NCBI RefSeq assembly: GCF_027359395.1
Contig: NZ_CP114778.1
Location: 558,001 to 622,000, forward strand
Source: Prochlorococcus marinus str. MIT 1013
GTDB lineage: Bacteria; Cyanobacteriota; Cyanobacteriia; PCC-6307; Cyanobiaceae
DNA: 64,000 nucleotides
Direction: 5' to 3'
The notes beneath the pieces were generated by a model. That model was not told the origin of the DNA and ran no database searches. It was given only the letters and a program-made list of their open reading frames with translations. Below, piece after piece: positions 1 through 64,000 of the stretch. How positions within the stretch are numbered: position 1 is the stretch's first letter; each line of letters begins with the position of its first letter. The position numbers were made by a program, and so were the translations under genes.

Positions 1-498
1 ACAGAAGATGGACGAGTTCAAGCTGCTTTGACTTGGTTAATAGGTAGTCTTAATTCCAGAGGGTGGACTGAAATCAAGTTAGCTGGACCACCAATCGTCT
101 TTGCTTTAGTTGTGGGATTATTACTCTCAAGACAATTGAATTTATTAGGCTTGGGAGATGAATTATCTGTAGGTTTAGGAAATTCTTTATTTCGTTCAAG
201 ATGCTTGATTGGTGCATCTGCAACTCTATTAGCTGCAAGTTCAGTTAGCGTTGGTGGCTTGATTGGATTTGTAGGTTTGATTGTTCCCCATGCGACACGA
301 TTTTTATTTGGCACAGATTACAGAGTTGTTTTGCCCTTCTCAGCTTTGTTAGGTGCCTTTACACTTAGTTCGGCCGATTTGATTGCAAGATCAGGAACTA
401 TTGAATTGCCTGTTGGAATCATCACATCATTATTAGGTGCCCCAATTTTTATAGTCTTATTGTATAAAAGACAAAAATCCTTAACTAGTCTGAGATAG
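1..498 (+). CDS. Siderophore/iron ABC transporter permease, FecCD family (5' truncated by window)
   Basis: The reading frame is open from base 1, so only the C-terminal part (about 165 residues) is present; an internal TTG at 28 is not the real start. The segment contains the conserved FecCD stretch GRVQAALTWLIGSLNSRGW, then alternating hydrophobic helices, and GGLIGFVGLIVPHATR, which is the family's ATPase-coupling loop region. It would form the membrane channel for ferric-siderophore or B12-like substrates. It lies 5 bp upstream of the ATPase gene and clearly shares its operon. The TonB receptor and binding lipoprotein downstream support a ferric-siderophore role. Confidence 0.9.
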   Translation, partial: TEDGRVQAALTWLIGSLNSRGWTEIKLAGPPIVFALVVGLLLSRQLNLLGLGDELSVGLGNSLFRSRCLIGASATLLAASSVSVGGLIGFVGLIVPHATRFLFGTDYRVVLPFSALLGAFTLSSADLIARSGTIELPVGIITSLLGAPIFIVLLYKRQKSLTSLR

Positions 499-503
499 AC
501 GTA

Positions 504-1280
504 ATGACACTAATAACAAAAGATTTCTCTACCGGTTATGAAGAAAATAAAATCATTAAATCGATAAGTCTCTCATTGGAGAAATCTGAGTGGTTAGGGA
601 TTATTGGAGCCAATGGATCAGGTAAATCCACTTTTTTAAAAGGTATTAGCCGCATACTTGATGCACATACAGGTATTGCTTATTTAGATGGGTATGATAT
701 TCATCATAGTTCTACAAAAGAAATCGCAAAAAAGATCTCTGTATTACCTCAACAAAATAGCTCAAATTTATCTTTAACGGTCTATGAATTGGTCTGCCTT
801 GGGCGTTCCCCTCATAAAGAATGGTGGGAATTAGATCTTGATGAAAACGACTATTTTGAAGTTGAAAGATCTATTGCCTTAACTGATATGACCTGTTTAA
901 AAGAAACGCCTATATATGCGTTGTCTGGTGGTCAACGTCAACGAGCTTTTCTTTCTCTTGCGCTTGCACAAGATGCAAAAACCCTTTTATTGGACGAACC
1001 AACAACTTTTTTAGATCTTCGTTATCAACTTCAATTTTTTGATTTACTAAAAAGACTTAATAATGAGCAAGCACTTTCAATTATTACTGTTATTCATGAC
1101 TTAAACTTGGCTGCGAGATATTGTGATCGGATTGCAATTCTTAAAGACGGCGAATTATTAGCTATCGACAAACCTAGAGAAGTTCTTACTGAAGAGCTAA
1201 TGAAACAAGCTTTTCAAGTTGAGACTTGCCAAATAGAGACTCCTATTGGTCTTCAAATATGTACAATTAAATCTTCCTGA
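504..1280 (+). CDS. Siderophore/iron ABC transporter ATP-binding protein, FecE/FepC type
   Basis: A 258-residue ABC ATPase of normal family length. Walker A GANGSGKST lies near residues 36-44, the Q-loop at LPQQN, the signature LSGGQRQRAFLSLALAQ near 140, Walker B TLLLDEPTTFLD, and a switch histidine in VIHDLN. It would energise the permease encoded just upstream. The ATG is 5 bp after the permease stop, so the two are probably translated together. The substrate (ferric siderophore) is inferred from neighbouring TonB-system genes and not from the ATPase itself. Confidence 0.93.
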   Translation: MTLITKDFSTGYEENKIIKSISLSLEKSEWLGIIGANGSGKSTFLKGISRILDAHTGIAYLDGYDIHHSSTKEIAKKISVLPQQNSSNLSLTVYELVCLGRSPHKEWWELDLDENDYFEVERSIALTDMTCLKETPIYALSGGQRQRAFLSLALAQDAKTLLLDEPTTFLDLRYQLQFFDLLKRLNNEQALSIITVIHDLNLAARYCDRIAILKDGELLAIDKPREVLTEELMKQAFQVETCQIETPIGLQICTIKSS

Positions 1281-1480
1281 AAGTGCAGAATTAATTGATC
1301 CACAGACATAGACGTATAGCTTTATACCTGAAAGAGAATCTAATAGCACCTTATATTTTATTTATTGGTATTACGAATCTTTTGTCTGGTTTATTTGTAT
1401 AGATCGATACTCTTTTAAAAAGTCTTTGATTACGTTTACGTCTATAAAAATAGGTATATATCTTGTTGTGTGAGGCAAGG
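1281..1480. other. Intergenic region upstream of TonB-dependent receptor
   Basis: About 200 bp without a convincing gene. It must hold the receptor promoter. I see AT-rich stretches but no Fur box I would defend. A GAGG-like ribosome-binding site (gaggcaagg) precedes the GTG at 1481. Confidence 0.5.
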
Positions 1481-3721
1481 GTGAAACTTTTTTCTAAGCT
1501 GCTGGTTATTCCTGCGGCAATTTCTTTTTTAGGTTCTTCTGCGGCAATTGCATTAGAAGTTGAAACAAATTCTTCTAAAGGATTTGAAGTTAACTCAAAA
1601 AGAAATTCAACTTTAATTGCTCAAGTAGAGCAGGAAGATATAGCGGGAAAACTTAAAATTACAGTTACTGGTACTAAGACACCAAGAGCAACCTCTGAAT
1701 ATCCAGGAAGTGTAACTGTAATAGAAGGAGAGGAAATATACTCAAATCAGTCTCCTACTTTAAGAAATTTATTAAAGGATGTACCTGGTGTTAGTACAAA
1801 GAAATTCACTCAAAGTGGAGTAAGGGGAATAACAAGTCAAGAAGACGTAAATATTAGGGGAATGAATGGCGATAGAGTCTTAATGCAAGTTGATGGAATA
1901 AGACTACCTACTTATTCCTATGGAAGTTATTACACATTTGGCAGAGGTAGTTATGTAGATTTCAATACACTCAAATCAGTTGAAGTTCTGAAAGGTCCCG
2001 CCTCAACACTTTATGGAAGTGATGCTCTTGGGGGGGCGATTTCATTTAGACAGCTAGCCCCATCAGATTTATTAAAAGAAGATGGCACATATACTATTGA
2101 ATTACCCACCTATTATGATGGAGCAAATGAAGGGTTAGGAGGAGCAATAAAAATTGCGGCTCCTTTGTCTGATAACCTTTCAGGACTATTTGTTTTTAGT
2201 GGAGAGAAAGGTAGTGACCCTGCAACAAATGCAGATGATAAATACATAAACGGAGGAGAGAGTTCAGGTAAAACATTATTTTCTAATCTAGAGTTAAATA
2301 TTGATGATTATTCAAAAGCAAACTTTATAGCTGAAAGTATAAATAAATCAACAGATGAAGATCCAGTTAAGCCAGACAACTTGCCAAGTGGGTATAGCTC
2401 TTTAGACTCTGAAAGTGAGACACAAACAAATAGATATTCAATAGCATATGTTTATGAAAATCCATCTAACGGTAAATCGATACAGTACTCAAAAGTCAAA
2501 GCTTATTTACAAGATATAGAAGCAGATCACAAATATAGTAGGAATGCGATTGTCTATGGTAGGCCATCAAATCAAAATAGGGACCAACCTTTTGAGCATT
2601 CTTCTTATGGAGCAGAATTACTGTTAAGGAGTGATAGAAATGTAGGTAATGTTCTTCACCAGATTTCATATGGCTTTGATTTCTCGGAAAGTGAAAATGA
2701 GAGGGAAAGAAAGGAAACTAACAAATTAACTGGAGTAACAGTAAGCAAAAAAGAGACACCTGATTCAACTATCAGAAGAACTGGTGTTTACATACAAGAT
2801 GAAATTGCTGTAAATGATAAGTTAGATATTATTGCTGGTATTAGATATGATAATTTTGATTTAGAGGTCGAATCTGATGCAGCATATTTCGGTAATGGTG
2901 TAGGCGTTCTAGAGCCAGTTGGCTACAGTGAAAGTGCTATTAGCCCAAAATTGTCGGCAATATATAAGGTTAATCCTGATCTATCTTTGTATGGTCTATA
3001 TGCAAGAGGTTTTAGAGCACCTAATTATGTTGATATGAATAGTAGTTATACTAATGTCCAAAGAAGATATACAACTTATTCTAATCCTGATTTAGAACCT
3101 GAGACAAGTGATACATTTGAAGTTGGATTAAGGAAATTTACTGATAAATTTGATTGGAATATTTCAGGATTTTTTAGTAAATATGATGATTACATTGAAC
3201 AACATAGTTATATAGGTAAATCAGCAAGTGGATTCACCGAATATAAGTCAATGAATAAAGATGAAATAGATATTTACGGAACAGAAATCGAGGCTGAATA
3301 TAGGTTTAATCCAGATTCAACTGGCATAAGCTTGATAGCATCCTTGGGCTACCAGCATGGAGAAAACACAAAAACAGATACGGCTTTAGAGTCAATAGAA
3401 CCACTTAAAGCTATAGCTATTCTTAGATATAAAACCTCAGATAATAAAATTACAGTTGATTTGAAAAACACTCATGTAGGAGGACCGAGAGTAGAAAGTG
3501 GAACGACTACATACGTTCCTGATTCTTATAATAAGGTTGATTTAATTGGTAGTCTAAAACAATCAGAAAGATTAGAAGTAGATTTAGGAGTTTATAATTT
3601 GTTTGATAAAAGATATTACTATTACTCCGATGTTAAAGGATTGTCTAAGACAGCTGCAAATTTAGAGGGATATTCTCAACCCTCTAGGCATATTAAGGCT
3701 GGGTTTAATTTCAGATTTTAA
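1481..3721 (+). CDS. TonB-dependent outer-membrane siderophore receptor
   Basis: Outer-membrane beta-barrel of about 746 residues that imports ferric chelates using TonB energy. I choose GTG 1481 over the in-frame TTG 1463 because a GAGG-type RBS precedes it and the product then begins with a clean signal peptide (MKLFSKLLVIPAAISFLG). A TonB-box-like segment (KLKITVTGTKTPR) comes next. The plug domain follows (VTVIEGEEI, LLKDVPGVS, LKGPASTLYGSDALGGAI), then barrel strands ending in an aromatic residue (FNFRF). The ERARGFRAPN-like motif ARGFRAPNY is typical of this superfamily. The neighbours (FecCD/FecE, lipoprotein, TonB, ExbB) make a complete uptake cassette. The exact ligand cannot be read from the sequence. 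Confidence 0.92.
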   Translation: MKLFSKLLVIPAAISFLGSSAAIALEVETNSSKGFEVNSKRNSTLIAQVEQEDIAGKLKITVTGTKTPRATSEYPGSVTVIEGEEIYSNQSPTLRNLLKDVPGVSTKKFTQSGVRGITSQEDVNIRGMNGDRVLMQVDGIRLPTYSYGSYYTFGRGSYVDFNTLKSVEVLKGPASTLYGSDALGGAISFRQLAPSDLLKEDGTYTIELPTYYDGANEGLGGAIKIAAPLSDNLSGLFVFSGEKGSDPATNADDKYINGGESSGKTLFSNLELNIDDYSKANFIAESINKSTDEDPVKPDNLPSGYSSLDSESETQTNRYSIAYVYENPSNGKSIQYSKVKAYLQDIEADHKYSRNAIVYGRPSNQNRDQPFEHSSYGAELLLRSDRNVGNVLHQISYGFDFSESENERERKETNKLTGVTVSKKETPDSTIRRTGVYIQDEIAVNDKLDIIAGIRYDNFDLEVESDAAYFGNGVGVLEPVGYSESAISPKLSAIYKVNPDLSLYGLYARGFRAPNYVDMNSSYTNVQRRYTTYSNPDLEPETSDTFEVGLRKFTDKFDWNISGFFSKYDDYIEQHSYIGKSASGFTEYKSMNKDEIDIYGTEIEAEYRFNPDSTGISLIASLGYQHGENTKTDTALESIEPLKAIAILRYKTSDNKITVDLKNTHVGGPRVESGTTTYVPDSYNKVDLIGSLKQSERLEVDLGVYNLFDKRYYYYSDVKGLSKTAANLEGYSQPSRHIKAGFNFRF

Positions 3722-3771
3722 ATCTGATATAGTAAGTAAATTTAAGTCAAGTTATTAATTAAGAAAAGTTA

Positions 3772-4659
3772 ATGAAGATTCTAAATTATTTAAACTTGAT
3801 AATATTTTTGTTATTAGGTTCTTGTTCATCATTTAAATCTAATAATGGAGAAATAAATGATAAGAATTTAAAGCTAATAAAAAATAAGAGTATTAATAAA
3901 GTAATTACTTTAACATCATTAAGCACTGATATTGTTAGTACTTTATCAAGAGATAAACTTATAGCTATTCCTGGAAGTTCACTTTTTAAGGATAAAATTA
4001 ACTATCAGGAATTGCCAAGAATAAGTCAGGGCAGAACTCCACCTAATTTAGAGAAAATTGTTTCTTTGAAACCAGACTTAGTTATTGGCACAAAAGGGTT
4101 TCATGACAAAATACTAGGCAAACTTAAAGATATTAATATCCAAACAATTTCCTATGAATTGAGTGATTGGAATAGCTTGGAAAATACTATTAATTTAATT
4201 TCTACTAAATTAGATATAAATGGTTCGGGGAAGTCTAATGAAATAGTTAACACTAATTTGAAAGAATGTGTTGTTGCCAATGAGCAAAATAAAAAGCCTA
4301 GTGTAGTTGTTCTTGCTAGTACAAAACCTATTCTCTCTCCTAACTCAAAAAGTTGGGCTGGAAATCTTCTACAAAGATTCGGTATAAATAGTCTAACAAA
4401 AGATCTTGATTCAAAGAGTGAGTTTCGTGGTTACGTAAATTTATCACCAGAGTGGTTAGTCAAAGAAGATCCTGATAACTTAATTATTATCCAAACAAGG
4501 CCTGGACAATACGTTGACTTTGAAAAATCTATGCCATTTTCTAATTTGAAAGCAGTTAAATCTGATCAAGTGTATCGTTTTAATTACTATGGGCTAATAA
4601 ATGCAGGTAGTTTAGAGAGTATTAATAGTGCATGTTTAAAACTTAGAAAAATCTTTTAA
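3772..4659 (+). CDS. Periplasmic iron-siderophore binding lipoprotein (BtuF/FepB/FecB fold)
   Basis: A 295-residue substrate-binding protein of the helical-backbone class. It has a lipoprotein signal with lipobox LLGSC at about residues 14-18. The mature part carries family signatures: ITLTSLSTDIVSTL near the start, LVIGTKGFHDK, and late segments WLVKEDPDNLIII and PFSNLKAVKSDQVYRF. It would hand the chelate to the FecCD/FecE transporter upstream. It starts 50 bp after the receptor gene and converges with tonB, only 4 bp separating the two stops. The specific ligand is unknown. Confidence 0.88.
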   Translation: MKILNYLNLIIFLLLGSCSSFKSNNGEINDKNLKLIKNKSINKVITLTSLSTDIVSTLSRDKLIAIPGSSLFKDKINYQELPRISQGRTPPNLEKIVSLKPDLVIGTKGFHDKILGKLKDINIQTISYELSDWNSLENTINLISTKLDINGSGKSNEIVNTNLKECVVANEQNKKPSVVVLASTKPILSPNSKSWAGNLLQRFGINSLTKDLDSKSEFRGYVNLSPEWLVKEDPDNLIIIQTRPGQYVDFEKSMPFSNLKAVKSDQVYRFNYYGLINAGSLESINSACLKLRKIF

Positions 4660-4663
4660 CTCC

Positions 4664-5338
4664 TTATCTTATTTTTAAATCGTATTCAATATTTATTGAG
4701 GTTTCCTCCTCTAAGGGGTAAAAAGTAGAATTAATTGCTGCTTTTTTAGCAGCTCTATCAATTGATTCATGCCCACTGAAAGTTATTAGCTCTGCCTTAA
4801 AGACATTCCCCTTTTTGTTAATCCATACTTTTACTGTTGGAGTCCCCTCAGCTCCTCTTCTTAGAGCAATTGGAGGGTATATAGGTCGGACACATTTTAA
4901 GCAAGTAATTTTTATTGTTCCCTTGCCCTTTAAAGATCCCTTTTCTGGCTCATTATTTTTTATACCTTTTATAAATCCGCTCCCTTTTTCCTCTTTTGAC
5001 ATAGGTTTATTTACTAAATTACTTTTATCTTTCTTTAGTTGAAATTTTTTCTCATATATCTTGTTATCGTCAAATGATTCTTGCCCATCTAAAGGATTTT
5101 TCCTCTCAATCTCATTTTTTAATTCTTCTTTTATTGAAGGTTTTTTAATAAATTTTTTGCTTCTTTGTGTGGCTTCACCAAATCCTGGCTCTGATAAATC
5201 ATCAATCAGCTCTATTGGAATAATTTTCTCACCTAAAGTAACGACTCTCTCTTTTTCAATAAATAAAAAAAAGAAGGAGTGAATCATTACTGACATAAGG
5301 ATGTAATAATTGATTCTATTAATTTTGATTCTATTCAT
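4664..5338 (-). CDS. tonB: TonB family energy transducer
   Basis: A 224-residue TonB-like protein. It has one N-terminal membrane anchor (residues about 10-28), a charged, low-complexity periplasmic linker rich in Lys/Glu, and a C-terminal TonB domain with CVRPIYPPIALRRGAEG, VKVWINKKGN and a final beta strand. It links the ExbB/ExbD proton channel to the receptor at 1481-3721. It is divergent from exbB, with the two starts only about 75 bp apart, so they share a promoter region. Confidence 0.85.
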   Translation of the reverse strand: MNRIKINRINYYILMSVMIHSFFFLFIEKERVVTLGEKIIPIELIDDLSEPGFGEATQRSKKFIKKPSIKEELKNEIERKNPLDGQESFDDNKIYEKKFQLKKDKSNLVNKPMSKEEKGSGFIKGIKNNEPEKGSLKGKGTIKITCLKCVRPIYPPIALRRGAEGTPTVKVWINKKGNVFKAELITFSGHESIDRAAKKAAINSTFYPLEEETSINIEYDLKIR

Positions 5339-5412
5339 TTTTCTAGGAAACTATTAATTCAATTAGCTTTCTTTTATTAGGATTATGATTGTTATATTCA
5401 TTATAAGTCTTC

Positions 5413-6042
5413 TTGTTTGATCTTTTCAAATCAGGTGGCATAGTTATGTGGCCATTATTGTTCATGTCAATTACTTCTTTAGCGTGCATATTTGAAAGAA
5501 TTGCATACTGGAAAGATGTAATAAAAAAAAACGATAGTAAACTAATGATTACAGTTGAAAAATATTCAACTATTTCTTCTATTGATTTTATAAAACAAAA
5601 TGAGATTTCTTCAATACCATTAGAAAAAGTATTGTTAGATTCCTTGAAAATTATAGATAGAAGTCTTCTAACTGATAAAAATACTATTGATCTAAAATTA
5701 GCATTAGAAATATCAATTCAATCAATTCAATCTGAATTTGGAAAGTTTAGTAACTTATTCTCTACCATTATTACTATCTCTCCTTTACTTGGTCTCTTAG
5801 GCACAGTACTGGGGCTTATAAATTCTTTTTCATTTATAAAACTAGGTGAATCTGGTGTTAATGCTCAAGAAGTTACTGGTGGAATAAGTGAGGCATTGAT
5901 TTCCACAGCAACTGGTTTAATTATTGCTATTATTACACTTATCTTTTCTAACTATTTTAATAGTTTATGGAGGAAACAAAATTCTATTCTAAATCAGTAT
6001 ACCGGCAGATTTGAAATACTATATAGAAAAAACAAATTATAA
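5413..6042 (+). CDS. exbB: ExbB/TolQ-family proton channel subunit
   Basis: A 209-residue ExbB-like membrane protein. The TTG start gives the typical opening MFDLFKSGGIVMWPLL. Three membrane segments lie near residues 10-30, 110-135 and 155-180. The conserved LGLLGTVLGLI and the GGISEALISTATGL segment (containing the pore-lining Thr region) are intact. It would form the pentameric channel that energises TonB. Two bases separate it from the exbD relic downstream, so the operon is exbB-exbD. The protein itself looks intact although its partner is broken. Confidence 0.88.
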   Translation: MFDLFKSGGIVMWPLLFMSITSLACIFERIAYWKDVIKKNDSKLMITVEKYSTISSIDFIKQNEISSIPLEKVLLDSLKIIDRSLLTDKNTIDLKLALEISIQSIQSEFGKFSNLFSTIITISPLLGLLGTVLGLINSFSFIKLGESGVNAQEVTGGISEALISTATGLIIAIITLIFSNYFNSLWRKQNSILNQYTGRFEILYRKNKL

Positions 6043-6044
6043 TA

Positions 6045-6454
6045 ATGATCTATTTAAAATTAAAAGAAGATATTAATAACAAGAATCAAATTGATATTTT
6101 GCCCATGATAGATATTATATTTTCTATTTTAGCTTTTCTTATTATCTCAAGTCTTTCTTTAAAGAGTTTTGATAGCATCTCTTTTGATTTACCTAAGGCA
6201 AGTAATTCGATCAAGTAGAATAATAAATTTGTGAATATATCTATTGATAAATCTGGTAATTTATTACTAAATAAGAAAAGTTTAAACTATCAGGATTCGA
6301 AAGATAAGGTAGTTGATTTGGTTGATGAAAGTAAGAATTTAGTTGTTCTAAATGCTGATAAAATAATTCTCATGATTATGTAATTAGTGTTTTAGATGTG
6401 CTTAGGAGTATTGATGGCTTGAAATTAGCAGTTTTGACTAAGTTAATAGATTAA
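6045..6454 (+). pseudogene. exbD: exbD, interrupted by an in-frame TAG and a frameshift
   Basis: Starts at ATG 6045 and has the ExbD opening: a short cytoplasmic arm, then IDILPMIDIIFSILAFLI, with the essential membrane aspartate present. The frame meets TAG at 6216-6218 after 57 codons. Beyond it the same frame still reads ExbD-like sequence (FVNISIDKSGNLLLN ... VVLNADK) to about 6368. A one-base slip is then needed to continue as HDYVISVLDVLRSIDGLKLA to TAA 6452-6454. Two independent lesions in a protein needed for TonB function suggest decay, unless one or both are sequencing errors. Confidence 0.8.
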
Positions 6455-6531
6455 GGATTTCTTAGAAGATAAATTTATATACCTAAACTTATAATAGTTT
6501 GGCCCAGAAGTAATTAATGAATTTGTCTTGG

Positions 6532-6876
6532 CTACAATATCTTCTTGAATAATTCTTTTATTTCTCTTTCTTCTTCATTTGTGATAATGCACTTAGCTCT
6601 TATTTGATTAATTAAGGTTTGGTGCATAACCTTTGAGTACATCTCTTTACTCTGCAAACCTATATATTTAAAGTATGAATATTTAAGAGTTTTCTCATTG
6701 TCTAATCACTCAAAATAATGATCGGCTTTAGCACTGCAAAAGCTCTCTGCGTATTTGTTTGCGATTAGTATTTGAGACTTATCTAGGATAGATTCCTTTC
6801 CAAAAGCATGAACTTGTGATGAAAGTGAGATAAAGATAAAAAGAAATGCTATGGCATAACTAAAAAAACTTTTCAT
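6532..6876 (-). pseudogene. Small exported protein with one internal TGA stop
   Basis: The frame begins with a good signal peptide (MKSFFSYAIAFLFIFISLSS, then QVHA). After 56 codons it meets TGA at 6706-6708. The same frame then continues without other stops for 58 codons (LDNEKTLKYSYFKYIGLQ ...) to TAG at 6532-6534. The overall length of 114 residues and the continuous character suggest one gene with a single nonsense change. The function is unknown. No orthologue could be checked. Confidence 0.6.
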
Positions 6877-6923
6877 ACGTCTTTCATGTCAACTTTGATG
6901 AGATGTAAACATTAAACCTTTAT

Positions 6924-7070
6924 CTATTCTTTACGAAGTAATTCTTCATTTACTTCAGGGATTACTTCAGGACCTGTAAACACAGTCCATAAAAACAGAA
7001 TAGTTACAGGGCATAGGACTATCTGAACTAGAGGAGCAAAGTATTTGAGCGAGTTGATTCTCTTTCTCAT
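6924..7070 (-). CDS. Small membrane protein (48 aa)
   Basis: ATG at 7070 gives MRKRINSLKYFAPLVQ..., a basic N-terminus, one hydrophobic helix, then WTVFTGPEVIPEVNEELL. A relic of a paralogue lies at 16429-16496 and preserves the WTVFTGPEAIP segment. That recurrence is the main support for it being a real gene. The function is unknown. Confidence 0.6.
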   Translation of the reverse strand: MRKRINSLKYFAPLVQIVLCPVTILFLWTVFTGPEVIPEVNEELLRKE

Positions 7071-7082
7071 ATTTATTCGACC

Positions 7083-7258
7083 CTAGTATTTTGTTTGGCA
7101 TACAGATCAGCCGTACCGTCTGGAATGAATCTTGCATAACTTTGATGATGCACTTATGTGGTGTGACCCATGGCAGCGGCGATAATAGTTAGTGGAATCC
7201 CAGCAGCATGAGAAACCTTCGCATAGCGATACCTAAATGTATAAGAAACTAACACCTC
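7083..7258 (-). pseudogene. Tyrosine recombinase (integrase) C-terminal relic
   Basis: The reverse strand reads TFRYRYAKVSHAAGIPLTII, AAAMGHTT, a TAA stop, then VHHQSYARFIPDGTADLYAK. This is the catalytic end of a phage-type tyrosine recombinase: the R-box (FRYRYA in place of FRHRYA), the GH box and the nucleophile tyrosine in QSYARF. An internal stop and no upstream catalytic half mean it is dead. It differs in sequence from the integrases at 26084 and 47893, so it records a second integrase lineage. Confidence 0.75.
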
Positions 7259-7485
7259 ACTTATCATTTCTGCCTACTTGCATAGAACATTCCATACATT
7301 CTTCCTTCGAAGGTGAGTTCTGAGAGATTCGCTTCCTTTTTCTATTATTTTCCTAAAGTCTTTTAATTCCCATTTGCAATGAATAAATCTTGCATGATGA
7401 AAATGCGTTTTTGAATAATTCTTAGATCTAAATTTCTCATGATGATTCCTTGGTTAAAACGGCAAAGGAAATATCTTTGATGCAT
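7259..7485. other. Non-coding stretch between integrase relic and ligase relic
   Basis: No open frame with a plausible start on either strand. It is probably decayed sequence from the same island. Confidence 0.4.
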
Positions 7486-8100
7486 TTACCCTTTTAAAGC
7501 AATCGCCCAATTCGGACATTTGGAAGTAACGCCAAGTTTTTGTTTGGTTACTCCAGAAGCAACTTTGACCACAATTCCGTCACAAGGAAGATTTTCAAAT
7601 AATTCACCAGCCAACCATTCTTTATGCCATTTCTTTACTTGGCAAGGATCAGCAGTTCTATTTATTGGCGGTATTTCAAAGAACCAACTTTCTAGGCGTT
7701 TAATATCTTCAATTTCATCATTGGTTGAGCCAAGAATTTCATAGGCAACAAAAGATAAGCCAGCACCAGTTGGATTTTTCTTTCTTAGATGTCCAGCGGC
7801 TAGGGCTTGAGATTTAGTTCTACTTAAGTTTGGGCCATAAAGTTCTCCTCTTATTTCTACTGGATCTTCAGAAACAGCTTGCCCATCTTCTGGAAGTTCT
7901 AAGGGAAGATTGCAAATAGTTCTGGCGGCTTCAAGAACATCTTTTCCAGACCGAGTAAAAGCAGCAACCAAGGTTCCAGATTGGTATCGCAACCCCAAAG
8001 TACAACCATCAAATTTTGGTTGCACAATCATGGTTTCATTTCTGGCTTTATCCGCCCACCATTCACTAAAACAAGAATTATCTAAATTGAGCAACTTCAT
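7486..8100 (-). CDS. NAD+-dependent DNA ligase-like protein, adenylation domain only
   Basis: A 204-residue protein with nucleotidyltransferase motifs of LigA: motif I as KFDG (adenylated Lys) near residue 29, motif III region VEIRGELYGP, motif IV CDGIVVKV, and motif V WAIALKG at the very end. It lacks the OB, zinc-finger, HhH and BRCT domains of a full LigA (about 670 aa), so only the catalytic core is present. Its ATG overlaps the stop of a short upstream frame (8097-8267) that looks like LigA domain Ia. The gene may be a split ligase or a frameshifted relic. Confidence 0.65.
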   Translation of the reverse strand: MKLLNLDNSCFSEWWADKARNETMIVQPKFDGCTLGLRYQSGTLVAAFTRSGKDVLEAARTICNLPLELPEDGQAVSEDPVEIRGELYGPNLSRTKSQALAAGHLRKKNPTGAGLSFVAYEILGSTNDEIEDIKRLESWFFEIPPINRTADPCQVKKWHKEWLAGELFENLPCDGIVVKVASGVTKQKLGVTSKCPNWAIALKG

Positions 8101-8267
8101 TTTTGCTGGGAATATAAGTTCTGAGGATCTATTTCACTAAGCCTATTTTCTAATTGATCAAATTGCTTGTCGCTTACTTGAGGATTGCTCAATCTGTAGG
8201 CCCTATCTAGCTTTCCGACCTGGCCAGAAAGTTCTTTTGCCCACGTTTTGCATACATTTTGCCCACG
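8097..8267 (-). pseudogene. LigA domain-Ia-like fragment preceding the ligase core
   Basis: The open frame after TAG 8268-8270 reads RAYRLSNPQVSDKQFDQLEN and ends in TGA overlapping the ligase ATG (ATGA). The pattern resembles the NAD+-binding domain Ia of LigA, where a YYxLDNPxISDAEYDxL-like motif is expected. The only conventional start is TTG 8192. It is either the first half of a frameshifted ligase or a translationally coupled partner. Confidence 0.5.
8239..8266 (+). repeat. Arm-type repeat, GCCCAC class (three units at 11-bp spacing, middle one degenerate)
   Basis: GCCCAC at 8239 and 8261, with GCATAC at 8250 between them, all 11 bp apart. The set ends 52 bp left of the tRNA-Pro fragment at 8318. 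Its sequence class equals that of the 47.7-56.6 kb element. I infer it is the right arm site of an older element lying to the left. Confidence 0.6.
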
Positions 8268-8281
8268 CTATTATTCCCATT

Positions 8282-8310
8282 AAAAAAGACAGGGCTGGGA
8301 TCCCTGTCTC
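8282..8310 (-). terminator. tRNA-Pro-associated terminator hairpin copy
   Basis: On the minus strand GACAGGGATCCCAGCCCTGTC forms a stem followed by a T-run. Near-identical hairpins sit beside the tRNA fragments at 25927 and 47733, so each was carried with the tRNA 3' end. Confidence 0.65.
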
Positions 8311-8317
8311 TAACGGA

Positions 8318-8359
8318 TCGGGGCGTCAGGATTCGAACCTGCGACCTAGTGATCCCAAA
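8318..8359 (-). repeat. tRNA-Pro 3' fragment (attachment-site scar)
   Basis: Matches the 3' half of the intact tRNA-Pro at 56564-56637 from the discriminator base through the T arm to the anticodon loop, with changes such as GTC for GAC. It also has gatccc where the intact gene has gctccc, a change shared with the 5' half at 58109-58155. It marks the left boundary of the 8-26 kb region. Confidence 0.85.
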
Positions 8360-8491
8360 ACAACCGTGCAAAATTAAAGGATATCTAAATGACCTCGAAG
8401 ACGGGAGGGACGTTGATAATTGATAGATAAAATTGTGATAATTACTTGAGAAAGATCAGCTAGAAATGGGAGATGAAACCTTGGTTTAAGA

Positions 8492-8788
8492 ATGAATCCA
8501 ATAAACGTTTTCAAAAAATGGTTACTGAATCTTCTAATACCCATCATAGAAGGAACTAATAAAATTAAGGATTCATCTCAAGAGAAAAGATTTCAAGACT
8601 TATTTAAGAAAAGAAAAAGTGCCTTAATTGTTGGAGCCTTGGTTTTCTGTTTAATAGTATTTGGAATTGGTAAAAGTTTGAGTTTCTTTACTGGGGTCAT
8701 AGCATGTAGCCCATTTGTTGTCATATTGTGGAGTTCTTTTGGTGAGCAACTAATGGGTATGTTTAAATTTAAAAAGAATAAAAAATGA
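8492..8788 (+). CDS. Hypothetical membrane protein (98 aa)
   Basis: ATG 8492 opens a basic, amphipathic N-terminal third, then two hydrophobic helices (about 45-62 and 65-82) and a Lys-rich tail. No family is recognised. It stands alone near the left boundary of the element, and its reading frame is clean. Confidence 0.55.
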   Translation: MNPINVFKKWLLNLLIPIIEGTNKIKDSSQEKRFQDLFKKRKSALIVGALVFCLIVFGIGKSLSFFTGVIACSPFVVILWSSFGEQLMGMFKFKKNKK

Positions 8789-9007
8789 TTCGTTGCTGTA
8801 ACTTGCAATAAACATATATATTTAACACATAAATCATGTGAATAGAGATCACTTATGCTTTAGCAAATCTTGCAATACTTGGATTATTCTTTTATGTTAA
8901 TTATCGAATGACTAAAAAATAAAATGAAAAGGTTTACCCTAGATCGAACAAGCTAGGTTTAAATCAAAAAAATTTAATTATTAATCTTTACTTTCTATTA
9001 ATTCTAC

Positions 9008-9184
9008 TCAACTTCTTGAAATAACTTTCGAAGTCAATGGTGTATCTATAAATGCATAACTAAAAGCAAGGACGAAAAAAGCCAATAAAGAACTTAAAAA
9101 TAAAAAAAGAATAAATATTCCAGTACTGGAATTAACGTTAAAAAATTCTGCAGCCTTTAGAAGTTCATTTCCAGCAAAACCCAT
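9008..9184 (-). CDS. Small membrane protein (58 aa)
   Basis: ATG 9184 encodes MGFAGNELLKAAEFF followed by one long hydrophobic helix and a short tail ending SKVISRS. The layout resembles the mini-membrane proteins common in this genus. The function is unknown. Confidence 0.5.
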   Translation of the reverse strand: MGFAGNELLKAAEFFNVNSSTGIFILFLFLSSLLAFFVLAFSYAFIDTPLTSKVISRS

Positions 9185-9650
9185 AGAAATTTTAAATAAT
9201 TACTTTTAATATAGTTCTAAACATAAATTCAGAATGTAATCAATAAATGTTTTCAAAGATAAGGAAAATATATTTAAACCCTTCATTTATTACAATCATA
9301 TGAAAACTATTAAAAAAAAAAGCCACGTGCCTTAAACGTAGCTCTAAATAAACTTTGGCGAGTGTCCTACTAAAGACCAAAGCATTAATATTAAAGCAAA
9401 AAAAAATATTAAGATCTACATTAAATCATATTTTTTAAGATAAATTTTAATGGCTAATTTAGTAAAAAAAGGTATATCTTAAGAAGACATTAGAGACAAT
9501 CTATGGTTAATAATATTTCCTATAAGGAAATTGGAATAAGTTTGTATATCAGTAATCGAGATGAATATCCATTTGATACATAGAATTGTTTAAAAAATTA
9601 TTTCGCAAAAACTAATTTTTAATCATAAATAAAAAAGAGGTTTCTTTTTT
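9185..9650. other. AT-rich intergenic region
   Basis: About 465 bp with no gene I can support. It contains homopolymer A tracts and short frames only. Confidence 0.4.
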
Positions 9651-9839
9651 ATGGAATCACAACGAAGAAAAAGTATTTTATTTGATGTGCTTGATGGAAT
9701 TCCTCCTCAAGGGAAAGAAAGTAAAGCGGTGATGAATTATAGAAAAGATATCGAACGAAGTCATTTAGCATTGGAAGAAGAGGCGATGAGACTAGGATTA
9801 AGTAGAGATGTTATTGAATTCACTGAAGATTTCAGATAG
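9651..9839 (+). CDS. Small hypothetical protein (62 aa)
   Basis: A soluble, charged, probably helical protein (MESQRRKSILFDVLDG...). A purine-rich aagagg lies upstream. It abuts the next small gene with no gap (stop 9837-9839, next ATG 9840), so they form a two-gene unit. Confidence 0.6.
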   Translation: MESQRRKSILFDVLDGIPPQGKESKAVMNYRKDIERSHLALEEEAMRLGLSRDVIEFTEDFR

Positions 9840-10007
9840 ATGTCCAGACAATCTCCTAGAGAAGTTGAACTTCTTGAAATATGTGACTACTTAGAGAAGG
9901 TTTTAAGAGATGGATCTAGAAGCTCAATAGCCTCAACGCTTAAATTGCTAAGTAGAGATAATTGCCCCTTCACTCCGATTCTTAAAGCAAAGGGAATTAT
10001 TGAGTAG
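9840..10007 (+). CDS. Small hypothetical protein (55 aa)
   Basis: Begins directly after the stop of the 9651 gene (MSRQSPREVELLEICDYLEK...). It is helical and charged, with a C-terminal FTPILKAKGIIE. Tight coupling to its neighbour supports both. The function is unknown. Confidence 0.5.
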   Translation: MSRQSPREVELLEICDYLEKVLRDGSRSSIASTLKLLSRDNCPFTPILKAKGIIE

Positions 10008-10084
10008 CAAAAAGTAAAACCACCTCAATGTTGAAGGTATAACAAAAAGAGGCATGATATGTTTACGAAACAATTACTTAATCA

Positions 10085-10711
10085 ATGCTGATAACTCAAA
10101 AATTATGGGAACGCAATTATAATCTTGCATCATTAAGCCTTAATACTAAATTCGTCCAGGGGATAAAAAATGGAGATCTTCCTAAAACCAAATTTCAAGA
10201 ATATTTAGCTCAAGATTATTTTTTTTTAGAAAGTTTCGCTCGGGCATACGGTTTAGCAGTTTCCAAGTCAAGAAATAAAAAAATCATCAAAACTTTAAGC
10301 GTACTGTTATCAGGAGTATCAGAGGAGTTGATTCTGCATGAAACTTATGCAAAAGAATGGGATATTGATTTAACTACAAATTTAATAGGACCAGCTACAA
10401 AAAAATATACTGATTTTTTAGAAGAAGTCTCCTTAAATTTAAGTTTAATTGAAATAATGAGCGCAATGACACCATGTATGCGTTTATATTCTTGGCTTGG
10501 AAAAAAATTATTAAATATGATTTCCGATAATCCTTATAAAGAATGGATCTTAACTTACTCTGATAAAAGTTTTGATAATCTTGCAAAATCACTAGAAAAT
10601 CTAATAGATGAATATGATGAATCATATGATATTGAACAAGTTAATTTTCTATATAAAAGATCTATGGAGTTGGAACTAGATTTTTTCAATGCCTATTCTT
10701 CTTTCTCTTAG
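10085..10711 (+). CDS. tenA: TenA/Thi-4 family aminopyrimidine aminohydrolase (thiaminase II type)
   Basis: A 208-residue all-helical protein with TenA hallmarks: LPKTKFQEYLAQDYFFLESF early, and an active-site cysteine in AMTPCMRLYSWLGK. It would hydrolyse degraded thiamine pyrimidines (formyl-aminopyrimidine or aminopyrimidine) to HMP, or thiamine itself. The thiD gene starts 32 bp downstream, so the product can be phosphorylated by its neighbour. I see no TPP riboswitch upstream. The exact substrate preference cannot be read from the sequence. Confidence 0.85.
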   Translation: MLITQKLWERNYNLASLSLNTKFVQGIKNGDLPKTKFQEYLAQDYFFLESFARAYGLAVSKSRNKKIIKTLSVLLSGVSEELILHETYAKEWDIDLTTNLIGPATKKYTDFLEEVSLNLSLIEIMSAMTPCMRLYSWLGKKLLNMISDNPYKEWILTYSDKSFDNLAKSLENLIDEYDESYDIEQVNFLYKRSMELELDFFNAYSSFS

Positions 10712-10743
10712 ATTAGAAGAGATTTACCTTATCAGAGGAAATT

Positions 10744-11526
10744 ATGTATTCTAAAATTGTTCTCTCAATCGGTGGTAGTGATTCGGGTGGAGGTGCAGGG
10801 ATTCAAGCAGATCTAAGAACTTTCATGTCTATTAAAGTCCATGGTTGCACTGCAATTACATGTATTACGGCGCAAAATAGTATAGGGGTAACTGGGGTAG
10901 AAGCTGTTGAAAGTCATATATTAATCAATCAAATTGATGCTTTATTCTCGGATTTTGAGATACAGTGTTTAAAGACTGGAATGCTCTTAAACGAAAGAAT
11001 AATTCTAAATACTGGTACAAAGTTGAAGGAATTCGCTATCCCTAAAATCATTGATCCAGTTATGGTTTCAAGGACTGGCGCAAAATTAATTGAAGACAGT
11101 GCAATTAATGCTTATAAAAAATTACTTTTACCTCAGGCAGAAATAGTAACTCCAAATATTTATGAAGCTAATTTACTTTCAAATGTTGAAATAAAAAATG
11201 AAGAAGATATAGAATTTTCTGCTCAAGAAATTTTAAAACTTGGCCCTAAAGCTGTATTAATAAAAGGAGGAGGATTAAATTCCTTGAAAGGTAAAGATTT
11301 TTATATTGATAGAGAAGGTAAAAGAGATTGGTTAATTAATAAATTTATAAATACCTCAAATACACATGGTAGTGGATGTACATTAAGTGCTGCTATTTGT
11401 AGTTATATTGCTTTAGGGTTCAACTTAATTGAGTCAATCAAAAAGGCAAAGTCCTTTATTGAAAAATCATTAAGAAAATCCTATAAGATTGGATCTGGTC
11501 CTGGACCTCTTGGACATCACCAATAA
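10744..11526 (+). CDS. thiD: Hydroxymethylpyrimidine (phosphate) kinase
   Basis: A 260-residue ribokinase-family enzyme. It has the N-terminal IGGSDSGGGAGIQADLRTF motif, DPVMVSRTG in the middle, and the anion-hole motif NTHGSGCTLSAAI near the end, all typical of ThiD. It converts HMP to HMP-PP for thiamine synthesis. Pairing with tenA makes a compact salvage operon. Whether the chromosome holds another thiD cannot be seen here. Confidence 0.92.
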   Translation: MYSKIVLSIGGSDSGGGAGIQADLRTFMSIKVHGCTAITCITAQNSIGVTGVEAVESHILINQIDALFSDFEIQCLKTGMLLNERIILNTGTKLKEFAIPKIIDPVMVSRTGAKLIEDSAINAYKKLLLPQAEIVTPNIYEANLLSNVEIKNEEDIEFSAQEILKLGPKAVLIKGGGLNSLKGKDFYIDREGKRDWLINKFINTSNTHGSGCTLSAAICSYIALGFNLIESIKKAKSFIEKSLRKSYKIGSGPGPLGHHQ

Positions 11527-11642
11527 CAGATAGACTGAGGATTAAAACGATTTTCTTAAGTAAATAAAGAATATAACTTTTAGAACTAAAAAAATTTTAC
11601 AACCAATTAATTCATTAAAAGAAACATTTAATATTAAAAGTT

Positions 11643-12659
11643 TTAATTTAAAATTGTCTTTAAAGAACTAGTCATATCTTCTAATGTTTTTTTAAAAGGG
11701 GTTGGCTCCCAATCGAAGATCGAAATAGTTTCGGCTATATCTGCTCCATATCGACCTCTTTTAATCATAGAGGAAGTGCTTTTCATATCTCTATTGAACA
11801 TTGCTAAAGAATTTATTACTTGAGTAGGGACCAAACTCTTTGGAGATTTATTAAATCCTAGTTCTCTTAAAATTTCTGAAATTTCTAAGAATGGAATACC
11901 TTTTTGAGACGTCGCAATTATTCTTTTATGATCACTATGGTGATTCGTTAATGACTGAACATGTAACTTCGCGACATCTCTTACATCTACCACAGTGAAA
12001 TAAATATCTGGCAAAGCTGGGAATTTACCCGTAATCATTTTTGTAATTAAACTCGCTGATATACCTTCTATATCATTGCTAAGTAATGGTCCAAAAACCA
12101 TTCCAGGATGAATAGTAGTCATTGAAAATGACTCGTCGGTTTGGTTGTCAACAAAATCCCAAGCAGCTTTTTCAGCTATTGTCTTGCTTTTTATATATGC
12201 CCCTACATCCTTTGAGGTATCAGTCCAATCATTAGCATTGCAGTAACTCTTGTTATGTCCGTAAGCTATTGCACCCATTGATGAAGTTAGGACTACCTTT
12301 TTAATTTTTGATTTGTGCGCAGCTTTTAATGCCCTTAATGTTCCTTCTAATGCAGGGGTAATTAGTTCATTTTCATGCTTTGGTTCTTCGACAAAGCATG
12401 GAGAAGCTATATGAAAAAGATAATCACAATCAGAGGCCGCATCGTCCCAGCCTTCATCATTAAGTAAATCCAATTTACAAAATTCAAGATTGTTATTGTT
12501 AAATTCTATCCCTAATGATTTTCTTACTTCATTCTCACGCTTTAGATCTCTTAAAGATCCTTTTACTTCATATCCATTATTTAATAATTCTAAAATGCAA
12601 TGCAGAGCAATATACCCTGAAGCACCAGTTACTAGAACTTTTCTTTGATTAACAGTCAT
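11643..12659 (-). CDS. Extended SDR oxidoreductase (dihydroflavonol-reductase-like epimerase family)
   Basis: A 338-residue NAD(P)-dependent extended short-chain dehydrogenase. A Rossmann nucleotide motif VLVTGASGYIALH is at the N-terminus (third Gly replaced by Ala). The catalytic YIKSK motif lies in GAYIKSKTIAEKAAW, with a preceding VVLTSSMGAIAY strand. Segment TTIHPGMVFGP follows. This combination is typical of DFR-like aldehyde or ketone reductases. The substrate is unknown. It converges with thiD and has no evident operon partner. Confidence 0.8.
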   Translation of the reverse strand: MTVNQRKVLVTGASGYIALHCILELLNNGYEVKGSLRDLKRENEVRKSLGIEFNNNNLEFCKLDLLNDEGWDDAASDCDYLFHIASPCFVEEPKHENELITPALEGTLRALKAAHKSKIKKVVLTSSMGAIAYGHNKSYCNANDWTDTSKDVGAYIKSKTIAEKAAWDFVDNQTDESFSMTTIHPGMVFGPLLSNDIEGISASLITKMITGKFPALPDIYFTVVDVRDVAKLHVQSLTNHHSDHKRIIATSQKGIPFLEISEILRELGFNKSPKSLVPTQVINSLAMFNRDMKSTSSMIKRGRYGADIAETISIFDWEPTPFKKTLEDMTSSLKTILN

Positions 12660-12734
12660 TGGATAATATTATCAGTAAAATAAACAGCCTGTTCTTTTTT
12701 TGTGATTGAAGCTATTCATTTACAAGTCAAGTAG

Positions 12735-13061
12735 AAACTTTGTACCAGTTTTATTTATAAAGAAGTTATCACACTAGCTCCACTGGCGAGGAGACAATGG
12801 CTGTATACCTTCAAAGGTATTATTCAATACGCTGATTCTCATGGAAGTGAGCTTACTCAAGAACAGATTATTGGAGGAGATATTTATAGAGACCTTATCC
12901 AGCAAGTAGAAAACTTAATTGAAGGAGAAGATTATGAAGGGCAAACCTACAACGCCTATAAAAGCCGTGATCCTAATTACGAAACTATTTACAAAAAACG
13001 TTTGCAACAAATACGAGAAGATTTTCCTATACCTGATCAATTCAAAGAGTCCTTCATATGA
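12735..13061 (+). pseudogene. Hypothetical ORF with no standard start (about 109 codons)
   Basis: The frame reads coding-like sequence (RQWLYTFKGIIQYADSHGSE ... DFPIPDQFKESFI) and ends at TGA 13059-13061. No ATG, GTG or TTG occurs in a suitable place, so it has either lost its start or uses a rare codon. Its acidic, aromatic make-up looks real. No family is recognised. Confidence 0.45.
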
Positions 13062-13118
13062 ATACATAATGCCAAACCTTATTCCCTCTTTGTTGTAGGA
13101 CTTAAAAAGAAAGTCATT

Positions 13119-13359
13119 ATGGAAGAGTTAATACATTATTTGGTAGATAACAGAAGAATGCCAAGCGAGGTAGGAAGCAACTGAAGAACAAATTGAGAGC
13201 ATAATTATTCCTGTAATGAAAAACATTGCTCAGTAATTCGCTGGTTATATTAATGAACTTCAATGTCCTCCTGAATTTATTGCATTCATGCTTAAGGATG
13301 TTGCAGATGCATTTGAGAACCCAGCGCCCGAAGGCAAAAGTAGTTGTGATTGTTGTTAA
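13119..13359 (+). pseudogene. Broken relative of the 14373 small-protein family
   Basis: ATG 13119 opens MEELIHYLVDNRRMPSEV. A frameshift is then needed to reach IESIIIPVMKNIAQ, which meets TAA at 13234-13236 and continues FAGYINELQCPPEFIAFMLK to TAA 13357-13359 with a Cys-rich end. The middle resembles KKDIITAVYKDINDQIEEM and GCPRSFAAGLL in the 14373 protein. There are at least two lesions. Confidence 0.55.
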
Positions 13360-13450
13360 TTAATTAACTTCTCTTCAACACAAAACTCTTACTTGCAAAT
13401 GTTTTAGAAGTAATTTCCATACAAATCTATTAAGGACAGCTAATTATCTA

Positions 13451-13615
13451 ATGACTAATTCAGTTGAATCAATTGTTATCTCTTTAGGGAATGAACCTGC
13501 AGAGGTCCTTGGTTTCAAAACAGAAGAACAAATAGAAACAGCCTTAATCCCCTTAATGGCAGAAGTTTTAACAATGAAACCCTTACTGTTAAATAAACCA
13601 ATTCACGAAGAATAA
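13451..13615 (+). CDS. Small hypothetical protein (54 aa)
   Basis: ATG 13451 encodes MTNSVESIVISLGNEPAEVL... ending PIHEE. It is soluble, with no recognised domain. It sits among other short accessory genes. Confidence 0.45.
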   Translation: MTNSVESIVISLGNEPAEVLGFKTEEQIETALIPLMAEVLTMKPLLLNKPIHEE

Positions 13616-13736
13616 GACGAAACTAAACACTTTATAAATTATCCAAGGTCCTGATATAGACACAAAGAGTATTAACTCCAATTTCAAGATCAAGATTACC
13701 AGCTATTGAATAAGTAATAGATAAGTTCTTACACGA

Positions 13737-13931
13737 ATGAATGCTGATAATGAGCTAAAAGACATATTGCACATGGCAGTAAAGAATGCAGTTTCAAGAA
13801 TGAAAATCTTAAGAAGTCCTGCTGATCGTCGCTGTTTATTCCATGAATACAAGGAATGGCTAGGAGAAAGTATTGATGATGAAGTTTTAGCAATTCCCAC
13901 AGAGATAATTCAAAACGAACTAGATAAATAA
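13737..13931 (+). CDS. Small hypothetical protein with EYKEWLG-type motif (64 aa)
   Basis: Encodes a soluble helical protein. The middle HEYKEWLGESIDDE resembles EEYKEWIQASEGS in the protein at 30696-30848, so the two belong to one small family present on separate elements. The function is unknown. Confidence 0.55.
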   Translation: MNADNELKDILHMAVKNAVSRMKILRSPADRRCLFHEYKEWLGESIDDEVLAIPTEIIQNELDK

Positions 13932-13994
13932 AGTCAACTCAAAAGGAGGCAACAATACTGTAGGGTCAAGTCGTAAGAAGATAAGGCTTTTAAT

Positions 13995-14267
13995 TTGACA
14001 ATAAAAAATAAAAGCAAGGGAATAGTTCCATGGGATTATCAAATTGGAGATGAGAATTATCAAATAGAGCCTTGGATACTCAAGAAAGGGAAAGAATATG
14101 TAACTATTGAGAAAGACAAAAACAATAAAGGGTTTTTCCAGCTTCAAAAGGATGAAGAGAAACGTCTATCTCTTAACGCTTCGCAAGCTAAATTGACATA
14201 TCATCAACTGATTGAGTTTGGATATAAGCTACGAAAACCTAAGATTGAAATTACAAGTAAAGATTAA
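13995..14267 (+). CDS. Hypothetical protein (90 aa)
   Basis: TTG 13995 start. A basic soluble protein (KNKSKGIVPWDYQIGDENY ... KLRKPKIEITSKD). A good frame among accessory genes. No domain is recognised. Confidence 0.5.
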   Translation: MTIKNKSKGIVPWDYQIGDENYQIEPWILKKGKEYVTIEKDKNNKGFFQLQKDEEKRLSLNASQAKLTYHQLIEFGYKLRKPKIEITSKD

Positions 14268-14372
14268 TATTACTAATTCAACGTAAAGGTATCTTTTGAG
14301 ATATTAATTTCAAGATTACTTGGTAGGGTCGATTTCAAAATCATGTTCATCTATTTCGAATAGCTTATAAAA

Positions 14373-14831
14373 ATGACAGAAGACTGGAATACGACTGATG
14401 AGCTAAAGAAAGACATTATTACAGCCGTTTATAAGGACATAAATGATCAAATAGAAGAAATGGTTCAGGATCTTGGTTGTCCTCGAAGTTTTGCTGCTGG
14501 ATTATTGAAATCTATTGCAGACAACTTTAAAGACGGAACGACAGTCGGCAAGCCTGAATCCTCATATTCTTCTCGTCATGCTTCAACACCAGAGCATGAG
14601 AGAGGTGCACAAGAAATAGTAATCAAGAATGAGAGAGAAGTTAGGAAAGCCTCCTCTGATTTAGTGAAAGATTTCAATAAAAAGATTGAGGTTATTGAAA
14701 ACAACGATACACAAAGTTCTTTATATTCCTCTCGACATCTCTCAACTCAAAACGAAGAAAAAGGAGCTGAAGCAATCGTTATTAAGAACGAAGAAAAAAT
14801 TAGGGAAGAGATGAAAAAGGAGAAATCGTAA
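14373..14831 (+). CDS. Hypothetical protein with internal duplication (152 aa)
   Basis: The N-terminal half is a helical segment (ELKKDIITAVYKDINDQIEE, then LGCPRSFAAGLL). The C-terminal half holds two copies of a motif of about 30 residues: SSYSSRHASTPEHERGAQEI followed by VIKNE, and SLYSSRHLSTQNEEKGAEAI followed by VIKNE. A broken relative lies at 13119. No family is recognised. The repeat suggests a structural or binding role. Confidence 0.6.
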   Translation: MTEDWNTTDELKKDIITAVYKDINDQIEEMVQDLGCPRSFAAGLLKSIADNFKDGTTVGKPESSYSSRHASTPEHERGAQEIVIKNEREVRKASSDLVKDFNKKIEVIENNDTQSSLYSSRHLSTQNEEKGAEAIVIKNEEKIREEMKKEKS

Positions 14832-14890
14832 AAAAGAAATAGCAATAGTGAAATAGCTCTATTTTCTAATGATGTTTTTACTTTGTAATG

Positions 14891-15082
14891 CTATGCAGCT
14901 TCAGTAACTCTTGATTCGTTGCGCTTTTGGTCTAAATAAATTACAGAGTTAGCGACAGGAAATAATTTCTTTTCTAAGTGAGCTATTGCAATTCTTTTTG
15001 TTTCTGTCATTTCTTCTGTATAGAACTTCAAAGGCTGAGAAACATACTGAATGTCTCCACTCATTAAAAAATCACGAAACAT
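14891..15082 (-). CDS. Small hypothetical protein with MSGD...KFYT motif (63 aa)
   Basis: Reads MFRDFLMSGDIQYVSQPLKF, then YTEEMTETKR. The MSGD...KFYTxxxTxTK pattern recurs in the 32274 protein, which suggests the true start may be the second Met at residue 7. Soluble, function unknown. Confidence 0.5.
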   Translation of the reverse strand: MFRDFLMSGDIQYVSQPLKFYTEEMTETKRIAIAHLEKKLFPVANSVIYLDQKRNESRVTEAA

Positions 15083-15129
15083 CTCTGTTTTATATAAGCG
15101 TATTAATAATCAAAGGATAAGATCTTGTT

Positions 15130-15327
15130 ATGAGAACAAAGATGTCCCCTAGAAGAGCTTGTCTTACGGCAGCAATTATGTCTGTACCTCCGACTCTTCT
15201 ATTCGTTATTACTTCAGGACGATTTTCTGCTTATGTAGTTCTGATTGTATCCATACTCATTAATTGGCCTCTAATAAGATGGCTTGATGATCGCCAGTGG
15301 TATAGAGAGTGGAAAAGGGAAGAATAA
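15130..15327 (+). CDS. Small membrane protein (65 aa)
   Basis: Two hydrophobic helices (about residues 10-28 and 32-48) and a charged Trp-rich tail (RWLDDRQWYREWKREE). No family is recognised. Confidence 0.5.
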   Translation: MRTKMSPRRACLTAAIMSVPPTLLFVITSGRFSAYVVLIVSILINWPLIRWLDDRQWYREWKREE

Positions 15328-15336
15328 TGAGATCTT

Positions 15337-15450
15337 TTAACCCATAGACCAACGTCTGACAGTAGTAGGACTAACGCCGTAAACATCTGCGATCTTCTTC
15401 CAGCTCCACCCATAAGAACGAAATCGATTGATCCTTGTCCGTTTGATTTC
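15337..15450 (-). pseudogene. Helix-turn-helix relic
   Basis: The minus strand reads FRSYGWSWKKIADVYGVSPT followed by TVRRWSMG and a stop. This is a resolvase-like HTH tail. No start is visible. A second copy is fused downstream of another relic at 41219-41358. Confidence 0.45.
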
Positions 15451-15559
15451 TAAATTTAAAATAAATATTTATATTTTTTCTATACATTATAGTTTTAGTT
15501 CTTCAGTTCTTAGTCAGACTTGAAAAAGGCAATACATTTGAGAGCTTTTTAAGCATTCC

Positions 15560-16387
15560 ATGGATTTGAAGGATCTTTCGCAAGAAGAAGGTTTTTCTTT
15601 AATAGAACTAGTAGTTGTAGTGTCAGTGCTTGCGGTCTTAGCATCCATTGGTATTCCCACCTTTAATTGTTTTCAGCGTCAAGCAAAGGCTACTGCTGCT
15701 TTGGCAGCCATGAAACAAATTCAAACTGAATGTTTAATCACTAAATTAAGCGAGAAAAACTCATATGAATTTATTCAAAGCAATTTAAATTCTTACCAGA
15801 TTCAATCAGATGGATCAAATAGCTGTGATGGAGAATCAGGCACTGGATTGATTAGTGCAATACCTACTGATACGAATCTATTGCCTACTTTTGTATTGGC
15901 ATTAAGCAGTAATGAATTAAGTTATAGCTTTAAAGGTCAGACAGGGACTGACTTGACAGATTGCTTCGCGTTGATATGTAGTAATGCAGCTCCAAACCCA
16001 GATCCAGATCCAGATCCAGACCCAGATCCCGACCCAGATCCAGACCCAGATCCCGACCCAGATCCAGACCCAGACCCAGACCCAGACCCAGACCCAGATC
16101 CAGACCCAGACCCAGATCCAGATCCCGATCCCGATCCCGATCCAGATCCAGATCCCGATCCAGATCCAGACCCAGGGGGCGGCCTACCACCAGGGACTCA
16201 GGTGAGATATAGGAATATCTACGGAAATAACGGATTAGCTGATGATGGTGGTGAGATGTGGAATGGGGGCTATGATAATTTGCCAACCGGATGCAGGATG
16301 CTTTTGCCAGACTCAACCACCTGGGAGGCTTGTCCGGATGGGTGTGAGCGCACGCCTGGTGGAAATGGGGAGGGTACTTGTCCCTAA
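15560..16387 (+). CDS. Type IV pilin-like protein with Asp-Pro repeat stalk
   Basis: A 275-residue secreted pilin-like protein. The N-terminus has a prepilin peptidase site, EEG/FSLIELVVVV, with the conserved Glu5 and a hydrophobic helix. The core is pseudopilin-like (AKATAALAAMKQIQTEC) to about residue 145. About 60 residues of near-perfect (Asp-Pro)n repeat follow (bases about 15991-16176), then a Cys-containing C-terminal domain (RYRNIYGNNGLADDGGEMW ... GEGTCP). The first 85 bases of the pilin helix are almost identical to the gene at 19124, while the C-terminal part is unrelated. The role is probably surface display or adhesion. Confidence 0.8.
   Translation: MDLKDLSQEEGFSLIELVVVVSVLAVLASIGIPTFNCFQRQAKATAALAAMKQIQTECLITKLSEKNSYEFIQSNLNSYQIQSDGSNSCDGESGTGLISAIPTDTNLLPTFVLALSSNELSYSFKGQTGTDLTDCFALICSNAAPNPDPDPDPDPDPDPDPDPDPDPDPDPDPDPDPDPDPDPDPDPDPDPDPDPDPDPDPDPDPGGGLPPGTQVRYRNIYGNNGLADDGGEMWNGGYDNLPTGCRMLLPDSTTWEACPDGCERTPGGNGEGTCP
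15991..16176 (+). repeat. Hexanucleotide (Asp-Pro) coding repeat
   Basis: A tract of GAYCCN-type codon pairs, mostly cc-aga-tcc variants, encoding alternating Asp and Pro. It is G+C-rich compared with its surroundings and likely to vary in length by slippage. The antisense frames it creates are artefacts. Confidence 0.9.
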
Positions 16388-16428
16388 GGGAATCTCTAGA
16401 GTTAAGACTAAATAGGCGTTTAATAGGA

Positions 16429-16496
16429 CCCTTTTTATGGACTGTGTTTACAGGTCCTGAAGCAATCCCTGTAGTTAGTGAAGAATTAGTTAATTA
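16429..16496 (+). pseudogene. Relic of the small WTVFTGPE membrane protein
   Basis: The frame reads FLWTVFTGPEAIPVVSEELV and stops at TAG. It matches the C-terminal half of the intact protein at 6924-7070. The N-terminal half is missing. Confidence 0.6.
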
Positions 16497-16512
16497 GAGG
16501 CATGATGGGTAT

Positions 16513-17175
16513 ATGAATGAAGGGATTGTCTACGTACTAACCAACCCAGCTATGCCTGGCGTGGTGAAGATTGGCAGAACAGGTAGAGAGATAGGTGCTC
16601 GTTTATCGGACTTATATACAACAGGAGTTCCTCTTCCTTTTGAGTGTGAATATGCAGCAAGAGTTAAAGATCAGAACGAAGTTGAATCAGCTTTTCATTT
16701 AGCTTTTGGACCATATCGAGTTAATCCAAGAAGAGAGTTTTTCAACATAGAACCAGAACAAGCAATCACTTTGCTTAGATTGATGGCATTAGAAGATGTC
16801 ACCCCAGAAGTTCAACAAGAAGCTGAAAGTGTTGATATAAATGCCAAAACATCCACAGAGAAATTTAAAAGAACTAGACGAAAGCAGATGAATCTCTGGA
16901 CGATGGGGTTAATGGGAGAAGAGATCGTTTTTAGAGATGGAGTCACGAAAGCAAAGATTGCTTATGACGGTTGGATAGAACCAGAGGGGTATAAAGCTGA
17001 AGATGGAGAAATTTCTTTAACTAGATACACAAAGGAATTACTTGGAGTTCCTAGAGACGTAAGACCAGCACCCTATTGGACATATAAGGGTGAACGTCTA
17101 AGTGATATCTATGAGCAATGGGCTAATGCTGGTTTCCCCGATAGGTCTGGACAAAAACCTCAGAAAATCAATTAA
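16513..17175 (+). CDS. T5orf172 (GIY-YIG superfamily) domain protein
   Basis: A 220-residue protein. The N-terminal 90 residues carry the T5orf172/MUG113 pattern: GIVYVLTNPAMPGVVKIGRT, then RLSDLYTTGVPLPFECEYAA, an Ala-Phe-His segment ESAFHLAFGPYR and REFF. The GIY-like strand is VYVLTN and the conserved Arg and Glu are in place. The C-terminal half (LTRYTKELLGVPRDVRPAPY WTY) resembles a small DNA-binding add-on found with such domains. It is probably a nuclease or DNA-binding accessory protein of mobile DNA. The function is not proven. Confidence 0.75.
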   Translation: MNEGIVYVLTNPAMPGVVKIGRTGREIGARLSDLYTTGVPLPFECEYAARVKDQNEVESAFHLAFGPYRVNPRREFFNIEPEQAITLLRLMALEDVTPEVQQEAESVDINAKTSTEKFKRTRRKQMNLWTMGLMGEEIVFRDGVTKAKIAYDGWIEPEGYKAEDGEISLTRYTKELLGVPRDVRPAPYWTYKGERLSDIYEQWANAGFPDRSGQKPQKIN

Positions 17176-17178
17176 AAA

Positions 17179-17361
17179 ATGGCAATTATTAAAACAATTG
17201 GATTTGATACTCTTCAGCAAGGTGGACCGGATTCTTTCTACGACGCTGAAGATACACTTTTAGGTGTTTGCGACAGTATTTGTCTTTCAGATTCAGGTCC
17301 AATAAATGAATTAATAACACCAGTAAAAAAAAACACAGGACAACCAAAACAAGGAACTTGA
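17179..17361 (+). CDS. Possible small protein downstream of T5orf172 gene (60 aa)
   Basis: ATG three bases after the T5orf172 stop. The product (MAIIKTIGFDTLQQGGPDSF...) is acidic with no recognised domain. It is supported only by position, so the call is tentative. Confidence 0.35.
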   Translation: MAIIKTIGFDTLQQGGPDSFYDAEDTLLGVCDSICLSDSGPINELITPVKKNTGQPKQGT

Positions 17362-17388
17362 ACGGCAAAAACAGACAACCTTTCACTT

Positions 17389-17517
17389 GATTAATTAATC
17401 TTCCTTCTTTCTAATCATGACATTCCTCAAAGTCCTCAAGGTACTTTCTAGCCAAATCTTTTGAGGGTATGTTCGCACCTCGAAAATTTTCTAGCGTCAC
17501 CCTTTTAAAACTATGGA
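17389..17517 (-). repeat. Dispersed 130-bp repeat, copy 1
   Basis: Closely similar to 55537-55664. Both contain CCTCAAAG...CTTTGAGG-type inverted arms and the block CTCGAAAATTTTCTAG. It lies outside genes and is perhaps an RNA structure or a recombination relic. Confidence 0.65.
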
Positions 17518-17593
17518 CAACTTAACTAATTTGATTTCGTATAAGGCAATTTAAGCAGTGATAGAGAGCCTTTAAGCAATCTCACTTTGGACA

Positions 17594-17614
17594 CCCTAGT
17601 CAACTAAATGGTTT
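17594..17614 (+). promoter_or_regulatory. Conserved leader before HTH gene (TAGTCAACTA motif)
   Basis: TAGTCAACTAAATGGTTTTT lies directly before the HTH gene. The same string occurs on the minus strand before the paralogue (20461-20480). It contains a TAGT..ACTA partial palindrome and could be an autoregulatory operator. Confidence 0.45.
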
Positions 17615-17620
17615 TTGATT

Positions 17621-17893
17621 ATGTCTATTTTATCTTTTACAGAAGCGAGCAAAAAGTTAGGTTTTAAATCTAGAAGTTCCCTTTATTCGTTAAAAAAACG
17701 CGGATTATTAGATCAATATCTTTGTGAAATTAGAGGTATCGATCATCTTTGCTGGAAGCCTGTTGGCGAGCCTCGACTACCTGAATATCTATCATCAATT
17801 GTTCAATGGAAAGTAAATGGAGCTTTGATTGCTAATTGTTATTCCGAATCAGATCGCATGGGTAAACGCCGTTGGACTATCGATCTCAAGTGA
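17621..17893 (+). CDS. Small HTH DNA-binding protein (excisionase/MerR-like)
   Basis: A protein of about 90 residues. ATG 17621 is preferred over TTG 17615 because the paralogue at 20234-20455 starts at the equivalent residue. The motif SFTEASKKLGFKSRSSLYSL followed by KKRGLL is a winged-helix recognition pattern, then QWKVNG near the end as in the paralogue. It probably regulates element genes or acts as a directionality factor. A TAGTCAACTAAATGGTTTT sequence precedes both paralogues. Confidence 0.65.
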   Translation: MSILSFTEASKKLGFKSRSSLYSLKKRGLLDQYLCEIRGIDHLCWKPVGEPRLPEYLSSIVQWKVNGALIANCYSESDRMGKRRWTIDLK

Positions 17894-18092
17894 TTTCCTG
17901 AAACGATAGACGTTTATTTTCTGAATTAAATCTAATACTTATAATGGTTTCATGGCTTAAATTAATCCGTGTAGTAATTACTTGAGATGCCTTGATGTAA
18001 ATAAGAAACAAGATTGTGTTTCATTTCTTCTAGACTGTCTTTAGGTATAGGAGCGAAAATGAAATACATATTTTTCAAGTCTGAGACAGTAT

Positions 18093-18404
18093 ATGTTCAT
18101 GTCATCTGCTGATTCTATTTTCTTTAAGAGTCGAGCGGAATGTTTTAGTAATAGTAAGCTACATGCCTTAGACCAATATTGGAGTATAAACAACTCACAC
18201 CCTATGCATAAGCAAATGCATGAAATAATTGAAACCATTTTAAATGCTAGAGGTGAGAAGACTATCAAGCAGTCAAGATTAGATCTAGTTAGGAATTTTG
18301 AAAGATCTTTATCAATCTCGACTCCTATGGGGCGCTTGAGTGCAAATATAATTTCTTTTATTTCAAGTTTAGTTATGTCTAAGGTTCATCTAACTAATTT
18401 ATGA
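18093..18404 (+). CDS. Hypothetical protein (103 aa)
   Basis: A soluble helical protein (SADSIFFKSRAECFSNSKLH ... MSKVHLTNL). It is followed 9 bp later by the 18414 gene, suggesting one transcript. No domain is recognised. Confidence 0.5.
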   Translation: MFMSSADSIFFKSRAECFSNSKLHALDQYWSINNSHPMHKQMHEIIETILNARGEKTIKQSRLDLVRNFERSLSISTPMGRLSANIISFISSLVMSKVHLTNL

Positions 18405-18413
18405 ATATCGAAA

Positions 18414-18656
18414 ATGAGTAGACTATATAAATCTTTAATTGAAGCCAGAAATCAATGGGAGAGGGATATAAAAATGTACAAGGATTTTCTTAAAGGAGAG
18501 TCTAAAACCTTTGAAGGTAGATACGGTGCGGAAGAATATATTTCAATGGCTGAGAATAGATTGAATGATATCAACCTAAAATTAAAGGAAATAGAGAAAG
18601 AAAATCTACCTGACCAGATCAAAGATGAGAAGCCCAGCAGTCAGGGCAACAAATAA
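18414..18656 (+). CDS. Hypothetical coiled-coil protein (80 aa)
   Basis: Charged and almost entirely helical (MSRLYKSLIEARNQWERDIK ... NRLNDINLKLKEIEKENLP). Probably co-transcribed with the gene at 18093. The function is unknown. Confidence 0.5.
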   Translation: MSRLYKSLIEARNQWERDIKMYKDFLKGESKTFEGRYGAEEYISMAENRLNDINLKLKEIEKENLPDQIKDEKPSSQGNK

Positions 18657-18658
18657 AA

Positions 18659-18710
18659 GGCGGCGCATAAAATAAACGAGCCCTGCGACTTCGACTTGGT
18701 TATTTTATGC
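18659..18710 (+). promoter_or_regulatory. Inverted repeat spanning the next start codon
   Basis: gcATAAAATAA on the left and TTATTTTATGCC on the right pair over a GC-rich loop. The right arm contains the ATG of the 18707 gene, so the hairpin would hide its start. It may act as an attenuator or a terminator-like element. Confidence 0.5.
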
Positions 18711-19021
18711 CACAACTGAAAAATAAGTTCTTAAGGAAAATTGTTTGGTTTATCTATGGGCTTTGTGGCTCTATAACCTTAATAACACTAGCCAGTTCTC
18801 AGTACTATCAAGTTTGCAAAAACAACATTAATATCTTTCTTTCTTTTGCTCTATTTTTAAGTGTTTTTTGTGTTGTTCATTGGTTGGCCTTGAAAATATC
18901 TCAATCTATTGGTTTAAGAGATAAAAAAATAACATTCCTTAGAGATAGATCACTTTATTGGCTATCTTTTTTTCTTATACTTCAATTTAGAGCTAATAGC
19001 ATATGTTCGACATTCAGATAA
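18707..19021 (+). CDS. Hypothetical membrane protein (104 aa)
   Basis: Three hydrophobic segments (about 13-30, 40-60, 85-97). ATG 18707 lies in the right arm of an inverted repeat. No family is recognised. Confidence 0.5.
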   Translation: MPQLKNKFLRKIVWFIYGLCGSITLITLASSQYYQVCKNNINIFLSFALFLSVFCVVHWLALKISQSIGLRDKKITFLRDRSLYWLSFFLILQFRANSICSTFR

Positions 19022-19123
19022 AAAACATTAGTTAATAACTATGAAACGCTTTACTACTCGCCATGACTGCTGTGTTTCTCAATATTTGATGACACATATA
19101 CAAATCAAATCTAGATTGACTAG

Positions 19124-20101
19124 ATGGATAAAAGTTTAAAGCTAAAACTCTTAAGGAATATCTTTGCTAAGGAAAGTCAGGAAGGTTTTTCTTTGATAGA
19201 ACTAGTAGTTGTAGTGTCAGTGCTTGCGGTCTTAGCATCCATTGGTATTCCCACTTTTAACTGTTTCCAGCGAAAAGCTCAAGCAACTACTGCTTTAGCA
19301 GCTATGAAACAAATTCAAACTGAATGTCAAATTAATAAATCTAATACGGGTAACACAGATACATTTACTTCAAGTAATTTAAATTCTTATCAAATTCAAT
19401 CAGATGGATCTAACAGTTGCAGTTGAGCCTCAGAGACTGGATTGATTAGCGCAATACCTATCGACACAAATATATTACCTACTTTTATATTGGCGTCTAA
19501 TAGAAATGAATTAACTTATAGCTTTAAAGGTCAGGAGGGAAATGATCTGTCTAATGGTTTGCAATTGGTTTGTTCTGTTGCGAATGGATATAGAGGAGGC
19601 AATGCATTCAAAGAAAGTATAGAAAAAAATTCTTTTGTCCGGAAAGATACTTATATTGAAAGAGGTTGTTCTGCTTATGTATTGGTAGATGGACCTGACT
19701 GGAGTGATGCTAATGCCAATGCGAAAGCTTTGGGCGGAAATTTAGTAACTGTCAATGATGAAAGAGAAAGCAGTTGGTTGGGTGATGAGTTTTCTAAAGC
19801 AAAATATCAATATTCTGATGATAATCATTCATGGGCCCCACAAGAACACACAATTAGCCATTTCTGGACAGGAGCTAAACGAAGTTCAAATGGTAGTTGG
19901 GAGTGGACAAGTGGAGATTCCTTTGACAATTCTCTCTCTAATCTTGAACTAAACAACAATGCTCAGACTCATGACAGATTATTAGCAATATTTAATAACC
20001 CAAATCATTCTAATCCCAATATTTATCTAGATGACATGTTTGGAACTCCTTTAGAAGGCAGTTATCAAGGGATGGCCGAGATTTCTTTATGTAATAACTA
20101 G
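19124..20101 (+). pseudogene. Type IV pilin-like C-type-lectin protein with one in-frame TGA
   Basis: The frame starts at TTG or ATG near 19124 and shows the prepilin site QEG/FSLIELVVVV. It runs to NSCS and meets TGA at 19424-19426. Translation resumes in the same frame (ETGLISAIPIDTN) to TAA near 20101, for about 325 residues in total. The second part carries a C-type-lectin-like domain (GCSAYVLVDGPDWSDANANA, LGGNLVTVNDERE, SWLG, FWTGAKRSSNGSWEWTSGD). The TGA replaces a codon present in the paralogues at 15560 and 57936 (minus). It is either a nonsense mutation, a sequencing error or a readthrough site. Confidence 0.75.
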
Positions 20102-20233
20102 GTTCTTTCTGGGGCTGCCTGAATGGGGCATCTGAAAGTCGCAAGTTGTAGCTAGCGTTAGCCCAAATAGTTATGGAATAGGGTTAATTAGCAGTCATAC
20201 CAATGGATTACACGTCAACAGCTGGTTAATTTG

Positions 20234-20455
20234 TCAATAGTGGTTATTTATAACCCCGTTAACTTTCCATTGAAGAATTGAACCTAGATAATCCTTTAAT
20301 TTTGGCTTTCCTGCGGGCTTCATTACTAAATGCCAGCGTCCTTGAATCTCTACTAAATAATCTTCTAGCTGACCTTCTTTTCTCAATTTATATAGTGTGC
20401 TCGGCGATGAATAACCCAGCATTTGTGATGCTTCGGCAAAAGTTGCAATAGTCAT
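20234..20455 (-). CDS. Small HTH DNA-binding protein (excisionase/MerR-like), paralogue
   Basis: A 73-residue paralogue of the protein at 17621: TFAEASQMLGYSSPSTLYKL, then RKEGQLEDYLVEIQG, and ILQWKVNGV near the end. It is divergent from the terminase-like gene at 20585 and shares the TAGTCAACTAAATGG leader, so it may control that region. Confidence 0.65.
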   Translation of the reverse strand: MTIATFAEASQMLGYSSPSTLYKLRKEGQLEDYLVEIQGRWHLVMKPAGKPKLKDYLGSILQWKVNGVINNHY

Positions 20456-20584
20456 AAGTGAAAACCATTTAGTTGACTAGTTAACTCCACAATCAAGGAG
20501 ATTCCACTGCCTCCTCACGTACAAAGAGCACTCGTTATTAGGAGCAATGGATCCACATGGAAAGTTGCTGCCGAATCCGTTGGA

Positions 20585-20893
20585 ATGGATTATCGAACAC
20601 TTAGAAAATATGTACGAGATCATCCTGACGCGAATGAGTTCCTAGAACGACAAACGCAAGACGCATTAGATCAAAGCCATAGCAAACTTATTGCTGCAGC
20701 GCCTAGAGCCGCACAAAGACTAATCGATGTCATTAATGACGAAAACAATAGAGGTTATGTAGTCGTTCAAGCTGTTGAAAGCCTATTTAGGATTATTGAT
20801 CGAGGTATTACTGATAGAGAGAACACTGAGCAATTAAAAGAAATAAAGGAATCTCTTAACGCCCTCGAAGGGGGGAAAGTTGTTGATGTTTGA
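20585..20893 (+). CDS. Terminase small subunit-like protein (phage/satellite origin)
   Basis: A 102-residue product from ATG 20585. The frame is also open upstream (VQRALVIRSNGSTWKVAAES then VGMDYRTLRKYVRDH), which completes a helix-turn-helix of the kind found at the N-terminus of small terminase subunits. The true start may therefore be a non-standard codon near 20505. The central AAAPRAAQRLIDVINDENNR and RGITDRENTEQLKEI fit a helical oligomerisation region. It suggests that this element was packaged by, or derived from, a phage satellite. Confidence 0.5.
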   Translation: MDYRTLRKYVRDHPDANEFLERQTQDALDQSHSKLIAAAPRAAQRLIDVINDENNRGYVVVQAVESLFRIIDRGITDRENTEQLKEIKESLNALEGGKVVDV

Positions 20894-20984
20894 TCGTTAA
20901 GACTGTATGGATTAATGCTCTAAAAATTAATCCTTAACGTAATCCACCTGAACATATCTAACAGGTTGTTCAACATTCCTAACG

Positions 20985-21212
20985 TTATATTTTGAAAAGA
21001 CTTTCAACGAGTCCTTCAACTACCTTGCAGAAGAAATCCAAATCAAGAGTATCAACAGTATCTGTTGGCTCGTGATAATGAGGATTTCTCAAGAATGACG
21101 TATCAGTAATCATCATTGCGTTATATCCTTCGTCCCAAAAAGGACTGTGATCACTCAAGCGCACATCAGGTAAAACATCCCCTTTTAAAGGGACAGGTAG
21201 TACTTTATTCAT
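20985..21212 (-). pseudogene. M28 peptidase C-terminal fragment
   Basis: 75 residues containing VRLSDHSPFWDEGYNAMMIT DTSFLRNPHYHEPTDTVDTL. This is the C-terminal half of a zinc M28 aminopeptidase and includes the final metal-ligand His region. The N-terminal catalytic half is absent, so it is a truncated relic unless the fragment has a separate role. Confidence 0.7.
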
Positions 21213-21267
21213 TTAATGCCTGATTGAACTAGTTCAGCTATAACGAGCAGGTATTTACATATCTTTA

Positions 21268-21699
21268 ATGCGCCGTTTTTTTCTTCTTGCACTAACAGCT
21301 GGAATTTCTATCCCAATAGTTGCTTGTAGTCCAAAGAAGCAAACATCCCTTGAACCTGTGGTAATAGAAACCCTTATTAGGGCATCTGAATCGTGGAATG
21401 GAGATTCTTTTGGCTATCCAAAAGGGCAAGCAGAAATGAAACTTGAAAAAATAACCGCACAACCAGGTTTTAAAACACCTCTTCATTTACATCCACAGCC
21501 TGGGATTATTTATGTACAGAAAGGAACTCTTTATTGTGAAACTAGTGATGGACAATCCTTGACGATAGGTGCTGGTGAAAGCTTCGCTTCATCCCAGGAC
21601 ACTGCTCATTATTGTCAAAACATTGGTGATGAAGAGATGGTGGTTTTTAGTGCCTCAGCAGGAGCTAAAGGCAAGAAAACAACTGTCCCTACTGAATAA
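21268..21699 (+). CDS. Cupin-domain lipoprotein (143 aa)
   Basis: A lipoprotein signal with a lipobox of form IVAC near residue 20, then a single cupin beta-barrel: motif 1 TPLHLHPQPGIIYVQKGTLY and motif 2 with DTAHYCQNIG. His ligands are present. Substrate or ligand unknown. A strong terminator follows at 21757. Confidence 0.75.
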   Translation: MRRFFLLALTAGISIPIVACSPKKQTSLEPVVIETLIRASESWNGDSFGYPKGQAEMKLEKITAQPGFKTPLHLHPQPGIIYVQKGTLYCETSDGQSLTIGAGESFASSQDTAHYCQNIGDEEMVVFSASAGAKGKKTTVPTE

Positions 21700-21756
21700 A
21701 TAAACGATTTCTGATTAAATAAAGAAGGTTGACAGCCGATTGCTATAGGAATCAGT

Positions 21757-21783
21757 GGGGCTGACTTAGGTCAGTCCTTTTTT
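21757..21783 (+). terminator. Rho-independent terminator
   Basis: GGGCTGACTTAGGTCAGTCC stem-loop followed by a T6 run. A second nearly identical copy lies at 22051-22076. Confidence 0.85.
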
Positions 21784-21855
21784 ATGTATCAACGTATTTT
21801 TTAATACTGCAGAATTTTTTTGAGCTATTAGATTTATTTGAATTATTTAAATCAT

Positions 21856-22017
21856 ATGAATTCAGCTCTTACCAAAGCCTCAAATATCAAGTTAAACAGA
21901 TTCTCCAAGATTGCTCTTACATTGACCTCCTCAACTTTCTTCCTTTATGGATTGGGGCAAGCACCGATCTTCAAGAATTTCCTTGCTAGTGCTTTCTCTT
22001 GCTCGGGTGCAGGTTAA
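21856..22017 (+). CDS. Small LTSSTFFLYGLGQAP-family membrane protein, copy 1
   Basis: A 53-residue protein: a basic N-terminus, one hydrophobic helix containing LTLTSSTFFLYGLGQAP, and a short Ser/Cys-containing tail ending FSCSGAG. Paralogues are at 31913 and 46785. A terminator closely similar to that after the cupin gene follows it. The family is widespread in the window, but its role is unknown. Confidence 0.7.
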   Translation: MNSALTKASNIKLNRFSKIALTLTSSTFFLYGLGQAPIFKNFLASAFSCSGAG

Positions 22018-22050
22018 TCAAACTTGCGATCTCAAATCAAATAATGAATT

Positions 22051-22076
22051 GGGCTGACTAAGGTCAGTCCTTTTTT
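22051..22076 (+). terminator. Rho-independent terminator
   Basis: GGGCTGACTAAGGTCAGTCC stem-loop plus a T6 run, directly after the small membrane gene at 21856. Confidence 0.85.
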
Positions 22077-22126
22077 ATGTGATGCCGATTGAAGTAGCAA
22101 CAAAGGACCCAATAGACTCAAATATT

Positions 22127-22336
22127 TTAACTATTTCCTCTTGTTGATGATTGTCGCTGGGATGCCTTCGAAGAATATAAAAAAGCAATAATCAATAGTA
22201 ACCATATACCTCCTGCTAAAAAGAAAATAGGAGCATCATTAAATAACTCAATTGAAAAAATACTTCTTGCTATTGGTATTAAACCAATAGAGACAAAAGT
22301 AATTCCTGAAAGGTATGCGATTTGAGATTTATTCAT
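22127..22336 (-). CDS. Small membrane protein (69 aa)
   Basis: Two hydrophobic helices (about 8-27 and 37-55) with a polar tail (SKASQRQSSTRGNS). Probably in tandem with the 22363 gene on the same strand. The function is unknown. Confidence 0.6.
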   Translation of the reverse strand: MNKSQIAYLSGITFVSIGLIPIARSIFSIELFNDAPIFFLAGGIWLLLIIAFLYSSKASQRQSSTRGNS

Positions 22337-22362
22337 TATCTTAGCCTTAGATTATATATAGA

Positions 22363-22533
22363 TTATTGTTCTGGCAAAGGATCTGATGTTGATATTTCCT
22401 TTTCTTTTTCAGGAGTATTTTCTGGATCTGCCTTTAACCTTGTAATTCCAAAATCATCTTTACCAAAAGCAAAAAATGCTATACCTAATATGAAAAATGC
22501 TGCAATAGCTATTAATGGGAGCATGTGATTCAT
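22363..22533 (-). CDS. Small membrane protein (56 aa)
   Basis: ATG 22533 gives MNHMLPLIAIAAFFILGIAF, then a soluble acidic tail (KADPENTPEKEKEISTSDPL). One membrane helix. It lies 26 bp upstream of the 22127 gene on the minus strand. Confidence 0.6.
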   Translation of the reverse strand: MNHMLPLIAIAAFFILGIAFFAFGKDDFGITRLKADPENTPEKEKEISTSDPLPEQ

Positions 22534-22991
22534 GAGAATATGAATTATTTATATATTGATTTTCTGTATTATTAGTCCTTAGGATTTATAACTTTATATT
22601 GATGTGATTTATAATTATATATTATGCACTTTATTTACAATTCTTGGTTTTATAAATAGGAAACTAACTTAGGGTTTATTACAATTCTAAGATCTTATTG
22701 ATTCTCCTCTTGTGATTAATTTGTCATAAGAGGTGATCAAAAAAGATTTTTGATTCCTATAGATCACCAGCAGACTATAAGAAAATTTAGATATTTTAAT
22801 TTTTAAATAATTTCTTTCTAATTAAGTTGACTCTTTACTAGAAAGGACCAAGACTGATTTTTATTTATATTTTTAATATTAAGAGTTCTTATTTTGTAGC
22901 ATTTTTATTTAAAAAAGGTTCCCATTTTACAATGGGCTTCATTCTTCCAGCCTTTTCAAATTAAATAACTATAATAAATTCTTATAAAGAA
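22534..22991. other. AT-rich intergenic region
   Basis: About 460 bp without a defensible gene. It contains an inverted repeat GGTGATC...GATCACC (about 22732-22769), perhaps a weak terminator or operator. Confidence 0.4.
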
Positions 22992-23198
22992 TTGAAGGCG
23001 AAATCTATTCTTATGTCTTTAGCTTTTTTTTACTGCTTATCAATTTTGCTTTTATTTGTAATATTTTTTACTTATACATCAACTTATTTCGCAAGAAGGC
23101 AGACAAAGTTTGTACATAAGGTAAAGGTAGAAATGATCAAGACTCATTTAGAACAAACATACAATCTGAGTACCTTTAAAGACTCAGTGCATCAATAA
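22992..23198 (+). CDS. Possible single-helix membrane protein (68 aa)
   Basis: TTG 22992 start, or ATG 23013. One strong hydrophobic helix (LAFFYCLSILLLFVIFF) with a basic tail. No family, so moderate support only. Confidence 0.4.
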   Translation: MKAKSILMSLAFFYCLSILLLFVIFFTYTSTYFARRQTKFVHKVKVEMIKTHLEQTYNLSTFKDSVHQ

Positions 23199-23324
23199 TT
23201 AAATCTTCTAAGGTGTTATCAATACTGATGAGCAAGATCTCTTTTACATATTAAAATCATTTTAATTAAACTTTCATTACAAGGATTTATTAATTCCCAA
23301 GTTGTAAATCGGAATTAATAGAAT

Positions 23325-23561
23325 TTATTGAGACTTATCTTCTTTCTTTTCAACAGGTTGAAATTCTTCGACAGGCTGAGTCTCTTCAACAGGCTGAGTC
23401 TCTTCGACAGGTTGAACTTCTTCGACAGGCTGGGTCTCTTCAACAGATTGATTTCCTTTAAAAAGTTCAGAAATTTTGTCGCTAATTCTCTTTGAAAGTT
23501 CAGCGATTTTCTGACTTATCTCTTTTAAATATTCAGAAAGTTTTTGGAGAAAGTTTTTCAT
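23325..23561 (-). CDS. Coiled-coil protein with VEETQP repeats (78 aa)
   Basis: An amphipathic N-terminal helix (NFLQKLSEYLKEISQKIAEL) then KRISDKISELFKG, followed by five copies of the hexapeptide VEE(T/V/F)QP. The DNA repeat tract is 23350-23440. Acidic repeats on a coiled coil suggest a structural or surface role. The function is unknown. Confidence 0.65.
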   Translation of the reverse strand: MKNFLQKLSEYLKEISQKIAELSKRISDKISELFKGNQSVEETQPVEEVQPVEETQPVEETQPVEEFQPVEKKEDKSQ

Positions 23562-23823
23562 TGGTTAAAAACACCTATAAAAATCAGATAACCTTATAAA
23601 GATTGCAGACTCATATAAACATTTTTAATAAAGAGTGTCACTGGACGCTAATACTCAAAAAAATGCAGTTGTGCTTTTTTGTCGCTCAAATAATTAATTC
23701 GGATACATATGGCGTTCAGAATAATATCCTTGCTCTCTTCTTTACTTACTCTTATATGTCTAATTCGTACTTTTCATTAAATGAATTAACTCACAATATA
23801 TCTATAGATCGTAGTTAAAAAAA

Positions 23824-23949
23824 ATGACTCTTGAGATTTCAGAAATTGTTCTCGCCAAATCATTTTTGGTCTTAGGCTTACTAGCGTTTGCTTGTATCGG
23901 ATTCGCATCGTTAGTTAATCAAAAACAAAAAGTAGCTGCTGTTAAATAA
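23824..23949 (+). CDS. Single-helix membrane peptide (41 aa)
   Basis: ATG 23824 encodes MTLEISEIVLAKSFLVLGLL followed by AFACIGFASLVNQKQKVAAVK. One membrane helix. It resembles small photosynthetic-membrane subunits in layout only. Confidence 0.55.
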   Translation: MTLEISEIVLAKSFLVLGLLAFACIGFASLVNQKQKVAAVK

Positions 23950-24016
23950 GCCTATACTCTACTTTTTAATACAGCAATCCCTGCTGAAAAGAACCAAGTA
24001 GTTAGTCTCCTTTTTT

Positions 24017-24109
24017 ATGTCTCCTCATAAAGGTCCTCAAATAATTAGATACTGCGTCGTTACATCAACAGCCGCATTGATCGGGCTTGCAATTGGGTTA
24101 ATTAATTAG
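24017..24109 (+). CDS. Single-helix membrane peptide (30 aa)
   Basis: MSPHKGPQIIRYCVVTSTAA, then LIGLAIGLIN and a stop. Short, with one hydrophobic helix. Its layout and neighbours suggest a real mini-gene. Confidence 0.5.
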   Translation: MSPHKGPQIIRYCVVTSTAALIGLAIGLIN

Positions 24110-24211
24110 GAATAGAGAAAGACGCAACGTCTACCTATAAAAGTTTAAAACTATTCATCTTTAAGTAAAAAATAATCATTCTTGTCTTGTTGATTTTGCT
24201 AGGTTTAAAAA

Positions 24212-24550
24212 ATGGAATTTTCTTTTAATTTTGCTTCAACGTCCACATCAATTGCAATGATAGGAGCTCTCTTGTCATTCGCAGGTGTTGGTTTATTGAT
24301 TTTAGTTTTAAGTGAAAGAATGTTTCATGGGCTTAGTAAATTAATTTTATTTTTTGGCCAGCAAGTCCTTACAGCTCGAAGATTGTTTTCCAATAAATAT
24401 ATTGAAGAAAATAAAGCTTCAAATAATCAACTTTATATAAAGCAAACAGAAATCACCCAAAAAGAAGCCTCCCTAACAGAACAAAAAGAGCGGCTAGAAA
24501 AAATCCTCAAAATGAATGTTCAAGTTAAAAGATATGACTTAGAAATCTAG
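24212..24550 (+). CDS. Membrane-anchored coiled-coil protein (112 aa)
   Basis: An N-terminal membrane helix (about 13-33), a second hydrophobic part (about 43-55), then a charged helical tail (ITQKEASLTEQKERLEKILK). The family is unknown. Confidence 0.55.
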   Translation: MEFSFNFASTSTSIAMIGALLSFAGVGLLILVLSERMFHGLSKLILFFGQQVLTARRLFSNKYIEENKASNNQLYIKQTEITQKEASLTEQKERLEKILKMNVQVKRYDLEI

Positions 24551-24753
24551 AACCGTCTCAAGAATCCAAAAAGAGGAACGCTTATAGCGATTGACAGCCT
24601 TGGAGTATTTATACCCATGTAGCAAATTCCATATATAGCTAGAACATAATTGTTAAGAAAATATTAAAGGCTGCTTCTTCGGTGTTCTTGGGCCTGACCT
24701 ATCCGATCGACTCGAGAAGAGCATGAAATCCCCACCAGTAGATCACATTAGTC

Positions 24754-25002
24754 ATGTCACTTACAACAATTAAATACACAATCAAACCCGATGGGAATTT
24801 AGAAGAAGAAGTGCAAGGGGTAGATGGTCACGCATGTCAACGAATTACTAATCCAATTGAGAATGAGGTAGGAGATGTTGTTAGCCGTGATTATTTACCA
24901 TCATTTTTTGTAACTGATGCAAACCCCATCGAAGCAAATATACAAAGGCTCGAAGATGAAGACTGGAGTGGGTGCTGCAACACCTGGGAATGTGCATTAT
25001 AG
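24754..25002 (+). CDS. DUF2997-like protein (82 aa)
   Basis: The N-terminus TTIKYTIKPDGNLEEEVQGV DGHACQRITNPIE fits the DUF2997 pattern (xxIxYxIxPDGxVxExVxGxxGxxCxxLTxxxE). The C-terminal tail has a Cys pair (DWSGCCNTWECAL). The function of the family is unknown. Assigned by eye. Confidence 0.55.
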   Translation: MSLTTIKYTIKPDGNLEEEVQGVDGHACQRITNPIENEVGDVVSRDYLPSFFVTDANPIEANIQRLEDEDWSGCCNTWECAL

Positions 25003-25047
25003 AAATTTAGTAGTTTTAAAGTTATTCCAACCAGGCAAGTATTAGAA

Positions 25048-25194
25048 ATGGTTTTAATGAGATTAATTAAGGCGGATAAACGATTAGCCGAGCGTATTCA
25101 ACAAAAATTAAATTTCAGCAACTATCAAATGCTTTGCCTTAGTTGGGTAATTGGCCTAGCAATGGGTGTAGCCATTGCTATTCTCTTTTTTTAA
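25048..25194 (+). CDS. Small membrane protein (48 aa)
   Basis: MVLMRLIKADKRLAERIQQK followed by a hydrophobic helix (MLCLSWVIGLAMGVAIAILF). It precedes another mini-membrane gene by 6 bp. Confidence 0.5.
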   Translation: MVLMRLIKADKRLAERIQQKLNFSNYQMLCLSWVIGLAMGVAIAILFF

Positions 25195-25200
25195 ATCAGC

Positions 25201-25299
25201 GTGGCAAAAGACAATACTTTCAAGTGGTTCGTAATCACCTACCTAGCAATCCCAATTCTTCTCATAATTACTGTTTACGGATATCTAATTCTTAAGTAA
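25201..25299 (+). CDS. Single-helix membrane peptide (32 aa)
   Basis: GTG start six bases after the previous stop. Product MAKDNTFKWFVITYLAIPIL then LIITVYGYLILK. Tight spacing suggests co-expression with 25048. Confidence 0.5.
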   Translation: MAKDNTFKWFVITYLAIPILLIITVYGYLILK

Positions 25300-25314
25300 A
25301 AGGATTTTTGATTC

Positions 25315-25605
25315 TCATACCTGGCCGCTTAAATCCTCTGGATCGTAACCTCTTTTTCTCATCTGATCTTTAATCCTTGTAATACGACCCTCACAATATC
25401 TTTGAGTCTCTTCATCTTCTCGCTGATCAAGCTCTCTTATCCACTGATGGAGTTCGTTTTCCAAACTTGTCCAACTATCTCCATGCTCAGGATCAGGAAT
25501 ATTGATAATGCTTCCATCTTTATTCCTTCTTTGATGTTTTTTTAGCGTTGGAAGGGCTAGAAGAACATTGTCATATCTCAGCGTTATTAGATCTAGTTGA
25601 GTCAA
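25315..25605 (-). CDS. Hypothetical soluble protein (96 aa)
   Basis: A charged helical protein (LRYDNVLLALPTLKKHQRRN ... MRKRGYDPEDLSGQV). A clean frame, no domain recognised. Confidence 0.5.
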   Translation of the reverse strand: MTQLDLITLRYDNVLLALPTLKKHQRRNKDGSIINIPDPEHGDSWTSLENELHQWIRELDQREDEETQRYCEGRITRIKDQMRKRGYDPEDLSGQV

Positions 25606-25642
25606 TTTTTCAATACTTCCTTAAAACCATCATAATAAATAG

Positions 25643-25828
25643 ATGTACTTCGCAGATAACTGGGCAAGAATTTTTGTTGTGATTACGTTTCTGACTTTTG
25701 GAGAAGCTCAGATCATTGGTGGCATCGTTCCCAATCTGATTGCTTTTGTTTTGTTCCTTGGAGCAATTGGATATTTTGCTTTAACTGGAAAAATGGCTGA
25801 GATGTTCGGCTGGGAAAACAAGAAATAA
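25643..25828 (+). CDS. GEAQIIGGIVPNLIAF-family membrane protein, copy 1 (61 aa)
   Basis: An aromatic N-terminus (MYFADNWARIFVVITFLTFG), then EAQIIGGIVPNLIAF and a second helix ending GKMAEMFGWENKK. It is almost identical to 47449-47634, and shorter relatives are at 42978 and 43127. Both near-identical copies lie directly left of a GGGACC arm pair and a tRNA-Pro fragment, so they were carried by related element ends. The function is unknown. Confidence 0.75.
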   Translation: MYFADNWARIFVVITFLTFGEAQIIGGIVPNLIAFVLFLGAIGYFALTGKMAEMFGWENKK

Positions 25829-25857
25829 AGCTATTACTAGCGAGCCAACACTCAAGA

Positions 25858-25874
25858 GGGACCAGTGAGGGACC
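25858..25874 (+). repeat. Arm-type repeat pair, GGGACC class
   Basis: GGGACC at 25858 and 25869, 11 bp apart. The second unit ends 53 bp from the tRNA-Pro fragment end at 25927. Same class and same spacing as 47664-47680. Interpreted as the right arm of the element to the left. Confidence 0.65.
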
Positions 25875-25891
25875 TTTAGCGTCTTCCCATT

Positions 25892-25919
25892 AAAAAAGAC
25901 AGGCTGGGAAACCTGTCTC
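25892..25919 (-). terminator. tRNA-Pro-associated terminator hairpin copy
   Basis: On the minus strand AGACAGGTTTCCCAGCCTGTC pairs and runs into T6. Confidence 0.7.
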
Positions 25920-25926
25920 TGACTGA

Positions 25927-25970
25927 TCGGGGCGACAGGATTCGAACCTGCGACCTAGTGCTCCCAAAGC
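25927..25970 (-). repeat. tRNA-Pro 3' fragment (attachment-site scar)
   Basis: Identical to the intact tRNA-Pro 3' half, from the discriminator base to just past the anticodon loop (through cccaaagc). It then diverges and marks a crossover point. Confidence 0.9.
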
Positions 25971-26065
25971 GCTGGTCTATATTTAGTGACACCAGTCAAT
26001 TACGGCTATAACTGCAATTATAGCTTAGTCTGTCTTGACTTGTCATGACCAAGATGACATGATTT

Positions 26066-26082
26066 GGGTGCATTTTGGGTGC
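26066..26082 (+). repeat. Arm-type repeat pair, GGGTGC class
   Basis: GGGTGC at 26066 and 26077, 11 bp apart. The pair ends one base before the integrase ATG at 26084. It begins 139 bp from the tRNA fragment end, exactly as in the 47733 element. Confidence 0.7.
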
Positions 26083-26083
26083 A

Positions 26084-27457
26084 ATGCCTCTAGTTCGCAA
26101 TACTGATGATTGGGCCGCGGTCTTTAGGAAGCAAGTCAGAAAACTTGGTAAAGGTTGGACTGTGCGTGAGAGTCCAAGAGGCCAAAAAGTCACTCTTAAA
26201 GTCAGAGAAAATAAAGAGACCACTCATCAGCCTTTAAGTAATTTTGTTCCATCCGTTGAAAATTACGAGAAAATCATATCTAGTCAAAAAGAAGAATCAG
26301 TCACACTTGAATTTGCATGGAGAGAAGATCAAGCAGGTGATTGTTATACCCGTATCCGAAATATTTTTGCTTTAGTTGCAAAAGATAATTACAGCCTTAA
26401 ACAAGCTGCTGAAATTGCAGAGGGGAAAACCCCCAAGTTAATAGAACAACTTGATTGGTCAGGAGCTATCAATCGGTTCAAATCTTATAAAACTGAATTT
26501 GGCACAAGTATCACGCTGAGAACGTGGAACAAGAATTACTTCCTTAGCCAAGAAGAGATTACAAAGAAAGCCGCCAACCTAAAAGGCAAGATGAAAGAAA
26601 AGACTATTTATCCAGTCTTAAATAATGCTCTTGAACTCTTAAAGAAAGGATATGTAAGCACGCCAGAAGATCTCATTGATCAATGCGTTAAACAATGGGC
26701 AAGCGGAAGTCGATCAAGACAAATTGCTGTCAGGAACCTTGCTCAATTTTTAAAGTATTGCGTTAGCCGTGAAAAATTTCCTGTCCAATGGATGCCTCCC
26801 ACTGATTTAAAACACCACATTGGAGAAATCTCAAAAGAAAGTAAGAGAATTAATCAAAAAGGTGATGCTGTAGAAGATCAAGCATTGATTGACCTAATCG
26901 AATCCATTCCAGATGAGCGATGGGCTTTTGCTGTGAAAATTTTGGTAGAGCTCGGGTTACGTCCCGTTGAGCTAATGCATTTAGAAGTCAAAAAAGACCC
27001 CAAAACAAGAGAACGCTATTGGCATTGTTGTTATGAAAAGAAAAGTGGTGGCGGTTCTACAGAAGAAAGAAAGCTCTATGCCCTCAAGCTCAAAGACTCA
27101 AATGGAGTAACTAAAGAATGGGACCTAATGAATCAGTTTGAAAAGAGAAAAATAAAGCTACCTGAATTTGAGAAATACACTTATGGAGTTGCTGATGCTC
27201 TAAAAAATTATCTAACTAGAAAATATTCCATTCAATCGAAAAAATGGTTTGAGTTAAAAAGACAAGAACAAGAGCAAGGTAGAAATTTTGTTATTTATTC
27301 ATTCAGACATTCCTACAGTCTTAGAGGACACAGACTAAATATTGATGGTGGAAGCATGGCAACAGCAATGGGACATAACTACAAAACACATTGTCAGGCT
27401 TATCCATTTGCATCAAAGTCTGGAGTCGACGCTGCCTTTAAATTGGCAAAAGAATAA
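26084..27457 (+). CDS. Tyrosine recombinase (tycheposon-type integrase)
   Basis: About 457 residues. I choose ATG 26084 (MPLVRN...) because the related integrase and two relics also begin Met-Pro. An N-terminal beta-type arm-binding segment (KLGKGWTVRESPRGQKVTL) is followed by a SAM-like helical core-binding region. The catalytic domain has ELGLRPVELM (Arg I), a YSFRHSYSLRGH box, MGHNYKTH and the nucleophile in CQAYPFAS. It would move the element in and out of tRNA-Pro. All catalytic boxes look intact. Arm repeats overlap its promoter region, so it probably represses itself. Confidence 0.9.
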   Translation: MPLVRNTDDWAAVFRKQVRKLGKGWTVRESPRGQKVTLKVRENKETTHQPLSNFVPSVENYEKIISSQKEESVTLEFAWREDQAGDCYTRIRNIFALVAKDNYSLKQAAEIAEGKTPKLIEQLDWSGAINRFKSYKTEFGTSITLRTWNKNYFLSQEEITKKAANLKGKMKEKTIYPVLNNALELLKKGYVSTPEDLIDQCVKQWASGSRSRQIAVRNLAQFLKYCVSREKFPVQWMPPTDLKHHIGEISKESKRINQKGDAVEDQALIDLIESIPDERWAFAVKILVELGLRPVELMHLEVKKDPKTRERYWHCCYEKKSGGGSTEERKLYALKLKDSNGVTKEWDLMNQFEKRKIKLPEFEKYTYGVADALKNYLTRKYSIQSKKWFELKRQEQEQGRNFVIYSFRHSYSLRGHRLNIDGGSMATAMGHNYKTHCQAYPFASKSGVDAAFKLAKE

Positions 27458-27559
27458 CCCCTCCCCCCGTTGTTCAAGGGAAGATACTCAATATGAACTG
27501 AAGGCATTAAAGAATGCCCTAGTGATTTTGATTGGAAAGTAAGAAAACTAAGCTTGCGT

Positions 27560-27703
27560 CTACTTATTTAGAGATTTTAAATATCTCTTTCTTTGACCAC
27601 TTCCTTCTACTTCAAAATGCCATGTTGGCCTTTTTCTGTCGGATGTTTTCAAATAGTCTTTAGACTTGGACGAGCTTGACTCCTTCTTAAACGAAGTAAC
27701 CAT
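27560..27703 (-). CDS. Possible small basic protein (47 aa)
   Basis: MVTSFKKESSSSKSKDYLKT then DRKRPTWHFEVEGSGQRKRY. Ser/Lys-rich. No homologue is recognised, so the call is tentative. Confidence 0.35.
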   Translation of the reverse strand: MVTSFKKESSSSKSKDYLKTSDRKRPTWHFEVEGSGQRKRYLKSLNK

Positions 27704-27874
27704 AAGACTATTCAACCATGTTTTCTGATAATTTGCAGTTCGGATAACATCTAGACTTGTTTTAGTTGATACTCGAAGTAACTAAATTAGGGGAAAGCCC
27801 CTCCCCCGTTATCCGAGGGAAGAGGCCCATCGAGAAATCAATGCTCTAAATAACTAACGTCCTCAAGTTATTTA

Positions 27875-28156
27875 TCAAGCAGTGACTTTTTCTTTCTTAG
27901 CTGGAGCAAGTGCTTTGAGCTCCTCTTTCAACTCAATCTCACGATCTGACAATACTTTGACTCGTGCTTGATAGTTCGACTCAAGTCTCTTACGAGAGGC
28001 TTCAATATTATCTAGCTCTTCTTGATGTTGCTTACGCTTGATTTCTTCTAGCTGACTATCAGAGACCACATAAACTGTTCTCATGGGAGAGAAGAAGGAG
28101 TCAGCGAATACTGCATCAAATAAAGTGGAATACATTACATTCATTAAAAAGGACAT
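27875..28156 (-). CDS. Hypothetical coiled-coil protein (93 aa)
   Basis: An N-terminal hydrophobic part, then a long charged helix (LEEIKRKQHQEELDNIEASR KRLESNYQARVKVLSDREIE). No family is recognised. Confidence 0.5.
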   Translation of the reverse strand: MSFLMNVMYSTLFDAVFADSFFSPMRTVYVVSDSQLEEIKRKQHQEELDNIEASRKRLESNYQARVKVLSDREIELKEELKALAPAKKEKVTA

Positions 28157-28413
28157 ATCTACTTTGACTCGACTATATAGAATTTAAAATGTTGCAATCC
28201 GAAGAATTATATTCGGTCTCTACGACCAAGATCGGTTGCTACTACTTATATTTCGTAGGAACCGATAAGTGCTAGAGAAAAAAATCATCTTCTTATTGCA
28301 TTTAATCAAGTAGATAAAATAGATATGACTAAAGTGTTTTACACCAGATTCTCGAACCCCATTTACCTCACTAATTAGATAAATTGTATTGAAGAATTTC
28401 TTCTGATTTTATT

Positions 28414-28821
28414 TTGACTCAAGCGAAGCTCATATTACTTTTTGATGGTGGTTGCCCTCTTTGCTTAAGAGAGGTCAAATTCCTACGGTCTAGAGATACA
28501 CTTGATAATATTAGTTTTATAGATATTGATTCCCCCAAGTATCAACCAGACCTTTATTCAGGAATCAGTTATAAAGACGCGATGGGGAGAATTCATGCGA
28601 TTAATGAATCAGGTGAAATTCTTAAAGATGTCGCTGTTTTCAGAGAAGCATATCGATTAATTGGACTGGGGTGGATCTATGCTCCTACAAACTGGCCAAT
28701 ACTAGGTTCATTAATAGATCAAGTTTACAAGTTATGGGCACAATGGCGTCTACCTCTAACTAGACGTCCTTCACTTGAGCAACTGTGCAAAGAAAAAGAG
28801 CTTTGTAAATACAATAATTGA
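28414..28821 (+). CDS. DCC-family thiol oxidoreductase-like protein (DUF393)
   Basis: A 135-residue protein from TTG 28414. It opens with the family signature FDGGCPLCLREVKFLRSRD (Cys-x-x-Cys), then FIDIDSP, and RIHAINESGEILKDVAVFRE AYRLIG. C-terminal helices complete the DCC fold. It is presumed to have a redox role; the partner is unknown. Confidence 0.85.
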   Translation: MTQAKLILLFDGGCPLCLREVKFLRSRDTLDNISFIDIDSPKYQPDLYSGISYKDAMGRIHAINESGEILKDVAVFREAYRLIGLGWIYAPTNWPILGSLIDQVYKLWAQWRLPLTRRPSLEQLCKEKELCKYNN

Positions 28822-28921
28822 GTGTCTCCAGCTTTAATCTGCTCATCGACTTTGAAAGTAATAAAAAAGTCCCTTCCTCTGTATCAAGGAAGAGACTTAA
28901 TTAAAAGATTAAAAATTCGAA

Positions 28922-29047
28922 CTATACAATTCCTGGAATGATCCAGCCAGTGAATCCGTAATTAACTACAGCTGCAAAGAGGCCCATCATCGCGAGACGA
29001 CCATTCATTTGCTCGGCTATTTTCCAGTAGCTAGTTTCTTTGTTCAT
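28922..29047 (-). CDS. High-light-inducible protein (Hli)
   Basis: A 41-residue single-helix CAB-like protein with the chlorophyll-binding motif AEQMNGRLAMMGLF and the end GWIIPGIV. It protects pigments and photosystem assembly at the thylakoid. Its ATG overlaps the TAA of the upstream Hli gene (TAATG), so four hli genes here form one minus-strand operon. Confidence 0.9.
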   Translation of the reverse strand: MNKETSYWKIAEQMNGRLAMMGLFAAVVNYGFTGWIIPGIV

Positions 29048-29190
29048 TACACGAAACCTGGGATGATTTGACCGGTTGTTGCATATGCACCGACTAGAGC
29101 AATGCAACCAAATAATGCTGCATAACCATTAAGTCTTTCAGCTGTCACCTTTTCAGGATCAATGTTTCTATTGTTATTTTGAGAAGTCAT
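29047..29190 (-). CDS. Hli-like protein (47 aa)
   Basis: The N-terminal arm is NIDPEKVTAERLNGYAALFG, with the ExxxGR motif weakened to ERLNGYA. The end TGQIIPGFV is typical. Coupled by TAATG overlaps on both sides. Nearly identical to 45370-45519. Confidence 0.85.
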   Translation of the reverse strand: MTSQNNNRNIDPEKVTAERLNGYAALFGCIALVGAYATTGQIIPGFV

Positions 29191-29309
29191 TAAACAACAC
29201 CTGGGATAAGTTGACCGGTTGTTAGGTAGATACCTGTTAGTAGAACGAATGCCATCATGGCTGGTCTGCCGATGCTTCTTTCTAGGATTGTTTTGTTAGA
29301 TGGTTGCAT
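29190..29309 (-). CDS. Hli-like protein (39 aa)
   Basis: ERSIGRPAMMAFVLLTGIYL, then TTGQLIPGVV. The 45519-45638 copy encodes the same protein. TAATG coupling to the gene at 29047. Confidence 0.85.
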   Translation of the reverse strand: MQPSNKTILERSIGRPAMMAFVLLTGIYLTTGQLIPGVV

Positions 29310-29329
29310 TGTTTTTAGTAGTTATTGGT

Positions 29330-29437
29330 TTAGAAAATTCCAGGAATGATTTGTCCTGTTGTTGCATATGCACCAAAGGCTGCAACGAAGCCAAGCATTG
29401 CTGCCCAGCCGTTAAACTTTTCCGCTTCTGGAGTCAT
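29330..29437 (-). CDS. Hli-like protein (35 aa), first gene of the cluster
   Basis: MTPEAEKFNGWAAMLGFVAA, then GAYATTGQIIPGIF. It is the promoter-proximal member. A CCGTA direct-repeat element lies about 60 bp upstream (29494-29516). Confidence 0.85.
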   Translation of the reverse strand: MTPEAEKFNGWAAMLGFVAAFGAYATTGQIIPGIF

Positions 29438-29493
29438 GATGATTAGCGAGATGTGTATGTGTAGAAATGTAAAGTATTGGCCTTTTAGGGGGA

Positions 29494-29516
29494 AGATACG
29501 GTCATGTACGGCTTCT
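29494..29516 (-). promoter_or_regulatory. CCGTA direct-repeat promoter element upstream of Hli cluster 1
   Basis: On the minus strand, AGAAGCCGTACATGACCGTATCT. Two CCGTA units lie 10 bp apart. The same layout occurs before Hli cluster 2 (46088-46110). It is probably an activator site. Confidence 0.55.
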
Positions 29517-29699
29517 TCTAATCATTAATAGTTTTACTCATCAAACATCAAATACAGCAACTAATTAGAGAGATATTTATTTAATCATTAGATCTATTTA
29601 TAATCCTTATAAGTAGATATAGCCCAAATAAGAGTGGGTTTACCCATCCTTGATATTTTATTTACAAGCTAGATTTTGAAAGTTAATAAATCACTTTTC

Positions 29700-29990
29700 A
29701 TGCATCCCGAACCTGATGATTTAAAAATACTTATCAGCAAGTACAGGACTATGGGTATTGAAGAATTAAAGTCAAATATAGATGACTGGGAAGGAAAAGA
29801 TGATAGCTTTATCCAACTCGAAAACCTTGATATTGCAAAAAACGAACTGGAACTTAAATACAAAGAGAGACAAGAACAAATAGAACTCCTAACTAAATCT
29901 CTTACCTCTTCATCACGATTTCGAAGGTGGATTAGTAGTGTCAAAGCCGTGATTAAACAATTTATAAAGCTTAAAAATCAAAAACAGTAG
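29700..29990 (+). CDS. Hypothetical coiled-coil protein (96-104 aa)
   Basis: ATG 29700 (MHPEPDDLKILISKYRTMGI) is preferred to TTG 29676. Charged helices through NELELKYKERQEQIELLTKS, basic C-terminus. The function is unknown. Confidence 0.5.
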   Translation: MHPEPDDLKILISKYRTMGIEELKSNIDDWEGKDDSFIQLENLDIAKNELELKYKERQEQIELLTKSLTSSSRFRRWISSVKAVIKQFIKLKNQKQ

Positions 29991-30310
29991 TTATGAAAGG
30001 AATGAATAGTAATTAATGGATATTTAAATTTGATTAGAAATATTGTTAGGTAGAGTTTATTTCTTAATTTGATTGTGATTAACTTGGACTTGCGATAGAC
30101 ATTTGAAAAGTTGAGGCATAACTAACAATCAGCAAAATCTCAAACAATAAAACGTGATATCGTTTGAGAATGATTAAAACAGATTTTTTCGAACATTAGT
30201 AACGACAAAAATAGTTAGTTGTAGTGCAAGTACTACTTTTTATTAGGGGGTTCTACACATCTAGAGAACCTCCAAATGCCCTAAAACATAAAGGTAAAAG
30301 GGAGATTTTT
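29991..30310. other. Intergenic region
   Basis: About 320 bp with no supported gene. An ORF beginning at 30224 runs in frame into the 30311 gene, but its N-terminal part looks non-coding. Confidence 0.4.
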
Positions 30311-30418
30311 ATGAAATTGTTTACCCCTTTCAGCATCCCTAAACCAGAGATGACTGAGCTTTGCCGTATACAAAAAGCAGCAAAGAAAAAAGCAAACAAT
30401 CATTTTAAATTGTTTTAG
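30311..30418 (+). CDS. MKLFTPF-family small protein, copy 1 (35 aa)
   Basis: MKLFTPFSIPKPEMTELCRI followed by a Lys-rich tail. Paralogues are at 38237 and 40714 with the same MKLFTxFxIPK...LCRI core. The function is unknown. Confidence 0.6.
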   Translation: MKLFTPFSIPKPEMTELCRIQKAAKKKANNHFKLF

Positions 30419-30426
30419 CTATCCAC

Positions 30427-30543
30427 ATGAAATCAACTACTTTCTACCTCTCATTTTTTAGTCGCAGACCATTAGAAATGAGTTTGTTTTTTATTTATTG
30501 CGGAGCTTTAGCATGCTTCGTTAGCTCAATTGGTCACTACTAA
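30427..30543 (+). CDS. Small membrane peptide (38 aa)
   Basis: MKSTTFYLSFFSRRPLEMSL, then one helix (FFIYCGALACFVSSIG). It starts 8 bp after the previous gene. Confidence 0.45.
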   Translation: MKSTTFYLSFFSRRPLEMSLFFIYCGALACFVSSIGHY

Positions 30544-30695
30544 AAAAATCCAATGAACTCTTCTAATGATTTATTTCAAAAGCCATTACTAATGACATTG
30601 GCTTTTGTTGTATGTACATTTTTAACTGATTCTCTGGCCGGGAGCTTCATATGAAATTACCAACTATCAGCTTAAAAAGGACTCTTGAAGTAACA

Positions 30696-30848
30696 ATGAA
30701 TGATGCTTTAAAGAGACTAATGGAACTTGATGGGCTAGATAAAAAAGCTCTTAAAGAAGAGTACAAAGAATGGATTCAAGCAAGCGAGGGGAGTAAAGAC
30801 CAGCCACACGTTCTTTATGCCAACCAAATCAATATTGAACAACTTTAG
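30696..30848 (+). CDS. Small hypothetical protein with EEYKEWI motif
   Basis: ATG 30696 gives MNDALKRLMELDGLDKKALK then EEYKEWIQ. An in-frame ATG at 30651 would extend it by 15 residues. Related to the protein at 13737. Soluble, function unknown. Confidence 0.55.
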   Translation: MNDALKRLMELDGLDKKALKEEYKEWIQASEGSKDQPHVLYANQINIEQL

Positions 30849-30868
30849 ACTCTAAATAAACACTAATC

Positions 30869-31399
30869 ATGAATGCAGTATCAAAATTGATAGAAGTTCT
30901 TGAACATACCCCTAAATCAAATCAGATCGTAGAGCTCATAAAACTAGCTGAAATTGAATCCTCTGTAGACATAACAAAACAAATTGATCTGCTCACAGGT
31001 GTATGGGAACTTAAATGGAGTACCTCTAACTCTCCTTTTTTAAATTATTCGCCGCTATTAGATAACTTACAGATACTTGAGCCAGAGGAAAGTAGAGGAC
31101 TAAATTTATTAAGACCTAAAGGTTTTGCAGGAAACCTATTTTCTACTAACATTCTTGCTAGTTTAGAAATTATTGATCAGAAACGCATAAACGTTAGCTT
31201 TAGAAAAGCAGGAATAATAGGTCCAAAGTTACTAGGTAAAAAGATTAGTTTCTTATCTGAGATAAAAAAGACTCAAAAAGGTTGGCTAGATACAACTGTA
31301 TTATCTCCCGACTTACGTATATGCAAAGGTTACAAGGGTACAACTTTTGCTTTGTTAAAAAGAAATGATTTATCACTCACTGAGTTTTTTAATCCTTAG
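30869..31399 (+). CDS. PAP/fibrillin (plastid-lipid-associated) family protein
   Basis: A 176-residue lipocalin-like protein. The signature LTGVWELKWSTSNSPFLNYS is near residue 40, and the C-terminal RICKGYKGTTFALLKR closes the barrel. The cyanobacterial members are thought to sit at thylakoid lipid or carotenoid domains and help in photo-oxidative stress. It starts 20 bp after the 30696 gene. Confidence 0.85.
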   Translation: MNAVSKLIEVLEHTPKSNQIVELIKLAEIESSVDITKQIDLLTGVWELKWSTSNSPFLNYSPLLDNLQILEPEESRGLNLLRPKGFAGNLFSTNILASLEIIDQKRINVSFRKAGIIGPKLLGKKISFLSEIKKTQKGWLDTTVLSPDLRICKGYKGTTFALLKRNDLSLTEFFNP

Positions 31400-31493
31400 C
31401 CTTTGTCGTGTTAAGCGTAAAAATTTGTCGTACAAGCCTCAATCAAAAAGCATGCAGATGCTTTAGAACATGTTTGTCATCATTCATATCATT

Positions 31494-31634
31494 ATGACTT
31501 CAATTCCTACTTATGATTTTCCATCATTCTCTCCAATCCTAGTTGTAGGTTTTTTAGGGATCGCTGTATCTCTTTACACACTTTATACAGTCAACAAGGC
31601 TTATTACAACTCACCTTTTCGAAGTGAAGCATGA
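31494..31634 (+). CDS. Single-helix membrane peptide (46 aa)
   Basis: MTSIPTYDFPSFSPILVVGF, then one helix and a polar tail. Its stop overlaps the next ATG (ATGA), which argues for translational coupling. Confidence 0.55.
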   Translation: MTSIPTYDFPSFSPILVVGFLGIAVSLYTLYTVNKAYYNSPFRSEA

Positions 31635-31741
31635 CTTATTTTAATAGAATCACTCTGGAAGAAGTATTAGAGGAAGACCTGTTTTTTGATTACAACGAGT
31701 ATTCAAATCTTCTAGAAGACTCTGAGTGGAAACAAGCATAG
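31631..31741 (+). CDS. Small acidic protein with YSNLLEDSEW motif (36 aa)
   Basis: MTYFNRITLEEVLEEDLFFD, then YNEYSNLLEDSEWKQA. The YSxLLEDSEW motif recurs twice in the 61326 protein, and a related LLEEDDCFDYSD end occurs at 53018. ATGA overlap with the preceding gene. Confidence 0.55.
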   Translation: MTYFNRITLEEVLEEDLFFDYNEYSNLLEDSEWKQA

Positions 31742-31912
31742 TCTTCTAAAATAGATTACCAATTTTTTTGGGAGATCATCTAAAGGTAAAGGTCTCAGCA
31801 TTGGAAAATGTAAATGTATTTTGCTTGTCTAATAGCCTCTACTTATAACGTATATTTTGTTACTTAAATAATCAATTCCGGTCTTAAGTTATCTATAACA
31901 AAAGACCCCGTC

Positions 31913-32071
31913 ATGAACTCTGTTCTAACTAAAGCGACAAATTTCAAGTTGAATAAAGGCTCCAAGATCGCTATTACGTTGACATCATCAATATTCTTTC
32001 TGTTTGGATTAGGTCAAACACCAATAATTAAGAGTTATCTTGCAAATGTTTTTTCATGCTCTGGTTCATAG
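31913..32071 (+). CDS. Small LTSSTFFLYGLGQAP-family membrane protein, copy 2
   Basis: MNSVLTKATNFKLNKGSKIA, then ITLTSSIFFLFGLGQTP and the end FSCSGS. Clear paralogue of 21856 and 46785. Confidence 0.7.
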   Translation: MNSVLTKATNFKLNKGSKIAITLTSSIFFLFGLGQTPIIKSYLANVFSCSGS

Positions 32072-32273
32072 TAAAAAACTAAAAATTAGCAAGATATGAA
32101 TCAGTCTCTCTGGATATATTAAAAATATTTTTTCCAAGAGACCTAAAAAATTCGATTATATACATTTTTTATCTACTATTTGAAGGTCAAAGAAGTATTT
32201 ATTTTTACAAAATTATCATTATTTCCACGTATTGTCTTAAAAACATTTAAATTAAATTTTTGATTATTATTTC

Positions 32274-32486
32274 GTGAGCGGAGACAACTTACTTGTGAAA
32301 CAGACAACAAAGTTCTACACAAAATATATTACTGATACTAAGATTGAATTAATTAAAAAGATTTTTGAAGCGAGCCCTAAAAATAATTTCCTAAATCTAG
32401 ATCAACATCATAAGGAATGGGGAAATGAGCTAAACAAATATTATATTTCTGAGACTGACTTTTATTCCTACCCAGAAGAAAGATAG
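32274..32486 (+). CDS. Small hypothetical protein with MSGD...KFYT motif (70 aa)
   Basis: GTG 32274 start is favoured because the product then begins MSGD, as in the protein at 14891-15082, and continues with KFYTKYITDTK. Soluble, function unknown. Confidence 0.5.
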   Translation: MSGDNLLVKQTTKFYTKYITDTKIELIKKIFEASPKNNFLNLDQHHKEWGNELNKYYISETDFYSYPEER

Positions 32487-32593
32487 TCCATTATTAATAT
32501 CAAATCATATAATCCGCAAGTTAAAAATAAAATAGATAAGATACATTAAATCTAAAGGCTAATAATTGATACTTAATTGAATTTTAGTTAAAT

Positions 32594-32800
32594 TTATGCT
32601 CTAGGATGTAGATCAGGATATCTAGTCGTTTCATCTTTGACTCTATTTGGATTCTCTCGATCAGAATTCCTAGCTGCATTAAAAATTATAATGAATGGTA
32701 TGGCTATAGCAAAAAAATAGAAGTGCAATAAAACAAGATCCCAAGGCACTCCTGAAGTCCCATAATCGGGAAAAAATAGAGCAGTAGAGAAGTGAATCAC
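32594..32800 (-). CDS. Small membrane protein, FFPDYGxxGxPWDLxLLH family (68 aa)
   Basis: MIHFSTALFFPDYGTSGVPW DLVLLH, one membrane helix, then a charged tail. A relative truncated by the window end begins at 63846. The function is unknown. Confidence 0.6.
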   Translation of the reverse strand: MIHFSTALFFPDYGTSGVPWDLVLLHFYFFAIAIPFIIIFNAARNSDRENPNRVKDETTRYPDLHPRA

Positions 32801-33046
32801 GTGAAATTTTTTTCTCTTATAAATTTAAATGACTTAGTATAAATTCGTGGAATATATTTGTTAAAAAGGGATAATTTACGACCCACTTTAAAGTTTTTTA
32901 AAGTGGTAAAAGCAACCTTTGTTTATCTGAGTTGATATATCAGCCTACTTTTTTCCAAATTGAATAAGAACATCTAGTGATATTTAATTGTTTCCTAATT
33001 TGGTAATACGTATGACATTAATTAATAACTATTTCTTAATGCGAAG

Positions 33047-33205
33047 TCAATCATCGCTTTTGCTATTGCCTATAGAAGGAGCATTCATTCCATCATAATC
33101 TGGTCCAACCATCAAACCAACAATTGCAAATAGCACTATTGAAGCTATTCCTACTATTGGAGCTGTAGGAGCGGATGTTGAAAGTAAACCAGCGAAAATT
33201 TGCAT
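33047..33205 (-). CDS. Single-helix membrane peptide (52 aa)
   Basis: MQIFAGLLSTSAPTAPIVGI, one helix, then VGPDYDGMNAPSIGNSKSDD. Typical of short thylakoid-type peptides in layout only. Confidence 0.5.
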   Translation of the reverse strand: MQIFAGLLSTSAPTAPIVGIASIVLFAIVGLMVGPDYDGMNAPSIGNSKSDD

Positions 33206-33403
33206 AATTATTTAGTTAGAGAAAAACAGTTATAGATGAATTAATTAAATGAACGTGGATAAAAGACCATTAATTTATTTTTTAATATCAAATCTTAGAA
33301 AAAGATAAGTATTTATTATGAATTCCGGCCTTAGGGTATTTACAACCACACACTAAAAGTTTGAATAAGCCATAATATAAATAATATTTATATTTAAATT
33401 TAA

Positions 33404-33565
33404 ATGGATAATATATTTCATAACCAATTTTTAATGACTTGTCTCATCTCCTCAACTTGGATTGTTCCTGGCTTTGTATTCACGAAGATGACAAATGACA
33501 AATTCAAACGCAGAAAAATTGCAAGACAATCCAAAAGAATTTCAAAGCTTTATCCATCCAATTAG
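33404..33565 (+). CDS. Small membrane protein (53 aa), related to 62991
   Basis: MDNIFHNQFLMTCLISSTWI VPGFVF, then a basic tail ending SKLYPSN. The pattern (V)IWFIPGIIV...KKLYP recurs at 62991, so this is a small family. Confidence 0.55.
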   Translation: MDNIFHNQFLMTCLISSTWIVPGFVFTKMTNDKFKRRKIARQSKRISKLYPSN

Positions 33566-33866
33566 TTTTACTAATAAAAAATAATTTTTGACAAAGTCCT
33601 GATAATGTAACGCCTAGCTTTTCGACTAAATAGTTAAAAATTTTAAAACTCAATAACAAATCATACTTGTATATTACTTTTTACCTTAATTATCCAGACA
33701 ACTTTTTAGTTTGACAATGATATGACTTATCAATGTGTAATCATAAATTAAAGTTATCAATCAGTAGGATTATATAAAGAGAATATTTAAGTATTTATAT
33801 AAAGTTATTTTTAAAACAAAGGCCCAAGTTAAGTGCTGAATAGTGATAACTAATACATTCTTATAT

Positions 33867-34016
33867 ATGTCAAAGTCTTTTGAAAATGATCGAAAGTCAA
33901 TTGAGACAGATTCTATCGATTTGTATTTTGAGTGTGTTACTGCTTGTTCATTGAATAATGAAGGAGTTGAATGTACAACCATGTGTATGGAAGTTCATTT
34001 AAAGCAAGAAAACTAA
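33867..34016 (+). CDS. Small Cys-containing protein (49 aa)
   Basis: MSKSFENDRKSIETDSIDLY followed by FECVTACSLNNEGVECTTMC. Four Cys in a CxxxC...CxxxC pattern suggest a metal site or paired disulfides. Soluble, function unknown. Confidence 0.6.
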   Translation: MSKSFENDRKSIETDSIDLYFECVTACSLNNEGVECTTMCMEVHLKQEN

Positions 34017-34120
34017 TTAAAATTTTATAGCTGATAAGACTAGAGAATAAAATTGTCTTAAAAGAAGGAGTGAGACTAACTTCTACAGGAAAAAAAATAA
34101 CTTATTAATTTAAATGGGTT

Positions 34121-34207
34121 TCATTTCTCATTCTTCAAGAATTGAATAAGAGTTTGTAGTTCTTTAATGCGAATTTCCGCGGCTTTAATTCTTTCTTTTG
34201 TTGTCAT
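34121..34207 (-). CDS. Tiny coiled-coil peptide (28 aa)
   Basis: MTTKERIKAAEIRIKELQTL IQFLKNEK. Heptad-like helix. It is directly followed on the minus-strand upstream side by 34215. Confidence 0.45.
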   Translation of the reverse strand: MTTKERIKAAEIRIKELQTLIQFLKNEK

Positions 34208-34214
34208 GTAATTA

Positions 34215-34376
34215 TTAAATAGTAGTCATATAAGCAAGAAAGCCAACAGGAGCAAAAAGCAAGGCAGCAATCGTAAAGCGAACAAATTTGCCTGTACCTG
34301 AATCTCTTGAATAATCCGTGAAATGTTTTGTGTTATTCCACTCTGACCAATTCTTTGGGCTTTTAGATGATGTCAT
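34215..34376 (-). CDS. Small membrane protein (53 aa)
   Basis: A polar Hli-like N-terminal arm (WSEWNNTKHFTDYSRDSGTG) then one helix (FTIAALLFAPVGFLAYM). It lacks the Hli motif. Probably co-transcribed with 34383 and 34121. Confidence 0.55.
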   Translation of the reverse strand: MTSSKSPKNWSEWNNTKHFTDYSRDSGTGKFVRFTIAALLFAPVGFLAYMTTI

Positions 34377-34382
34377 TGTTAG

Positions 34383-34493
34383 TTAAGGGAATACAGTTGT
34401 AACAACTTCATAAGTACCAGCTAATAAAAGAAGTGCAGGAAGATTCCAGAGAACGATTAGTTTTGCAGCAGTAGTTTTGTTGATTGCACACAT
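34383..34493 (-). CDS. Single-helix membrane peptide (36 aa)
   Basis: MCAINKTTAAKLIVLWNLPA, one helix, end TVFP. It is the first gene after the promoter element at 34563-34595. Confidence 0.5.
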   Translation of the reverse strand: MCAINKTTAAKLIVLWNLPALLLLAGTYEVVTTVFP

Positions 34494-34562
34494 GACTAAA
34501 AGTTTTGTTCTGGTTGGTTCGTATGAGGATGTTATGAATATAAAAAGGGTTCTCTTGTCTTG

Positions 34563-34595
34563 TAGGTCGGTCCATGTAGGGCTAACCAGTTCGGG
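34563..34595 (-). promoter_or_regulatory. Recurrent promoter-proximal element (GCCCTAC...ACCGA)
   Basis: On the minus strand, CCGAACTGGTTAGCCCTACA followed by TGGACCGACC. The left part matches 46218-46249 exactly over CCGAACTGGTTAGCCCTAC. A TATATT -10-like box lies downstream before the 34493 gene. Confidence 0.5.
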
Positions 34596-34678
34596 TAATT
34601 AATACTTATTTTTCATTTGTACATAGACAAAAGGTCAATGAAGTGGCAAAGATACTTTTATCAATCCCTACTTCGACT

Positions 34679-34840
34679 ATGGATTTTCAAAAGGAAACTC
34701 ATAGGTATGCGTTCGAATTAGTAAAGGCCTCAAGGACAATGCCAGTGGATTGGGCCGAAAAGCAATCTCATATAAAAGAAATCAGAACCAGCTATCAAAA
34801 AGAAGCTTTAAGGCTTAGAACTAACAAAAAGTTCAACTAG
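34679..34840 (+). CDS. Small hypothetical protein (53 aa), related to 37979
   Basis: ATG 34679 (MDFQKETHRYAFELVKASRT MPVDWAEK) aligns with the 37979 protein. GTG 34643 would be the longer alternative. The upstream bases cttcgactATGG are shared by both genes. Soluble helical, function unknown. Confidence 0.6.
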   Translation: MDFQKETHRYAFELVKASRTMPVDWAEKQSHIKEIRTSYQKEALRLRTNKKFN

Positions 34841-34847
34841 GTAATTT

Positions 34848-34952
34848 CTATTTAATAAAATAAGATCTTGGATTACTCTTCAAGTCTCTCCACAAACAAG
34901 CCATCATGTAAAACAAAGCAGCAATGCCAACAAAAAGGAATGTAGAAGTCAT
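34848..34952 (-). CDS. Single-helix membrane peptide (34 aa)
   Basis: MTSTFLFVGIAALFYMMACL, then a polar tail. Its ATG overlaps the stop of 34949-35065 (ATGA). Confidence 0.5.
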   Translation of the reverse strand: MTSTFLFVGIAALFYMMACLWRDLKSNPRSYFIK

Positions 34953-35065
34953 ATTAATCCCAAACTCCCAGCAGTAAAACCAACTGCGCAGAAAAAAACA
35001 AACTCAAATAAATCTCTACTTCCTGGTGGGATTAAACTTAGTGCAACGTTTATTCGTTGAGCCAT
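34949..35065 (-). CDS. MAQRINVAL-family membrane peptide, copy 1 (38 aa)
   Basis: MAQRINVALSLIPPGSRDLF, then one helix (FVFFCAVGFTAGSLGLI). A close paralogue with the same leader CCTGCGAGTACAAGGTCAA is at 59253. Coupled to the downstream gene at 34848. Confidence 0.65.
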   Translation of the reverse strand: MAQRINVALSLIPPGSRDLFEFVFFCAVGFTAGSLGLI

Positions 35066-35344
35066 TTGACCTTGTACTCGCAGGTAAGTTCTAAACTTAA
35101 AACCAAATAAGCGAGGCTGTGCCTCTATAGATGTAGGGGTTTCGAGTATTAGTTGAACTTATGAGTTAAGTTCCTTTTTTTTCTCCTCGGTATTTCCAAT
35201 TTCTAAGAAGGAAAACCGTACTACTCAATCAACTCAACAGCAGAATTACTTAGCCAAAATATTAAACACGTTGCGTAGGTCGAGCAATGACCTACTAGTG
35301 AAAAAAAGGTTTGCAAAGCACCTTTTTGACACTCAACTAGAGCT

Positions 35345-35377
35345 AGGGAAATTGTTCTAAGTAGCAATTTCCCTTTC
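35345..35377 (+). terminator. Strong hairpin (terminator-like)
   Basis: AGGGAAATTG and CAATTTCCCT pair around a 9-base loop, followed by TTTCTC. Confidence 0.65.
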
Positions 35378-35406
35378 TCGCTAAGTAGTTAATCAGATTT
35401 ATTTCA

Positions 35407-35634
35407 ATGCCTCACCAAAATGCATCATTAAATTTTTCGCACGCGCCTAATAAAAACAATCTAGCACTCAGTGAAAAGTCACTGCATGAAATACAAATGC
35501 AGCTTATGGATAAACAAGAACTAAGACTTAGATATATAGAACTAATGAATGATGCACAAAAGATACTTGGCAAACAAGAAGCTATTGACTTGTTCAAAGA
35601 ATCAGAGGTTATTTGGGAAAAGCTTAGTGCTTAG
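35407..35634 (+). CDS. Hypothetical helical protein (75 aa)
   Basis: MPHQNASLNFSHAPNKNNLA, then charged helix (MDKQELRLRYIELMNDAQKI). Soluble, unknown function. Confidence 0.5.
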   Translation: MPHQNASLNFSHAPNKNNLALSEKSLHEIQMQLMDKQELRLRYIELMNDAQKILGKQEAIDLFKESEVIWEKLSA

Positions 35635-35853
35635 ATTGGCTACTTTATGTCATTGTTGTTTTTCCAGTAACTCTTTGCATAGTCAACATCTACCCAATGC
35701 AGTTTCCAATAATCTACATTCGCTACTTATAAAAGAGTTGGGCTGGTAGTTATTTCGCTCCACCAATAAATCAGAAAACTTTAAATTTATCAATCGCCAA
35801 TGAGAACAGTTTCTTTTGGTTTTAATTTAGAAACGCTGACTCAATGATTAATT

Positions 35854-35988
35854 CTACACGCTTTGAAACTCTGGAAAAGTCATCCCATCTCCATCATTAT
35901 CGTCATCATCAAAGCCAGAAATTAAAACCCAAATTCCACCCAAGGCGAACAAAACAGAAGCAAAAATCACAATTACTTGGCTTGGCAT
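35854..35988 (-). CDS. Single-helix membrane peptide with acidic tail (44 aa)
   Basis: MPSQVIVIFASVLFALGGIW, then VLISGFDDDDNDGDGMTFPE. The Asp-rich tail is unusual and could bind cations. Confidence 0.5.
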   Translation of the reverse strand: MPSQVIVIFASVLFALGGIWVLISGFDDDDNDGDGMTFPEFQSV

Positions 35989-36008
35989 TTCAGCTTTTTA
36001 GATTTTGT

Positions 36009-36161
36009 TTAGTAGGTGTTTAAGTCAAACTTTGATTCAGTAGCCTTAACTGGAACTGGATTATTTGCTAGGGACTCTTCCCCTGAAGAAGCTTTAAGAA
36101 TGACGCCAGCCCCACCTATCAATAAAACCGCGAACATGATTGCGTGATATGCAGTAAACAT
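36009..36161 (-). CDS. Small membrane protein, MFTxYHAxxF family (50 aa)
   Basis: MFTAYHAIMFAVLLIGGAGV, then a soluble tail (EESLANNPVPVKATESKFDL). A shortened relative is at 37378-37473. Confidence 0.55.
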   Translation of the reverse strand: MFTAYHAIMFAVLLIGGAGVILKASSGEESLANNPVPVKATESKFDLNTY

Positions 36162-36274
36162 TTTCTAGACCTAAACTTATAAAAATCTAATCAGTTGATA
36201 TATGACAGTGTTGTAGTACAAAGCGAATGTTTCTGGGGTGTTTATCCTACTACTGCTAGGAGATTGCCCATGAA

Positions 36275-36373
36275 TTAGTAACGAGCGTAAAGATCAAACA
36301 AAATCCCACCAATAAACTCACCAAGTCCGAGCTTAGACTTTTTCTTTGTTTTGGCTTGAGTAAAGGTAGTCAT
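36275..36373 (-). CDS. Small peptide (32 aa)
   Basis: MTTFTQAKTKKKSKLGLGEF, then IGGILFDLYARY. A basic N-terminus precedes a short hydrophobic part. A relic (TKKKPRFDLGEILLAL) lies near 37285-37350. It overlaps the next gene's stop by one base. Confidence 0.5.
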   Translation of the reverse strand: MTTFTQAKTKKKSKLGLGEFIGGILFDLYARY

Positions 36374-36480
36374 TACATGCACTGACGAAGTCTGTTGACG
36401 AGGATTGTTGAAAAGCCAATGAACAAACCTGCAGGGATAGCCAAGCTGGCAATGATTGTTGCTTCGTTAATTCCGTACAT
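36373..36480 (-). CDS. Single-helix membrane peptide (35 aa)
   Basis: MYGINEATIIASLAIPAGLF, then IGFSTILVNRLRQCM. TAATG-type overlap with 36275. Confidence 0.5.
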   Translation of the reverse strand: MYGINEATIIASLAIPAGLFIGFSTILVNRLRQCM

Positions 36481-36485
36481 AGTAG

Positions 36486-36584
36486 TTAAACGTAGAAAAT
36501 TCCTGGAGTGGTTGAAACTTGATAAATTGCTGGAATACCTAACAAGCAAACCAATGCGCAAAGTGAAGTTGCAAAGAATTTCAT
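36486..36584 (-). CDS. Small exported or membrane peptide (32 aa)
   Basis: MKFFATSLCALVCLLGIPAI, then YQVSTTPGIFYV. Promoter-proximal gene of the 36584-36275 run. The promoter element at 36687-36710 lies about 100 bp upstream. Confidence 0.5.
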   Translation of the reverse strand: MKFFATSLCALVCLLGIPAIYQVSTTPGIFYV

Positions 36585-36686
36585 AATCAGGCTTAGGAAA
36601 GAAGTGAAAAGTTTTTCGGTGAAACAAAGGTTGAACATTCCGGACCACCGATTTACTGAAGATATAAAATATTTGTCTACTACTGA

Positions 36687-36710
36687 AGTTCGGTTGAAGT
36701 AGGGCTTTCC
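36687..36710 (-). promoter_or_regulatory. Recurrent promoter-proximal element
   Basis: On the minus strand, GGAAAGCCCTACTTCAACCGAACT, followed about 20 bp later by TATTTTATAT. It precedes the minus-strand peptide genes at 36584-36275. Confidence 0.55.
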
Positions 36711-36990
36711 AATCTTTTCTTTTTTTTCAAGTTGATTTCACCCTTTCATTGAGATGATTTGTTCTGAATGAAGCCTTGAGAGGATAGAAGTAAAAACTTA
36801 AGCTGTATTTATTTAATTGATGCTAAGTAATGAAATTGATAGGGCAGAGTAGTAGCAACACTAATTACGATCAAAAACATACTTGTTTTATTCAACCGTT
36901 TCATGGCCTTATATTTACTATAAATTAATTTAATTGGCATAAAAAAAACCGTGATTTTTTGAACAATGATTCTATAAATTGATTTTTAAT

Positions 36991-37203
36991 TTAACCAGAA
37001 TAACCTTGTGCAATTCCACCCACTAATCCATTCAATAAAACCAATACGAACCAAACACCACCAAGGGCTTCTATTTTTCTTATGTTTGGATTTCTATTGT
37101 CCTCTGGACTATCTTGAGTCATATAAAAAACTGGAACACCTACTACTAACAGCAAAGATGAGAACAAAAGTGCATTAGCAAGTATGCCTGCAATAAAAGA
37201 CAT
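36991..37203 (-). CDS. Two-helix membrane protein resembling PsbZ (70 aa)
   Basis: Two membrane helices. The loop after helix 1 reads VVGVPVFYMTQDSPEDNRNP, and helix 2 begins LGGVWFVLVLLNGLVGG. PsbZ has GVPVxYASPxxW...Wxx LV at equivalent places, so I suspect a PsbZ-like protein, but the Ser-Pro-Glu loop differs. The assignment is by eye only. Confidence 0.45.
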   Translation of the reverse strand: MSFIAGILANALLFSSLLLVVGVPVFYMTQDSPEDNRNPNIRKIEALGGVWFVLVLLNGLVGGIAQGYSG

Positions 37204-37377
37204 TTTTGGATAATCTAAAGGTCAATTTATGAAGTCGAAGTATCTTAACTTTTAGCACGAAGAGCTAACTATCCACAATAACCCTAAAGGCTTAGAGCTA
37301 ATAAAATCTCACCAAGATCGAACCTGGGCTTTTTCTTTGTTTTGGGTTGCGTGTAGCAGTCAATTGATTTTTGATCT

Positions 37378-37473
37378 TTATCTAAAGTCGTTCCCTTCAC
37401 CCAGTTGCCAGAGTGAAGCTCCACCAGAAATGAGCATTATTCCAAACACTTTTGCGTGATAGGGAGTGAACAA
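37378..37473 (-). CDS. Shortened MFTxYHAxxF-family peptide (31 aa)
   Basis: TTG start. MFTPYHAKVFGIMLISGGAS, then LWQLGEGNDFR and a stop. The N-terminal half matches 36009-36161. Possibly a decaying paralogue. Confidence 0.4.
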   Translation of the reverse strand: MFTPYHAKVFGIMLISGGASLWQLGEGNDFR

Positions 37474-37548
37474 ACCAGTGACCAAATTTTTGTAAACCTA
37501 ACTAATTTTTCCAAGCTTCTGTTGTAGCAAAAGTACCCCATAGACACT

Positions 37549-37800
37549 AAAAAACCCTCTTTTTAGGGAGGGTTTAGTAGCTTTAATAGTTACTCAAAGC
37601 TCTTAATCGAAGATTGAAGAGGGTTATGCCTGATATGTAGGAAATGCAAGGCTTAACCTGAGTATTTGTTTACCAAAAAAAGTGCAGACCTAATGAACTT
37701 TTTATGATGTGCGAGAAAAGGGACAGGATTTCGGCGACTGTCCCCTTCTCAGACCAGAGCTATCGCATCCTTTCGATACTCGCTCTTGATTGATGTAAGA
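37549..37800 (-). ncRNA. Candidate non-coding RNA module, copy A
   Basis: About 250 nt with no ORF. It is bounded on the right by the promoter-type element at 37826-37850 and on the left by a minus-strand terminator (AAACCCTCCC...GAGGGTTTTTT, 37549-37575). A conserved hairpin GGGACAG...CTGTCCCC lies at 37720-37745. Copy B at 40912 keeps sequence and layout, and copy C at 46262 keeps layout, hairpin and terminator. Transcription is inferred. I cannot assign a Yfr name. Confidence 0.55.
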
Positions 37801-37825
37801 ATAAAAGTAAGTTCTCTAAAATAAA

Positions 37826-37850
37826 AGTTCGGTTGGGGTAGGGCTTTCCA
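37826..37850 (-). promoter_or_regulatory. Recurrent promoter-proximal element (ncRNA copy A)
   Basis: On the minus strand, GGAAAGCCCTACCCCAACCG AACT. Same core as 36687, 41186 and 46218. Confidence 0.55.
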
Positions 37851-37978
37851 ATCTTTTCTAAACCTCTTTAGTAATAACTAAGCAACTTTTATTACATCGT
37901 GAGATATTTGAGTAATTTTCTCGATTCACAAAGGATTACCGTTTCGACAATGTACTAACACCATTCCGTACTTCGACT

Positions 37979-38143
37979 ATGGGTTCTTTTCCAAAAGCTA
38001 GGCATAAATATGCTTTCGCAATGGTTGAGGCGGCGAGGACAATGCCAGCAGATAAGGCAGAAAAACTAGATCACATAAAGCAATTAAGATTCGATGTTCA
38101 ATTAAAAGCTGTTAGAAAAAGAATTAATAGAAGGATCACTTAG
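37979..38143 (+). CDS. Small hypothetical protein (54 aa), related to 34679
   Basis: MGSFPKARHKYAFAMVEAAR TMPADKAEK, basic C-terminus. Same family as 34679, same cttcgactATGG leader. Confidence 0.6.
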   Translation: MGSFPKARHKYAFAMVEAARTMPADKAEKLDHIKQLRFDVQLKAVRKRINRRIT

Positions 38144-38236
38144 AAATTAACTTTTTATTCAACTTTTTGTAGTGTTCTCCTACTCCTAATAAGTAAACAT
38201 AAGGATTAGACCAAAGGTGTAGCAAAAGGAGGTCTT

Positions 38237-38326
38237 ATGAGACTATTCACTCCCTTCACTATCCCCAAAAAAGATAACTGCGATCTTTGCCGGATTAGAA
38301 AGAATAATTATAAGAGGTGCAAATAG
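38237..38326 (+). CDS. MKLFTPF-family small protein, copy 2 (29 aa)
   Basis: MRLFTPFTIPKKDNCDLCRI then a basic tail with another Cys. An AAAGGAGG ribosome-binding site lies 5-6 bases before the ATG, which strongly supports translation. Confidence 0.65.
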   Translation: MRLFTPFTIPKKDNCDLCRIRKNNYKRCK

Positions 38327-38478
38327 CCTCAATTTCCTCTGAACAAAACAGTAAAGGAGGATTTGAAATGCGTTTAAATTTTGTTCCTTAGAATAATTTA
38401 TTAAGGATACACATTCGATTAAAACTATTAGTGCTATCTGTTAGTTTGATAATTATCTATGTAGAAATTTCTTATCTT

Positions 38479-39402
38479 ATGAAAAGGATGAAGTTGTTTT
38501 TTCTAGCTTTTTCAGTTGTTTTTGTAACGGGTTGTTCCTTACCCGTCAATGACTCAAAAAGGATTAACCCAGAGAAAAACAAACCTGTTGTTGTGACAAC
38601 ATTTACAGTCCTTGCTGATCTTGCTAAAAACGTTGCCGGTGAGAAATTAACAATTCAATCAATTACTAAACCAGGCGCAGAAATTCATAGTTATCAATTC
38701 ACACCAAGCGATGTTATTAAAGCGTCTAAAGCCCAATTAATTATTGAAAATGGACTAGGTTTAGAATTATGGTTTAAAAGATTTACTGCCACAGCTGGTA
38801 ATGTTCCAACAATTACATTAAGTGATGGAATAAAACCACTGGCTATTGAGGAAGATAAATATAAAGGTAAACCCAATCCACATGCCTGGATGTCTCCCCA
38901 AAAAGCTATGCTATATGTAGATAAACTTGTTGAAACTTTTATAGAAATTGATCCACTCAATGAATCAACTTATAGAAGTAATGGTAATAACTATAAAAAG
39001 GAGTTAATGAATCTTGATAATGAATTAAGGTTGACATTATCAAAAATCCCCCTAAAGAAAAGAGTCTTAGTGAGCTGTGAAGGTGCTTTTACATATTTAG
39101 CCAATGACTATGGCATGCAGGAAGCTTATTTATGGCCAGTTAATGCTGAAAGTCAAGTAACTCCTAAGCGTATGGCCAATCTAATAAAAACAATTAAAGA
39201 GAAAGAAGTCCCTACGATCTTTTGTGAAAGTTCAGTAAGTTCAGAAGCTCAAAAGCAAGTTGCTATTGAATCAGGAGCAACTTTCGGTGGAAATCTTTAT
39301 GTAGATTCTCTATCAAAAAGCGATGGGCCCGCACCAACATATTTAAAGTTACTCCGTCATAACGTTCAGCTCATTGTGAATGGATTAACTTCAGGTAGCT
39401 AA
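38479..39402 (+). CDS. Metal (Mn/Zn) ABC transporter substrate-binding lipoprotein, ZnuA/MntC type
   Basis: About 307 residues. ATG 38479 or 38488 gives a lipoprotein signal (LFFLAFSVVFVTGC). Likely metal ligands are visible: His in AEIHSYQFTPSDV, His in NPHAWMSPQKA, Glu in SCEGAFTYLAND and Asp in YVDSLSKSDGPAPTY, which is the cluster A-I pattern for Mn2+ or Zn2+. The permease and ATPase genes are not adjacent, so it must use a transporter encoded elsewhere, or it is a mobile-island spare. Confidence 0.85.
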   Translation: MKRMKLFFLAFSVVFVTGCSLPVNDSKRINPEKNKPVVVTTFTVLADLAKNVAGEKLTIQSITKPGAEIHSYQFTPSDVIKASKAQLIIENGLGLELWFKRFTATAGNVPTITLSDGIKPLAIEEDKYKGKPNPHAWMSPQKAMLYVDKLVETFIEIDPLNESTYRSNGNNYKKELMNLDNELRLTLSKIPLKKRVLVSCEGAFTYLANDYGMQEAYLWPVNAESQVTPKRMANLIKTIKEKEVPTIFCESSVSSEAQKQVAIESGATFGGNLYVDSLSKSDGPAPTYLKLLRHNVQLIVNGLTSGS

Positions 39403-39480
39403 AATAAATTTAAATTCACTCAATAATCCTCTTAACAAGTAATTCATAGATATTACTTTTCTGGCATAATATTTTTAAGG

Positions 39481-39590
39481 TTCTAATAGCGATCAGTTAT
39501 TGGAAGTGATGGGGAAAAGCGGTGCGAATCCGCTGCTGTCCCGCAACTGTGATGTATCGAGCTTCTTCGATACCAGTCAGAATGCCCGCC
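39481..39590 (+). ncRNA. Cobalamin riboswitch
   Basis: The B12-element core is clear: GGGGAAAAGCGGTGCGAATC, CGCTGCTGTCCCGCAACTGT and the closing AGTCAGAATGCCCGCC. It sits 28 bp before the HupE gene and would turn it off when adenosyl- or related cobalamin is plentiful. A CATAAT -10 box lies at about 39464. Confidence 0.9.
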
Positions 39591-39618
39591 TTCTTTACAA
39601 TTCGACGAGGATCGACCT

Positions 39619-40251
39619 ATGAGGTTTCATTTTTTGGTGCGCAAGTTTTCTCTTGCAGTTTTAACTCCATTATTTTTAGTACTTACCTTTTTATCTAACT
39701 CAGCTTTAGCTCATCATCCTTTTGGAATGGGAGAGAGTACTGATCTTTCAGCATGGCAAGCTCTTCTTAGTGGTATCGGTCATCCATTACTTGGACCTGA
39801 TCATTTACTTTTTATGTTAGGAATTGCTCTGGTGGGATTAAAGAGATCCATGAAATGGATTCTCCCACTTTTAGCTGTTGGATTAGGAGGAAGTGCGCTA
39901 GTACAACTACAGCCGTTGCCTGATTTAGTAGCTCCTTGGGCAGAAGCACTTGTCTCTCTAACTTTGGCTGTAGAGGGCTTAATTGTTCTAAATCTTGTGA
40001 GCACTAAATGGCTTTTGCCAATGTTTTCATTACATGGCTACTTACTTGGAAGCACAATCGTTGGTGCAGAACCTACACCGCTGATTGGTTACTTTTTAGG
40101 CCTTCTTCTTGCACAACTATTCTTACTTTTGCTGGTCACACAATCCACTCAATCGGTTATTGATAATTTTGGATTGAATGGTCGCAATTTATTTGCAGGG
40201 ATTTGGATAGGAATAGGACTTGCTTTCTCTTGGGTTGCTGTAATCCCTTAA
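39619..40251 (+). CDS. hupE: HupE/UreJ-family cobalt (or nickel) transporter
   Basis: A 210-residue protein: signal peptide ending SALA followed by HHPFGMG (His at the mature N-terminus), then six membrane helices. The family metal motif HPLLGPDHLLFML is near residue 55. The cobalamin riboswitch upstream implies that cobalt for B12 synthesis is the physiological substrate. This pairing is established in cyanobacteria. Nickel cannot be excluded from the sequence. Confidence 0.88.
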   Translation: MRFHFLVRKFSLAVLTPLFLVLTFLSNSALAHHPFGMGESTDLSAWQALLSGIGHPLLGPDHLLFMLGIALVGLKRSMKWILPLLAVGLGGSALVQLQPLPDLVAPWAEALVSLTLAVEGLIVLNLVSTKWLLPMFSLHGYLLGSTIVGAEPTPLIGYFLGLLLAQLFLLLLVTQSTQSVIDNFGLNGRNLFAGIWIGIGLAFSWVAVIP

Positions 40252-40356
40252 GTCTTTTGGATGACTGTTGTTTGTAAATTGAAAGCTCGGTTGAAAGTTA
40301 ATTTTATAGGGGGCTAACTGCCCCCTGGTGATCGACTGTCAACAATTAATTCTGAA

Positions 40357-40521
40357 TTAAGAATCCATTGCTGCAACTTCTTCACGAGCTTGCTTTTGTC
40401 TTTCTTCAAAAACTGAAGATTTGAAAAAAGTAAATACTCCTTTCTTAAATGTTGCAAGTTGAGCAGCGTGAAGCCTTTCTGCTTTCTTAATACGCTTTTT
40501 AGTTAAAGCTAGGTTGTTCAT
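40357..40521 (-). CDS. Small basic protein (54 aa)
   Basis: MNNLALTKKRIKKAERLHAA, then FKKGVFTFFKSSVFEERQKQ. Highly charged amphipathic helices. A hairpin GGGGGCAGTTAGCCCCC at about 40309-40325 would end its transcript. Confidence 0.55.
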   Translation of the reverse strand: MNNLALTKKRIKKAERLHAAQLATFKKGVFTFFKSSVFEERQKQAREEVAAMDS

Positions 40522-40713
40522 GACCTATTCAATTACTGGAAATCCCGTTCCCTACTTCCATCTCATGCACCCCACAATTGAGGCGAACGTACATATACAA
40601 TAACAAATAAGAATAAGTAGGTAAAGCAGACATTACGACAATTTAAGTAGTGCTTACCTACTCCCTACAAGTAAAAAGAAGGATTAGAAAAAGAGTGTAA
40701 GAAAGTAGGCATT

Positions 40714-40866
40714 ATGAAACTCTTTACTCTCTTCACCATCCCCAAAATAGACAACTGCGATCTTTGCAGAATTAAAACTAATAAAAGAGAAGGAGTTGAG
40801 AATCCATTCTTATATAATCATTTTAAAGACTTTTATAGACAGAGATTCGATTTCGTTTTTAACTGA
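40714..40866 (+). CDS. MKLFTPF-family small protein, copy 3 (50 aa)
   Basis: MKLFTLFTIPKIDNCDLCRI, then a longer tail (NPFLYNHFKDFYRQRFDFVF). Same family as 30311 and 38237. Confidence 0.6.
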   Translation: MKLFTLFTIPKIDNCDLCRIKTNKREGVENPFLYNHFKDFYRQRFDFVFN

Positions 40867-40911
40867 CCTGCAACTGTTAATCAATGGTCTATGACTTGAA
40901 GGCTATACACT

Positions 40912-41170
40912 AAAAAACCCTCGTTTTAAGAAGGGTTTCAAGCTTTAATAGTTACTCAAAGCGCCTAATCAATGACTTGAAGAGACTGGTTATGCCGGTA
41001 TGTAGGAAATGCAAGACTTAACCTGAGTTTTTGTTTACCAAAAAAAGTGCAGACCTAATGAACTTTTAATGATTTGCGAAGAGAGGACAGGATTTCGACG
41101 ACCGTCCCCCGATCTAATTTGATGATGTATTCCGTATTACGCCATCAAGCTGGTAATAACATAAAAAGAA
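40912..41170 (-). ncRNA. Candidate non-coding RNA module, copy B
   Basis: Closely follows copy A (37549-37800). Shared blocks include TAGTTACTCAAAGC, TGTAGGAAATGCAAG, AAAAAGTGCAGACCTAATGA and the hairpin GGACAG...CGTCCCC at 41085-41110. The minus-strand terminator is at 40912-40938 and the promoter element at 41186-41210. Confidence 0.55.
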
Positions 41171-41185
41171 TTTCTCCACTACTGC

Positions 41186-41210
41186 TGTTCGGTTGAGGTA
41201 GGGCTATCCA
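41186..41210 (-). promoter_or_regulatory. Recurrent promoter-proximal element (ncRNA copy B)
   Basis: On the minus strand, GGATAGCCCTACCTCAACCG AAC. Placed as in copy A. Confidence 0.55.
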
Positions 41211-41218
41211 ATCTTTGC

Positions 41219-41358
41219 TTCAACTGGAAAGATGGCTGAGTTGTTTGGCTGGAAAGATAAGAATCAATAGGTATAGAAGTTACGGCTGGAGTTGGGAACA
41301 GATTGCTGGAATTTATGGAGCTAGTCCCACTACTGCTAGGTGGTGGTCTATGGCTTAA
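41219..41358 (+). pseudogene. Relic of a GKMAEMFGW membrane protein followed by HTH relic
   Basis: First TGKMAELFGWKDKNQ and a stop, the tail of the 25643-type family. Then, in another frame, YRSYGWSWEQIAGIYGASPT TARWWSMA and a stop, the same HTH tail as at 15337. Two gene ends are stacked with no starts. Confidence 0.55.
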
Positions 41359-41429
41359 TTAACACAAGACTTTTAATTCATTCCAAGTTGATTAACCTTT
41401 AATTATCAGCCATTTTTCTGTAGATATAA

Positions 41430-41912
41430 ATGCAAAAACTATATAGATCCCTAGTTTTAATTGTTTTTCTTTTTCTTACCCAACTAATCTCTGAACCAGT
41501 ATTTGCCTGTGTTGAGGGTTTGACGTGGGGAATGGACCTTCAAAAGGTAGAGAGCCATCTTGGTATATCTTTCAGTCCCATCAAAGAAGAATCAACCCAG
41601 AATCTTTTTGAAGTTAAAGATATTCAAATTAGTGGCTTACCTGTAGAGGTTCTTCGAGTTCGAATTGAAAATGAGGATGGATTAAAGCAACTTGCTTATG
41701 AAATAGACAATGAAAACATGACTGAAGTTTTGGCAGGATTAAGGTATCGTTTTGGTCCTCCAGTTGGTACAAGTGTTGATGTTGAAGGTGGCTCTCCTCA
41801 ACAGCAATGGATTTGGCATACGGGAGAAGATGTCATTGTTGCAGTTAAAAGCGAGCATCGTCCATTTGTGCTTTCTTATCGACCATCACTTTTAGATCCC
41901 TCTTTTCTCTAA
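41430..41912 (+). CDS. Hypothetical exported protein (160 aa)
   Basis: Signal peptide (YRSLVLIVFLFLTQLISEPV, then FA/CVEG). The mature part (LTWGMDLQKVESHLG ... RYRFGPPVGTSVDVEGGSPQ) is a small beta-rich domain. No family is recognised. A G5C5 hairpin follows at 41962-41978. Confidence 0.6.
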   Translation: MQKLYRSLVLIVFLFLTQLISEPVFACVEGLTWGMDLQKVESHLGISFSPIKEESTQNLFEVKDIQISGLPVEVLRVRIENEDGLKQLAYEIDNENMTEVLAGLRYRFGPPVGTSVDVEGGSPQQQWIWHTGEDVIVAVKSEHRPFVLSYRPSLLDPSFL

Positions 41913-41956
41913 GGGAGTTTTTCAGTCCCTTTACTTTCAGGCGTTGGAGTGTGGCA

Positions 41957-41980
41957 TAAAAAAGGGGGCAATGCCCCCAA
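41957..41980 (-). terminator. Hairpin terminator (minus strand polarity)
   Basis: GGGGGCATTGCCCCC followed by T6 on the minus strand. It implies a transcript arriving from the right, which fits the possible gene at 42014-42292. Confidence 0.6.
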
Positions 41981-42013
41981 GATAAATCGACTGTCGACCT
42001 AGTATTGGCTAAA

Positions 42014-42292
42014 TCAACTTGTCATTGAAATGATTTGAGCTGAATGCAGCCTTTTCTCGTGTTCTTTTTTTTGGGCTAAGTGGCTGTTCAGCTGAAAGGA
42101 GATAGATCTACATTTGGAAGCAAGATTCAATCCGGATTGGTGTATCAGTTTTCTTTGGGCCTTTTTCTTGAGTAATCGGATATTTAATTCAATTGGACTT
42201 CTATGACTGGGTCTGGAAGAAAGAAACAACTCAGCATTGTGGAGTGAGTTTTTCTTGCAGATACTTTTTCTGATTAAAAGAAGTTGATTCAT
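42014..42292 (-). CDS. Possible basic helical protein (92 aa)
   Basis: MNQLLLIRKSICKKNSLHNA, then Lys/Ser/Leu-rich helices. A longer start at 42388 is possible. The terminator at 41957 has the right polarity and position, which is the main support. Composition is otherwise unremarkable. Confidence 0.35.
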   Translation of the reverse strand: MNQLLLIRKSICKKNSLHNAELFLSSRPSHRSPIELNIRLLKKKAQRKLIHQSGLNLASKCRSISFQLNSHLAQKKEHEKRLHSAQIISMTS

Positions 42293-42554
42293 TACGTTTC
42301 TCAGCAGAGGCAACCCCGTTCCGTGCTGCCCAAACATGCATTTCCCTAGGGAAATCGAACGTAAAAGAAGTGTAGCGGTTGATACCATTTTCTATCAATG
42401 AAAAAAATACTCAATTCAACTTCTATGAGCTGAAATCGATAGTCCTCCGCTGCTTTTTTTCTATCGAAGGAATAGGAAGTAGTACTTGAGTAAAAGCCGA
42501 GGTGTTTAAATCAAAAGGAATCAAGTAGAACATATTCATCCGAACAGGAGGTTT

Positions 42555-42719
42555 ATGAAGCTAAGAACTCCATTTCCTGTCATCAAAAATGCTTTGAGTG
42601 ATATTCGAGTAATGCATGATTTCAATTACGAAATTCCTGCAGAAACCAGAGAAGAGTTTTGGAAAGAAGAATGTGAGATCCACCCAACTTCTTCAACATG
42701 CAAAGTTTATGACGACTGA
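42555..42719 (+). CDS. CP12-like C-terminal peptide (54 aa)
   Basis: The C-terminal end EECEIHPTSSTCKVYDD matches the CP12 C-terminal module (C-x8-C followed by [RK]VY[DE]D), which clamps GAPDH to phosphoribulokinase. Only the C-terminal Cys pair is present. The N-terminal part differs from canonical CP12. A CAGGAGG ribosome-binding site precedes the ATG. Cyanophages and picocyanobacteria are known to carry CP12 variants. The function of this short form is inferred. Confidence 0.6.
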   Translation: MKLRTPFPVIKNALSDIRVMHDFNYEIPAETREEFWKEECEIHPTSSTCKVYDD

Positions 42720-42734
42720 TCAAGCAACGATCTG

Positions 42735-42917
42735 ATGGATCCCTTAGATCCTGCCCTTCAAAATACAGCTGTATCCGGAGTAAAGCCTTTACTGACTCTG
42801 GCAATTTTTGCTGGTTTAGGATCTTTTTTCCTTGGAGCACTTGTTACTGCTATTAGAAGGGGAATGAGAGAAAACGGTTGGTTTAAATTTAGCCAAGAGA
42901 AAGAGAAGCAAGACTAA
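42735..42917 (+). CDS. Single-helix membrane protein (60 aa)
   Basis: ATG 16 bases after the CP12-like stop. MDPLDPALQNTAVSGVKPLL, a helix, then RRGMRENGWFKFSQEKEKQD. Likely in an operon with the CP12-like gene. Confidence 0.6.
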   Translation: MDPLDPALQNTAVSGVKPLLTLAIFAGLGSFFLGALVTAIRRGMRENGWFKFSQEKEKQD

Positions 42918-42977
42918 GCAATTTCTTTTTTAAGTCTCTAATCTAAACAAGACAAATTGGAGGCTATAAAGATATAC

Positions 42978-43124
42978 ATGGAATTCTTTGAAGAGTTCGA
43001 AATAATTGGTGGGATAATTCCTAACTTGGTTGGATTAGCATTTTTTTGTGGGGTGATTATTTATTTTGATCAAACCAGAAAGGCAAAAGTCAGACGAGGA
43101 GAGAAAGTACCGCCTCATCAATAA
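42978..43124 (+). CDS. IIGGIIPNLV-family membrane peptide (48 aa)
   Basis: MEFFEEFEIIGGIIPNLVGL, helix, then a basic tail (DQTRKAKVRRGEKVPPHQ). Distant member of the 25643 family. It stops 2 bp before the next member. Confidence 0.55.
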   Translation: MEFFEEFEIIGGIIPNLVGLAFFCGVIIYFDQTRKAKVRRGEKVPPHQ

Positions 43125-43126
43125 AA

Positions 43127-43264
43127 ATGATTCTCTTGGCTAAAGCTCAAATCATTGGTGGAATAGTTCCAAAGCTGATTGCTTTTGGGTTGTTCCTTGG
43201 AGCGATTGGATATTTTGCTGCAACAGGAAAAATGGCTGAGATGTTCGGTTGGGAGAGGAAGTGA
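43127..43264 (+). CDS. AQIIGGIVPKLIAF-family membrane peptide (45 aa)
   Basis: MILLAKAQIIGGIVPKLIAF, then a second helix ending GKMAEMFGWERK. A truncated form of 25643 and 47449 that lacks the DNWAR N-terminus. In tandem with 42978. Confidence 0.6.
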   Translation: MILLAKAQIIGGIVPKLIAFGLFLGAIGYFAATGKMAEMFGWERK

Positions 43265-43432
43265 GGAATCTTTGCAGAAAATAAGGGATAGACATTACGA
43301 AAAGCTATAAAAATATTCCTTAAAAATGACAATCATTCCCAAAAGCTTTCAATAAAAAGATCATTTGTTATTACTATAGTTGACTTTATAGGAATTTATC
43401 TTTATATTTGCAAGATCTAATCAGTGATTGCT

Positions 43433-43561
43433 ATGTCTTTAACTTATTTTATGGCAGAGGCTTCAGTTTCTAATGAGAAAGAAGTTTGTCCAGGTTGTGG
43501 TTGTACTTGTCCTTGCGATTGCACGGATTGCAAAGAATGTTCAAAATGCAAAGATCATTAA
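43433..43561 (+). CDS. Cys-rich metallothionein-like peptide (42 aa)
   Basis: The C-terminal half CPGCGCTCPCDCTDCKECSK C contains nine Cys in CxC and CxxC spacing, typical of metal-thiolate clusters. The N-terminal 18 residues are polar. It does not follow the SmtA zinc-finger layout. I infer binding of Zn, Cu or Cd, but no family match could be tested. It lies upstream of amt, separated by a strong inverted repeat. Confidence 0.65.
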   Translation: MSLTYFMAEASVSNEKEVCPGCGCTCPCDCTDCKECSKCKDH

Positions 43562-43606
43562 CTTCAAAAATCAACCGAAGCTAAAAGCATAAATACTTAA
43601 TACTAA

Positions 43607-43632
43607 AAAAGTGTTCATAATGAACACTTTTC
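43607..43632. terminator. Perfect inverted repeat (terminator or operator)
   Basis: AAAAGTGTTCAT directly followed by AATGAACACTTTT. It ends the Cys-rich gene and could also act before amt. Confidence 0.6.
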
Positions 43633-43675
43633 CTTCAATCGAGAGGCAAAGTGTATCGAAGAACACTTTTTTATC

Positions 43676-45025
43676 TTGTTACGAACTCGTATCGGAAAGA
43701 TAGGAATCGCGTTATTAGCGGTGCCAGCACTTCAGCTAATTTTTGCGTCATTCCTTCCTGCTAATGCAACCGAATCAAATCTTTCAGCTGCAGACAATAC
43801 ATTGATATTGACTTCATCAGCTCTGGTTCTGCTGATGACACCAGGTCTTGCATTCTTTTATGGAGGTTTTACTCAGGCCAAGAATGTTCTCAACACAATG
43901 GCAATGAGCTTTGTGATGATGGGAATCGCAACCCTTGTTTGGTCAACAATTGGATTTAGTCTTGCTTTCTCTGATGGAGGCGCATCCAATGCATTCATAG
44001 GAAATCCATCAACCTATGCGTTTTTAGAAAATCTTCCCTCTAACTGGGAGGGGTTACAAATTCCAGGTCTAAGTTTTGCACTCTTTCAAGGGATGTTTGC
44101 AATTATCACTCCTGCTTTGATATCAGGAGCACTTGTCGAAAGAATAAGTTTCCGTTTTTGGTGCTTCTTTACTCCAATCTGGATTTTGCTTGTTTACGCA
44201 CCTCTAGCTCATATGGTTTGGGGAGGAGGATTGCTTGGTAAAGATTTAGATTTCGCAGGAGGAACAGTAGTTCATATAAGCTCAGGCGTCTCTGCTTTAG
44301 TTCTTGCTGGATTAATAGGTTCTCGTAGTAATTGGCCCAAAGGAATCAAACCACCACACGACATTACTCAAATATTAATAGGAACTGGTTTGCTCTGGTT
44401 TGGTTGGTTCGGATTTAATGGTGGAAGTCAATTAAGCGTGAGTGGTGCAGAACTGCCTTTCACAACTACTCATGTTTCTGCCGCTGCTGGATTAGTTGCT
44501 TGGGCCTTAATTGAGTCAATAAAAGATGGTAAGTCAACTGCTGTAGGAATGGCTACGGGTGCAGTAGCTGGATTAGTCGGGATAACTCCAGCTGCTGGGT
44601 TCGTTAGTCCAGGAAGCGGAATGTTGATAGGTGCTATTACCTCGGCCCTTTGTTATTTATCCGTACAATTAAAAATCAAATTATCTTTTGATGATTCCTT
44701 AGATACATTTGCTGTGCATGGTGTGGGTGGAACAGCAGGTGCTCTTCTTACTGGGTTCTTTGCGAAATCAGAGTTAATAGCTTCTCATCCAGCAGGATTA
44801 GTACTTGAAGAGCAAGGTCGCATGGCATTGATTTCAGGTCAATTTCAAGCTGTCTTAATCGCATATGGAATAGCTGCAATTGGAACATTTGTAATTGCAA
44901 TAGTTTTGAAATCACTAGGTTGCAATTTCAGAGTAAACAATAGCGAAGAGCAATCAGGATTAGATATCTCTCAACACGGAGAGGAGGCATATATGGAGAA
45001 GACTGGATCTCCAAGTGCGACATGA
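43676..45025 (+). CDS. amt1: Ammonium transporter
   Basis: A 449-residue Amt/Mep/Rh channel. TTG 43676 gives a signal-like N-terminus followed by eleven predicted helices. Hallmarks: FFYGGFTQAKNVLNTMAMSF, DFAGGTVVHISSGVSALVLA (first pore His) and FAVHGVGGTAGALLTGFF (second pore His). It imports ammonium and is usually under NtcA control, but I see no clean GTA-N8-TAC site in the short upstream region. A strong terminator follows. Confidence 0.93.
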   Translation: MLRTRIGKIGIALLAVPALQLIFASFLPANATESNLSAADNTLILTSSALVLLMTPGLAFFYGGFTQAKNVLNTMAMSFVMMGIATLVWSTIGFSLAFSDGGASNAFIGNPSTYAFLENLPSNWEGLQIPGLSFALFQGMFAIITPALISGALVERISFRFWCFFTPIWILLVYAPLAHMVWGGGLLGKDLDFAGGTVVHISSGVSALVLAGLIGSRSNWPKGIKPPHDITQILIGTGLLWFGWFGFNGGSQLSVSGAELPFTTTHVSAAAGLVAWALIESIKDGKSTAVGMATGAVAGLVGITPAAGFVSPGSGMLIGAITSALCYLSVQLKIKLSFDDSLDTFAVHGVGGTAGALLTGFFAKSELIASHPAGLVLEEQGRMALISGQFQAVLIAYGIAAIGTFVIAIVLKSLGCNFRVNNSEEQSGLDISQHGEEAYMEKTGSPSAT

Positions 45026-45102
45026 TACGTCAATGAATTAGAAGATTGAAAAGCCCCACAGCAAGAAATTGATCTAGCTGGAACAAGTTAATAAAATCCA
45101 AT

Positions 45103-45131
45103 AAAAGGGCTGAAAAATGTCAGCCCTTTTT
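45103..45131 (+). terminator. Rho-independent terminator after amt
   Basis: AAAAGGGCTGA...TCAGCCCTTTTT. GC stem with a T-run. Confidence 0.85.
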
Positions 45132-45190
45132 AATTGGAAAAATCATAGTCTTTATAAAAAAAAATTCAAGGAAATTATTGAAATAATCTA

Positions 45191-45208
45191 GCTACCCCTA
45201 CAGCTACC
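45191..45208 (+). repeat. Arm-type repeat pair, GCTACC class (12-bp spacing)
   Basis: GCTACC at 45191 and 45203. The second ends 53 bp from the tRNA fragment at 45261, matching other junctions, although the spacing is 12 rather than 11 bp. Confidence 0.55.
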
Positions 45209-45260
45209 CTTTCTCACTTCCCAATAAAAAAACAGGCTGGAAAAACCTTTCTCTGAGTGA

Positions 45261-45304
45261 CCGGGGCGACAGGATTCGAATCTGCGACAAGTGCTCCTAA
45301 AGCA
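45261..45304 (-). repeat. tRNA-Pro 3' fragment, diverged
   Basis: Matches the intact tRNA 3' half with several changes (ccgggg start, cgaatctgcgacaag, gctcctaaagca). More decayed than those at 25927 and 47733, so it is probably older. Confidence 0.8.
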
Positions 45305-45369
45305 TTAAAAAAAGTCCCTTCCGTAATGACAAGTAAGAGACCTTTTTTATTAGATTTTAAAAACTAGCC

Positions 45370-45519
45370 TTAAACAAAACCTGGAATGATTTGGCCTGTT
45401 GTTGCATAAGCACCAACTAAAGCGATGCATCCAAACAATGCTGCGTAGCCGTTAAGTCTTTCAGCGGTTACCTTTTCAGGATCGATGTTTCTGCTGTTGT
45501 TGTTATTTTGAGAAGTCAT
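45370..45519 (-). CDS. Hli-like protein (49 aa)
   Basis: Near copy of 29047-29190 (ERLNGYAALFGCIALVGAYA, end TGQIIPGFV). TAATG overlap with its upstream neighbour. Confidence 0.85.
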   Translation of the reverse strand: MTSQNNNNSRNIDPEKVTAERLNGYAALFGCIALVGAYATTGQIIPGFV

Positions 45520-45638
45520 TAAACAACACCTGGGATAAGTTGACCGGTTGTTAGGTAGATACCTGTTAGTAGAACGAATGCCATCATGGCTGGTCTGCCG
45601 ATGCTTCTTTCTAGGATTGTTTTGTTAGATGGTTGCAT
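45519..45638 (-). CDS. Hli-like protein (39 aa)
   Basis: Same protein as 29190-29309. The pair 45370-45638 therefore duplicates 29047-29309. Confidence 0.85.
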   Translation of the reverse strand: MQPSNKTILERSIGRPAMMAFVLLTGIYLTTGQLIPGVV

Positions 45639-45658
45639 TGTTTTTAGTAGTTATTGGT

Positions 45659-45823
45659 TTAGAAAATTCCAGGAATGATTTGGTGGGTTATTGAGTAAGC
45701 ACCGAGTAGAGCGATCATGCCGATCATTGCCCAACGACCATTAGCTTTTTCAGCGTCTTCTGGTTTGAACTTTTCAACTACGTTGACGTAGTTGCCAGAA
45801 TTGGAAGGTGATTCAGAGCTCAA
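45659..45823 (-). CDS. High-light-inducible protein (54 aa)
   Basis: TTG start overlapping the upstream Hli stop. Motif EDAEKANGRWAMIGMIALLG is a canonical chlorophyll-binding Hli helix; end HQIIPGIF. Confidence 0.88.
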   Translation of the reverse strand: MSSESPSNSGNYVNVVEKFKPEDAEKANGRWAMIGMIALLGAYSITHQIIPGIF

Positions 45824-46035
45824 AAGATTCCAGGAATGATTTGACCTGTTGAGAAGTAAGAAACCAAAAGACTGATCATTCCTATCATTGCCCAACGGCC
45901 ATTTGTCTTTTCTGCTTCTTCTGGATAGCTGGTGTAATCCTCTACAAGCTGAGGTTGTGTCTCACGGCCAAAGATGTTTTGCTTGCCGTACTCAGTAATT
46001 ACCTGAGGTGAAGATGTCTTAGTAGAAGTTGTCAT
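45820..46035 (-). CDS. High-light-inducible protein (71 aa), first gene of cluster 2
   Basis: A longer N-terminal arm (QVITEYGKQNIFGRETQPQL), then EEAEKTNGRWAMIGMISLLV and TGQIIPGIF. Promoter-proximal gene, with the CCGTA direct repeat upstream at 46088-46110. Confidence 0.9.
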   Translation of the reverse strand: MTTSTKTSSPQVITEYGKQNIFGRETQPQLVEDYTSYPEEAEKTNGRWAMIGMISLLVSYFSTGQIIPGIF

Positions 46036-46087
46036 TACTGGAATTGAGTTGATGTGACAAACATAAGGTATTAGATTTGTTAATCAA

Positions 46088-46110
46088 AGATACGGTTGGG
46101 TACGGCTTCT
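46088..46110 (-). promoter_or_regulatory. CCGTA direct-repeat element upstream of Hli cluster 2
   Basis: On the minus strand, AGAAGCCGTACCCAACCGTATCT. CCGTA units lie 10 bp apart. Same arrangement as 29494-29516. Confidence 0.6.
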
Positions 46111-46217
46111 TCTAATAATCAACAGAAATAAATCTCAAACACCAACTACGGCAACTAATGAGAGAGATATTTATCCAATGATTAGATCTATTGATAATCC
46201 ACATAAGAATAACTAGT

Positions 46218-46249
46218 CCGAACTGGTTAGCCCTACTTCAACCGAACTG
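46218..46249 (+). promoter_or_regulatory. Recurrent promoter-proximal element (ncRNA copy C)
   Basis: CCGAACTGGTTAGCCCTACT followed by TCAACCGAACTG. Plus-strand orientation, upstream of copy C. Confidence 0.55.
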
Positions 46250-46261
46250 TTGTTTAAGAGA

Positions 46262-46428
46262 ACTTCCTTTTATTCTCACATCAGGCAAGAGCGAGTAACT
46301 GGGTTAAAGGCTGTGTTGCGTTCAACAAGCTCAAGCTAGATCAGGGGACAGTTGGTGAAATCCTGTCGTCTCTTCGCAAAACTTCCTCACTAAGTTTTTG
46401 AAACCCTCCACAGCGAGGGTTTTCTTTT
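46262..46428 (+). ncRNA. Candidate non-coding RNA module, copy C (inverted and shorter)
   Basis: The order is the same as copies A and B but on the plus strand: promoter element, hairpin GGGGACAG...CTGTC at 46344-46365, and terminator AAACCCTCCACAGCGAGGGT with a T-rich tail at 46401-46428. The interior is more diverged and shorter. Confidence 0.5.
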
Positions 46429-46467
46429 GCCTACTTATAAGCAACCCTCTTCCCAAGGGAGAAAGAA

Positions 46468-46489
46468 AGCACTACCTCAACCGAACTGC
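46468..46489 (+). promoter_or_regulatory. Recurrent promoter-proximal element
   Basis: AGCACTACCTCAACCGAACT followed by an AT-rich ATTAAATATTTT, upstream of a structured stretch ending in a terminator at 46632. Confidence 0.5.
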
Positions 46490-46499
46490 AGGATTAAAT

Positions 46500-46665
46500 A
46501 TTTTTTTCTTAGATTTTCAATAAGTCAGTAGTAAGTGAGTTTTCTACTAATCAGAGTCTGGGAGCTGTAATTCATAGCAGTTCCCTTTCTCACAAGATCG
46601 AGGGAGTGGGGATCCCTTCAAAAATTGAGTTAACCCCCTTTTTTGGTCATCAGGGGGTTTTCTTT
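46500..46665 (+). ncRNA. Candidate small RNA
   Basis: About 165 nt between the element at 46468 and a strong terminator (AACCCCCT...AGGGGGTTTTC, 46632-46665). It contains a hairpin GGGAGCTG...CAGTTCCC and no ORF. Inferred only. Confidence 0.4.
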
Positions 46666-46784
46666 TGTCTAAATATCTATCACTGAGGGACTACTGCCTT
46701 CCACTCTTCTATATGACAACGTATCTTTCTTTATTACGGAAACTTTTATAACTCGTTAGGTTTGTCCAACTTTTCACAAAGCAA

Positions 46785-46955
46785 ATGAATTCATCTCTTA
46801 CCAGAGGAGGCGAAGGCATCAAGTTAAACAGAGCCTCAAAACTCGCTCTCACTTTGACTTCTTCTACTTTTTTCCTATATGGATTAGGCCAAGCACCGAT
46901 CTTCAAGAATTTCCTTGCAAGTGCTATGTCTGGAGCTTGCCCATTCTCTGGTTAA
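46785..46955 (+). CDS. Small LTSSTFFLYGLGQAP-family membrane protein, copy 3 (56 aa)
   Basis: MNSSLTRGGEGIKLNRASKL, then LTLTSSTFFLYGLGQAP and the end GACPFSG. Near-identical core to 21856. Terminator at 46977-47003. Confidence 0.7.
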   Translation: MNSSLTRGGEGIKLNRASKLALTLTSSTFFLYGLGQAPIFKNFLASAMSGACPFSG

Positions 46956-46976
46956 TTAACCAAATAAATTTAGTTA

Positions 46977-47003
46977 ACCCTCCTTAAAAAGAGGGTTTTT
47001 TTT
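46977..47003 (+). terminator. Rho-independent terminator
   Basis: AACCCTCCTTAAAAAGAGGG followed by T9. Confidence 0.85.
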
Positions 47004-47068
47004 TGCCTTTTTATTTTCTTAATTGAATGATTTGTGCATTTGGAGAATGAGCCAAGTTGGCAACAAAT

Positions 47069-47365
47069 CTAGCAATTAGGGCAAGTATTGATCCATCGAG
47101 TTATTGTTGTTGGCTCGTAAATATGACCTGATGCCTCAACTATTGTTTTTGTCTCTGGATTGGTGAAGATGTCATATAAAATATTTTCAGGTCCCTCAAA
47201 CATAACGGTTGCTCTTTTGGGATCGTCCTTGCATTGGCCGATATAAAAAGTCTTCACACCCATTTCCTTGAACATTGCTTGTTGTTCAGGAGCCTTCATA
47301 TGAGTGCAGTATTCTTCAAATGTATTGCTCAACTTGAAGTCTAAAACGGTGATTTCAGTTGCCAT
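47069..47365 (-). CDS. DUF3764 family protein (98 aa)
   Basis: ATEITVLDFKLSNTFEEYCT, MFKEMGVKTFYIGQCKDDPK, VMFEGPENILYDIF: a ferredoxin-like alpha-beta barrel monomer pattern seen in DUF3764 of marine cyanobacteria. The C-terminus has a Cys pair (NTCPNC). The function is unknown. Confidence 0.75.
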   Translation of the reverse strand: MATEITVLDFKLSNTFEEYCTHMKAPEQQAMFKEMGVKTFYIGQCKDDPKRATVMFEGPENILYDIFTNPETKTIVEASGHIYEPTTITRWINTCPNC

Positions 47366-47448
47366 TAAGTCAGAAAATTTTAGGAATTAAAGCACAGAGC
47401 GTATCTACATGACTGTTGAAGCAATAACAAAAAAAGCATGATGTAGAT

Positions 47449-47634
47449 ATGAACTTCGCTGATAACTGGGCAAGGGTTTTTGTTGTGATTACGTTTCTGA
47501 CTTTTGGAGAAGCTCAGATTATTGGTGGCATCGTTCCCAATCTAATTGCTTTTGGTTTATTCCTTGGAGCAATTGGATATTTTGCCTCAACTGGAAAAAT
47601 GGCTGAAATGTTCGGCTGGAAAAACAAGAAATAA
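47449..47634 (+). CDS. GEAQIIGGIVPNLIAF-family membrane protein, copy 2 (61 aa)
   Basis: Nearly identical to 25643-25828 in protein and DNA, including the downstream AAAGCTATTACTAGC and the arm pair. Recent duplication of an element end. Confidence 0.75.
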   Translation: MNFADNWARVFVVITFLTFGEAQIIGGIVPNLIAFGLFLGAIGYFASTGKMAEMFGWKNKK

Positions 47635-47663
47635 AGCTATTACTAGCAAGTTAATACTCAAGA

Positions 47664-47680
47664 GGGACCCGTGAGGGACC
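47664..47680 (+). repeat. Arm-type repeat pair, GGGACC class
   Basis: GGGACC at 47664 and 47675, 11 bp apart. Ends 53 bp from the tRNA fragment end at 47733, exactly as at 25858. Confidence 0.65.
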
Positions 47681-47697
47681 TTTGGAAATATTCCATC

Positions 47698-47726
47698 AAA
47701 AAAGACAGGCTGGGAAACCTGTCTCT
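47698..47726 (-). terminator. tRNA-Pro-associated terminator hairpin copy
   Basis: AGACAGGTTTCCCAGCCTGTC on the minus strand, then T6. Confidence 0.7.
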
Positions 47727-47732
47727 GACTGA

Positions 47733-47777
47733 TCGGGGCGACAGGATTCGAACCTGCGACCTAGTGCTCCCAAAGCA
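47733..47777 (-). repeat. tRNA-Pro 3' fragment (left attachment site of the intact element)
   Basis: 45 bases identical to the intact tRNA-Pro from the discriminator base through cccaaagca. Together with 56564-56608 it forms the direct repeat bounding the element. Confidence 0.92.
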
Positions 47778-47871
47778 TCGAGCCCCATAAAGCTATAACT
47801 AGGGTTTCTAGTGATACCAACACATTAAAAGGACTACCACTTGCAAGCAAACTTGAAAAAGACTATATTTT

Positions 47872-47888
47872 GCCCACGATATGCCCAC
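47872..47888 (+). repeat. Arm-type repeat pair, GCCCAC class (integrase end)
   Basis: GCCCAC at 47872 and 47883, 11 bp apart, starting 139 bp from the tRNA fragment end. It lies over the integrase leader and ends 4 bases before ATG 47893. Same hexamer as the element's right end. Confidence 0.75.
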
Positions 47889-47892
47889 AAAA

Positions 47893-49116
47893 ATGCCAAG
47901 GATAAATAATCAAGAATATTGGGCGGTTGGTCTAAGAAAAGGAGTCTCAAAACTCGCTAAAGGTTGGACTGTTGAAGAAGCTCGCGGAAATGTACGTCTT
48001 GTTATCAGGGTTCCTGACACTCCAAAGCAATCAGTTGTTTTGCCTTTTGCATGGAATGAATTAGCCGCTGATGATGCATATATAAGAGTCAGGAATATTT
48101 TCGTCACGATGAGAGAAGAGGGTCGAGACTTAAAAACGGCTGCTCAAATTACATCTGGTGACGCTCCTAAATTACAAACCGAGCACGACTGGAGAGGAGC
48201 GATAGATAGATTCAAAATTCAAAAGACCAAACACGGGAAAACAGTTAAAGAGGTTACATGGGCAAAAAAATATGAACCAGTAGTGACCGATGCGGTGGAT
48301 TTATTAGAGAAAGGGAAAGCTAGCAACCCTGAAACTTTGATTGATCTTTGCATCCGCAATTGGGAAGCAGGCAGTAGGACAAGACAAGAAAGAGCAAGAA
48401 ACCTTGTTCAATTTCTCAAGCATTGTGTTTATCGAGAAAAGTTCCCTGTTGCGTGGATTCCTACAACAGAGCTAAAAGATCACATTGGAGAGAAGAAAAC
48501 AGATTCAGTTTCTAATGCGGGTGATCCAATCACAGATCAACAAATCATTAACTTGATTAATTCTTTTCCTGATACCGACAATGCGAATAAATGGGCTGAT
48601 GCTGTTCGACTAATGAGCGAATTAGGTCTTAGGCCAATTGAATTAAATTTCCTTTCTGTTAAAACTGATCGCAAAACTGGGAAACCTTATTGGTGGTGTT
48701 CTTATCAAAAGCGCAGCGGCGGCGGCACTACTAAGCCTCGACAAGTTCATCCGCTTCCATTGGTCGATGATCAAGGCGAGGTTCAGCAGTGGAACCTTAT
48801 GAAACGCTGGCAAGCGAAAATGATTCCTTTGCCTTCATGCGAGAAACAAAACGCTTTAAAAGATTTCTTGAGAAAGCAACCCTATTGGAACTCATTAAAA
48901 GAAGAGCTAAAAGCAAATGATGAGAATTTAAAACCATATTCACTAAGGCACTCATACAGTCTTCGAGGACATCAACGAAATATTGACGGCGGCTCAATGG
49001 CCTCATCGATGGGTCACAGTTATGAATGTCATTGTCGTGAATATTCATGGGCATCTAAAGAAGGAACAGAAAGTGCATTTGAAAAGGCCAACAAAACCCT
49101 TGCTATGGCGGCGTAG
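47893..49116 (+). CDS. Tyrosine recombinase (tycheposon-type integrase)
   Basis: About 407 residues. ATG 47893 (MPRINNQEYWAVGLRKGVSK) is preferred to 47881 because the other integrase and relics start Met-Pro and because the first ATG lies inside an arm repeat. The N-terminal arm-binding segment is KLAKGWTVEEARGNVRLVIR. The catalytic boxes are SELGLRPIELN, YSLRHSYSLRGH, MGHSYECH and CREYSWAS (nucleophile Tyr). It is related to, but clearly different from, the 26084 enzyme, and most diverged around the proposed arm-binding strands. Confidence 0.92.
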   Translation: MPRINNQEYWAVGLRKGVSKLAKGWTVEEARGNVRLVIRVPDTPKQSVVLPFAWNELAADDAYIRVRNIFVTMREEGRDLKTAAQITSGDAPKLQTEHDWRGAIDRFKIQKTKHGKTVKEVTWAKKYEPVVTDAVDLLEKGKASNPETLIDLCIRNWEAGSRTRQERARNLVQFLKHCVYREKFPVAWIPTTELKDHIGEKKTDSVSNAGDPITDQQIINLINSFPDTDNANKWADAVRLMSELGLRPIELNFLSVKTDRKTGKPYWWCSYQKRSGGGTTKPRQVHPLPLVDDQGEVQQWNLMKRWQAKMIPLPSCEKQNALKDFLRKQPYWNSLKEELKANDENLKPYSLRHSYSLRGHQRNIDGGSMASSMGHSYECHCREYSWASKEGTESAFEKANKTLAMAA

Positions 49117-49397
49117 TATTTCCTTATTGTCTACTAATAGTAGGGTCTACCCTTGTTTAAATGATATTTAGCTAAGGGGTACACCCTTAAAAGTATTGAA
49201 ATAACTGACATCAGGGGTCAACCCCGTTAGTAGACGTATGTTAAGAAAAGCAGACTAAAAAGGTTCAAAACCTACAAACAAGATTAGTATCGCTTTAACA
49301 AGTTTCGCGCCAGATGCTCGTCACCGACATTTGATGTCACGCTCTTGCTTGTTCCTTTTTTAGGTAGGTGACTCTTGTAAACCCTTAACCCATAACA

Positions 49398-49622
49398 ATG
49401 GCACGCAAGAGGACTCCACCCCCTTTCTTGAAAAGTCGAAAAATAGTAAATGAGCGTTTCAATAGGCATGACTCAATCAGTCTTGCTGAAGATCTCTTCG
49501 TTATGAATTTCGATGTTGAGAAGTGCGAGGAACTAGAGCCCTTAGCTAATGCTTTGGAGTGGGTGAAGGATAATTCCATTAGTCAAAATGAAAAACTGGG
49601 TAACGACCAAGGAGGCTCTTGA
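49398..49622 (+). CDS. Hypothetical protein (74 aa)
   Basis: A basic N-terminus (ARKRTPPPFLKSRKIVNERF), then acidic helices. It overlaps the HTH gene (start 49588) by 35 bases, so it is translationally linked. Function unknown, probably regulatory. Confidence 0.55.
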   Translation: MARKRTPPPFLKSRKIVNERFNRHDSISLAEDLFVMNFDVEKCEELEPLANALEWVKDNSISQNEKLGNDQGGS

Positions 49623-49812
49623 GTATTTAAAAGTCTCAGAAAGCACTCTCTACCAACTACGTAGAAAAGGAATCCTTAAAGCAAATATCGACTGGCGCAG
49701 AAAGTTTCCTGATAGCCGTTCTAATCTCCTCTATGACCTAGAGCAATGTGAAAAGACCTTAGAAGCAAGGTTCGAGGCAAACGCCGAAACTCTTGAATTA
49801 GCAAAGGCTTAG
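49588..49812 (+). CDS. HTH DNA-binding protein (excisionase-like, 74 aa)
   Basis: WVTTKEALEYLKVSESTLYQ, LRRKGILKANIDWRRKFPD: a winged-helix excisionase or helix_turn_helix_17 pattern. Probably the directionality factor or a regulator of the 47.7-56.6 kb element. Confidence 0.75.
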   Translation: MKNWVTTKEALEYLKVSESTLYQLRRKGILKANIDWRRKFPDSRSNLLYDLEQCEKTLEARFEANAETLELAKA

Positions 49813-49816
49813 AGAA

Positions 49817-50122
49817 ATGAAAATATTAAATCACTGCATCTGTTCTAAGGAAGAGCCAATGACCATTGAAGCGGTCGAATTATTTTTTGATGATGCAAAA
49901 GTCATTCAAGGCATGATCTCTTTTTATATGCCTGCTATCGATGGATTAGAAGGAACTCTCTACAGCCAACAAGAAAAAGATGACTTAGTCGTGCAACACC
50001 GAACTAAATCTGTTATCGCTCTACAACTCATCGCGGGTCTTTCTCACGCTGAGGCAATTCAATTGATCGATGAATTAATCGATAGAGAAATAAGAGAAGA
50101 GGAGGAGGCAATTGGCAAATAA
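49817..50122 (+). CDS. Hypothetical protein (101 aa)
   Basis: Soluble, acidic and helical (EAVELFFDDAKVIQGMISFY ... ELIDREIREEEEAIGK). Overlaps the next gene by 11 bases. Part of the element's early operon. No domain recognised. Confidence 0.55.
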   Translation: MKILNHCICSKEEPMTIEAVELFFDDAKVIQGMISFYMPAIDGLEGTLYSQQEKDDLVVQHRTKSVIALQLIAGLSHAEAIQLIDELIDREIREEEEAIGK

Positions 50123-50456
50123 AAAATTTAGTGAGCATTACGAAGAGAACTTGTTAGATACTGCCTCGCAACTTCTCGATGACGGGCTTATGTATGTCCA
50201 TTGGGAGGACAAAGCATATCTACAGATGATGCAAAAAGTTTGCTTAAAAAACAGGATTATTAGCTGCTTGCAAATCCTTACTTTAATTGAAGGAACTGAT
50301 GCTCAAGAGATTGTTGATTACATCTTCGACTCCAAAGAAATTATGGATCACGATTTTTATTCGACACCTCAATTCCCATACAGCATGAAAAGCAAATGCA
50401 TTTACAGAGCTCTTAGGCAGCGAAAAAACAAACTTGAAAAGGAGAAAAATGTCTAA
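50112..50456 (+). CDS. Hypothetical protein (114 aa)
   Basis: TTG start overlapping the previous gene. Helical (NLLDTASQLLDDGLMYVHWE, IISCLQILTLIEGTDAQEIV), basic end. It resembles the preceding protein in pattern (CLQ/ALQL...G...A..I), so the two may be paralogues. Confidence 0.55.
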   Translation: MANKKFSEHYEENLLDTASQLLDDGLMYVHWEDKAYLQMMQKVCLKNRIISCLQILTLIEGTDAQEIVDYIFDSKEIMDHDFYSTPQFPYSMKSKCIYRALRQRKNKLEKEKNV

Positions 50457-50949
50457 TAAAAAAAGTGCCCCCCTCACCCCTGAAGAGAGCAACAAAAGAG
50501 ATAAACAAATCTTGGATAGTCTAAACGGCGCATCCTTGATTGACCTCTCAAACTCAATTCTTGCCGAGTGGAAACCCTATCTAAACAGTGAAGGTGAAAC
50601 AATTCTTGGTCAAGAGGTTTCATTTAACCGCGCTGTATTACTGACCCTTCAAAGGGCGGTGTCAACTAGAGAGGAAACTTACCGAAGACTATTAATTGTT
50701 AGCCACGAGCAAACCAAGCAAATAGTTGAGCTAAAAGAACAAGTTCAAATTCTCAAAGCGAGTAATACTAATCTCCAGAATCGAACATTGGATTTAGAGA
50801 AGGGTTACTCCGATTTATGCAAAGGGTGGGATGAGAACAAACAACTTCACCTTGAAATAGGTACAAGGCAAAAGAAACACATCGAAACCTGCGATAAAAA
50901 TTTCTTAAAGCTAAAAGAGCAAGTTGAAAACCTTATGAGGAGGTTATGA
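50449..50949 (+). CDS. Coiled-coil protein (166 aa)
   Basis: ATG 50449 (MSNKKSAPLTPEESNKRDKQ) is preferred to 50434. A long helical stretch (ELKEQVQILKASNTNLQNRT LDLEKGYSDL) marks a coiled coil. It overlaps the upstream gene by 8 bases. Role unknown, possibly replication accessory. Confidence 0.6.
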   Translation: MSNKKSAPLTPEESNKRDKQILDSLNGASLIDLSNSILAEWKPYLNSEGETILGQEVSFNRAVLLTLQRAVSTREETYRRLLIVSHEQTKQIVELKEQVQILKASNTNLQNRTLDLEKGYSDLCKGWDENKQLHLEIGTRQKKHIETCDKNFLKLKEQVENLMRRL

Positions 50950-50950
50950 A

Positions 50951-51373
50951 GTGGATCCTCTTAAAACAAAACTCGATGCTCTTCTTAGAGAGGAGTTAAC
51001 GGAGAACGCTGTTCTTTGCGCCGTGATAATCATCGGCCTCAGAAGGGGTTTTAATCCCTATGAGCAAAGTGATTTCTATACGCCGTGGGGCAAAGCTCCA
51101 GACTCAAAGGAAGAAGAAGCGTTCCAAGATCTTGTCTGGTTTCATAAGGTCTTGCCACCTCATGCGACGTTCGACCCCGCAAAAGCAAAGCGGGGTTTTT
51201 ATACAAAGTTGAGATGGAAAAAACAAGACGAGTTTTACTCGAAGTACATTCCTGAGGAAGAAAGAGAAGAAGTAAAAAGACATATTCCAAAAACCTTTAA
51301 CCCACAAATAAAACCTCAAACATCACTCAAAACAATCCGAAGGAAACTATCGGAGGAAAATCATGTCTTCTGA
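50951..51373 (+). CDS. Hypothetical protein (140 aa)
   Basis: GTG start one base after the previous stop. Contains GLRRGFNPYEQSDFYTPWGK and a basic C-terminus. It overlaps the VapE gene by 11 bases, so the two are coupled. Not recognised, but a primase-associated role fits its place. Confidence 0.55.
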   Translation: MDPLKTKLDALLREELTENAVLCAVIIIGLRRGFNPYEQSDFYTPWGKAPDSKEEEAFQDLVWFHKVLPPHATFDPAKAKRGFYTKLRWKKQDEFYSKYIPEEEREEVKRHIPKTFNPQIKPQTSLKTIRRKLSEENHVF

Positions 51374-52625
51374 AATTATTGGTATTCATCTACCTAACGG
51401 ATGGGAAAACGGCATAAGACAAAAATTTGCTGCTGGCGATCTTTCAAAACTTCTTAAAGATGAATTTAAAAGCGATCTGAAATTTAACCTTTTAACGCTT
51501 GAGCCTGAATTTAAAGATCAATCACTAACCTCAAATTTTGTTGATAACTTCTATGTCTTCTTAAGCGAAGCGGGTTACATGATTAGCAAAGGGGCGGCCA
51601 CTGATGCCTTATTAGTTTCTGCCCATCGAAACGCTTTTCATCCTGTTGTCGATTATTTAGAGGACATAGAAAAAGATGATTCTATTGAGCCTATCGATTT
51701 AGAAAAAGTCTCTACTGACTATTTAGGCGTTGATGATCCTCTCTCAAATTCAATGCTTGCAATGTGCCTTATTGGGGCTGTTGCTAGGGCGTTAAATCGC
51801 GGCGTTATGTTTAAACATTGTTGTGTTTTAAAAGGGGCTCAAGGTATAGGCAAAAGTAGTTTTTGGAGAATACTTGCTTCTCCTGAATGGTTTTGCGACA
51901 CCATGCAAACCAAAGATCAAGACTTATTTCTAGCGATTCAAACTTGCTGGTTTTATGAACTTCAAGAGCTTGATTACATGACTTCTAAACATGAGCAAGG
52001 CAAGCTAAAAGCGTGGATCTCATCAAGAGAAGATAAGTTCAGACTGCCCTATGGAAGAGCCACAGATTCACATCAAAGGCCATCAATTTTTGTTGGTAGT
52101 TGTAATCGCTCGGACTTCTTAACTGACTCAACAGGTAACGTTCGTTTCTGGGTGATTGATATACCCGACAAGATAGATCTACCCAAATTAAAACAAGATC
52201 GAAATCGAATATTCAAAGCAGCGATTAAGGCATATCGAGAAGATGAAAAAACGTATAACAAAATTGGTATTGCTTTACCTGATGAGCTTCAAAGAAAATC
52301 AGATATTAGAAATTTAGAGTTTGAGGCTGAACATCCTTTCTTCTCTCGTCTAGCAGAATGGACAAGCCGAAAGGTTAATCAATATCCCTTTACTAGCGAG
52401 CAAGCATTGATCGGTTCAGGGTGTAGAGATGAGACAAAGCTAAATCCAAATGATGCTAAAGAAGCGGGTAACTGCTTAAGGAAACTTGGCTACATAAAAG
52501 ACACTCACCAACAAAGAGATGAGGAAGGTAAAAAACAAGCGAGGCGATGGAGACTACCAGAATGGCCTAACACTAAAGAAGCATTAAAAATTGAAATGCC
52601 TAGACGATTCCATCACGAAATTTAA
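51363..52625 (+). CDS. VapE-like (virulence-associated E) primase-helicase
   Basis: A 420-residue P-loop ATPase. Walker A LKGAQGIGKSSFWR near residue 160, Walker B-like WFYELQELDYM, then KLKAWISSREDKFRLPYGRA, IFVGSCNRSDFLTDSTGNVR and FWVIDIP. This sequence of motifs is the VapE/DUF5906 helicase signature seen in phage satellites and plasmids. It would replicate the excised element. No separate primase domain is visible, so it may be helicase only. Confidence 0.85.
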   Translation: MSSEIIGIHLPNGWENGIRQKFAAGDLSKLLKDEFKSDLKFNLLTLEPEFKDQSLTSNFVDNFYVFLSEAGYMISKGAATDALLVSAHRNAFHPVVDYLEDIEKDDSIEPIDLEKVSTDYLGVDDPLSNSMLAMCLIGAVARALNRGVMFKHCCVLKGAQGIGKSSFWRILASPEWFCDTMQTKDQDLFLAIQTCWFYELQELDYMTSKHEQGKLKAWISSREDKFRLPYGRATDSHQRPSIFVGSCNRSDFLTDSTGNVRFWVIDIPDKIDLPKLKQDRNRIFKAAIKAYREDEKTYNKIGIALPDELQRKSDIRNLEFEAEHPFFSRLAEWTSRKVNQYPFTSEQALIGSGCRDETKLNPNDAKEAGNCLRKLGYIKDTHQQRDEEGKKQARRWRLPEWPNTKEALKIEMPRRFHHEI

Positions 52626-53017
52626 CTCAAGTGTCTCAACGGGTAGAGCATGCGCTGAGGCAGCCGAAAGCATTGCACCGCAACCAATAAGGAACTTTTG
52701 TCTCAACGCTCTATAAATTTTTCTAAAACTATTTATATGAAATAGACAGACGAGCAAAAAAATAAAAAGTGTTGGCAAAACACCTGAGGCACCTGAGGCA
52801 AAAAGCGTAATAACCCTTTAAATCCCAAACGCAAAATTAAGGGTTTGAAATTGAAACATTTAATTAAAGGCATTTAAGGAGTTTTTAGCGACGTTTTAAG
52901 GACTATTAACGACAATAACGGGTCAATAATTCTGCATAAGTCAAATTAAGGTTTTACCCCTGTTAATTCAGTCTTTCCAGTCGTTTTGACCATGCAAAAT
53001 TACTTAGAATCTGTTAT
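52626..53017. other. Non-coding region after VapE, possible replication origin
   Basis: About 390 bp. Contains repeated TTAAGG/TTTAAGG and TTAACGAC-like words (52830-52935). Iteron-like composition next to a replication gene suggests an origin, but no strict repeat is seen. Confidence 0.35.
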
Positions 53018-53155
53018 ATGACTGACTCAATTCTAGTTGATGATGACGCTCCGCGGATACCTTGCCCGCTGGATGACGCGCTCTTATCGGCTCAATTTCG
53101 ACGTTATCAAAAAACTTTATTAGAGGAAGATGACTGCTTCGACTACTCAGATTGA
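53018..53155 (+). CDS. Small acidic protein (45 aa)
   Basis: MTDSILVDDDAPRIPCPLDD, end LLEEDDCFDYSD. Acidic, with an end resembling the LLEDSEW small proteins. The function is unknown. Confidence 0.45.
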   Translation: MTDSILVDDDAPRIPCPLDDALLSAQFRRYQKTLLEEDDCFDYSD

Positions 53156-53419
53156 AACCCGCTTTTAGATCTAGAAGCAAAGGCGGTTGATGAGGATAGT
53201 TTCTCTCTTTCGTTCAGTTCAGAAAATCCAGTCACAACACTCTTGATTGGGTAGAGAAAGAACTTAAAGACGTTGTAGCCTTTGATATAGGGATATCACT
53301 GGAAAGCTACTTAATGCTTTGACCTTAACCTATACGAACTAGATATACTATATAGTTTTAAAACCTAGCTTTACTACCTTCTAAAATTTCATATTTAGAA
53401 TGGAAATTGTAAATATAAA
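53156..53419. other. Intergenic region before the cargo gene
   Basis: No supported gene. AT-rich promoter-like sequence near 53335-53415. Confidence 0.35.
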
Positions 53420-55138
53420 ATGCCTCAAAACAATCCCCCAATTCTTTTAGAAGAAACCAACAAACCAGATACAAAACAATATACTGTTGAGTTTGACGGA
53501 ACCGTGCCAACTGCCACAGGTGCGTACACTGCAGAATTAACTGAACGTAAGACATTTAATATTTTTAGAGCTTGGAATGCCAGCATAAGTCCAAAGGAAT
53601 ACGGTCTTTACTGGACTCATGACATCTATGATGAACTCCCCGGTAAGTTTTCTCTAGAAACACCAGGTTGGAACTATCACTATGTTGGGAAATCATGGAA
53701 TAACTATCCAGGGATCGAGCAATTTGTGAGAAAAGGAGTTAATTGGGGTCATGCGGCTGAGTACGGAACAACGCTAGCCACTGATTACACTAATCCTGAA
53801 TTTCACGATTATTTCGCAGAATTAGTAGCAATCCTAAATAGCGATGTGGACGGTATATTGCTTGATTGGTGGCATGACAATCATTATGAAATAAATAGTA
53901 AGTCTGCAGTTGCGAAGGCTCGAAAGCAAATCGCACAGCATGTTCGCGAAAAGATGGGTGATGACTTTTTACTCGTTGGTAATGTTAATTGGGACAAAGA
54001 CACTGCCACTATCGAGAACCTGAATGGAGTTTTTCTAGAACTCTACAAAACGCCATATGAGAGAAAGAATGCTTATACTTCTATTGAAATTGATAGTATG
54101 ATTGATGTCCTGAAGTATTACGAAAACGAACTTCAATATCCTAAACTTATTGCTTTTGAACCGTGGCGTGTATCGCAGCAATCTAAAGCAAATGGCAAGT
54201 CGTTAACCGAGGATCGCCTCACACCAGAAAATCAGAGATTTGCTAAGTTATTTGCAACAATATTGAGTGTTCATACTAGCAATGGTTATTACCTATATGC
54301 TGACAATAATCACGACACGGAGGATGGTGATCACGGTCATGCTTGGTACTCATTTTATGATTTAGACATCGGAAAACCGACATCAAAAGGCGTTGAAGTT
54401 GCTAATAGAATTGGCGTCAGAAAATATGAAAAAGGATTGCTTGGCTACAACTATACATCCAGAGATATCGAAATAGATACACCAAACGGCACAATCAAGA
54501 TTCCATCTCAAAGTGGGGCAATCCTATATTTAGACAGTGCATCTACTCGAGCAAAAGAGGCGACTAATGTGAGTGATTTAATTCTTCGAGAGCAATACCA
54601 ACTTAGTACAGTTAAAGATTATGATGGCAACTGGCATGGATATTTAAGAACTAGTGCTCCTGAAGCTGTCAAATCCACTTATAAATATCAAGGGGAGTTA
54701 GATGTTAATAATGATGAGACAACAGAAGCAATTTTTACTAATAAGGAAAGCGGTCGTTGGGTAACTGCATCTATTGATCCAGTTACAGGAGCCTTTGATT
54801 ATTCCAAGCATGGAGCAGGTGGAACCACAAGGATTGTGGGGATTTATCAGGATCCATTAGTGGCGAATGGAACGGTAGAAAAAGATAGCGTCTTTGATGG
54901 ATCGCGAACGTTTATTAATGATCTAAAACTGGATAATCTTATTCTTAAGACAGTGGGTGACTATGACGGTGATGGGTTTCAAGAACTTTATTGGAGCAAA
55001 GTAGATAACTCTGCATATTTAAGAGCCGTTATGCATGCAGATGGCAATATCCAATACGCTAACTATCAAAATCTACAACAAATGACTGATTACTTAACTG
55101 GTAATGGTTTTGCAAATATTATTCCTTTGATTGCTTGA
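53420..55138 (+). CDS. Large cargo protein: putative glycoside hydrolase (GHL15-like) with C-terminal repeat domain
   Basis: 572 residues, no signal peptide. The N-terminal half looks like a TIM barrel: FNIFRAWNASISPKEYGLYW, VNWGHAAEYGTTLATDYTNP, SDVDGILLDWWHDNHYEINS (acidic strand end), LLVGNVNW, LIAFEPWRVS and GYYLYADNNHDTEDGDHGHA WYS. This fits the hypothetical glycosyl hydrolase family 15 layout. The C-terminal part (from about 375) has Asp-rich DYDGNWHGYLR and GDYDGDGFQELYWSKVDNS segments, like beta-propeller or calcium-binding secreted-protein repeats. It may leave the cell by a type I route. The substrate is unknown. Confidence 0.6.
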   Translation: MPQNNPPILLEETNKPDTKQYTVEFDGTVPTATGAYTAELTERKTFNIFRAWNASISPKEYGLYWTHDIYDELPGKFSLETPGWNYHYVGKSWNNYPGIEQFVRKGVNWGHAAEYGTTLATDYTNPEFHDYFAELVAILNSDVDGILLDWWHDNHYEINSKSAVAKARKQIAQHVREKMGDDFLLVGNVNWDKDTATIENLNGVFLELYKTPYERKNAYTSIEIDSMIDVLKYYENELQYPKLIAFEPWRVSQQSKANGKSLTEDRLTPENQRFAKLFATILSVHTSNGYYLYADNNHDTEDGDHGHAWYSFYDLDIGKPTSKGVEVANRIGVRKYEKGLLGYNYTSRDIEIDTPNGTIKIPSQSGAILYLDSASTRAKEATNVSDLILREQYQLSTVKDYDGNWHGYLRTSAPEAVKSTYKYQGELDVNNDETTEAIFTNKESGRWVTASIDPVTGAFDYSKHGAGGTTRIVGIYQDPLVANGTVEKDSVFDGSRTFINDLKLDNLILKTVGDYDGDGFQELYWSKVDNSAYLRAVMHADGNIQYANYQNLQQMTDYLTGNGFANIIPLIA

Positions 55139-55205
55139 TCATGCCTTGCTTTTGTCGCTTTGGGGCGGAAGAGGTTACTTACTGTCCTCTTTAGTGGTGC
55201 TGTGA

Positions 55206-55232
55206 CCCCGCAACTTTCGAGGGGAGGGTTTT
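55206..55232 (+). terminator. Possible terminator
   Basis: CCCC...GGGG hairpin (accccgcaactttcgagggg) followed by gagggttttt. Confidence 0.5.
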
Positions 55233-55269
55233 TCGAGTTAGCTAGTCACTTGCTCGGTTTTTGATCTCC

Positions 55270-55455
55270 TCAATCTTTTTTTCCATATCTATAAATCAAA
55301 TGCGTCGTAATCAATGAAAGAGGAAAAGCAAAAAACATTGCTTTATTCCAAGCCCATTTCAACTCACCATGATACTGACGCGTTATTTCAGTAACCTCTT
55401 TTCGTTCTTCAGCTGTTAAAGCAACCTTACTAAGAGTCGAAGGAAACTTAGGCAT
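55270..55455 (-). CDS. Small membrane protein (61 aa)
   Basis: ATG 55455 gives MPKFPSTLSKVALTAEERKE VTEITRQYHGELKW, then one helix (MFFAFPLSLITTHLIYRYG). An upstream ATG at 55536 would add a second hydrophobic stretch. The function is unknown. Confidence 0.5.
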   Translation of the reverse strand: MPKFPSTLSKVALTAEERKEVTEITRQYHGELKWAWNKAMFFAFPLSLITTHLIYRYGKKD

Positions 55456-55536
55456 TATGGGTATAGGTGATAAAGGACTAATAAGAACGCACCACCAAAC
55501 AAAGAAATAGAAAGAGACTGTGAAACAACCCGTCAA

Positions 55537-55664
55537 ATTAATTAATCTTCCATCTTTTTCTAATTATGACATTCCTCAAAGTCCACGGGTCCCTTTTAGA
55601 CAAATACTTTGAGGGTAAGTTCGTGCCTCGAAAATTTTCTAGGCTGGAGCTTTTAAAACTATGG
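55537..55664 (-). repeat. Dispersed 130-bp repeat, copy 2
   Basis: Partner of 17389-17517. Keeps CATTCCTCAAAGTCC, CTTTGAGGGTA, CTCGAAAATTTTCTAG and TTTTAAAACTATGGA blocks. Confidence 0.65.
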
Positions 55665-55804
55665 AATGCTTAACACTTATAAAACCAGCTAATTCCATTT
55701 AGTGAGTAATAGACAAGCTTTAAGCGTCGAAGTCGCAGAACTTGTTGGTTCTCACTCGGCATTAAAGCATTTCTAAAAACTAATGACATCTATTACATAG
55801 CTGA

Positions 55805-56455
55805 TCACCATCGGCCATTAAAGCAACCTCTCTTTTCAGCATCCGAGCCAAGTGCTGCAAAACATGTTTTTTTGTCTGTACCGAAGTTATATGAGAATGT
55901 GGGATACTCGCTCTCGTCTTCAGATACAACTTTCATTTCTCCTGTAGTAGGACAGTCAATACTTGTACCTGATAACTTTCTATTAATTCCTAAATAGAAG
56001 CCAGCAATATTTTTTTTCTTTGGTTTATAGCCTCGAAGTTCAGGAACAATGAAAGTACCTGTTCTTATATAAGGTATTTTTCCTTTACATTCTTTCGCTA
56101 TCGTTGCAAGCATATTGCGAGCAGCTGCTGATGCAGCTCTTTCATTCATGCCTGAGACATAGAATTTCGGCCAAGCGGTAACAAAACAAAATGCAAGATA
56201 AGCAATTCCAAATAATGATATTGTCAAGCACCCCTGAGACTTAAACGAATTACTTACTTTACGCGTATTCCTTTTGAGTTTTTCTAATGGGATGCTGAGT
56301 ATAAGTTTGCGTTGTTTAGAAAACAGAAGATAATTCTCTCCAACAACTCCACTTTGAAATGGATCAGCATCTTTTGAAAATTGAAGCTTTCCTTCTTTCA
56401 TCGCTATGACTAAGGCCTGATCAAATAAATTTGGCTTCTTTTCTTGTTTATCCAT
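55805..56455 (-). CDS. Membrane-anchored pilin-like protein (216 aa)
   Basis: About 80 cytosolic residues come first, then one membrane helix (GCLTISLFGIAYLAFCFVTA), then AASAAARNMLATIAKECKGK and a Cys-containing beta-rich C-terminal part (SYNFGTDKKTCFAALGSDAE). The post-helix pattern resembles pilin-like proteins (AKATAALAAMKQIQTEC in 15560), but the prepilin peptidase site is missing. It is the last gene before the GCCCAC arm and tRNA-Pro. It may be a pilin-derived anchor protein. The function is not proven. Confidence 0.5.
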   Translation of the reverse strand: MDKQEKKPNLFDQALVIAMKEGKLQFSKDADPFQSGVVGENYLLFSKQRKLILSIPLEKLKRNTRKVSNSFKSQGCLTISLFGIAYLAFCFVTAWPKFYVSGMNERAASAAARNMLATIAKECKGKIPYIRTGTFIVPELRGYKPKKKNIAGFYLGINRKLSGTSIDCPTTGEMKVVSEDESEYPTFSYNFGTDKKTCFAALGSDAEKRGCFNGRW

Positions 56456-56515
56456 AGAACCATTATGCCAAGCCCCGTTAAATCCCTTTATTACCAGTAG
56501 CTGTAGACACTATTT

Positions 56516-56532
56516 GCCCACGTTTTGCCCAC
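56516..56532 (+). repeat. Arm-type repeat pair, GCCCAC class (tRNA end)
   Basis: GCCCAC at 56516 and 56527, 11 bp apart. Same hexamer and spacing as 47872-47888 at the other end. It ends 32 bp from the tRNA 3' end, and the usual terminator hairpin is missing here. Confidence 0.75.
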
Positions 56533-56563
56533 ACTGCAAATACCCTATTCGCTGAGATCCCAA

Positions 56564-56637
56564 TCGGGGCGACAGGATTCGAACCTGCGACCTAGTGCTC
56601 CCAAAGCACCCGCGCTACCAAGCTGCGCCACGCCCCG
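56564..56637 (-). tRNA. trnP: tRNA-Pro (UGG)
   Basis: A 74-nt cloverleaf on the minus strand: acceptor CGGGGCG / CGCCCCG plus A73, D arm GCGCAGCTTGGTAGCGC, anticodon loop TTTGGGA (anticodon TGG), and T arm GCAGGTTCGAATCCTGT. It is the only intact copy in the window and the target of all the integrative elements here. Confidence 0.95.
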
Positions 56638-56713
56638 TTACTGCTTTTTCAGGCTCTCACCAACTTTGTGCTTTCTTGTGACTAGTCATGCATGCGCATG
56701 AATACTATTCTTA

Positions 56714-56730
56714 GGCCGCAACTAGGCCGC
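56714..56730 (+). repeat. Arm-type repeat pair, GGCCGC class (integrase end)
   Basis: GGCCGC at 56714 and 56725, 11 bp apart, starting 77 bp from the tRNA 5' end. Same distance as the GGACAT pair from its tRNA half at 58155. Confidence 0.7.
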
Positions 56731-56737
56731 AAAACCA

Positions 56738-56849
56738 TTACCTAGAAAAAAGGCCACAAAGATGGGAAGAAACATTAAAAGAGAATATAAGAAGTTTAAA
56801 CCGAGGGTGGTCCATTCAGGAAAATAAATGTAAAATGCACCATTTTTAA
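56738..56849 (+). pseudogene. Integrase N-terminal relic (GGCCGC class)
   Basis: After a lost start (TTA in place of ATG) and a one-base A-run insertion, the frame reads RWEETLKENIRSLNRGWSIQ then ENKCKMHHF and TAA. It aligns with the integrase opening MPRINNQEYWAVGLRK...KGWTVEE. All downstream integrase sequence is deleted. Confidence 0.75.
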
Positions 56850-56928
56850 ATGGCTAATTCTATTAGAAAAATAAGGAAACAAATATTGAATGCTGTTTTT
56901 TTATAGTTTGCAAAAAGATGTGGTTATG

Positions 56929-57936
56929 TCAATCACATATTGGGACCTCTGCAATCCCCCAGTTGTAAGCCCAATAAGCATCATCTGCTAATTCGTAATA
57001 TTCTTTAGGGTCAATTGGTTCTTGCCACCATCCATTTAATCCACCATGACGCTCAGCATGACCAGATGGATCCTTCATTAACAAATGAAACCCTCCTGCT
57101 GTCCCTCTCTGATGATATTCATTATTCCAGTCACCTTGCCCTGCCCCATATGGTGAGTCATAACCTTCATCTAATTCATTATCATTAGCCCAATTCAAAT
57201 TACCTTCTGAATCTGAACTCAATCCAATCCAAGCTCCTGCACGCATTCCATAACCCCAGTTAGGATCTGGTTGAGACAACATGTCACCGTAAGTCTCGTT
57301 TAAAAATTTATTTTCACCTTCATTATTTGGTGTTGTTAGAAATCCGCCTAGTTTTTGGGCATTTTCATTTGCTTCTGTCCAGGATGATCCTCTCACCAAT
57401 GCATAAGCAGAACAACCTCTCTTTGCCAAACTACCTTCAAATACAACATCACTATTTTCCATTATTAAGCCTTCAAGAGACTGGTTATTATAAGAACCAC
57501 AAATTGCACTTAAACAAGCATTAAAATTACTCCCTCTGGAACCTTTAAATGAATAAGTCAAAAGATTATTACTTGTTTCAAGAATAAAAGTAGGCAAAGT
57601 TGTTGTATCGTCTGGTATTGCATTAATGAGACCTGACGTTTGCGCTCCGCTACAGCTTTTAGAACCATCTGACTGAATCTGGTAAGAATAAAGATTGCCT
57701 TGATAAAAAGTCGCTGAACTATTTGAATCTAATTTTTTAACCATACATTCTTTTTGTATTTGCCTCATAGCTGCTAACGCAGCTGAAGCTTTTGATTTTC
57801 TCTGTAAACAAAAAAAAGAAGGAATTGAAATTGAAGCCAATATAGAAAGAACAGAAACAACAACAACTAATTCAATTAAAGAAAATCCTTCTTCTTTAGA
57901 TCTAATCGTTAAGTCCATTCTTATAGTTTTTGTCAT
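56929..57936 (-). CDS. Type IV pilin-like protein with C-type-lectin-like domain (335 aa)
   Basis: Prepilin site EEG/FSLIELVVVV at about residue 17, then the helix and KASAALAAMRQIQKECMVKK. The middle pilin core runs to about residue 150. The C-terminal domain has the lectin-like pattern GCSAYALVRGSSWTEANENA, KLGGFLTTPNNEGENKFL, AWIGLSSDSEGNLNWANDNE and the end AYWAYNWGIAEVPICD. It is intact, unlike the homologue at 19124. It is the only gene in a mini-element, so it is cargo. Probably displayed on a pilus or the cell surface, with a role in attachment or recognition. Confidence 0.8.
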   Translation of the reverse strand: MTKTIRMDLTIRSKEEGFSLIELVVVVSVLSILASISIPSFFCLQRKSKASAALAAMRQIQKECMVKKLDSNSSATFYQGNLYSYQIQSDGSKSCSGAQTSGLINAIPDDTTTLPTFILETSNNLLTYSFKGSRGSNFNACLSAICGSYNNQSLEGLIMENSDVVFEGSLAKRGCSAYALVRGSSWTEANENAQKLGGFLTTPNNEGENKFLNETYGDMLSQPDPNWGYGMRAGAWIGLSSDSEGNLNWANDNELDEGYDSPYGAGQGDWNNEYHQRGTAGGFHLLMKDPSGHAERHGGLNGWWQEPIDPKEYYELADDAYWAYNWGIAEVPICD

Positions 57937-58033
57937 TATTTTTAATTAACTAGAAAGTATACAAAAGATATTCAGATCTTTACATCTTTTGTTTAACGTC
58001 AAATCTAATAACTCAGGCGGGTATAAATTTCTA

Positions 58034-58050
58034 GGCCGCGCTTAGGCCGC
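58034..58050 (+). repeat. Arm-type repeat pair, GGCCGC class (right end)
   Basis: GGCCGC at 58034 and 58045, 11 bp apart, left of the tRNA-Pro 5' half at 58109. Same hexamer as 56714-56730. Confidence 0.7.
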
Positions 58051-58108
58051 ATTTAAAAAGGCTTGTTTTGAATATCCCTTTTACTGATTAGCTTTTAAGG
58101 GGGGTGAG

Positions 58109-58155
58109 ACTAGTGATCCCAAAGCACCCGAGCTACCAAGCTAAGCCACGCCCCG
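58109..58155 (-). repeat. tRNA-Pro 5' half (truncated copy)
   Basis: Matches the intact gene from the 5' end through the D arm and anticodon arm (ccgagctaccaagctaagccacgccccg). The 3' half is degraded. It has gatccc where the intact gene has gctccc, shared with the fragment at 8318. It cannot fold into a working tRNA. Confidence 0.85.
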
Positions 58156-58231
58156 CTACTGCTTTTTCATTCTCTCACTAACTTTGTGCTTTACCGTGAC
58201 TAATCATGCATGGGCGTGAATGATACTCTTA

Positions 58232-58248
58232 GGACATTTCTAGGACAT
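58232..58248 (+). repeat. Arm-type repeat pair, GGACAT class
   Basis: GGACAT at 58232 and 58243, 11 bp apart, 77 bp from the tRNA half. Flanking bases are homologous to 56640-56740, but the hexamer is different. Confidence 0.7.
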
Positions 58249-58254
58249 AATCCT

Positions 58255-58377
58255 TTTCCTAAGATAGTAAGAACTCAAAGATGGGAAGAAACCCTTAAAA
58301 AAGAAATTAGAAGTTTAGCCCGTGGGTGGAGCGTTCAGGAAGAGAAAGGCAAAATACGCCAAATTTTTAAAGGATAG
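58255..58377 (+). pseudogene. Integrase N-terminal relic (GGACAT class)
   Basis: With TTT where ATG is expected, the frame reads PKIVRTQRWEETLKKEIRSL, ARGWSVQEEKGKIRQIFKG and TAG. Clear homologue of the first 40 residues of the intact integrases. The rest is gone. Confidence 0.75.
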
Positions 58378-58437
58378 ATCTATTAGAAGTTCAAGGATAC
58401 GGTTCTTTTAGTCTTATATTTAAAATACGCAGATATA

Positions 58438-58610
58438 TCAATTACACGTTGGGACGTCAGCTATTCCCCAATTATAAGGCCAATAAGATTTCGAATTACC
58501 AGCATCTTCATAATACTGTGCACCATTAATCATTGAATAATCATCTCCCCACTCGTCCAAATAAATTCAGCGAATATCATTATTAGCTGGCACAGGATAA
58601 ATTAGAGATA
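58438..58610 (-). pseudogene. C-terminal relic of a pilin-lectin gene
   Basis: The minus strand reads VPANNDIR, a TGA, IYLDEWGDDYSMINGAQYYE, then SYWPYNWGIADVPTCN and TGA. The end matches AYWAYNWGIAEVPICD of the 57936 gene. Only the lectin end remains, so a fourth member of the family once lay here. Confidence 0.7.
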
Positions 58611-58644
58611 TTATGCCAAGTAAAAGCAACAACGAAAGTAGGCA

Positions 58645-58827
58645 TTGCGTCCAACTATTAATCTTGTTGGCTTCAAGTGTGACAATGAGTCGATAAAAGA
58701 TGAAGAAATGGAAATAGCAGTGCTAAGAAATGCAAATGGTTTTCCTCGACCATTTCTGATACAAATTCGTAGATTAAAACACCTAGCTTCAGTTTTAATT
58801 AATGAACTCGTATCTCTCGAAAAATAG
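58645..58827 (+). CDS. Possible small protein (60 aa)
   Basis: TTG start. MRPTINLVGFKCDNESIKDE, then helices (LIQIRRLKHLASVLINELVS). No family. Weak support. Confidence 0.3.
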   Translation: MRPTINLVGFKCDNESIKDEEMEIAVLRNANGFPRPFLIQIRRLKHLASVLINELVSLEK

Positions 58828-59252
58828 TTAAGATGAAAACTAGTCACAGTGAAACCATTTGGCACCTCATTTAGATCACCCTTTTTTAATATTGATTTGG
58901 CACATACTTGTTGGGTATCTTATTACTGTTAGTTGTGACTGGAACTGGATCCCTTTAACAAATGAGCAGAGAAAGAGAGGTCCATCTCTTGACCAAATCA
59001 GGGGTAAAATATTTGGTTAGTTGAAATTTAAACAAAAATAATTTTAGTTTTCATTTAGTCATAAAAAAGAAATTTTATTTAAACAACTAAAAAAGATTCA
59101 CTTACAAACCATTCAATATCAGCGCCTGATTCAAGTAATAACAAGATTAAAATAGTAGAAATTATAAAAGTACGGTTAGGCCCAGTAGAAGACTCCACAA
59201 TAAAGAATCTTTTCAATTATCTTTTGTTTTTCGCCTGCGAGTACAAGGTCAA
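58828..59252. other. AT-rich intergenic region
   Basis: About 425 bp. I see no gene. A weak copy of the CGGTT-type element (tacggttaggcccagtag) is near 59170. Confidence 0.35.
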
Positions 59253-59369
59253 ATGGCTCAACAAATCAACCTTGCATTATTTTCTGTCCCTTCGGAAAGC
59301 AGAGATTTAGTTGAATTTATCTTCTTTTGCGTTGTAGGTTTCACGGCAGGAAACTTTGGTTTAATTTGA
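59253..59369 (+). CDS. MAQRINVAL-family membrane peptide, copy 2 (38 aa)
   Basis: MAQQINLALFSVPSESRDLV, then EFIFFCVVGFTAGNFGLI. Strong match to 34949-35065 and the same leader, so both are real genes. Confidence 0.65.
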   Translation: MAQQINLALFSVPSESRDLVEFIFFCVVGFTAGNFGLI

Positions 59370-59876
59370 CATGTATAATTTTTTTAGAAAATTATTTGTA
59401 CCATAAACATTCTTTTTTAGAAACCTTCAAGAAATAACAGAATAAAAATCAATACAAATAAGATATAATCCTTCTCTATGATTTTGAGTTTTCATAAGCC
59501 TAACAAGTATTGCTCAAACTCTAAAGAGATTGATTTTAAGATAATTAAACAATCATTTGATGTAAATAATATCTATAAACCAAAGATATATTATTAAAGC
59601 TAATGAGAATAAATAGCTAGTGACTTAAAGAATGAAGAAATGTTATTTATAGAAGATGAAGAACAAGCGAAAAAAGCTTTCAATTGTTCTATCAGTGAGG
59701 GAAGTGAAGGCAGTTTTTTTATTTGATTTTAAACTGCCTTCATTCCAAAAATTAATTTTAAATATATGAAAATATTATGAGATACTTCGTTATATTTAAA
59801 ATAATAGATAAATTTATATCGATTTTTTTCACGGTAAGAATAAAAACCTTTCATAGTTTCGGTAAAATCATGTCCA
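59370..59876. other. Region with only short doubtful frames
   Basis: About 500 bp. Short frames at about 59478 (39 codons) and 59640 (28 codons) could be mini-genes, but nothing supports them. Confidence 0.3.
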
Positions 59877-60275
59877 GTGAAACTTATACCAACTTTTACT
59901 GAGTCACTCCATGAGATCAAATTACCATCGCCTGAAAAATCCTTTACTATTGAAAAGGGTAATGAGAAGCAAATAGGGAAATGGATAACCAATGGAGCTA
60001 TTACATGTGAGTTGGAAAAACTTTTCGAATGGATGAATGTCGAATAAAAACTCAAAAAAAACAATTTAAATAATGAGGAAAAACAACTTCCAGAAGAAGT
60101 AAAAAATAAATTTCCTATAGACCAATGGTGTGTAATAAAAATATTCAGTGACCATCAAAGAAATATCGATACTAGAAAAAAGGCAATAGAAGACGTAAAA
60201 AGTCGCACTAATCCACGCATGAATGAACAAACAATTAATACCATCTTCAGCCCAGGCCGTGGTATAAATACTTAG
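59877..60275 (+). pseudogene. Hypothetical gene interrupted by one in-frame TAA
   Basis: GTG 59877 opens KLIPTFTESLHEIKLPSPEK and runs to TAA 60045-60047. The same frame then continues KNNLNNEEKQLPEEVKNKFP ... NTIFSPGRGINT to TAG 60273-60275. The total of 132 codons with one stop looks like a single damaged gene. No family recognised. Confidence 0.5.
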
Positions 60276-60317
60276 TATGGTATAATTACCTATAGATTTT
60301 CAAGGATTCAAAACCTC

Positions 60318-60410
60318 ATGATTGAAAAGTACCCCTTGTTTCCATTCCTTATCTTTGCAGGAGCAGTGATCAGCACAGCTACTATTGGTTTGCCCGTATT
60401 TGCTGGATAA
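60318..60410 (+). CDS. Single-helix membrane peptide (30 aa)
   Basis: MIEKYPLFPFLIFAGAVIST, then ATIGLPVFAG. A typical mini-membrane gene of this genome. Confidence 0.5.
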   Translation: MIEKYPLFPFLIFAGAVISTATIGLPVFAG

Positions 60411-60419
60411 TATAGATAT

Positions 60420-60563
60420 TTAAATTTGAAAGCTCATAGATAGAATATTTATCAAACCGTAAAAGCCAGTAGAAATTCCCAATAAAATCAAACTTAGACT
60501 AATTAATATTTCATTAGAAATTATTAAAAAGTCAATTTTTTTAGATATTGATTTCTTATGCAA
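60420..60563 (-). CDS. Possible two-helix peptide (47 aa)
   Basis: TTG start. Basic head (HKKSISKKIDFLIISNEIL), hydrophobic rest. Tentative. Confidence 0.35.
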   Translation of the reverse strand: MHKKSISKKIDFLIISNEILISLSLILLGISTGFYGLINILSMSFQI

Positions 60564-60800
60564 TTTTTATTTTTCTAAGATTGTAGACCAATAATTAAAT
60601 AAAAAATAAGAAGAGTATAAAAAAATTGCAAGATAAACCCAGTTAAGCCAAGCAGGCCGCTTATTACTGTTAACCATTCAGTCTAATAAATTCATATTCA
60701 ACATAATATCTTAATATGTATAAAATATGACTTTAAAGTTTTAAGGCTTAACTTTAATTATAAAATTTATAACCAAAAGTAATTACATAAAGAGGTATTC

Positions 60801-61301
60801 ATGAAAAATCGATATAAGTTTCTCAAAAAGCACATGTGTGAATTCACGAGAACATATAAAAGCATACTAGGAAATAAATGGTCCTTGAATTTTCCAGTTT
60901 TTCTTTTTGATAGAGATTGGTTCAGACTTAAGAAAGTAACCTTATACGATTTAGCTAAAGAACTAAGACCAGACAACTCACAGGAAGCACCAGAGATAAT
61001 TCAATATCAACAATTACTCAAAGAAGGACATGATCATTTACTCGCTATTCAAGAATGTTGGAATGAATTCGGAATTGAAGATTTTCATCGGTCTCTTAGA
61101 AACTCTTCAGAGTGGAAATCAAAAGGGAACAACGGATGGACATTTAAAAAATATGCTGAACTTTTAATTGGATATAGAAAAATTATTGAAAGCAAAGAAG
61201 TTCGTATACCGCTAATTATTTTAGGTAGAAACCCAAAAGAGGATCATCAACTTGAATGGATAAACAAAGACTTCATTTCGGAATTACCCCTCTCAGATTA
61301 A
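60801..61301 (+). CDS. Hypothetical protein (166 aa)
   Basis: A soluble protein with a basic N-terminus, then LYDLAKELRPDNSQEAPEII and FGIEDFHRSLRNSSEWKSKG. A good frame of clear length. No family recognised. It precedes the convergent 61326 gene. Confidence 0.6.
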   Translation: MKNRYKFLKKHMCEFTRTYKSILGNKWSLNFPVFLFDRDWFRLKKVTLYDLAKELRPDNSQEAPEIIQYQQLLKEGHDHLLAIQECWNEFGIEDFHRSLRNSSEWKSKGNNGWTFKKYAELLIGYRKIIESKEVRIPLIILGRNPKEDHQLEWINKDFISELPLSD

Positions 61302-61325
61302 GACAAAAACTATATCTGAGTCTTT

Positions 61326-61526
61326 TTAAGCAATAGTTAAGTCATCAGATCTTGTTCCCCACTCTGTATCTTCCAAAAGATCAGAGTAGCAAGATGCGTT
61401 TACCAAGTTATATTTCTGGAATTTCCAATCTGAATCTTCAAGGTAATCTGAATACTCGAATGTTTTGGCAAGAAGAGAAAATTCTTTACTAAAAGGGCAC
61501 ATGGCATTATGTATTTTTTCAATCAT
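61326..61526 (-). CDS. Small acidic protein with two YSDxLEDxxW motifs (66 aa)
   Basis: KTFEYSDYLEDSDWKFQKYN and ASCYSDLLEDTEWGTRSDDL. The motif also ends the 31631 protein (YSNLLEDSEW). A repeated short acidic motif suggests a binding function. Confidence 0.6.
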   Translation of the reverse strand: MIEKIHNAMCPFSKEFSLLAKTFEYSDYLEDSDWKFQKYNLVNASCYSDLLEDTEWGTRSDDLTIA

Positions 61527-61677
61527 TCACACTAATCAAGGTAAAAGCAACTAAAAATTATAATTCCTAAATAATTCCTAAATATTTAGATAGAAGAACT
61601 AAGTACCAAAGTAAGAAATGAACGCAATTGAATATCTATTATAGGATATGTAAATGATAAAAACCTTTTAAATAAGA

Positions 61678-61968
61678 ATGGGTTACATCAAAAGTGAACA
61701 AGATGGAGAGTTTAATTTCGAAAAACTTCCTGAAGGTGATTATTTCTTTTCAGGGAAAGAAGGATTTGTAAAAGTTGAGGTAGATAAAGATGGTCATCAA
61801 TCCTGGGATCTACAAAATTGGTTTGCAAGTCTAGATCCAGACAAAGATGAGGCGCAACGTCAAAAAATAATTCAAAATATAAAAAAAAGGCTAAATGCAA
61901 ATACTGGGATAATTAATCCATCCGAAAAGCAGAAAAAGAATCCTTTTTTGAATCCTTTTAAAAATTAA
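61678..61968 (+). CDS. Hypothetical protein (96 aa)
   Basis: MGYIKSEQDGEFNFEKLPEG, WDLQNWFASLDPDKDEAQRQ, basic end (KQKKNPFLNPFKN). Soluble. TTG/ATG choice is uncertain. No family. Confidence 0.5.
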   Translation: MGYIKSEQDGEFNFEKLPEGDYFFSGKEGFVKVEVDKDGHQSWDLQNWFASLDPDKDEAQRQKIIQNIKKRLNANTGIINPSEKQKKNPFLNPFKN

Positions 61969-61983
61969 ATCTACGACAAAAAC

Positions 61984-62343
61984 TTATTTAAAAAATAGAA
62001 ATAACTCATTTGCTGCAAATACAATTAGAGAATATCTTAATAATGTACACCAAGCATACAAATAAACACATTGATAGTCTGACTTTGAAGCTTCTACACC
62101 TTTATATTTTAATAATAATTTAAATCGATATTCTGAATTGTTTTTAATAATGAAAATAATTCCTAATGCTAATAATTGCAAAATGTTTTTGTTAACTAAT
62201 AAAATGAAGGCAACAAAAAATGAAATATTTGAAACAAAGTCAATAAGTGGAATAAATGTAGCAGGAATAACGAACAAATTAGATAATATATATATGAGCC
62301 TGTTATGATTTATCCAAGAAAACATTTTTGAATGAAAATACAA
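61984..62343 (-). CDS. Membrane protein (119 aa)
   Basis: Three or four hydrophobic segments separated by basic loops (LIYILSNLFVIPATFIPLID; NKNILQLLALGIIFIIKNNS). The family is unknown. Confidence 0.5.
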   Translation of the reverse strand: MYFHSKMFSWINHNRLIYILSNLFVIPATFIPLIDFVSNISFFVAFILLVNKNILQLLALGIIFIIKNNSEYRFKLLLKYKGVEASKSDYQCVYLYAWCTLLRYSLIVFAANELFLFFK

Positions 62344-62580
62344 ATATATCTATATTTAGCAAACAATTAATTAGATTGCAATTTTTAAATTAAATTAATT
62401 TAAGATAGGAATGAAAATCAACATATTCTTGGCTAACCAGACAATGATTTGAATTACAGAATTACTCAAAATTAAAATTAGAAAAGGAAAGGTGATGATC
62501 TGATATATTTATATATTTTTTTTTCATCTATCGTCTTAGAGTTTCTAAGCAGTTATGATTAAACAAACAAACTTTATAAA

Positions 62581-62820
62581 ATGAAAATATTTATTCTCTT
62601 TTCTATAAGCATAGTGGCGATTTTAATCATTAGCAAGAAATTATTTTCTTCTGCAAAAAGAAATCTCTTCAAAGATCAATCAGCGTGGTCTGGTAAAGAT
62701 ATAAAAATAAAATACAGTAAATCAAAAGAAATTTCCGATTCAAGGAGAAATGATAACTTCCTGAAAATAATTGCTGACGAATCAAAAACCTATTTAGAAG
62801 ATCAGTCTAATAATGTTTAA
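62581..62820 (+). CDS. Membrane-anchored small protein (79 aa)
   Basis: An N-terminal helix (IFILFSISIVAILIISKKLF), then a Ser/Lys-rich soluble tail. Function unknown. Confidence 0.5.
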   Translation: MKIFILFSISIVAILIISKKLFSSAKRNLFKDQSAWSGKDIKIKYSKSKEISDSRRNDNFLKIIADESKTYLEDQSNNV

Positions 62821-62990
62821 GAATAAAAACAATTAAATTTATCTACACTAAAAAAATAAAAGTAGAGCTTAAATGCAGGAATTCATTTATAATTAAAAAC
62901 ATAATAAGTTAAATCTTTTAAAACATGCACATTCAATTATTATTAATTAATAATATATATTTTCTTTTAATAAAGAGTACTTTACTTGAT

Positions 62991-63161
62991 ATGACAATAA
63001 ACAATCCTATTTTCGTTTTTGCTCTAATAACAGTAATTTGGTTCATTCCAGGAATTATCGTTAGAAGGGTTAATGAATTAAATCAGATAAAAAAAAAGGA
63101 AAAGGTTCAATCTGATGCTATTAAAAAACTTTACCCTAAAGCTAAGGATTCAATTGATTGA
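62991..63161 (+). CDS. Small membrane protein (56 aa), related to 33404
   Basis: ATG 62991 (MTINNPIFVFALITVIWFIP GIIV) is preferred to 62925. Basic tail ending KKLYPKAKDSID. Same layout as 33404. Confidence 0.55.
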   Translation: MTINNPIFVFALITVIWFIPGIIVRRVNELNQIKKKEKVQSDAIKKLYPKAKDSID

Positions 63162-63339
63162 GATATGAAAATGTATTTTTAACTAGATAACTATCAAATC
63201 TTATCTATCAACTTAATATTTTAGTTATTTTATAAAATAGTATTAACTGTTATTTCAATACAAAAAAACAAGACATCAAATAGATACCCTTTAACATTGC
63301 TAGTATTATGAGTTAATCTAAGGAAAAGACAAACAGTTA

Positions 63340-63615
63340 ATGATGGTGAGGAAACTAGGACAATATGGTGGCTACTTACTAAGTGGAATATTAATAGCAT
63401 GGCTAATAAACCCGATAGCAGCTTTAGCTTTTATTGAGTTCTTTCTTAAAATGACTTTATTAATATCTATTCCAGTTTCCGGAGCTTATCTTCTTGACAA
63501 AGTTATCCTTTTAAAATATCAAAAAGTATGGAATATACTTCTTCCGTCATGGATAATAATAAGTATGTATATCAGTTTTAAGCTAGTTAAATTAATAGAA
63601 AGCCTTATTAATTAA
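63340..63615 (+). CDS. Membrane protein (91 aa)
   Basis: Three hydrophobic helices (GGYLLSGILIAWLINPIAAL; MTLLISIPVSGAYLLDKVIL; LLPSWIIISMYISFKLV). The family is unknown. Confidence 0.5.
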   Translation: MMVRKLGQYGGYLLSGILIAWLINPIAALAFIEFFLKMTLLISIPVSGAYLLDKVILLKYQKVWNILLPSWIIISMYISFKLVKLIESLIN

Positions 63616-63845
63616 ATACTTAAAGCTTTAAAAAAAATAAATAAGTTAATTTTGTTTTTTTCTTATCTAAACGGATATTTTAATCCTAGTTAAAGGCATT
63701 AATCTATTAAAAAACTTGAGTAGCATGAACCCTAAACAATGCATATGGAAAATTCATAGCATTTCTAGAAGTTAAAATATCCAGCCTTAGCGATGAAATT
63801 CATGCTTTATGGATAATGATTAATACAGCTATAAATTCGAAAAAC

Positions 63846-64000
63846 ATGGAGCTTACTTTCCTTACAGCAATATTTTTTCCTGATTATGGTTATCAAGGCA
63901 TACCTTGGGATTTGTATTTACTTCATTTATTTTTCTTTGCGATTGTAATTCCATTTCATGTAATCATTTTTGCTGCTCGTAGTGCGCAGACCGTAAAGCC
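63846..64000 (+). CDS. Small FFPDYGxxGxPWDLxLLH-family membrane protein (3' end beyond window)
   Basis: MELTFLTAIFFPDYGYQGIP, WDLYLLHLFFFAIVIPFHVI, FAARSAQTVK, then the window ends. Homologous to 32594-32800. Confidence 0.6.
   Translation, partial: MELTFLTAIFFPDYGYQGIPWDLYLLHLFFFAIVIPFHVIIFAARSAQTVK

Follow-up and report, generated by a model that had tools for sequence, protein, structure and literature searches.

A probable non-autonomous pilin-lectin mini-element with cyanophage-type ends at a Prochlorococcus tRNA-Pro gene

Background

Pavlovic et al. (2004) reportedly described cis-mobilizable elements (CIMEs). The movement of CIMEs is described as occurring in cis, by accretion. Integrases of the lambda type bind paired arm sites with their N-terminal domain and exchange strands at the core with their catalytic domain. 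In Prochlorococcus, tRNA elements called tycheposons are said to have been described by Hackl et al. (Cell 2023). Tycheposons span 4-200 kb according to the figure quoted in the available text of PMC10872708. Integrase-less islands that keep their att sites occur at ssrA in Dehalococcoides, as given in the available text of PMC3146451, and additive flexible genomic islands, for example those of Actinomarinales, consist of tRNA-targeted gene cassettes in the available text of PMC7771536.

Here we analyse a unit of about 1.5 kb (unit A) within a 64-kb stretch of the Prochlorococcus marinus MIT 1013 genome (the window, to whose numbering all coordinates refer). We consider unit A to be probably (at a rough probability of 0.7) a non-autonomous mini-element with cyanophage-type ends that depends on a helper integrase. 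Like CIMEs and the Dehalococcoides ssrA islands, the tRNA-Pro units considered here lack a recombinase, keep attL and attR, carry useful cargo and stand in tandem arrays at one RNA gene, with movement presumed to be aided by a neighbor; unit A itself retains both att sites and has no integration or transfer genes, and its place in a tandem array fits accretion. Unlike CIMEs, the tRNA-Pro units have phage-like ends and often hold a single gene (0.65-4 kb), and each has its own matched arm word that a helper is predicted to read in trans. With additive islands they share the small tRNA cassettes, the partial tRNA copies that serve as direct repeats (and also bound unit A) and the exchange between lineages, but an arm-site code, an integrase-bearing partner and a helper phage do not appear in the available text of PMC7771536. 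Tycheposons are likewise Prochlorococcus elements that target tRNAs and carry cargo genes, with tyrosine recombinases like those of unit A's neighbors. Unit A is also integrated at a tRNA, but it has neither a recombinase nor a hallmark gene, is 1.5 kb in size rather than the quoted 4-200 kb, and has ends that match phages and not its tycheposon-like neighbors. Given that tycheposons were compared second-hand, four features appear to be new here: the code of matched arm words, units the size of a single gene, the phage partner, and arms swapped between units with related cargo.

Structure of unit A

Unit A occupies positions 56638-58109, between an intact tRNA-Pro(TGG) gene that forms its attL (56564-56637, minus strand; identified by ARAGORN and by repeats) and a displaced copy of the tRNA 5' half (58110-58155, minus strand) that forms its attR and was formerly the left end of a second unit, unit B. 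The displaced half is 46 nt long and 91% identical to the intact tRNA, with mismatches at 4 of the 46 positions of the attR core. The left end, from tRNA to arm (56638-56711), is followed by the left arm TAGGCCGC-AAC-TAGGCCGC (56712-56732, plus strand), and the right arm TAGGCCGC-GCT-TAGGCCGC (58032-58050, plus strand) by the right end, from arm to att core (58051-58109). Both arms have the same orientation, as direct rather than inverted repeats, and the words of each pair lie 11 bp apart. The initial annotation had described tRNA-Pro sequences and matched GGCCGC arms as bounding the unit, and we found them at both ends.

Two scans bear on how unusual these arms are. Across the window, TAGGCCGC-N3-TAGGCCGC occurs exactly twice, at 56712 and 58032, with an expectation of 0.00 from 100 shuffles; the arm-word scan covered the window and the retrieved loci. 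When the window was scanned for repeats with a GC content of at least 50%, a length of at least 8 nt and periods from 8 to 15, all six of those with an 11-bp period were located at tRNA-Pro att ends. Other periods gave zero or one repeat each, except for period 12, the excess of which is almost wholly one coding repeat. The arms are predicted to be integrase-binding sites.

The gene content of unit A is confined to the cargo gene and an integrase stub. The cargo (56929-57936, minus strand) is intact and encodes a type IV pilin-like protein of 335 aa that has a C-type lectin domain, and the stub (56748-56837, plus strand) retains phage-integrase residues 5-34. Examination of the ORFs of the unit revealed no phage structural or replication genes of the kind that an intact temperate prophage has, and no deep-branching tyrosine recombinase is encoded, with only about 30 residues left and no start codon. 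The pilin-lectin is therefore the only gene of the unit, as had been proposed. The stub had been read as the first 35 codons of an integrase; the cut at about codon 35 is indeed there, but the lack of an in-frame start codon indicates a leftover rather than a 35-codon gene. Similarly, the proposed MITE-like character holds in one respect, in that a short non-autonomous derivative with useful cargo shares the ends of an autonomous element (here those of two phage contigs, L073 and L074) and would depend on its enzyme. Unit A differs from MITEs in having no terminal inverted repeats and no DDE transposase or other transposase family, and in using site-specific recombination of the tyrosine type at a single tRNA. 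We saw neither a circular form nor a joined attP of the mini-element, and scanning the region upstream of the tRNA for sigma-70 promoters gave no match.

The pilin-lectin cargo

Both Pfam N_methyl and Lectin_C match the 335-aa ORF (57936-56929, minus strand) above their curated cut-offs, and its N-terminus matches those of solved type IV pilins. In genome G130, copies of the tRNA 5' half flank a pair of pilin-lectins with 71% and 46% identity to that of unit A, and their unit has no arms of the unit A or B type. The dN/dS ratio between the unit A gene and the closer G130 homolog is 0.19, and hence the gene has evolved under purifying selection.

A protein scan of viral contigs and genome contigs with the pilin-lectin query alone returned no match, and neither did a comparison of the pilin-lectin with INPHARED phages.

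Phage contigs with the same arms

We scanned 2.9 million viral contigs for double TAGGCCGC and obtained 12 stretches, two of which have an att layout: IMGVR_UViG_3300020445_000062 (L073) and IMGVR_UViG_3300030450_002913 (L074). In these two contigs the order is sigma-factor gene, right arm (TAGGCCGC twice), tRNA-Pro 5' half, left end, left arm (TAGGCCGC twice) and integrase. The integrase is intact (402-406 aa) and lies beside attP, so the full-length GGCCGC-arm elements that the initial annotation had suggested looking for do exist, as IMG/VR phage contigs. Both arms of L073 are the same as those of unit A, spacers included; its left end is 78% identical to that of unit A, and the right arm and right end of unit A align with L074 at 81% identity over 72 nt. 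Among the products of L073 and L074 are tail, tail-fibre, exonuclease and Erf/Sak-type annealing proteins, and on this gene content they are tailed phages; phage structural and replication genes are present in L073, L074 and L085. The sigma-factor gene directly precedes the right arm in both L073 and L074, with no lectin in between, and no pilin-lectin was found elsewhere in these two contigs, both of which are incomplete.

Integrases of the L073/L074 type had no match among INPHARED phages. Neither the MIT 1013 genome nor 400 genomes of the family yielded an integrase with TAGGCCGC arms, so a helper would need to come from outside. For the arm pattern TAGGACAY the viral contigs yielded 52 stretches, none with a related integrase, and no phage corresponding to unit B was found. 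A GGCCGC match in genome G212 was rejected as a chance occurrence in GC-rich, coding-like DNA. As a group, L073, L074, L085 and L086 are uncultured temperate tailed phages with an integrase unrelated to those of INPHARED records and a sigma-factor gene that abuts attP.

Related units at the same tRNA-Pro

Unit A is adjoined by unit B (58156 to about 58590), which is eroded and was not mentioned in the initial annotation. Unit B has its own left arm, TAGGACAT-TTC-TAGGACAT (58230-58248, plus strand), an integrase stub without a start codon (58255-58374, plus strand) cut where that of unit A is cut, and an interrupted remnant of a pilin-lectin C-terminus (58438-58587, minus strand; ending in YWPYNWGIADVPTCN). 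With an arm, a stub and a broken lectin of its own to the right of unit A, unit B forms a tandem array with it at tRNA-Pro.

The near relatives of the window genome are Prochlorococcus single cells, and among 300 genomes of the family the phage-type left end occurs only in the window genome, G146 and G241. Units A and B and the G146 and G241 units have in common one integrase truncation point and the sequence from that junction to the pilin-lectin 3' end, which is absent from the phage contigs. This common junction is most simply explained by a single ancestral deletion that would have founded the mini-element lineage. The 5' side of the tRNA is free of units in genomes G056, G110 and G161, which carry native flank there.

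Between unit A and the G241 unit the left ends are 93% and the lectins 92% identical, whereas the stubs are only 68% identical and the arm words differ (GGCCGC vs GGACAT). Between unit B and the G146 unit the spacer is 80% identical and the arm words again differ. Arm modules have been exchanged among these relatives of the unit. Treating unit B and G146 as one lectin type, which would have given a full four-way set of arms by cargo, was dropped since their lectins are only 62% identical, and the case for arm swapping therefore rests on the A/G241 pair and the B/G146 spacer.

These four closest copies all lie at one tRNA-Pro and three of them are eroded, making vertical descent of an old insertion possible for them. 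Copies of the exact mini-element at other tRNA-Pro loci, as had been suggested, were not found; the one tRNA-Pro that holds all close copies is its expected target. Unit A could then be the in-place remnant of a lysogenic phage with a lectin cargo, in which one deletion from integrase codon 35 to the lectin was followed by vertical inheritance. Such an origin would account for two phage-like ends, for the location of every close copy, for the decay of unit B, G146 and G241 and for the drifted attR of unit A. We nevertheless regard it as unlikely: both phages have the right arm straight after the sigma-factor gene without a lectin, one junction occurs with two arm words (A and G146 vs B and G241) and close cargo relatives differ in word, the lectin is intact and under purifying selection, and analogous clean cassettes exist in other genomes. 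A private, eroded remainder, which the initial annotation had named as the outcome that would count against it, is thus not what was found, given that unit B, G146 and G241 have the junction as well and that a pilin-lectin-only cassette with other arms, analogous to unit A, is present in another genus.

The A/G241 comparison also bears on whether unit A might be a hybrid, produced by homologous recombination between neighboring tandem elements, one a GGCCGC prophage and the other a lectin element of greater age with the GGACAT word, without any need for a mini-element to be mobile. Left ends do exist as tandem direct repeats, arm-mismatched hybrids are found among surveyed units (see below), and the difference between A and G241 lies mainly in the arm-stub segment. 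Exchange at the left end, however, predicts a GGCCGC left arm with a GGACAT right arm, and both arms of unit A are GGCCGC and its right end aligns with phage right ends, so that this origin seems quite improbable. The mini-element with phage-type ends remains our preferred reading.

Elements on the 3' side of the tRNA

Two displaced tRNA-Pro 3' halves, at 25927 and 47733, precede intact integrase genes at 26075 and 47881, respectively. The second of these elements has a left arm of two TGCCCAC words (47871-47888, plus strand) and an intact integrase (47881-49116, plus strand), with matched TGCCCAC arms at 47871 and 56513. Both elements are on the 3' side of the tRNA and unit A is on the 5' side, which means that unit A provides the tRNA 5' half and the region upstream.

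The interval 25927-47733 has TTTGGGTGC as its left arm and GAGGGACC as its right arm (window 25856-26083 and 47662-47680), and GAGGGACC is also present before 25927. From this arrangement the interval is probably a nested or rearranged element. In the neighboring element with TGCCCAC arms and an integrase, a 572-aa ORF (53420-55138) that adjoins a VapE-like helicase gene shows only a weak Pfam trace of FG-GAP.

Integrase-less cassettes at tRNA-Pro

We surveyed 43 oriented loci and scored 109 intervals, of which 33 were non-redundant with both arms detectable. Separate labeling of pilin-lectin and integrase matches showed that the units with pilin-lectin hits hold no integrase. The same word was present at both arms in 30 of these 33 units, whereas 2000 shuffles of the partners gave 3.1 such units on average and never more than 10, and the remaining three were arm-mismatched hybrids. 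Among units shorter than 4 kb that lack an integrase, 26 of 28 had matched arms. Integrase-less cassettes with matched arms are thus common in tandem at tRNA-Pro across Prochlorococcus. This degree of matching, together with the position of the arms beside att sites, their fixed 11-bp period and the like arrangement at phage attP, leaves next to no credence for matched arms being coincidental or regulatory repeats without a role in recombination.

Individual units illustrate this layout. In G094, two complete copies of tRNA-Pro enclose a clean unit of 1.05 kb, with TAGGACAC twice at both ends and a single 258-aa ORF but no integrase. In G229, from another genus, five displaced tRNA-Pro 3' halves lie in series; one 1.34-kb interval holds a 345-aa pilin-lectin alone between arms of two TTTGCGTGT words, and the next interval holds another pilin-lectin. 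A 31-nt stretch of the tRNA-Pro 3' half is present in 105 of 121 genomes of this genus, in up to 13 copies each. Cargo of small cassettes includes a phosphate-binding-like protein, PhoH, an SdhA-like flavoprotein and DprA-like and inverse-autotransporter proteins.

Several pairs of loci carry signs of movement, with cassettes exchanged as units. G356 and G321 share a 3.2-kb integrase-less cassette at 99.8% identity, and the 700 bp on each side are dissimilar. Four more pairs have a conserved cassette and undetectable flank similarity on both sides, and a fifth further pair has short partial flank matches on one side only. The G349 array combines a 7.2-kb element, which contains a 412-aa integrase-like ORF, with a 1.2-kb cassette that has no integrase; the two have the arm word TTTGAGGGAA in common, and their ends are 79% (left) and 90% (right) identical. 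By arm word and ends, the two stand in the autonomous/non-autonomous relationship that the initial annotation had proposed. G374 contains two 100% identical integrase elements of 16,325 bp (L166 and L168) about 0.2 Mb apart, with identity ending 50-68 bp outside the element, just past the att halves, which suggests recent mobility of the system.

Proposed mechanism and implications

We propose that a temperate element of cyanophage type lost its integrase and phage genes and kept an att half, the left end, the paired arms and the right end, between which the single pilin-lectin gene of unit A now sits. A phage or a resident element would provide the integrase in trans; with an arm-binding domain that reads TAGGCCGC, this enzyme would bridge both arm pairs and cut in the tRNA-Pro anticodon arm, such that the cassette is inserted or excised. 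The core is placed in the anticodon arm because the copies in phage attP and on the 3' and 5' sides overlap only there. An end arriving on the 5' side would rebuild the tRNA 5' half and bring an upstream region with it, displacing the old half, and successive insertions would then give the tandem A-B array. We infer movement in trans from this arrangement, in that such an integrase would be expected to act on a cassette that lacks its own integrase but has intact arms and att halves. The exact crossover and a recent movement of unit A are likewise inferred, and its own present mobility is doubtful given the four attR mismatches and the lack of a matching integrase in the genome.

More tentatively, and with somewhat less than even confidence, we suggest that Prochlorococcus tRNA-Pro loci might be integron-like arrays, in which matched pairs of arm words (7-10 nt, 11 bp apart) address phage or resident integrases, a swap of words (as between A and G241) changes the helper, and pilin-lectins are a recurrent cargo. 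If this is true, streamlined ocean cyanobacteria could gain and lose single genes, among them adhesins and genes for a phosphate-binding-like protein, PhoH and succinate-dehydrogenase-type proteins, without a separate recombinase for each. Temperate phages with the matching arm word would be named helper candidates, and arm words would make helper-cassette pairs predictable from sequence. What moves integrase-less islands would thereby become a testable question, also for the additive islands of other marine bacteria.

Additional arrays and pilin-like genes

In the L174 (G270) and L178 (G447) tRNA-Pro arrays, a phosphate-binding-like protein, PhoH with a LOG-like ORF, and SdhA/B/C-like ORFs are present as small integrase-less cassettes. 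Elsewhere in the window, a pilin-like ORF (15560-16387) has a long Pro-Asp repeat past its pilin domain, and near it lies a further pilin-lectin (19124-20101) with one in-frame stop.
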